IMG/VR virus record: IMGVR_UViG_3300006737_000214
Span: 1-23,816 of that record
Direction: 5' to 3' (one strand)
DNA: 23,816 bases
DNA from: a virus
Every line of letters starts with the position of its first letter. The stretch's first letter is position 1. Shown in pieces: positions 1-23,816 of this stretch. Made by a program: the position numbers and the translations under genes. The notes below the pieces were generated by a model, which did no database searches, had not been told where the DNA came from, and saw only the letters and a program-made list of their open reading frames with translations.

Positions 1-2
1 AG

Positions 3-3000
3 ACATATTTTGATCGTGATGGTAATCCAATCGTTAATGGATTAACAGGTGAGGTTGCCGAGTCTGTTACTGCATTTAATGGTGCTCGTGATGCAATGAC
101 AAAAGCAGTCAGCAACCAATTATATGCGAAAAATTTAGATGTTAGTCCAGGACCAGCAGTTGCTGGTACTCAAGGTGCACCAGATATTGACTATGGTTTA
201 TCTGGTAATCCACAGGCATGTTCTGATGTACAATCTAGCATCATTACATTAACAAATATTTTAACAAGTACTATCAGTGCTGCTAATCTTAATAACCTTG
301 CTTCTGTACAGGTTACAGGTACAGTACCTATCTTCAATTATAATTCAGCATTAGAAGAGTGGCAAGATGATAGTATTCTAGATCTTTCTAACCCAGACAA
401 CGTTCTTTATAAGTTCAACGCTTCTACTGGTGGTACTATCGTACCTAGAGGTTGTTCACTAATAGGTTATGACCTACGTAGAACAATTGTTAGACCACTA
501 TATGTTCCTGATTGTATAGATGGAGATCAACCTAGGTCTTCTGTCTTTAATTTAACTGGTGGTTGCTACTTATGGCAGTTTACTATTAAGGATGGTGATT
601 TATCTACAAATTCACCTCTTTATGATGCTGCTGATAATGTAGGTAAGGTTTATAATAAGAAAGGTGATTTCTCATCACTATCAGTTCCTGAATATTCTCA
701 CCATAAGCTCACTGTGATGACTTATGCTGGTAATGATGAACTAGATCTCTACTATACAAAGGTAGGAAAAGCATTTGCACAGTTCCAACCTACTATAGAT
801 GATGGAGAATTTGATGCTCTTGTACAAGAAACCAGAATTGTTGGTCCTCTATCTGATACTAGATCAATCGAGAGTATTAAAATTGAAGATAATGCTGGTG
901 GATCATCTTCTACATTATCTGTTACAACCAAGATTGACCATGGTTATTTCGTAGGACAGTACGTTGCTGTACTTAACACTGGACTATCTAATGAAATTAA
1001 TGGTACATGGAAAGTAACTACAATTGATTCAACTAACGATAAATTATTCACATATGAGATACCAACTAATGCTGCTGGTCTTGGATTAGTATCTGGTGCT
1101 ACTTACACTGCTGCAGCAGGTCAATTAGGATCTGGTGCTCTTATACAAGCAGAAATTGACTCTGTTGAATCTGCATCACCATACGTATTCAACTGTTCCA
1201 TCAGATCTACATGGGGTATTTGTGGTATGTGGGCAGATGGATCCATGGTAACTGGATTCAAGTCTATGGTTGTTGCCCAATACACTGGTGTATCTCTACA
1301 GAAAGACGATAGAGCATTCATCCGTTACGATAGATTTAATAACACATGGAATCAAGCATCATTATCTGATGCATTTGCTACTGTTCCATATCATACTAAA
1401 GGTGATGCATTCTGGAAGGATGACTGGAGAAACTTCCATATCAAATGTACTGATGATGCATTTATACAGGCAGTTTCAGTATTCGCTGTTGGATTCCACA
1501 ACCACTTCTTACTAGAGTCTGGTGGTGATATGAGTATCACCAACTCTAACAGTAACTTTGGTAATACTTCACTCCACTCCAAAGGATTTAAGGGATTTGC
1601 CTTTAATCAAGATAAAGGTGGATATATTGATGCTATTATTCCACCTAAAGTAGTTAATACTTCTGCTACTGCAACTGTTAAGCAACAGTACTATACATTA
1701 GATATCGAAAAGTCTAATGATCAGTCAAACCACACAAAACTATTCCTTTCTGGTGATAATAATCAAAGTCCTGCAGATAGACCTGCTGCTAATATTGGTG
1801 GATATAGAATAGGTGCCAAGTCAGGAGAGGAACTCTATGTTAAGTTACAATCAGTTGGTGCTGGTGGTAAGCAAACATATCATGCTGAACTATCACCAAG
1901 TGGATGGACATCATACACTGCTTCACTATCAACATTAAAACCTGCTGATTTCAATACTTCATTTGAAATTGGTGGTGATGCAACTGATGATTTCAACACT
2001 GCTCAAGATGCTGCAACTCTTATTGAAAGGAATAAGGATTGGATTGCATCTGAAACATATGGTTATATTACAGCAAAATATCCAGCACTTGTAACTAATC
2101 CTGCTATCACTATCACCAAGTGTGCAAGAGATATTGGATACTTTGTTGATGCTGTTATCAAGGATTTACGTGTTGGTGGTAACATCAATAGTATTAATGC
2201 TGGTGAATCATACATCCAAGGCAATACTGTTAACTATATTACCAATGAGTTATCAGAAACATTAGATGCTATGGATCACGCCAAACGATTGATGTTTGGT
2301 GCAATGCGTAACTTTACACTTCTAATTAAGAATTGTACCTTTACACAAAATAGTTCCAATGTAATTGTTGGTGATACTTCTGGACTAGTATCAGGAATGA
2401 CAGTTACTGAATATCTTCAGTCTGATTTTACTGAAGGATACGTTGATACAACTGCTACAAGTGCAGTTGTAAATAATATTCCTGGATCTAATCTTGTTAT
2501 TGATCAGGTTATTAATGCTACAACAATTAGTATAAAGGATAGAAGTACTGGTAGTCCATATACTGTTACATCTGCTGGTACATCAACTGCTTGGTTGTAC
2601 TTTAAGAATACAGCCACTTATGCTACTGAATCCCAGTATACAGATGAGACCATTACTATTGATACACAGTATCCAGAGTGTACAAATATTGCTAGTGCAA
2701 TACAAGGTTACTACGATACTTTTAATCTTATTTTATCAGGTAATGCATCATCAATAACAAGAGTAGAAGCAATCATCAATTCTTCTTCATTGTCTGGTCG
2801 TGCTACAATATTCACTATTGCTACTGGTGGTGGTCAATCTGACCCACATGGATGGACAACTGGTACACCTGTAAGACTTGTACCAAAAGCAAATTATGCT
2901 TTGGACAAGAGACTTGTAAGACTTCCAGTAGGATTTGCTACTAACCAAATCTATTATGTAATTGCTCCAGGTAGAGAAACATATCCAAAGACATGGCATG

Positions 3001-6000
3001 GAGCAGGAAAAGAATTTGATAGAACAAATTCTACAAAATTAATGCTTGCTGCATCTAAAGAGAATGCTGCTGCTGGTATATACATCTTCTCTCCAGAAAC
3101 AGATTACGTTGATACTGGTGTAGATGTAGAGATTCAACAGTATGTACTAGATGATAAGTATGATCTACATCGTTATATTTGTAACGTAAGTGGTACTAAT
3201 ATCGAAACAGATATTCCACACGTATTTGATATGCCATTGGATTCTGTATCTGTACAGAAAATATTCTTTAAGACTTCTGCTGATGCTAGTTCTCAACTAC
3301 CAACTATTGCTGGTGGTGGTGTAGTAGATTCTAATACTTATTACTATCCAAGATGGGTAACGAAGACCAAGTTTAGTGTTCATACATCAGAGTCAGATGC
3401 TAGAGCAGGTGTTAATGCAGTAGTATTTACTGCTAACAGTGGTAGTGACTTCCTAGCATATGGTGATAAAATAACCAGTCCTTTAAAATATGATGCAGAA
3501 GTATATCAACGTTGGTACTTAAATGTTAAACCAGATTCTGTTGGTGGTGCTGATCCAAATAATATTCTGACTAGATTCCATGCTGCTGACTTCCTAGATG
3601 GTACTGGTAATCTCTTTTCACCTGATACATGGTTTGAGAGACTAGAGGATGAGAGAACTCCTGATGATCGTATCTATCGTTTACGTTATGTTATTCCACA
3701 ATATTTACAGAACGTAAGAGAACCACTTAATGGTTATGTCATTAAGACAAGAACAGATGATAGAAGAAAATTAAGACCACAGAAATTCTATCTAGAACCA
3801 TTTAGTAATGGTGCTCCAGATGTTGCTGAATTTAGTAACCCAGCACGTCCTACTGAACAGTTAGGTTTATCTCTAACAGATCTTGATACTGCAGGTGTTA
3901 CTGATTTAGACAACGATAATCTATTCTATGATGCATATAATAATGGATTACAAATTGAATTTGATAGTAAAGTTAAGGTAACAATTCAAAGTGCAAAGAC
4001 AGTTCAAAATAACTTATCTGATGATAGATTAGAACTAACTGTATTTGATCATACTGTTGACAATGCATTACTCAAGAATGAGCAATTTGTAATTATTAAG
4101 ATTACACCACCTCAAGGTGCTGGCATACAAACAGATCTACTTAATAACACTGAAACTAACTTTGTAACATGGACTGGTAATAACACAGGTACTGGTTATG
4201 TTCATGGATATTATACAGATCCTATATCATCAGATGATTATGTCATACTTAAGAATACAACAGGAAAACTTGAATATGATGCGAGTCTTACTACAACATT
4301 TACACAATCTAATGGAACGTTCTGGTTACTAAATGGTAATCCAGATGCTGCTGGAACAACTGATGATAAGTCAAGATCTAGTCTTTCTAATTATCTTTAT
4401 AGAGTAGCAGGTGCTAATGTATATACAGTAACTCCTGGTGATAAGGTAACTACACCAACAGGTCATACTTATACGATTGCTGGACTATCAGACGTACCTG
4501 AAATCGAAGATACATTCTACATCTTTAATAGTGAAACAATTCAAGAAGTTATTCCTAACCAACAGGAAGGTATCTACTACTTAACATGTGTACGTGGTAA
4601 TATCTCACCATTCCCAACAGGTGCTGGTGTAGGTAATAATTTCCAGAACTATAAGTTCTCACAACCAATTTCTAATCTATATCCTTTAAACTTTAAGAAT
4701 GACCCCTTATGGTTCCAAGTTCAGGTAGATGGATCTAGAGATACAACTAAACTTGATCCACCAGCATCGATTGCTGCTGCTCACAACTACATCCACGGTT
4801 ATGTAACCCTAAACGATAGTAAGTTCAGTGAGACTAAAGAAGCAGTGGTTGATCTATTAGAGACTGATCCTTTAGCACCATATGAATATACTAATAGTAC
4901 ATCTGATTTAGCAAGTAATATTATTGATAATAGAATTCAAGCACAGTCTGGTAATGCCTCTATAGGTTCAGAGAACAGACAGATATCTATTGCTGGTGAC
5001 TCTGCATATCCATTAGAAGGTAGATTCTATGTTGAATTAAGAAGACCATCTATTGCTAGATCTGGTAACCATACGTTTGAATATCTTGGTTTTGGTCCAG
5101 GTAACTATTCAACTGGTTTCCCTGTACGTCAGGAAGTTGTTCTTTCAGACAAGCAAGACTTCTATGCTCAAGCAAAACGTGAAGATGGCGGTATAGTCTT
5201 CTACACAGGTCTAAACTCCAACGGAGACCTTTATATAGGTAACAAGAAGATCAACGCTATTACAGGCGAAGAAACCTTCCTTGAACAAGCATTACTTCTT
5301 GAGACAGAGGATGATGATGACAAGATTGGTGTATTAGTAACAACATTTGATACTGCTGTTACATTCAATGATAAGATTACTGTTGAAGGTGAGGCATTCT
5401 TCCAGAATCCTGTAACCATTACTGTTGATCCTTCTGTTGGTGATTCTTTACGTGTACAAAGTTTAATTGATGCTTCAACTGGCGATCCAACACTTTCACG
5501 TCAAAGTTTCATTAATAATAAGTCTGGTGATATTGTTCTAACCGAGAACCAAGTTAATGCTGCTGTATTTGCATTTAACCCAAGAGGTAATCTCTCTGAT
5601 CCAGGTCAGGTTTATACTATAAAGACACATTATACAGGTGGTAAACCATCAAATACTACACCTAATCAGACTGCATTAGTTGCTAGTGGTGGCAATTCAT
5701 TCTATGCTGAACAGACTATTACATATGGTTCTTCTAATACACCAGTAGATGGAGATATTCTTCTTAAAGGTAAGGAAGTAGGTAAGTCTGGTTCATGGGG
5801 ATGGATCTATGCAAACTACTATACAGAGATTACTGATTCTAATATCCTTAAGGTAACTGCTGATAATACTACAACAGTAGAGATTGAGTGGCAAGTTGGT
5901 AGTGATAATGCTGGACTTGGTGTTCAGGTAGGTAATTTATTACGTATTTCTAACTTTAGCAATACATTTATAAATGGTATCTGGACTATTACCGAGGCAG

Positions 6001-9000
6001 ATCAGGCAGGTGTTGATAATAATAAGTGTAAGATTGTAGTATACAACACAATTGGTGCTGAAGTATATGACTGGGACTCACAAGGTGCTGGTGCTAAACT
6101 AGAGGTATCTAATTCTAGTTGGAAGGAACTAGGTGTAATCGGTGCTGAAGTACTACGTACAGAGACACAGGTACCAGGCGATCTTCAGTTAGGTGTTAAC
6201 ACAATTGCTAGAATGGCAATTGAGGGTGCTTTAACTGGTCATGTAAATGAGGATACAGAACCTCGTGCTAACCTAGATGTTGTTGGTACAGCATTCATCT
6301 CTGGTAAGTCTCTTGTTACTTATGACGCTAATGGTGATGTTACAGCAAATAATTATCTATCTGAACCATCAAATAACAAAACATACTTCGATGTAACAAA
6401 TGCATTCTTGGTTGGTGGTGATAGTGCCACTCCAAATAATGCTGCTACATTACGTGTTTCTACTGCTAACGGTGGACGTGTTGGTATTAACACTACCATT
6501 GGTTTAGCAGCAGAGAATGAATTAGATAAAAACTTGGTTGTTGTTGGTGATGCAAGATTTACAGGAAATGTTCAAATAACTGAAGATTTAAGTGTTGATG
6601 GTGGAGACATTAACAGTACTGCTGGAACATTCAATTTCGTTAATACTGATACAGACTTCTTCATTGGTCTAAACAATGCAGAGTCTATCGTTCTTGGTAA
6701 TAATACCACACAGTCACAACAAATAAACGTTGGTAACAACGTTGCTGTTGGTCAAACCCATACATTTAGAATGGGTGCTTCTGCTGGTAATAGTATACTT
6801 GAGATACACAAAGGAACTAGTAGTTCTATCGTAGATATTGGTAGTGCTACTGATCAGGTAACAAGTAGTTGTACTATCACTCTTGGTGGTGCTGCTGCAA
6901 ATCCTGCTAGTTCAACACTGATTGGTACATATCAGACAAAGACTGCTGGTACATTAGAGATCGGTTCTTTTGCTGGTACATCCGAAACACGTATCTTTAC
7001 TCAAGCAGGTAAGGTTAATGTATTTGATGGTACTGATACTACTCATCTAACATTAGGTCTTAACTCTTCTAAAGTTGAGATTGCATCTCTTGGTGGTAGC
7101 ACTACCGTAAGGAATAGTCTTAACATTCTTGCAAGTACAACTGGTAATTCTGACATCAAATTGGTTGGTGGACAGAAAGCAGGTATTATTGAAATAGAAA
7201 GAGATAGGTTTGGTGCAGGAAGATCAACACATGTTGTAGGTTCTCTTGAAAATCCTAACGTAGACTTCCTTAAGTATAGTAATACAGGTAAGTTGATTGA
7301 TACACAGGGTGTTGGACCTTGGGGTGGAGATTCATATCTAGTTTCATCAGGTCAAATTGTTAATATCGATACTATTTCTCCATCACAGAGTTCTACATGG
7401 GTTGCTAATACTACATACTCATTCGTAGAAGTTACAGGTGGACAGGGTACAGGAGCATTATTCACAGTCATTGTTGACGCTAGTGGAAATGCTACTATTG
7501 AGGTAGTTGCTCCAGGATCTAATTACGTAGATAATGATGATCTTACAATATCTGCTGCTTCTTTAGGTAATCCAAGTGGTGATGATATTACATTTAAAGT
7601 TCAAGGTGTTAATGCATCTGGTTCTTTATATGTTTTACCAATAACACAACCTTCTGTTACTGACTTTAAGATTGGTGACTTACTACTAATTGAAAGAGGT
7701 CATGCAAGTTCTCCTAATGGTTTGAATCCAAATGGTACAACACTTACCAAGAATGAGAATCAGAATGAGATAGTTAGAGTTGAAGGATTAATTAACATTA
7801 CTAATGGTAATGATCCAGATGGTTATAGATTAGCAGTTAGTCGTGGACTTGATGGTACTACAAAGAGAACTGATCACCCAGATGATTGTGTCATTGCTAA
7901 ACTTGATAAGCAAGTTAACGCAACATACATTACAGGATTTGACCTTGATCTTGATGATGAGATAGATCCTATATCAAGTCTCCTGTTATCTAATACAGAT
8001 ATTGCTGGTACAACTCTGGTTTCTACTGGAAATGACATTCTAACTATCAACTGGGGTAACAGTAAGACTAATGCTGATTTGAGTATTGATTATGGTGAGT
8101 CTATCGCTATTAGTGGTAGTACAACATCAGAATTAAATGGTGAGTGGATTGTGCAGAGTGGTTTAACTCCTACTGGTACATCATGTACAGTTAAGATAGG
8201 AGGTAATCTTGCTGCTGGTACAGTACTTTGGGATAATGAACCAACAGAAGCAGAGATTAGAGTCAAGAGTGCTTCTAATCTTATTGATGATGATCAAAAT
8301 GTAAGGATAGGTGTTGCAGAATTTGGTGGAGTCTTAACGGAATTTGATTATCTCTTACTATCTGATACAGAGATAGTTAAGGTTGTAGATCTTATCAGTA
8401 CAGAGATTAAATCTCTAATTGTAACTGATGGTGGAGATCCAGAGAATAGAACCTTTGAAGTACAATCACTAACAGGAAATACCAAACTACAAGGTGACTT
8501 GGGTGTTGGTCAAGGATATAATAAATTAACTGTTAATGCTGTTACTGGTGATACCACTATCGCTGGTAAACTAACCATTGAGGATTCATTTACTCTTAAC
8601 GGTTCAGTAGTAGAGGAGACAGAGTGGTTTAGATTAACTAATGGTGGATCTAATACCATCACAAAGAGAACTACATTAGAAGTAGATACTGCAACTGGTG
8701 ATTTAACCATCAATGGTGGTGATATTGATATCTTTGGTGATGATGGCACTACACCAAGATTGAAATTTGTTAATTCTTCTGGTGACTTTACATCATATGG
8801 TTCATTCTCTGCTCTAGGTACAGGTACAAGTACATTTGGTGGTGACCTAGTTGTAACTAAAGATGCAACTATTAATGGTGGTGATTTAACAATTAATTCT
8901 GGAGGAAATAAAATCTTCAGTGTTGAGAATGACGGTGCTGTTAATATTGCTGGTATATCTAACTACTTCACCCAGACAGGTGGTAGGAAGTGGGAATACT

Positions 9001-9377
9001 CTGCTGACTTTGAAATTAATGCAGCAGTCAATACAAATTATGTGTTGGATGTTTCACAGAATACAGTTGTTAAACTACCACAGAATCCATTAATTGGTGA
9101 TATGATTCGTATCATAGATATAGGTGGACTCTTAACATACAACATGTCATTGGTTATTAGAGCAGCAACAAATGTTAAGGTACAAAACGCTAGTGATAAT
9201 ACAGGAACTGCAATGTTGTCAGGTAATACTGCTGACTTAAGTGCTTATCAAGGTGGTGAATTAGTTGTTCAAACTCCATTTGCTGGGTTTGCATTGTTAT
9301 ACGTAGGAAATAGTACACCTGATGGTGGTACTGCTGCTCCTACATCCAAAACTGGTTGGTATCTAATAGAAGTATAA
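3..9377 (+). CDS. Giant virion structural protein, probably a tail fibre or whisker-like fibre (5' partial)
   Basis: The reading frame is open from base 3, so the gene enters from the left. The first Met (base 96) lies inside a conserved-looking helical module and has no Shine-Dalgarno, so it is not the true start. At least 3,124 residues are visible. Numbering from that Met, a module at about 630-745 (AATLIERNKDWIASETYGYI ... ITKCARDIGYFVDAVI ... SETLDAMDHAKRLMFGAMRN) repeats the fragment at the left edge (ESVTAFNGARDAMTKAVSN). Such modules recur in large cyanophage structural proteins. The middle and C-terminal parts are Gly/Asn/Thr/Asp-rich beta repeats (TLEVDTATGDLTINGGDIDI), as expected for a trimeric beta-fibre. 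The end, from about residue 2990 (VVKLPQNPLIGDMIRIIDIG ... GWYLIEV), looks like a compact capping domain. No enzyme motif or membrane segment was seen. It is followed directly by collar-type tail proteins. The virion role is well supported; the exact organelle is inference. Confidence 0.85.
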   Translation, partial: TYFDRDGNPIVNGLTGEVAESVTAFNGARDAMTKAVSNQLYAKNLDVSPGPAVAGTQGAPDIDYGLSGNPQACSDVQSSIITLTNILTSTISAANLNNLASVQVTGTVPIFNYNSALEEWQDDSILDLSNPDNVLYKFNASTGGTIVPRGCSLIGYDLRRTIVRPLYVPDCIDGDQPRSSVFNLTGGCYLWQFTIKDGDLSTNSPLYDAADNVGKVYNKKGDFSSLSVPEYSHHKLTVMTYAGNDELDLYYTKVGKAFAQFQPTIDDGEFDALVQETRIVGPLSDTRSIESIKIEDNAGGSSSTLSVTTKIDHGYFVGQYVAVLNTGLSNEINGTWKVTTIDSTNDKLFTYEIPTNAAGLGLVSGATYTAAAGQLGSGALIQAEIDSVESASPYVFNCSIRSTWGICGMWADGSMVTGFKSMVVAQYTGVSLQKDDRAFIRYDRFNNTWNQASLSDAFATVPYHTKGDAFWKDDWRNFHIKCTDDAFIQAVSVFAVGFHNHFLLESGGDMSITNSNSNFGNTSLHSKGFKGFAFNQDKGGYIDAIIPPKVVNTSATATVKQQYYTLDIEKSNDQSNHTKLFLSGDNNQSPADRPAANIGGYRIGAKSGEELYVKLQSVGAGGKQTYHAELSPSGWTSYTASLSTLKPADFNTSFEIGGDATDDFNTAQDAATLIERNKDWIASETYGYITAKYPALVTNPAITITKCARDIGYFVDAVIKDLRVGGNINSINAGESYIQGNTVNYITNELSETLDAMDHAKRLMFGAMRNFTLLIKNCTFTQNSSNVIVGDTSGLVSGMTVTEYLQSDFTEGYVDTTATSAVVNNIPGSNLVIDQVINATTISIKDRSTGSPYTVTSAGTSTAWLYFKNTATYATESQYTDETITIDTQYPECTNIASAIQGYYDTFNLILSGNASSITRVEAIINSSSLSGRATIFTIATGGGQSDPHGWTTGTPVRLVPKANYALDKRLVRLPVGFATNQIYYVIAPGRETYPKTWHGAGKEFDRTNSTKLMLAASKENAAAGIYIFSPETDYVDTGVDVEIQQYVLDDKYDLHRYICNVSGTNIETDIPHVFDMPLDSVSVQKIFFKTSADASSQLPTIAGGGVVDSNTYYYPRWVTKTKFSVHTSESDARAGVNAVVFTANSGSDFLAYGDKITSPLKYDAEVYQRWYLNVKPDSVGGADPNNILTRFHAADFLDGTGNLFSPDTWFERLEDERTPDDRIYRLRYVIPQYLQNVREPLNGYVIKTRTDDRRKLRPQKFYLEPFSNGAPDVAEFSNPARPTEQLGLSLTDLDTAGVTDLDNDNLFYDAYNNGLQIEFDSKVKVTIQSAKTVQNNLSDDRLELTVFDHTVDNALLKNEQFVIIKITPPQGAGIQTDLLNNTETNFVTWTGNNTGTGYVHGYYTDPISSDDYVILKNTTGKLEYDASLTTTFTQSNGTFWLLNGNPDAAGTTDDKSRSSLSNYLYRVAGANVYTVTPGDKVTTPTGHTYTIAGLSDVPEIEDTFYIFNSETIQEVIPNQQEGIYYLTCVRGNISPFPTGAGVGNNFQNYKFSQPISNLYPLNFKNDPLWFQVQVDGSRDTTKLDPPASIAAAHNYIHGYVTLNDSKFSETKEAVVDLLETDPLAPYEYTNSTSDLASNIIDNRIQAQSGNASIGSENRQISIAGDSAYPLEGRFYVELRRPSIARSGNHTFEYLGFGPGNYSTGFPVRQEVVLSDKQDFYAQAKREDGGIVFYTGLNSNGDLYIGNKKINAITGEETFLEQALLLETEDDDDKIGVLVTTFDTAVTFNDKITVEGEAFFQNPVTITVDPSVGDSLRVQSLIDASTGDPTLSRQSFINNKSGDIVLTENQVNAAVFAFNPRGNLSDPGQVYTIKTHYTGGKPSNTTPNQTALVASGGNSFYAEQTITYGSSNTPVDGDILLKGKEVGKSGSWGWIYANYYTEITDSNILKVTADNTTTVEIEWQVGSDNAGLGVQVGNLLRISNFSNTFINGIWTITEADQAGVDNNKCKIVVYNTIGAEVYDWDSQGAGAKLEVSNSSWKELGVIGAEVLRTETQVPGDLQLGVNTIARMAIEGALTGHVNEDTEPRANLDVVGTAFISGKSLVTYDANGDVTANNYLSEPSNNKTYFDVTNAFLVGGDSATPNNAATLRVSTANGGRVGINTTIGLAAENELDKNLVVVGDARFTGNVQITEDLSVDGGDINSTAGTFNFVNTDTDFFIGLNNAESIVLGNNTTQSQQINVGNNVAVGQTHTFRMGASAGNSILEIHKGTSSSIVDIGSATDQVTSSCTITLGGAAANPASSTLIGTYQTKTAGTLEIGSFAGTSETRIFTQAGKVNVFDGTDTTHLTLGLNSSKVEIASLGGSTTVRNSLNILASTTGNSDIKLVGGQKAGIIEIERDRFGAGRSTHVVGSLENPNVDFLKYSNTGKLIDTQGVGPWGGDSYLVSSGQIVNIDTISPSQSSTWVANTTYSFVEVTGGQGTGALFTVIVDASGNATIEVVAPGSNYVDNDDLTISAASLGNPSGDDITFKVQGVNASGSLYVLPITQPSVTDFKIGDLLLIERGHASSPNGLNPNGTTLTKNENQNEIVRVEGLINITNGNDPDGYRLAVSRGLDGTTKRTDHPDDCVIAKLDKQVNATYITGFDLDLDDEIDPISSLLLSNTDIAGTTLVSTGNDILTINWGNSKTNADLSIDYGESIAISGSTTSELNGEWIVQSGLTPTGTSCTVKIGGNLAAGTVLWDNEPTEAEIRVKSASNLIDDDQNVRIGVAEFGGVLTEFDYLLLSDTEIVKVVDLISTEIKSLIVTDGGDPENRTFEVQSLTGNTKLQGDLGVGQGYNKLTVNAVTGDTTIAGKLTIEDSFTLNGSVVEETEWFRLTNGGSNTITKRTTLEVDTATGDLTINGGDIDIFGDDGTTPRLKFVNSSGDFTSYGSFSALGTGTSTFGGDLVVTKDATINGGDLTINSGGNKIFSVENDGAVNIAGISNYFTQTGGRKWEYSADFEINAAVNTNYVLDVSQNTVVKLPQNPLIGDMIRIIDIGGLLTYNMSLVIRAATNVKVQNASDNTGTAMLSGNTADLSAYQGGELVVQTPFAGFALLYVGNSTPDGGTAAPTSKTGWYLIEV

Positions 9378-10880
9378 ATGTTTTATCAAGAATCTAAAAC
9401 TGCTAAAGCAGCAGCTATTGGTACAATTATGCCATGGGGTGGAGGTATAACTTCCATCCCTAAAGGTTGGATTGTATGTGATGGACAGTTTGTAAATGCT
9501 GGGGATTATCCTTTATTAACTCAAACTATTGGTGACACATATAATACTGGTACTAGTTCTTTGACTGGTAGTTTTCCAGCATATTCAGGTACACTTAAGA
9601 TGCCAAATCTTAATGACAAAGCACTGATGGATGTAGAGGAGGCATATTTTACTGGTGGTGGTTCACCTACTGGTAGAGTTGCTGATGAGGATACTGATGC
9701 AAGAACATTATTATCATCAAAGATAGGTACACATGAGAGTCAATCTATTGTTACATCATTTACTGATGTTTTCACTGATATAGTATTCACTCTTCCTGCT
9801 ACTGATGCTACAGGATATGCTGGAAAGATTACAGGTAATACTAAAATAGATGGTGAAGGGTTCCATACAGTATACGTAGCACCAAGAAAACTTGGTAGAA
9901 AGCATATTAAGAGGCATACACATCCTGGATCACACGAGACCATATCAGATTTTAGTAGAACACAACCAGGTGAAGGTGTTATACCTTTTGGTGAAGTAGA
10001 ATATAGTATAAGAATGCAAGCTATTGACAACCGATCAGGTGATGATAAAGGTGATACATATTATTGGGGTTGGACTGATGATATTGTTGGTGCTGATAAT
10101 ACCTATGCGAGTAGATTTACTGCTCCTGCTATAAGTGTTGGTGAGACGCAAGCTGTGACAGCTTCTGGTGCTCCTGGTAATGCAGGTACGTACAACTGGT
10201 TCCCATCATCTGCACAACCAGGAGCATATACAAATGGACCATATGGTTCGCAAACTAATTTGTATCAATTATGGTGGCCTGATGCTAGTGTAACTGATGT
10301 TCCTGTTGGTATTGATAACGGTTCTTTTGGGTGTATTTTGGCAAAAGTTGAATCTACACCACCACCATATGAATTGACACCAGTGGGAGTTACTGATACT
10401 CCAATGTCAGATAGATTTCTTATAACAGATGAACATCCTAATGGACCTAGAATAGATTCAAATCAGACTGTAAAATTTGCTGATGGAGGTGGTTTCCTTA
10501 CGATTCCTAATGGTTATAGAAATTATTATATAGATGCTGATGCTGCTAATGTAAATACACTAGGAGCATTACCATATCAACCAGGTATAGACGTATTTCC
10601 TGATACTGATGCTTTAATCCGTGGTACTCTTATGGAGCATCCTGGATATAATTTCACAACAAATGTAGCAAATGATGTAATTCGGACACATACACATGAT
10701 GATTTTGATATTGAATTTGATAGTACAAGATTAAAACAAAGAAGTAGTCTTGTTGCTAACGTAAATATACCAACACAAACAGATTTTTTGGGTAATGCTG
10801 ATAATACAAATGCCCTACAAATAGATTTTAATGTATCACAACCACAAATGACCTGTGTTTACATCATCAGAGCATACTAA
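9378..10880 (+). CDS. Tail collar domain protein, short-tail-fibre (gp12)-like
   Basis: 500 residues. The start codon directly follows the stop of the giant gene, so the two are probably translated together. Residues 14-60 carry the phage tail collar signature: GTIMPWGG, then IPKGWIVCDGQ and YPLLTQTIGDTY, followed by LKMPNLNDKALM. This is the fold seen at the tip region of T4 gp12. Two His-X-His motifs are present, H180-T-H182 and H438-T-H440; in T4 gp12 and gp37, HxH pairs from three chains bind metal ions along the fibre axis. The C-terminus (MTCVYIIRAY) resembles those of the next collar protein and the collar gene at 14226 (VMVHYIIKF, KVKYIIKAF), which suggests a shared terminal strand. 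The likely role is a trimeric receptor-binding or baseplate fibre. The collar domain is clear; the specific receptor role is inference. Confidence 0.85.
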   Translation: MFYQESKTAKAAAIGTIMPWGGGITSIPKGWIVCDGQFVNAGDYPLLTQTIGDTYNTGTSSLTGSFPAYSGTLKMPNLNDKALMDVEEAYFTGGGSPTGRVADEDTDARTLLSSKIGTHESQSIVTSFTDVFTDIVFTLPATDATGYAGKITGNTKIDGEGFHTVYVAPRKLGRKHIKRHTHPGSHETISDFSRTQPGEGVIPFGEVEYSIRMQAIDNRSGDDKGDTYYWGWTDDIVGADNTYASRFTAPAISVGETQAVTASGAPGNAGTYNWFPSSAQPGAYTNGPYGSQTNLYQLWWPDASVTDVPVGIDNGSFGCILAKVESTPPPYELTPVGVTDTPMSDRFLITDEHPNGPRIDSNQTVKFADGGGFLTIPNGYRNYYIDADAANVNTLGALPYQPGIDVFPDTDALIRGTLMEHPGYNFTTNVANDVIRTHTHDDFDIEFDSTRLKQRSSLVANVNIPTQTDFLGNADNTNALQIDFNVSQPQMTCVYIIRAY

Positions 10881-11797
10881 TGGCAAAATCACAATCTACT
10901 AATTACGCTAGACAGAAGGCACATTATGGTGGAATAGTTGGGACTATTCAACAGAATGCTATAGAAGGTGTTTTATTAGATAAAGATCCTACAAATCCCA
11001 TATTCAAGGAAAATTTTCCTGCAGGATTTTTAGCGTGTGATGGTCGAGTATATAATGTTAAAGATTATTATTGTTTAGCACAAACTCTTGGTGTTGGTGA
11101 TGAGTGTAGATTTAAAAAAGATGGTGTAACATTAAGAAATCCAGATTTAGAAACAGGTGATTTAGGTCAGTTTCAAGTACCAGATTTGGGATCTAAAGTC
11201 ATGGTTGGTGGTAGAGGTACTGGATCATATACTGGTTTAACTAAAGAAGATAAACCAAATCTTAATAGAGTTGGTGTTGAGGTAGAAGCAAGTAGTAATG
11301 TTGGTACTAGAGTTAATTGCAATTATAATGGGTATATGCAAATAGATCCTGAACCAACTATCAATTTTAATGGAAATATTAAGTATAATATGATTAGGAA
11401 GACTAGTCTTCACGGTATGGATATTGAAGAATTTCAGGCACATTCTCACGAAACACCAAATAAGAAGGTGTTGAATTATACTGGAAATGCTAAAATTGAT
11501 GGTGATGGTAAAACTACTAATGCAGGTGACGAAAATCCCTTTGCAGATGTTAATGCTTTTGGTGGTAATGTACTTGAAGAGACATCTATGAATCCTACCA
11601 GCAATTTAACATCTGGACACCTCCATAATCTAACTAGACCAACAGAATACGCTCATAATTTTACATACAAATATAGTACTACACAAGTTAATTTGGATGA
11701 GATGCAATCATATATCGATGTAGATATATCAAATTTGGATGTTCTAAATCAAGTAGTAACACCATTTGTTATGGTTCATTATATAATCAAATTTTAA
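10880..11797 (+). CDS. Second tail collar domain protein, short
   Basis: 305 residues. Its ATG overlaps the previous stop by one base (TAATG), a sign of translational coupling. Residues 17-75 form a collar domain (GGIVGTIQ, FPAGFLACDGRVYNVKDYYC), followed by FQVPDLGSKVMVGG, the usual 'PDL..R.' strand. HxH motifs occur at H188-S-H190 and H247-L-H249, and the protein ends in MVHYIIKF like its neighbours. It is a paralogue, shorter than the upstream (500 aa) and downstream (1118 aa) collar proteins, and lacks their additional domains. It is probably a metal-bound trimeric fibre component of the same baseplate or fibre complex. Family assignment is firm; the division of labour among the three is unknown. 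Confidence 0.82.
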   Translation: MAKSQSTNYARQKAHYGGIVGTIQQNAIEGVLLDKDPTNPIFKENFPAGFLACDGRVYNVKDYYCLAQTLGVGDECRFKKDGVTLRNPDLETGDLGQFQVPDLGSKVMVGGRGTGSYTGLTKEDKPNLNRVGVEVEASSNVGTRVNCNYNGYMQIDPEPTINFNGNIKYNMIRKTSLHGMDIEEFQAHSHETPNKKVLNYTGNAKIDGDGKTTNAGDENPFADVNAFGGNVLEETSMNPTSNLTSGHLHNLTRPTEYAHNFTYKYSTTQVNLDEMQSYIDVDISNLDVLNQVVTPFVMVHYIIKF

Positions 11798-11809
11798 CAA
11801 AGATATCAA

Positions 11810-14194
11810 ATGGGATTTTCTTACGGTCACTTTTTTGCTCATGGCAACCCTAACAACTGCCAACCAAATACTTATTGGTTTCCTGATGGTAGTGACTGGG
11901 TTTATGATGAGATAAGCAATTGGTACATGTATTTCTTTGGTAGGTATGCTGAAGCTGGTGGTGCTGGATATTGGAAAGGTACCTTTACTGCTCCAAGCAA
12001 CATGCCTGTGTATGGTAGCTCTGCTGCAGCAAGTACATACTACACGTCCCTTTTTGTATTCATCTATAACGGTGGTGCTAGTGAAAGAGCAGCAGTTGCT
12101 TCCTATGGAAGGCATACAAACATGTCATATGGTGGTTGTCCCATTTATGGTTGTACTGATCCTAATGCAAATAATACTAATTATAGTGCAACAGTAGATG
12201 ATGGATCTTGTACATATAATTATGGGTGTACAGATCCTGCTGCCACTAACCACGACCCTAATGCATATTATGATGATGGATCATGTACATACGACGTATA
12301 TGGTTGCATGGATGGTAATGCCAACAACTATAATCCCAATGCTAATATTAACCAAGGGTGTACGTATGATACACCAACTGTTTCTTTCACTAGAAATCCA
12401 ACTTCAATAATACAAGGACAATCTTCTACATTGTCGTGGAATACACAAGATGCTATATCTGGTCAAATAACAACAATAGGATATACTCTATCACCAGTAA
12501 GCAGTGGTTCTAAAGTTGTTTATCCTAGTACAACTACAACATATAGTATTTCTCTTGGTGGATATGGTGGAACTAGTGCAACTGCTACTACAACTGTAAC
12601 GGTTTATGTTCCACCCAATGTTAATATATCGGTATCACCAACCACTATTGCTCAAGGAGGTAGTGCAACATTGTCGTGGAGTACAAGTGGAGATGCTAGT
12701 TCTGCTAATATTAACCAAGGTGTTGGGTCAGTACCATTAAGTTCAACTACTACAGTAAATCCAACATCTACAACCACATATACTATTAGTGTCAGTGGGT
12801 CTGGTGGTAGTGATAGTGCTCAAGTTACTCTTAATGTTTTACCACCACCATCTGCTAGTATTACTGCTTCACCAAATCCATTACCATTTGGAAGTAATGT
12901 AACAATAAATTATAGTAGTTCTAATGCTAATACTGTCAATTTATACAGGTATTATACTATTGATAATACCCAGCAGCAAATGTTGACAACATCTCTTCCT
13001 GTAAACCAAAGTGGTACTGTAACAGACACAATTACTTGGACTGATTATGATGATATGTTTGATCCAACATTAAATGCAGTGCAGTATACAATTTCAGCAA
13101 GCAATGGAGTTACTACTGGTAGTGATCAAAGTGCTGTAATTTCTGTAGCACAAGATCAGATGCCTGATCTTATTACTATTCCACCATCAGATAATTTAGA
13201 AAGAGATGAAGAACCAGTAATATCACCAGTTGTAACAACAAGTGCATTGTTGGTTGATGATATTGATGTACCAATTGAAATCAGAGCAAATGCTCCAATT
13301 AAAGTTGAAATTGATGGGGATGGTAACTGGCAGGATGTTCGTGAGATTGACACAGGAAGTGGTCCTTCTGGAGGAAGCGGTGGTAGTACAACAACCAGTG
13401 GTCAACAAGTATATAATACAGCAGGAACATATAATTGGACAGCACCTAATAATGTTTATGATGTTGCTGTTGTCGCAGTTGGTGGCGGTGGTGGTGGTGA
13501 TGGTGATGATCATAAAGGTGGTGGAGGCGGTGGCCTTGGATGGAAGAATGGTATTTCTGTAACACCAGGTCAATCTTATACTGTAGTAGTTGGTGCTGCT
13601 GGACAAGGTAATAATTCTGGTGGAACTGATGGTGGAGATTCATATTTTGTAAATGCGACTACTGTTAAAGGTGGTGGTGGTAAAAGAGGAACAGGTAACG
13701 GTGGAGCTGGTGGTGATTTTGTTGGAGATGGTGGTGGTAATGGAGGTGCTGCTGTATCATACGGTGGTGGTGGTGGAGCTGGTGGATATTCTGGAGATGG
13801 TAATAGCGAAACTGGTGGTGCTGGTGGATCGGGTTCTGCTAATGGTTTAGTTGGTGGTGGTGCAGGTGGTGGTGGAGTAGGTGATTATGGTATAAGTGGT
13901 AGTGGTTCTAATTCACCAATTAATAACACTTATGGTGGAACCATGCTTGGTGGTGGAGGAGGATCAGGTGGAAATAATGGAACAAATGGAACAACTCCAC
14001 AAAATGATGGTACTAATTATTATGACGCTGTGACTGGTGGTCCTGGTGGAGAATATGGTGGAGGTGGAGGTGGTGTAGGTACTGGACCGCAAAACACTTC
14101 TACTAACCTTGGTGGTAATGGTGGTAAAGGTGTGGTGAGAATTATATGGGGTCCAGGTAGAGCATTTCCTGGAACAGGAACTGCAGATGTCTAA
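11810..14194 (+). CDS. Mosaic adhesin: Cys-rich GCTDP repeats, Ig-like repeats and glycine-rich tip domain
   Basis: 794 residues in clear blocks. Residues 1-110 are aromatic and of unknown fold. Residues 113-186 hold three repeats of about 25 residues of the type YGCTDPxAxNxxxxAxxDDGSCTY, each with two Cys; the third is degenerate. Similar repeats are known in secreted marine bacterial proteins, and the Asp-rich stretch suggests calcium binding. Residues 189-344 hold two Ig-like repeats (PTSIIQGQSSTLSW, PTTIAQGGSATLSW), and 346-446 a diverged third. Residues 532-782 form a glycine-rich domain with GTYNWTAP and long Gly runs, ending in GVVRIIWG. Glycine-rich tips of this general kind act as receptor adhesins in T-even gp38 and related fibres. 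It sits between collar genes, 12 nt after the previous stop. A host-surface adhesin is a well-supported guess. Confidence 0.8.
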   Translation: MGFSYGHFFAHGNPNNCQPNTYWFPDGSDWVYDEISNWYMYFFGRYAEAGGAGYWKGTFTAPSNMPVYGSSAAASTYYTSLFVFIYNGGASERAAVASYGRHTNMSYGGCPIYGCTDPNANNTNYSATVDDGSCTYNYGCTDPAATNHDPNAYYDDGSCTYDVYGCMDGNANNYNPNANINQGCTYDTPTVSFTRNPTSIIQGQSSTLSWNTQDAISGQITTIGYTLSPVSSGSKVVYPSTTTTYSISLGGYGGTSATATTTVTVYVPPNVNISVSPTTIAQGGSATLSWSTSGDASSANINQGVGSVPLSSTTTVNPTSTTTYTISVSGSGGSDSAQVTLNVLPPPSASITASPNPLPFGSNVTINYSSSNANTVNLYRYYTIDNTQQQMLTTSLPVNQSGTVTDTITWTDYDDMFDPTLNAVQYTISASNGVTTGSDQSAVISVAQDQMPDLITIPPSDNLERDEEPVISPVVTTSALLVDDIDVPIEIRANAPIKVEIDGDGNWQDVREIDTGSGPSGGSGGSTTTSGQQVYNTAGTYNWTAPNNVYDVAVVAVGGGGGGDGDDHKGGGGGGLGWKNGISVTPGQSYTVVVGAAGQGNNSGGTDGGDSYFVNATTVKGGGGKRGTGNGGAGGDFVGDGGGNGGAAVSYGGGGGAGGYSGDGNSETGGAGGSGSANGLVGGGAGGGGVGDYGISGSGSNSPINNTYGGTMLGGGGGSGGNNGTNGTTPQNDGTNYYDAVTGGPGGEYGGGGGGVGTGPQNTSTNLGGNGGKGVVRIIWGPGRAFPGTGTADV

Positions 14195-14202
14195 CATAAA
14201 TA
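14195..14202 (+). promoter_or_regulatory. T4-type late promoter box CATAAATA
   Basis: CATAAATA lies directly after the stop of the adhesin gene and ends 23 nt before the ATG of the 1118-residue collar gene. It fits the NATAAATA late -10 motif described for T4-like cyanophages (TATAAATA in T4). The second match, at 20654-20661, has nearly the same distance (22 nt) to its start codon. It would be read by host polymerase carrying a gp55-like late sigma factor, which is not in this window. Confidence 0.65.
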
Positions 14203-14225
14203 GATACGATACTAATAGATAAGAA

Positions 14226-17200
14226 ATGACTAATTCGTATCAATTTGGAAATTCACCAGTATATGTCAGCGAGGGACAGACCGTTCGCTTTAGGTTTAAG
14301 GCACCTTCAGCGTGGGATAGTACTACAAGTGTAAATGTTCTAATTGGTCTACAAAATACTGTATGGTATATCAGCACAGTTCCTGCAGACTTTGCTCCAA
14401 ATCCATTTCCATTCACAACATTAGATGACGCAGATCCAGATACTCTTTACACATATGGTGATGGTAATAGGGTAGGAGAAACTATTGTTACTGTTAGTGG
14501 TCTGACAGATGACACAGAAGTTGGAGTAGCATTAACATCTTCGCATACAAATCCAACTGCTAGTGAGGTATCAGTAAGACGTAAGAGACCAAGATTAGGG
14601 GGGCAGGTACCTGGTGAGATGTTGTGGAGTGCTTGGTCTATACCAAGTGGTTGGTTGGTACAAAATACTGATCAATTACAATTAAGATTAAAGTCTAACC
14701 CTAATGGAGGGTTGAGTTATTATGCTGATTTAAGAGTTGGTACAAGGACAGAGAAGTGGACTATTAATACTAAAGTTCCACCACCAAATTACCCTAATCC
14801 AGAACCAGATTATGGTATTTTAGAAGATCAACCATTAGATACTGATGTTTATAGTAATAGAGTATTGATTCAGGGTATGTCTGATTTTGGAATAGTATCT
14901 ACTGATAATGGTGCAAAGATTGGTATATCAACTACTGGTGCTTATAGTACAAATGATGATGGGTTTAGTGTATTATCTGGAGTAACATTTGTTGATTCTT
15001 CAACTAATCCTACTATTACTAATGGTCAATGGATACAGTTGATGGTGACAACATCACCAACTGCTAATACTGCTATTACAAATCAAGTTACCATTGGTAG
15101 TGGTGCTGGTAACTTGCCAGTTCCATGGAGAGTTGAGACAGGTGATTTACCATCAGAAACTCCTGCTAATTTTATATTTTCCAATAAAATTAATCAGATA
15201 GAAGATTTTTTAATTGAATCTGATCAACAACCTCCTAGTGGTATTACTGATCTTGGTACTGATGTATCAGTTGATGTTATCTTATTAGATACAACTGGTT
15301 CAGAACCAGGTGTTAGAATACAACATGATGGTGCGTGGTCTAGTTGGGGAATATTTCCTGCATCAGTTGTACTTGGTGATAAGATACAAATAAGAAATAA
15401 ATCTAGTGCTACATTTAGTGGTGTGGTTTCTACTACCATTAAGGTAGGTACTAGAGAGATAATACCATGGACTATTACTACGAATACTGGACCAGATACT
15501 GATGCTAGTTTCACACCACCACAGAGTTTAACAAATACTGCTCCAAATACTCCTGTTGTTAGTAGTATCGTACCAATATTACAAGGTAGTATTAATAGAC
15601 CTATTACTATCAATGCTACTAATTATGCAAAGATATCTGTTGATTTTGGTGCATTTGTAGCAGGACCAGTAACATTTGATCCTACACAAAATAGTTCCTT
15701 CCAATTACAATTAACAACTGCTGGTGGTTTATCAGGACAAACAACAACAACTGTAACAGTTGGTACTGGTAGTACAAATAATCCATTCACATGGGGTGCT
15801 ACAAATTATGCTGTTGTTCCACCACCACCAGAACTTAAGGGAGCATGGTACAGTAAGAAGACTGCATTTGTTGACATGTCAGGCGGTGGTCAAGGTGTCA
15901 TTAGACAGAGTAAAGAGGATGGATATGCTATTGGTACAGTTCTACCAATATTAAAAGATCCAACTGATGCAAGTGATCAAGATCCAATGAAACAGTATGG
16001 TGAACTGAAAGGATCTACTGTTAAAGGTAGGTTAGATGCAAAGTATCCTGGTTATTTGGATTGTGATGGTTCAGAGTATAATGTTGCTGACTTCCCTGAT
16101 TTATGGTGGGTTATTAAGAATAACTATGCTAAAACTGGTGATGATACATCTACATTTGGTGCATGGGATAACACTACTAAAGTATATTCTGGTAAGTTTA
16201 GAGTACCAGATTATAGAAATAGAAGGATGGTTGGTCCTGGTCAGGTAGATGGTAATAAAGGATCATCAACTATATTACCAATAGATACTGGAATACATCC
16301 TAGTAAAACATTTAATGCTAGAGAAGCAGGTGGTATTGGTGGATATTGGTATGTTGATGATGTTGATGTAACTGCAGGTGACCCCAATCCATATCAGCAG
16401 ATAGTAGGTGATGAAGGTGGATCATCAGGTATAAGCAGTGACTTTTTTAACTTTGGTACAGTAAGAACTATAACAAATGAAGATATTGTTGTAGATATAG
16501 AATTTGAGATTGTTGGTGATGTTACTGCAACAGTTGGACCATTGTCTGATGTGCAGGTAAATGTACCAGCACACAGTCATTTTTATGTTGCTGCTGTTTC
16601 AGATGCTTTTGGGGGTGAACCTTTAATTGCATGGAATCAGAAAGCATTATTTGGTTATACTCCGTATAAGTTCGAAAATAATGAGAGTTCTGTTAACCAA
16701 TGGATAGGTGATACATTAGGTCGTCATGCATATCCAACAGAGTTGCCATATCCATGGGATATTGGTCAGGTGTATAACAACCTGTATTATAATGATCCTG
16801 ACTCTACTGAAGATATTGGAGATTCATCACAAGAGTATAAAGAGGAGCAGAGGGACAAGTGGTTGCAGTATCTCGGAGCTGCGATGCCGAATTTCGAAAC
16901 AGAATGGGATAAAATATTCAGTACTAGTATTGATACTCTTGAACAAATCGTAGATGATATGATAGCACCAATAGATGAGAATAATAATAGATTTGTAGGT
17001 GCAACTTTAAAAGCAAATACATGGTGGGTTAATCCAGGTGACTCTGTTAAAGATGAATACTTTACCAATTTAGATTCTAATAATTTAACTGCAGTTTATT
17101 CACAGCAGACAGCAGCACAGGGATTACTAACAGGTACTGCAGGTACTACAACAGAAAACTCGGTAAATCAATCATTCCCATATAGTGTATGGAATGCTAA

Positions 17201-17582
17201 AGTAGTTGCTTGTATTGATACAGAATCATCTACATTTAGAATATCACCATATGAACCACCTGTAATGCTTGAGGATACAACTTCAACAGTTGAGAAGCAT
17301 AGTCATTACTTGTCTGATTTCCCATTAACAGATCCAACAACTGATTATGGTTATGGTAATATAGGTGGTGCAGGACATAAGCAAGGACTTGGTACTGCTG
17401 CTGCTACAACTAGACCAGTTACATTCACTCAATCGGATGTAAATATAGAATTAAACACTGGTACTTTCACCCTAAATAAGGGTACGAAACTACCTGCACC
17501 TAATGTAGCATTCCATCCTAACAGAAAGGTTGAGTTAGTTAATAAATTCCATAAAGTAAAATATATTATTAAAGCATTTTAA
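14226..17582 (+). CDS. Large tail collar domain fibre protein with repeated beta domains
   Basis: 1118 residues. The N-terminal half is a run of about four diverged beta domains. Each ends in a recognisable strand pair: DQLQLRLKS...VGTRTEKWTINT, QWIQLMVTT...PWRVETGD, DKIQIRNKS...VGTREIIPWTITT, and SSFQLQLTT...VGTGSTNNPFTW. The collar domain is at about 564-660 (AIGTVLPILKD, YPGYLDCDGSEYNVADFPDL, then GKFRVPDYRNRRMVGPG). HxH motifs are H783-S-H785 and H1025-S-H1027, and the C-terminus is KVKYIIKAF. It has its own late promoter box 23 nt upstream, so it may be expressed separately from the genes before it. It reads as a collar protein with an N-terminal extension of stacked domains, probably a longer fibre or a linker to the giant protein. 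Only the collar assignment is firm. Confidence 0.82.
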   Translation: MTNSYQFGNSPVYVSEGQTVRFRFKAPSAWDSTTSVNVLIGLQNTVWYISTVPADFAPNPFPFTTLDDADPDTLYTYGDGNRVGETIVTVSGLTDDTEVGVALTSSHTNPTASEVSVRRKRPRLGGQVPGEMLWSAWSIPSGWLVQNTDQLQLRLKSNPNGGLSYYADLRVGTRTEKWTINTKVPPPNYPNPEPDYGILEDQPLDTDVYSNRVLIQGMSDFGIVSTDNGAKIGISTTGAYSTNDDGFSVLSGVTFVDSSTNPTITNGQWIQLMVTTSPTANTAITNQVTIGSGAGNLPVPWRVETGDLPSETPANFIFSNKINQIEDFLIESDQQPPSGITDLGTDVSVDVILLDTTGSEPGVRIQHDGAWSSWGIFPASVVLGDKIQIRNKSSATFSGVVSTTIKVGTREIIPWTITTNTGPDTDASFTPPQSLTNTAPNTPVVSSIVPILQGSINRPITINATNYAKISVDFGAFVAGPVTFDPTQNSSFQLQLTTAGGLSGQTTTTVTVGTGSTNNPFTWGATNYAVVPPPPELKGAWYSKKTAFVDMSGGGQGVIRQSKEDGYAIGTVLPILKDPTDASDQDPMKQYGELKGSTVKGRLDAKYPGYLDCDGSEYNVADFPDLWWVIKNNYAKTGDDTSTFGAWDNTTKVYSGKFRVPDYRNRRMVGPGQVDGNKGSSTILPIDTGIHPSKTFNAREAGGIGGYWYVDDVDVTAGDPNPYQQIVGDEGGSSGISSDFFNFGTVRTITNEDIVVDIEFEIVGDVTATVGPLSDVQVNVPAHSHFYVAAVSDAFGGEPLIAWNQKALFGYTPYKFENNESSVNQWIGDTLGRHAYPTELPYPWDIGQVYNNLYYNDPDSTEDIGDSSQEYKEEQRDKWLQYLGAAMPNFETEWDKIFSTSIDTLEQIVDDMIAPIDENNNRFVGATLKANTWWVNPGDSVKDEYFTNLDSNNLTAVYSQQTAAQGLLTGTAGTTTENSVNQSFPYSVWNAKVVACIDTESSTFRISPYEPPVMLEDTTSTVEKHSHYLSDFPLTDPTTDYGYGNIGGAGHKQGLGTAAATTRPVTFTQSDVNIELNTGTFTLNKGTKLPAPNVAFHPNRKVELVNKFHKVKYIIKAF

Positions 17583-17584
17583 TT

Positions 17585-18283
17585 ATGACAGAAAAATTGA
17601 CACCTTATCGTCCTCTCAACTTGATGAAGGATGATAAGTTGACTAAAGCATCTTTTGATGACTTTATTGGTGTATGGGAAGGTTTTGTACCTAAACCATG
17701 GTGTGATAATATAATAAAATATGGTGATGCTATGCTTGATCAGAAATTATCTGATAAGATAGATCCACAAATTACTGATGTACTGCCAGTTGCAACTGAT
17801 CAAAGTAATGAAGTGATGTACATGAATGGTGCATCTATGTACAATGGTAAGCATAATCGTGAAGATGAATCATTTCTATTAAATTATACTGATTCTGGTT
17901 GGACTACACAAACCAATCAATTTCTTAAATCATGTGTGACACATTATATTGATTATTATAGTGTATTAGCAAAGATAGGTTTCTTATCATCAGATATTAA
18001 GTTACAAAGAACAAAACCTGGTGGTGGGTATCATGTATGGCATCACGAGAATGGATCATACTATTTTCATCAAAGAGATATAGTATGGATGATATATTTA
18101 AATGATGTGGATGATGGAGGGGAGACCGAATTTCTATATCAAAAGAGAAGAATTAAACCAACACAAGGTACTGTAGTTGTTTGGCCTGCTGGTTTTACTC
18201 ATACACATAGAGGTGGATTACTATGTGGCGACAAAGATAAATATATATTGACAGGATGGTATATTAAATCTGGAGAGAAATAG
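17585..18283 (+). CDS. 2-oxoglutarate/Fe(II)-dependent oxygenase, prolyl-4-hydroxylase-like
   Basis: 232 residues, starting 2 nt after the collar gene's stop. The C-terminal half fits the P4H-type double-stranded beta-helix: QRTKPGGGYHVWHHENG with iron ligands at H153-x-E155, a core strand RDIVWMIYLND, GGETEFLYQKRRIKPTQGTV, and then VVWPAGFTHTHRG giving the distal His (H206 or H208). K217 or K219 before YILTGWY is the likely 2-oxoglutarate anchor. The carboxylate ligand appears to be Glu, not the usual Asp; HxE is known in a minority of this superfamily, such as clavaminate synthase. Enzymes of this family are common in cyanophage structural loci, but substrates are unknown. Placement among fibre genes suggests hydroxylation of a Pro or Lys in a fibre protein, or action on the host surface; this is inference. 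Confidence 0.8.
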   Translation: MTEKLTPYRPLNLMKDDKLTKASFDDFIGVWEGFVPKPWCDNIIKYGDAMLDQKLSDKIDPQITDVLPVATDQSNEVMYMNGASMYNGKHNREDESFLLNYTDSGWTTQTNQFLKSCVTHYIDYYSVLAKIGFLSSDIKLQRTKPGGGYHVWHHENGSYYFHQRDIVWMIYLNDVDDGGETEFLYQKRRIKPTQGTVVVWPAGFTHTHRGGLLCGDKDKYILTGWYIKSGEK

Positions 18284-19255
18284 ATGGCAGTAGTAACAAG
18301 AGAATCAATGCTTGAAGTTGACTTCATCAATGAGATAGCAATATGTCACAATAAGATGTTTCTCCTTCCAGCACCAAGCACAAATACTAAAATAGTTAGA
18401 TATCATGTGCCGAAGTATACCTTTAAAACTGGTATGAAAGAAAAGTTCTTAACAGATGTTGCTGGTTCATACTGGCATGATCCTGGTAAGGATGAATTAG
18501 AAACAGTTATATTTTATACTGATAATTCATGCTTTGCACAACGTAGGAAATTGAAGTATAGTTTTGAAACTAAATCAAATTATTATGAGTCATATCAATT
18601 TACTGCTCCAGGTCAAGATGAAATACTTGAGTTTAGGAACAATATAACTATGTTTCTTGATACACTAAAGTGGATCGAGGAGGTAGAAACTATCCAGATG
18701 ACCAATAAAGTTGATGAAGAACTATTATTCTTTGATCAAACTTATGGTAAGAAGAAAAGACAGAAAGAACAGATGTTACAGGCATGTGATTGGAGAGTTT
18801 TACCTGACATAGATGATAGTTATACTGGTGAGAAGGATGAGTGGAAGAAATATAGAGCAGAGGTAAGATCATTACTGATAAAGAAACCACAAGAGTTTAC
18901 TACACCAATGGATTTCTTTAAAGATGTATGTACAATGAAGTGGCCAATTGATCCTAAAACATATCGCACAGAATATCCTAACGGTCAAGATGCTGGTGGT
19001 AATGCTGTTGAATATCTTAAAGCAGATGATACAAAGCAGTGGGTAGAAACTCCAAATGAAGCAGCAACAGATGTTTGGAACAATAGATTACTTGCTATGA
19101 ATGAATTACGTGAAAGGTACAAGGATAGTTCACAGATTGTTACTGCAGAATTGAGAACATTTATGAAAAAAATGAAACTAGAGGATATGGTTGCTGGTGG
19201 TATAGATTATAGTAAACTTTATACTCAAGAAGAATTTGATAATCTTGGAGAATAA
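18284..19255 (+). CDS. Protein with tail-fibre-assembly-chaperone-like domain
   Basis: 323 residues. The ATG directly follows the oxygenase stop, with a good Shine-Dalgarno (GGAGAG) inside the oxygenase 3' end. Residues 165-221 (LQACDWRVLPDIDDSY, then EWKKYRAEVRSLL, ending in TMKWP) closely follow the pattern of the phage tail-assembly chaperone family (Phage_tail_APC-like: xxCDWxxLPD...W..YR..LR...WP), usually found in small proteins next to tail fibre genes. Here it sits in the middle of a longer protein: an unrecognised beta-rich N-terminal region of about 130 residues, a charged helical stretch (140-165), and a C-terminal helical tail. The position after the fibre genes supports a role in folding or attaching them. 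It could be a virion component instead. Confidence 0.6.
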   Translation: MAVVTRESMLEVDFINEIAICHNKMFLLPAPSTNTKIVRYHVPKYTFKTGMKEKFLTDVAGSYWHDPGKDELETVIFYTDNSCFAQRRKLKYSFETKSNYYESYQFTAPGQDEILEFRNNITMFLDTLKWIEEVETIQMTNKVDEELLFFDQTYGKKKRQKEQMLQACDWRVLPDIDDSYTGEKDEWKKYRAEVRSLLIKKPQEFTTPMDFFKDVCTMKWPIDPKTYRTEYPNGQDAGGNAVEYLKADDTKQWVETPNEAATDVWNNRLLAMNELRERYKDSSQIVTAELRTFMKKMKLEDMVAGGIDYSKLYTQEEFDNLGE

Positions 19256-19257
19256 CT

Positions 19258-19614
19258 ATGACTATTAGTACAAACTATCAAGTATATGATCTAGAGACTG
19301 CTATTGGTAGGTATGCTGCAAGTATACAACAACCTGTATTATTCCTTCGTACTACTGGGTGGAGTAATAGTAATGATGTTGATAAGATAAATGCATCAAG
19401 AGCAATTTATATTAATACTGTCCCAACAGACATGTATGATCAACTGATTACTGGTGAGTGGCATGTTACTGTGTTGGATGAGTTGAGTGACATTCAACAG
19501 TTTCTTACTGATACATTTCCTGAATCACAAGCACAAGTTGCTGATGATCCAGAGATGTACATATATTATGCATTGTTTAATGATCAAGGACAAGTTATAG
19601 ATTCTAACGAATGA
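19258..19614 (+). CDS. Hypothetical protein in the virion operon
   Basis: 118 residues, not recognised. It starts 2 nt after the previous stop, with GGAG upstream in the end of that gene. It is acidic, without membrane segment or Cys. The first half has alternating hydrophobic strands (QPVLFLRTTGW, ASRAIYINTVP); the second has an amphipathic helix and a short strand (MYIYYALFND). Its stop overlaps the next start (ATGA), so the two are probably coupled. The context argues for a minor virion or assembly protein, but nothing in the sequence shows a function. Confidence 0.7.
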   Translation: MTISTNYQVYDLETAIGRYAASIQQPVLFLRTTGWSNSNDVDKINASRAIYINTVPTDMYDQLITGEWHVTVLDELSDIQQFLTDTFPESQAQVADDPEMYIYYALFNDQGQVIDSNE

Positions 19615-20621
19615 TATTCTCTGACACCTATACATTTCATAAGAGATATAGTCTTCTTACTCAAACAGAGTTGGATGAGTATTCTGAAATGCCGTGGTTA
19701 TATACACCATTGGTTGATACACAATACAATCCTAGTACAATATCCACTGTTACCAAGCAGAATTTGAACAAAGTGCTTGATTGGCAGTACACAATGAAGT
19801 CTAGGGACACAATTAAAAATGAGTACAAGAGACTTGGTATCATCCATACAAATGAAAATGCAATAAAATCATACGTTAGTAGGTTCGATCTCTCATATGA
19901 CATACTACGTAGAGAGAAGTCACATTATATCAAAGGAACAAACACAAAACATTTGAATGATGTGTGGGAAAAAATAGAAAATGCTGTGAGTGTCAACGAA
20001 AGGGGACCAACTGGTACACGTTTGCGTGGTATGACCCATGACCAGTATGGTACAGCAAATGGTATTACTGTTGTTGCCAAGACATATGATCTATCATCAT
20101 ACAATAGTTCACTCTTATTAGAATTGAATGATTATAGCACAAGAAATAAGATGCATGTAGGTAGTCAGTTAACTATCTGTCCTGACAAGGTGATATATGA
20201 TATGGATTTGAAATATCCACGAATCATTAGTGGTATGAAACAATACGAGAAGACAGCATTTAAGGAGATGACTGGTGAGGATATGATGATGAATAAGATC
20301 AAACCATCATTCTATCAGGGTGTGAAGAGACATTTGTTTGGGTTTGATCGTTACAATTTGTTGACATCCGAGCAGAGTAATTATATAATAGATAACATCT
20401 ACCAATCAATAGGAAGACCCAGTGCTGATTTCAAAATTAACTTGCAGTATGTATTCTCTAGCGACGGTACTCTCGTTGACATTATTTGTAGCAGGATATG
20501 CTATGACAAATTCGAACACTGCGAAGAAGACAGAACATTCGTCAAAGACGAAGTAGATTTGAGAGAAACAACTATAGTATATGCTGAATACACAGAAACT
20601 GGATTAAGTTATAAAACTTGA
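19611..20621 (+). CDS. Hypothetical protein ending the late virion operon
   Basis: 336 residues, not recognised. Its ATG overlaps the stop of the preceding gene by 4 nt (ATGA). It is rich in Tyr, Lys and Asp, with no signal peptide or membrane segment. The first 120 residues look helical (TKQNLNKVLDWQYTMKSRD and similar). The middle (about 150-200) has beta strands (NGITVVAKTYDLSSYNSSLL, GSQLTICPDKVIYDM). The C-terminus (280-330) holds four Cys or His-rich positions around ICSRICYDKFEHCEED, which could be a metal site or chance. It is the last gene before a terminator-like hairpin and a promoter change. A structural or assembly role is inferred only from position. Confidence 0.72.
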   Translation: MIFSDTYTFHKRYSLLTQTELDEYSEMPWLYTPLVDTQYNPSTISTVTKQNLNKVLDWQYTMKSRDTIKNEYKRLGIIHTNENAIKSYVSRFDLSYDILRREKSHYIKGTNTKHLNDVWEKIENAVSVNERGPTGTRLRGMTHDQYGTANGITVVAKTYDLSSYNSSLLLELNDYSTRNKMHVGSQLTICPDKVIYDMDLKYPRIISGMKQYEKTAFKEMTGEDMMMNKIKPSFYQGVKRHLFGFDRYNLLTSEQSNYIIDNIYQSIGRPSADFKINLQYVFSSDGTLVDIICSRICYDKFEHCEEDRTFVKDEVDLRETTIVYAEYTETGLSYKT

Positions 20622-20636
20622 TTTTTAAGTTTTCTT
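20613..20636 (+). terminator. Weak AT-rich terminator-like hairpin
   Basis: AAAACTT (20613-20619) pairs with AAGTTTT (20627-20633) across a 7-nt loop that includes the stop codon of the upstream gene; a T-rich stretch follows. The stem has a single G-C pair, so termination strength is doubtful. It lies at the junction between the late operon and the small-gene region. Confidence 0.35.
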
Positions 20637-20643
20637 GCTTTTT

Positions 20644-20677
20644 GAAAAAGTTGAATAAATAGTTTTTTCACTTTTTC
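20644..20677. repeat. 8-bp inverted repeat enclosing a late promoter
   Basis: GAAAAAGT (20644-20651) and ACTTTTTC (20670-20677) are perfect reverse complements. The 18-nt spacer contains the AATAAATA box. An overlapping palindrome CTTTTTGAAAAAG (20638-20650) offers an alternative fold. Function unknown. Confidence 0.5.
20654..20661 (+). promoter_or_regulatory. T4-type late promoter box AATAAATA
   Basis: AATAAATA matches the NATAAATA late consensus of T4-like cyanophages. It ends 22 nt before the ATG of the 52-residue ORF, close to the 23 nt seen for the box at 14195. This gives the small downstream ORFs a late transcript separate from the fibre operon. Confidence 0.6.
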
Positions 20678-20683
20678 AGAAAA

Positions 20684-20842
20684 ATGGGATTGCCCGATAA
20701 AACACAGGAAATCTTTGATAAGGTTGTCGCATGGGATAGAAATCTCGTTTCTAAATTCCAGAAGAAGTTTAATCTAACCGATTATCAATTACTTTGTATT
20801 TCATTTGCTAAAGGATTAATAATTGGTGTTATTTTGTTGTGA
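20684..20842 (+). CDS. Small membrane-anchored protein, 52 aa
   Basis: Starts MGLPDKTQEIFDKVVAWDRN and ends in a hydrophobic segment (about residues 35-52: QLLCISFAKGLIIGVILL) that could act as a C-terminal membrane anchor. The first 34 residues are charged and helical. It lies 22 nt after a late promoter box. Its stop overlaps a GTG of a second hydrophobic mini-ORF. The arrangement (late, tiny, tail-anchored) could suit a lysis-related or inner-membrane role, but no family is recognised. Confidence 0.6.
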   Translation: MGLPDKTQEIFDKVVAWDRNLVSKFQKKFNLTDYQLLCISFAKGLIIGVILL

Positions 20843-20934
20843 TTGTTATTAATTGGGAAAATATTAGAATATTTAGTATAATGATATTATTTCTAATTTG
20901 GTTCTATTTGTTTAATGATTATATAAGAAAATGA
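20839..20934 (+). CDS. Possible 31-aa hydrophobic peptide with GTG start
   Basis: The GTG overlaps the stop of the 52-residue ORF (GTGA), and the frame runs 31 codons. The central part (IFSIMILFLIWFYLF) is a plausible single transmembrane segment followed by a basic end (YIRK). An internal ATG at 20881 would give 17 residues. No Shine-Dalgarno is evident beyond the overlap. The hydrophobic, positive-inside pattern favours a real membrane peptide, but AT-rich DNA yields such ORFs by chance. Confidence 0.35.
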   Translation: MIVINWENIRIFSIMILFLIWFYLFNDYIRK

Positions 20935-20945
20935 ATGGAAAAATG

Positions 20946-20954
20946 TGATATAAT
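20946..20954 (+). promoter_or_regulatory. Extended -10 promoter TGATATAAT
   Basis: TGA followed by a consensus TATAAT (20949-20954) forms an extended -10 element, which can work without a good -35; none is obvious. A start near 20961 would give a leader of about 36 nt for the 68-residue ORF at 20997. This is the first host-sigma-type promoter after the late operon. Confidence 0.5.
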
Positions 20955-20996
20955 ATTGATATTATGTCTCCTATATAATAAGATTTACCTCAAATT

Positions 20997-21203
20997 ATGA
21001 AAGATCAGAATACTTTAGAAGAAAATGAATCACAATTAGAGAGATGGAATCGTGCCAAAGCGATATTTATAGAGTCGCTAATTAAACCCGATAATCATCT
21101 ACGAAGTTGTGCACATAATCAGAAATGTTATAATGAATTAATGGAAATTCGTGATACTATTGTTGATTTAGCATACAATATGTCATACCCAAATAATGAT
21201 TAA
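20997..21203 (+). CDS. Hypothetical small protein, 68 aa
   Basis: Not recognised. It is charged and mostly helical (QLERWNRAKAIFIESLI, CYNELMEIRDTIVDLAYNM), with two Cys at 38 and 44 in a SCAHNQKC arrangement that could bind metal. There is no membrane segment. It sits behind an extended -10 promoter and ahead of a small membrane ORF. No Shine-Dalgarno precedes the ATG. The position among tiny sigma70-driven genes suggests an early, host-interaction-type gene; that is inference. Confidence 0.6.
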   Translation: MKDQNTLEENESQLERWNRAKAIFIESLIKPDNHLRSCAHNQKCYNELMEIRDTIVDLAYNMSYPNND

Positions 21204-21242
21204 GCAAACATTAAACATATAGATAGTTAAAAAAAGAGATCA

Positions 21243-21434
21243 ATGCTCATAACAATTGACATAGCAGCAATATTATTATTTCTCATTATTAGTGACCCTA
21301 TGTGGAGATCTATGATGAGTATTGAAGCATGGAAACAATGGAGAAAGCGAAATCGTATTCACAAGTTGCTACATACTATTGAAAAGATTGTTGATAAGTA
21401 TAATCTCAACGAGGTACACGCTAGTATAAAATAA
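21243..21434 (+). CDS. Small single-span membrane protein, 63 aa
   Basis: Residues 3-17 (ITIDIAAILLFLIIS) form one hydrophobic span at the N-terminus, followed by a strongly basic cytoplasmic-type segment (EAWKQWRKRNRIHKLLHTIE). It is preceded by a weak AAGAGA ribosome site. Its stop overlaps the next ATG (TAATG), so the two are probably coupled. Unrecognised; likely an inner-membrane protein with a basic tail. Confidence 0.6.
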   Translation: MLITIDIAAILLFLIISDPMWRSMMSIEAWKQWRKRNRIHKLLHTIEKIVDKYNLNEVHASIK

Positions 21435-21595
21435 TGCAAAATTACGACATGTTGGTTGATAATATCAACCAGAAATTGTATGAAGTTTACAGTATGGGTC
21501 ACACTCTAGGTGAGAGTGACTGGGATGATGATTCAGCAAGTACAATATCATCTAACATAATAGAATTAGTAGAAGAATATTATACTACACGCTAA
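21434..21595 (+). CDS. Hypothetical acidic small protein, 53 aa
   Basis: It begins MQNYDMLVDNINQKLYEVYS and ends IIELVEEYYTTR. It is translationally coupled to the membrane ORF by a one-base TAATG overlap. It is acidic (GESDWDDD near the middle) and helical at both ends, with no Cys. A consensus promoter starts at the base after its stop codon, so it ends its transcription unit. No family is recognised. Confidence 0.5.
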   Translation: MQNYDMLVDNINQKLYEVYSMGHTLGESDWDDDSASTISSNIIELVEEYYTTR

Positions 21596-21624
21596 TTGAC
21601 ATCAATGTGAATTGATGGTATAAT
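21596..21624 (+). promoter_or_regulatory. Consensus-perfect sigma70 promoter
   Basis: TTGACA (21596-21601), a 17-nt spacer and TATAAT (21619-21624) match the bacterial consensus exactly, and TGG just before the -10 adds an extended element. The predicted start is about 21631, with a leader of about 17 nt before the ATG at 21648. This should be among the strongest host-polymerase promoters in the genome and typical of an immediate-early gene. Confidence 0.85.
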
Positions 21625-21647
21625 ATTATATAATTAAAATATATCTA

Positions 21648-21884
21648 ATGGCACTATCAGAACAAGTTGAGACCTCATTAAGAGAGGCACAAGAGAGTTT
21701 AAGAAATGCGTTAGCGTTTGCTGCCAGATCCGAGAAACCATATATTAACATGCACATTGGTAAAATGATGCACAACATAGACAATCTGATAAGTGTCCAT
21801 GATCTACTTGAAACTATGGAGAACAGAGAAGAAGGCAGTTCAGGACGTTTTGGGTGGAAACTAGGTGATGACATTATTGATTAA
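21648..21884 (+). CDS. Hypothetical early protein, 78 aa
   Basis: Driven by a consensus-perfect sigma70 promoter, so it is probably strongly expressed right after infection. It is almost wholly helical: ALSEQVETSLREAQESLRNA, then INMHIGKMMHNIDNLISVHD, then a charged loop (ENREEGSSGR) and a short acidic tail. Heptad-like Leu/Ile spacing suggests a helical hairpin or dimer. There are no Cys and no membrane span. No Shine-Dalgarno is visible. Unrecognised. Expression timing and a small helical build fit a host-takeover protein, but nothing in the sequence names a target. Confidence 0.65.
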   Translation: MALSEQVETSLREAQESLRNALAFAARSEKPYINMHIGKMMHNIDNLISVHDLLETMENREEGSSGRFGWKLGDDIID

Positions 21885-21887
21885 TTG

Positions 21888-21901
21888 TTAAGATTTCTTA
21901 A
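21888..21901. repeat. Short palindrome TTAAGA-TT-TCTTAA
   Basis: A perfect 6-bp inverted repeat with a 2-nt centre, just after the stop of the 78-residue gene and upstream of an extended -10 box. It could be an operator or a weak hairpin; it may be chance in AT-rich DNA. Confidence 0.3.
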
Positions 21902-21917
21902 TAAAACACAATAAGTA

Positions 21918-21926
21918 TGATAAAAT
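21918..21926 (+). promoter_or_regulatory. Extended -10 promoter TGATAAAAT
   Basis: TGA followed by TAAAAT (21921-21926), with a weak -35 candidate. A start near 21933 would leave about 20 nt before the ATG at 21953, including an AAAGGTG ribosome site. Confidence 0.45.
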
Positions 21927-21952
21927 AGTATTGTACTTCAAAGGTGTTCATT

Positions 21953-22078
21953 ATGACTTGGGAAGAATATATTGCTAACGAGTTAAAATATTATGATGAG
22001 CATCCTGATGAAGATGACAGTATTATAGAGGCACATGCTTGTAGTATGGTCATGCTGGAATATGAGTATGCTGATTAG
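21953..22078 (+). CDS. Hypothetical acidic mini-protein, 41 aa
   Basis: It begins MTWEEYIANELKYYDEHPDE and ends in MVMLEYEYAD. It is strongly acidic with few basic residues, helical at both ends, and has one Cys. A plausible Shine-Dalgarno (AAAGGTG) lies 8 nt before the ATG and an extended -10 about 27 nt before it. It is followed at once by a hairpin repeat and a terminator-like structure, so it forms a single-gene unit. Function unknown. Confidence 0.5.
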   Translation: MTWEEYIANELKYYDEHPDEDDSIIEAHACSMVMLEYEYAD

Positions 22079-22100
22079 GACAGTCAACAAAGTGTCCACC
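22078..22100 (+). repeat. 3'-end hairpin repeat, copy 1
   Basis: GGACAGTCAACAAAGTGTCC, then ACC, begins at the last base of the stop codon of the 41-residue ORF. GGACA pairs with TGTCC. It aligns with copies at 22413 and 22725 (consensus ACAGTTCACAAASTGTCCACC). Confidence 0.6.
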
Positions 22101-22122
22101 ATTTCACCCAATGGTCATTTTT
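22098..22122 (+). terminator. Rho-independent terminator-like hairpin
   Basis: ACCATT (22098-22103) pairs with AATGGT (22110-22115) over a 6-nt loop, followed by CATTTTT. The T-run leads straight into the extended -10 box TGCTATATT. Confidence 0.5.
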
Positions 22123-22124
22123 GT

Positions 22125-22133
22125 TGCTATATT
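22125..22133 (+). promoter_or_regulatory. Extended -10 box TGCTATATT
   Basis: TGC followed by TATATT (22128-22133). The predicted start is about 22140, exactly where the first folded RNA begins. The same TGCTAT arrangement after a T-run recurs at 22459. No convincing -35. Confidence 0.45.
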
Positions 22134-22139
22134 AAAAGG

Positions 22140-22205
22140 GTGGAAGAGATACTACAGGGTAACGCCAGCAATGCTGGTCAGATCGATCTGTGACCCATCT
22201 TCCAC
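22140..22205 (+). ncRNA. Structured leader RNA 1 (branched fold), upstream of a 59-aa ORF
   Basis: GTGGAAGA (22140-22147) and TCTTCCAC (22198-22205) form a perfect 8-bp closing stem. Inside, GGGT (22157-22160) pairs with ACCC (22193-22196) and encloses two hairpins: CCAGC-AAT-GCTGG (22065+100, i.e. 22165-22177) and CAGA-TCGA-TCTG (22179-22190), the latter part of a 12-nt palindrome. The fold starts about 7 nt after a -10 box and ends 23 nt before the ATG at 22229. An alternative pairing GGGTG (22138-22142) with CACCC (22210-22214) would compete with the closing stem, as in switch-type leaders. It is not a tRNA. A riboswitch or other cis-regulatory leader, or a small RNA, is possible. Confidence 0.55.
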
Positions 22206-22228
22206 AATTCACCCTATAATAGGCATCT

Positions 22229-22408
22229 ATGTCATTTTTCAATCACGTTCAACTCCATGACTATGACATCACTGACGCTGGTATTACCAGTGCTTGCTAT
22301 GATGAATTGGTTGCTGACGGTAACAATTCTGATCCAAAGCAGTTAGAAATCCTAGCAAGAGCAATGTGTGAAGAGTTCAAGGATTACATGCGTCCATTGT
22401 TCAACTAG
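22229..22408 (+). CDS. Hypothetical small protein, 59 aa, behind folded leader
   Basis: It begins MSFFNHVQLHDYDITDAGIT and ends in FKDYMRPLFN. It is mildly acidic with two Cys (23 and 46) and a helical second half. The ATG is preceded by AGGCATCT, nearly the same as AGGCATCC before the ORF at 22495, so the two genes share their translation start region. Its 5' leader holds structured RNA 1. It is followed by hairpin repeat copy 2 and a strong terminator. The coding strand uses more C- and G-ending codons than the virion genes. No family is recognised. Confidence 0.6.
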   Translation: MSFFNHVQLHDYDITDAGITSACYDELVADGNNSDPKQLEILARAMCEEFKDYMRPLFN

Positions 22409-22412
22409 ATGT

Positions 22413-22433
22413 GACAGTTCACAAACTGTCCAC
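22413..22433 (+). repeat. 3'-end hairpin repeat, copy 2
   Basis: GACAGTT (22413-22419), loop CACA and AACTGTC (22424-22430) make a perfect 7-bp hairpin, followed by CACC. It lies 4 nt after a stop codon and aligns with copies at 22078 and 22725. Confidence 0.65.
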
Positions 22434-22434
22434 C

Positions 22435-22459
22435 AAATCCCCCACAGTGGGGATTTTTT
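22435..22459 (+). terminator. Strong rho-independent terminator
   Basis: AAATCCCC (22435-22442) pairs with GGGGATTT (22449-22456) over the loop CACAGT, and the T-run extends to 22459. It ends the 59-residue gene and is the best terminator in the window. Its T-run overlaps the next extended -10. Confidence 0.8.
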
Positions 22460-22467
22460 GCTATTAT
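22459..22467 (+). promoter_or_regulatory. Extended -10 box TGCTATTAT
   Basis: TGC followed by TATTAT (22462-22467), directly on the terminator's T-run. A start near 22474 gives a leader of about 21 nt with GAGG before the ATG at 22495. It parallels the box at 22125. Confidence 0.5.
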
Positions 22468-22494
22468 TAAAGAGTCAAACAAATCGAGGCATCC

Positions 22495-22746
22495 ATGCTT
22501 TTTGAAATCATTCAGGACAATGTGGACTATATGTTCACCAATGGTTATGAGGATGAGATAGGCACAAGTGATGTATCAATTTGCGTCAACCGTATCATTG
22601 AGGAGTACGCTCCATACACTGAACAGTTTGCGAGTACACCGACTCGTCAGGTCATCCGTAGAGTGGTAAACAATTGTATTGCCACCTTAAATGATCTGCA
22701 CATGACACAGAGGTTAGAGTATGCCACTTCACAAAGTGTCCACTAA
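22495..22746 (+). CDS. Hypothetical small protein, 83 aa
   Basis: It begins MLFEIIQDNVDYMFTNGYED; the middle is helical (RIIEEYAPYTEQF, RQVIRRVVNNCIATLNDLHM). A GAGG ribosome site lies 5 nt before the ATG in an AGGCATCC context shared with the 59-residue gene. The last eight codons (ATSQSVH and stop) lie in hairpin repeat copy 3, so the present C-terminus is made from repeat sequence; the ancestral gene may have ended earlier. No membrane span. Codon use is richer in C and G than in the structural genes. Unrecognised. Confidence 0.65.
   Translation: MLFEIIQDNVDYMFTNGYEDEIGTSDVSICVNRIIEEYAPYTEQFASTPTRQVIRRVVNNCIATLNDLHMTQRLEYATSQSVH
22725..22743 (+). repeat. 3'-end hairpin repeat, copy 3, inside a coding end
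   Basis: CACTT (22725-22729), loop CACA and AAGTG (22734-22738), followed by TCCACT. It has the same loop as copy 2. It overlaps the last codons of the 83-residue ORF, unlike copies 1 and 2, which start at or just after a stop. Confidence 0.6.
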
Positions 22747-22753
22747 TCTCCCC

Positions 22754-22777
22754 ACTATACTCAATCTGATGTATAGT
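22754..22777 (+). promoter_or_regulatory. Hairpin carrying a possible -10 (TATAGT)
   Basis: ACTATAC (22754-22760) and GTATAGT (22771-22777) form a perfect 7-bp inverted repeat with a 10-nt loop. No T-run follows. The right arm contains TATAGT (22772-22777), whose predicted start (about 22784) is where folded RNA 2 begins. It could be an operator, a promoter or both. Confidence 0.4.
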
Positions 22778-22783
22778 ACATAT

Positions 22784-22885
22784 TGTTGAGGGATCACTAG
22801 GTTTCTGACTAGACTAACAATTCCATTTTTGGTGAGAAGTAGTCACATGATGTCAGAGTAATTTACTTACCCTAGTCTCTTAACA
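22784..22885 (+). ncRNA. Structured leader RNA 2, upstream of a 35-aa ORF
   Basis: Bases 22784-22801 pair with 22871-22885: ten pairs (TGTTGAGGGA with TCTCTTAACA, two of them G-U), a 3-nt bulge TCA, then five more (CTAGG with CCTAG). Inside, TCTGAC (22804-22809) can pair with GTCAGA (22852-22857), or, exclusively, TGACTA (22806-22811) with TAGTCA (22840-22845); these two stems share bases and so are alternative folds. A small CCA-TTTT-TGG hairpin sits in the centre. The element ends 30 nt before the ATG at 22916. The mutually exclusive stems fit a switching leader; a trans-acting RNA is also possible. Confidence 0.55.
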
Positions 22886-22915
22886 CACTGTAAACCATTT
22901 ACCTACTTTTTTAAA

Positions 22916-23023
22916 ATGACTGTTGAAACAAATTATGCAACTCTACTTGAGACTTTTGCTGATTGTGAGACTGGAAATGACATTCTAGCAGTGCTAGAGG
23001 TGTTAGTCCAGAGAGTAGGTTAG
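22916..23023 (+). CDS. Hypothetical 35-aa peptide behind folded leader
   Basis: It begins MTVETNYATLLETFADCETG and ends in LAVLEVLVQRVG. It is acidic in the first half and hydrophobic-helical at the end. It is preceded by a T-rich leader without a clear Shine-Dalgarno. It lies between structured RNAs 2 and 3, and its first codons (ATGAC...ACA) and leader resemble those of the ardA-like gene at 23149. It is too short for homology judgement; the folded leader argues it is a real, regulated peptide. Confidence 0.45.
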   Translation: MTVETNYATLLETFADCETGNDILAVLEVLVQRVG

Positions 23024-23034
23024 TTTACATAACA

Positions 23035-23116
23035 TAGTGGGCATGAGTTAGTACCTTTAATTATACTGGCACGACTGGTTAGGATAGGGTGAAGCACCTC
23101 TTGACCATGCCCACTA
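23035..23116 (+). ncRNA. Structured leader RNA 3, upstream of ardA-like gene
   Basis: TAGTGGGCATG (23035-23045) and CATGCCCACTA (23106-23116) form a perfect 11-bp closing stem, the strongest in the window. Inside, AGTA (23050-23053) can pair with TACT (23064-23067), and GGTG-AAG-CACC (23088-23098) forms a tight hairpin, possibly extended by GGTTA (23077-23081) with TTGACC (23101-23106). The element ends 32 nt before the ATG of the ardA-like gene and starts 12 nt after the previous stop. No good -10 precedes it. It may be a regulatory leader of ardA, a processing site or a stable small RNA. Confidence 0.55.
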
Positions 23117-23148
23117 CTTTACTTTTAACCCACTGATTTTTCTTTATT

Positions 23149-23607
23149 ATGACCACTTCGACACCCGTACACCCAGTGACAAAAGAATCTTTAAAACCTG
23201 CAACGGTTGAGCATATAGAAGAAATAATTGAAGATAGTCTTATTAATGACTTCGATTGGGATAAAGCACTTGACTTTATCGACAAATATGGTGAGCATAA
23301 AGTAGAATATATTGAGGACTATTGGCAAGCAATTGGTGACATCTATACTACTGAAGGAACTGAACAAGAGGCAGTAGATTTATGGTGTGAGAATAATTAT
23401 GTAGAGAATGTAGAGAATTGTGCTGAAGCATATTATGGATACTATGAAGGTGTGGAAGAGTTTGTACAAGAATACCTAGACTCCAGTGGAGATGATATTC
23501 CATCATGGGTTTGTATAGATTATCAAAGAACATGGGATAGTGGACTAGGATATGATTTTGAAGAGATAGAATTTAATCATGGTGTACATATATGGAGGAA
23601 CTTTTAA
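23149..23607 (+). CDS. ardA: ArdA-like antirestriction protein (DNA mimic)
   Basis: 152 residues with 37 Asp/Glu against 7 Lys/Arg, the charge profile of a DNA mimic. The C-terminal part (about 92-152: AEAYYGYYEGVEEFVQEYLD, IPSWVCIDYQRTWDSGLGYD, HGVHIWRNF) follows the ArdA C-terminal domain pattern (EAFxGxYxSxExFAxEYLxE...YIDYxxxxRDL...VFR). The middle (about 35-90) resembles the ArdA central domain. Typical ArdA is about 165-170 residues; here the N-terminal beta domain (YxAYNNGxLxGxWxDL) is missing or replaced by a short Pro/Thr-rich stretch. ArdA binds type I restriction-modification enzymes in place of DNA, so this would protect incoming phage DNA. It is preceded by structured RNA 3 and coupled to the next ORF. 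Confidence 0.75.
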   Translation: MTTSTPVHPVTKESLKPATVEHIEEIIEDSLINDFDWDKALDFIDKYGEHKVEYIEDYWQAIGDIYTTEGTEQEAVDLWCENNYVENVENCAEAYYGYYEGVEEFVQEYLDSSGDDIPSWVCIDYQRTWDSGLGYDFEEIEFNHGVHIWRNF

Positions 23608-23816
23608 TGTCTTTCATAAGAAACGCTAATTCTGATGCAACTAATAGTGAATTAGATGCAAAGCAAGTCATATTTAATGACTATAAATTTGCTGATGAGA
23701 TAGATGATCCATTGGATAATATTACACAAGAAATTAAAGAACAAGTAATTGAACAGTATGTTGAGTTAGTTGTTGACGGTATGGATATGAAAACTCTTGT
23801 TGCTTATGCAACAGAT
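23607..23816 (+). CDS. Hypothetical protein coupled to ardA (3' partial)
   Basis: The ATG overlaps the ardA stop by one base (TAATG), with a strong GGAGGA site 7 nt upstream inside ardA. Seventy codons are open to the window edge. It begins MSFIRNANSDATNSELDAKQ and is acidic and helical (ITQEIKEQVIEQYVELVVDG). It may work with ArdA or be another small early protein; no family is recognised from the visible part. Confidence 0.65.
   Translation, partial: MSFIRNANSDATNSELDAKQVIFNDYKFADEIDDPLDNITQEIKEQVIEQYVELVVDGMDMKTLVAYATD

Follow-up and report, generated by a model that had tools for sequence, protein, structure and literature searches.

Interchangeable RNA modules nested at predicted transcript starts of marine cyanophages, with a possible role in 5'-end protection

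The locus and the fold of RNA 2

The window, that is the whole stretch of 23,816 nucleotides analysed here, is a 23.8-kb virus record with tail-fibre and virion genes in its left part and a 97% match to the single-cell cyanophage MH319765 at its right end, and these two features indicate a T4-like cyanophage, of the Kyanoviridae, as its source. Behind the tail genes lies a region where ORFs are short and gaps long, and it is there that the structured element RNA 2 is found (Table 1); no tRNA or tmRNA was detected in the window. The initial annotation had described RNA 2 as a leader ahead of a 35-codon ORF, a placement that is supported here; this ORF belongs to a recurrent family of phage proteins of 33-42 amino acids. 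Members share the pattern ..LLENAE...ELLAVIDxYV.., include PSSM2_071, have a copy in P-SSM2 at 56933-57061 and are without a match in Pfam.

Table 1. Features of the RNA 2 locus, with positions in the window, and modules carried in the loop of module D
Feature	Sequence	Position	Strand	Remarks
Palindrome-like box	CCACTTCACAAAGTGTCCAC	22724..22743	+	Some 28-30 nt ahead of the -10; same context in relatives
Predicted -10	TATAGT	22772..22777	+	Relatives have TATTAT/TATAAT at the aligned place; predicted +1 (22784) lies 7 bases behind its end
P1, 5' arm		22784..22793	+	First base is the predicted +1
P2, 5' arm	CTAGG	22797..22801	+	Behind the 3-nt bulge; 110 distinct flank pairs show outer pairing
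P3, 5' arm (module D)	TCTGAC	22804..22809	+	Covariation
Joint P3 to P4	UA	22810..22811	+	Invariant in the alignment of relatives
P4, 5' arm	GACTA	22812..22816	+	Minimum-energy fold and covariation; overlooked in the initial annotation
AC, small hairpin, GAAG	AC + CCATTTTTGG + GAAG	22817..22839	+	Site occupied by other RNA modules in relatives
P4, 3' arm	TAGTC	22840..22844	+	Covariation
Conserved linker P4' to P3'	ACAUGAY	22845..22851	+	ACATGAC/ACATGAT in 99/119
P3, 3' arm	GTCAGA	22852..22857	+	Covariation
3' linker of RNA 2's outer type	GTAATTTACTTAC	22858..22870	+	Found in relatives
P2, 3' arm	CCTAG	22871..22875	+	Fold
P1, 3' arm		22876..22885	+	Fold
35-codon ORF	MTVETNYATLLETFADCETGNDILAVLEVLVQRVG	22916..23023	+	33-42 aa family; AT-rich 30-nt gap from RNA 2
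RNA 3 (module C holding module B)		23036..23115	+	Module C lies inside module D in other phages
Module B	UUAAUUAGACU..AGUUAGGAUA			In module D loop
Module C	UUAGUACC..GGUGAAGCACCUCUUGA			In module D loop
Module E	GGUUGUCUCUGUUCAGCAGAGAAAUUACGUCC			In module D loop
AGGC type	AGGC..UAAGUCCU			In module D loop
Module F	GGUGUAAGCGAUUCCC..			In module D loop

The 15-bp outer stem that had been described for RNA 2, formed by P1 and P2, was recovered by folding together with its 3-nt bulge and G-U pairs, and the inner stem TCTGAC/GTCAGA (P3) was found where it had been drawn. A second inner stem, TGACTA/TAGTCA, had been proposed to exclude the first. TGACTA (22806-22811) does overlap TCTGAC at 22806-22809, but the better partner of TAGTC is the neighbouring GACTA, and since this pairing (P4) is compatible with P3 the two inner stems coexist, both being present in the minimum-energy fold; the idea that only one of them can form therefore had to be given up. 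The inner layout thus reads P3-UA-P4-AC-(loop)-GAAG-P4'-ACAUGAY-P3', in which the internal-loop modules are conserved and the helix letters vary freely. The folding energy of RNA 2 is no better than chance (z = -1.08; 24/200 shuffles fold equally well).

Covariation and nesting in relatives

The fold of RNA 2 is real, and viruses of marine cyanobacteria conserve it. The first relatives, in 18 IMG/VR contigs, came from an exact search for 18 bases at the 3' linker of RNA 2, and additional patterns raised the number of instances of the inner element, module D, in T4-like marine cyanophage contigs to 119; the counts are those of the pattern search because the covariance model R1, applied to whole records, failed to find copies whose loops carry long inserts. 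In 31 distinct cores, from which loop inserts were removed, one bulged base was dropped in seven rows and rows were hand-trimmed along the fold, P3 and P4 are 98.5% paired as against 81.6% after shuffling, with double-sided changes in 10 of the 11 pairs. None of 500 shuffles reached any of the five measures, and slid controls gave 28-46%; the variety of P4 is underestimated, since one search for relatives fixed its commonest arm. The outer helices fall into several types that differ in their letters (GTTGAGAG..CTCTCAAC, GGAAAACAAACGAGG..CCTCAGTTTTGTTTTCC and GAAACAGTTACGGG..CCCGTAATGTTTC), and across 110 distinct flank pairs their mean pairing energy is -23.1 kcal/mol, versus -14.1 kcal/mol with dinucleotide-shuffled 3' flanks (median z -3.27). 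The compensatory changes in P3/P4 and the outer-flank pairing show that a paired stem is maintained by selection, as had been suggested from the G-U pairs and the bulge of the outer stem. The exclusive stem TGACTA/TAGTCA was rejected, being 50.0% paired in relatives and 48.8% after shuffling; complementarity is thus kept in relatives for P3, but for the alternative stem it does not exceed that of shuffles.

Module D is also present in the isolate P-SSM2, unannotated, at 55824-55966, and in Synechococcus phages S-SSM4 and S-SSM6b, so that it is not an artefact of assembly. Comparison with Rfam returned no match at gathering score in the window or in 137 kb of relatives, none at E<=1 in 36.8 kb of sequence, and only chance-level matches outside RNA 2 in the 20600-23816 region (E 5.9 and 7). 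RNA 2 and its module set lie outside Rfam; the literature covered comprised open-access papers, so an earlier description elsewhere is possible.

The apical site of module D, between AC and GAAG, differs among relatives: it may be empty (AC-UUA-GAAG), hold a small hairpin like that of the window, or hold entire other modules. Module B was found directly in D 25 times, E in D 11 times and C in D 8 times; B within C within D and F in D were each seen 6 times, and the reverse arrangement, D in F, 5 times. The loop of module C itself holds B, E or a third insert, and some leaders hold modules in tandem. Module C, which has an unannotated copy in P-SSM2 at 56829-56910, was tested for covariation along with D, these two modules being the scope of the tests: its helix is 98.7% paired, with 27 double-sided cells and a shuffle result of 0/500. 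It also keeps invariant U-G and G-U pairs in the helix, and because these would be A-C mismatches on the opposite strand it is the RNA of one strand that is selected. A bacterial origin of the modules was considered and rejected, an exact match to the module C pattern being absent from 84,980 bacterial and archaeal genomes.

Predicted transcription starts

Relatives of RNA 2 carry a -10-like TATTAT, TATAAT or TATAGT, then six bases, then the outer stem. On the strength of this motif and of the pairing profile, transcription of RNA 2 is predicted to start at 22784, although a generic promoter scan did not call its TATAGT. At 41 TATTATATAAR sites, mean pairing probability is 0.35-0.64 at positions -6 to -1 versus 0.76-0.90 at +1 to +6, and a similar jump at the predicted +1 is seen in a second promoter class (AAAGTGTCCTTATA followed by GTG). 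Pairing of +1 to +4 with the 3' flank was recorded for 40/73 module-D leaders of class A and 15/19 of class B; in class A the rise in pairing is spread over 0 to +2, and 33/73 leaders lack this pairing. The simplest leaders are a bare hairpin at +1 (GTTGAGGGAACTCAAC, GTGTAGGATACAC), and the larger ones look as if they had grown inside the loop of such a hairpin. RNA 1 (22128-22205) is similarly placed, with TATATT followed by a hairpin whose first stem base is the predicted +1, 22140; the region also has promoters whose leaders lack such structure, for example ahead of the ORF at 22495. When minimal hairpins were sought freely behind -10 motifs, most of what came back was coding noise, and the result was left unused.

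Several further features were noted around these starts. A degenerate palindrome occurs at 22079-22100, 22406-22433 and 22724-22743 (best copy GACAGTTCACAAACTGTCCACC), some 28-30 nt upstream of three -10-like elements, and is likely an activator or promoter box. The T4-like contig L122 (G003), which carries the T4 capsid gene gp23, repeats AACTGGTACGTCTAAACTGTCCTTATA followed by GTG at 1702, 3020, 4340, 6104 and 7924; in most of these second-class promoters the hairpin begins at the G. A T7-type polymerase (PF00940) was sought as reader of the second class in G003 and other contigs with no match, a control search being equally matchless. Another element, CGAGGAGATGGATGTGCCTCTCGGTTCGCAACCGAAGAAAGAACTAACATCC, stands directly ahead of start codons in P-SSM2 (about 56,040-56,095; L111 16038-16095) and in L003 (6448-6500); it resembles an H-type pseudoknot spanning GAGGAG, and in L003 it has no Rfam match.

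Proposed role and relation to known systems

The anatomy of the leader is well supported. As to its function, the preferred reading, to which a probability of roughly 0.45 is given, is that RNA 2 forms the 5' terminus of an mRNA as a leader of modular build, and that the closure of this end guards the message against decay of the RNase E type. With the outer stem beginning where transcription is predicted to start, the mRNA would have a base-paired 5' terminus and might be shielded from 5'-end-dependent decay, whether by RNase E with a 5'-pyrophosphate-removing helper or by RNase J, and the unstructured AT-rich stretch of some 30 nt behind the stem would keep the ribosome-entry region open ahead of the ORF. 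In E. coli, RNase E-dependent decay is slower when the 5' end is base-paired (Emory 1992, Bouvet and Belasco 1992; listed in PMC3997798). Infection with cyanophage P-SSP7 raises the RNase E of the host, and protection of the phage's own transcripts by antisense RNAs has been proposed (PMC9692554); a 5' end closed in cis may serve the same purpose.

Plain 5' protection needs no invariant internal loops, which makes a second function likely. In module D the letters of C-UA, AC, the AA of GAAG and ACAUGAY are invariant or nearly so while the helices change, and module C has 27 invariant columns. A protein may bind to these loops, or they may keep the RNA in a compact tertiary fold; a loop-bound partner, like message protection, is put forward as a proposal. 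The same invariance is what would be expected of a protein-binding operator or processing signal, at which an RNase or an RNA-binding protein, from phage or host, docks and controls translation or cuts the leader, and T4 has leader operators of similar kind for gp32 and gp43 (PMC3014915). On this account, however, each of several unrelated modules would require its own partner, and the ribosome-entry region lies outside the structure; it is considered rather unlikely, with about a one-in-four chance in its favour.

The genes behind the leaders bear on a further possibility, that of a ligand-responsive riboswitch or an attenuator, which the initial annotation had favoured and which might be suggested by the structure of the leader, its conserved unpaired bases and its place ahead of ORFs. 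Module D leaders precede at least four unrelated ORF families, with P3' often about 50-70 nt from the start codon. Association with the genes of one pathway, as for a riboswitch, was therefore not found, and the use of the same RNA before unrelated families is unlike a ligand-specific leader. In addition, the second stem on which a two-state switch would depend is not conserved as drawn, a terminator-like site is absent between 22784 and 22916, and the apical loop tolerates arbitrary inserts, all of which leaves this explanation improbable. As a separate observation, leaders also stand before the conserved protein MATRSRIGLQL..LSVYHHWDGYPEWLGVTL (T4-GC 66 in P-SSM2) and before lysine/arginine-rich, histone-like small proteins (L156, L163, L182 and others).

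Release of a stand-alone small RNA or RNA decoy from the leader would account for compact folds close to a promoter and for tandem modules in a single leader, but the window holds no terminator right behind RNA 2 and the ORF follows at a regular short distance, so that this too appears improbable. Least probable are selfish mobile hairpins of MITE or REP type inserting into one another as DNA: identical modules across many hosts and positions, reciprocal nesting and a site known both empty and filled are what they would produce, but inspection by eye showed no target-site duplication, the loop that is empty in some relatives (AC-UUA-GAAG) being replaced rather than duplicated, the strand-specific U-G/G-U pairs of module C point to selection on one RNA strand, and module position is linked to promoters and to a short distance from ORFs.

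With similar reserve and somewhat short of even odds, it can also be proposed that T4-like cyanophages assemble the leaders of a cluster of small-ORF transcripts from a common stock of interchangeable modules nesting in any order, forming a combinatorial system that guards phage mRNA or recruits a factor during infection. This wider finding of nested modules at predicted cyanophage transcript starts outweighs the original observation in interest; it concerns several unlisted RNA modules, in more than 100 cyanophage contigs, that nest reciprocally at these starts. If protective, they would bear directly on how the transcripts of cyanophages are spared when host RNase E rises during infection, for which antisense RNA has been the proposal so far. 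They would also supply 5' elements that can be carried over to other messages, and RNA catalogues would gain several new families.

A structured leader is typically a lone element that belongs to one gene. The 5' stabilising stem-loops of the E. coli ompA/papA type resemble the predicted layout of RNA 2 in that a stem at or beside the first base is followed by a single-stranded ribosome-entry region, and they differ from it in that the terminal-stem loop of RNA 2 holds large, conserved, mutually nesting modules and that stabilisation by RNA 2 is a prediction. The leader of phage T7 gene 10 also has a 5'-terminal stabilising stem-loop. Among T4-like cyanophages, the wcaG, manA and PhotoRC-II RNAs and the glutamine riboswitch are likewise structured leaders, but these already have catalogue entries as families and go with genes of metabolism or photosynthesis (PMC2864571, PMC9602691), whereas RNA 2 belongs to no Rfam family and precedes small phage ORFs of unknown function. 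The gene 32 pseudoknot and gene 43 hairpin operators of T4 (PMC3014915) are again leader structures of T4-like phages; each of them serves one gene, in contrast to the RNA 2 module, which is found before many unrelated genes.
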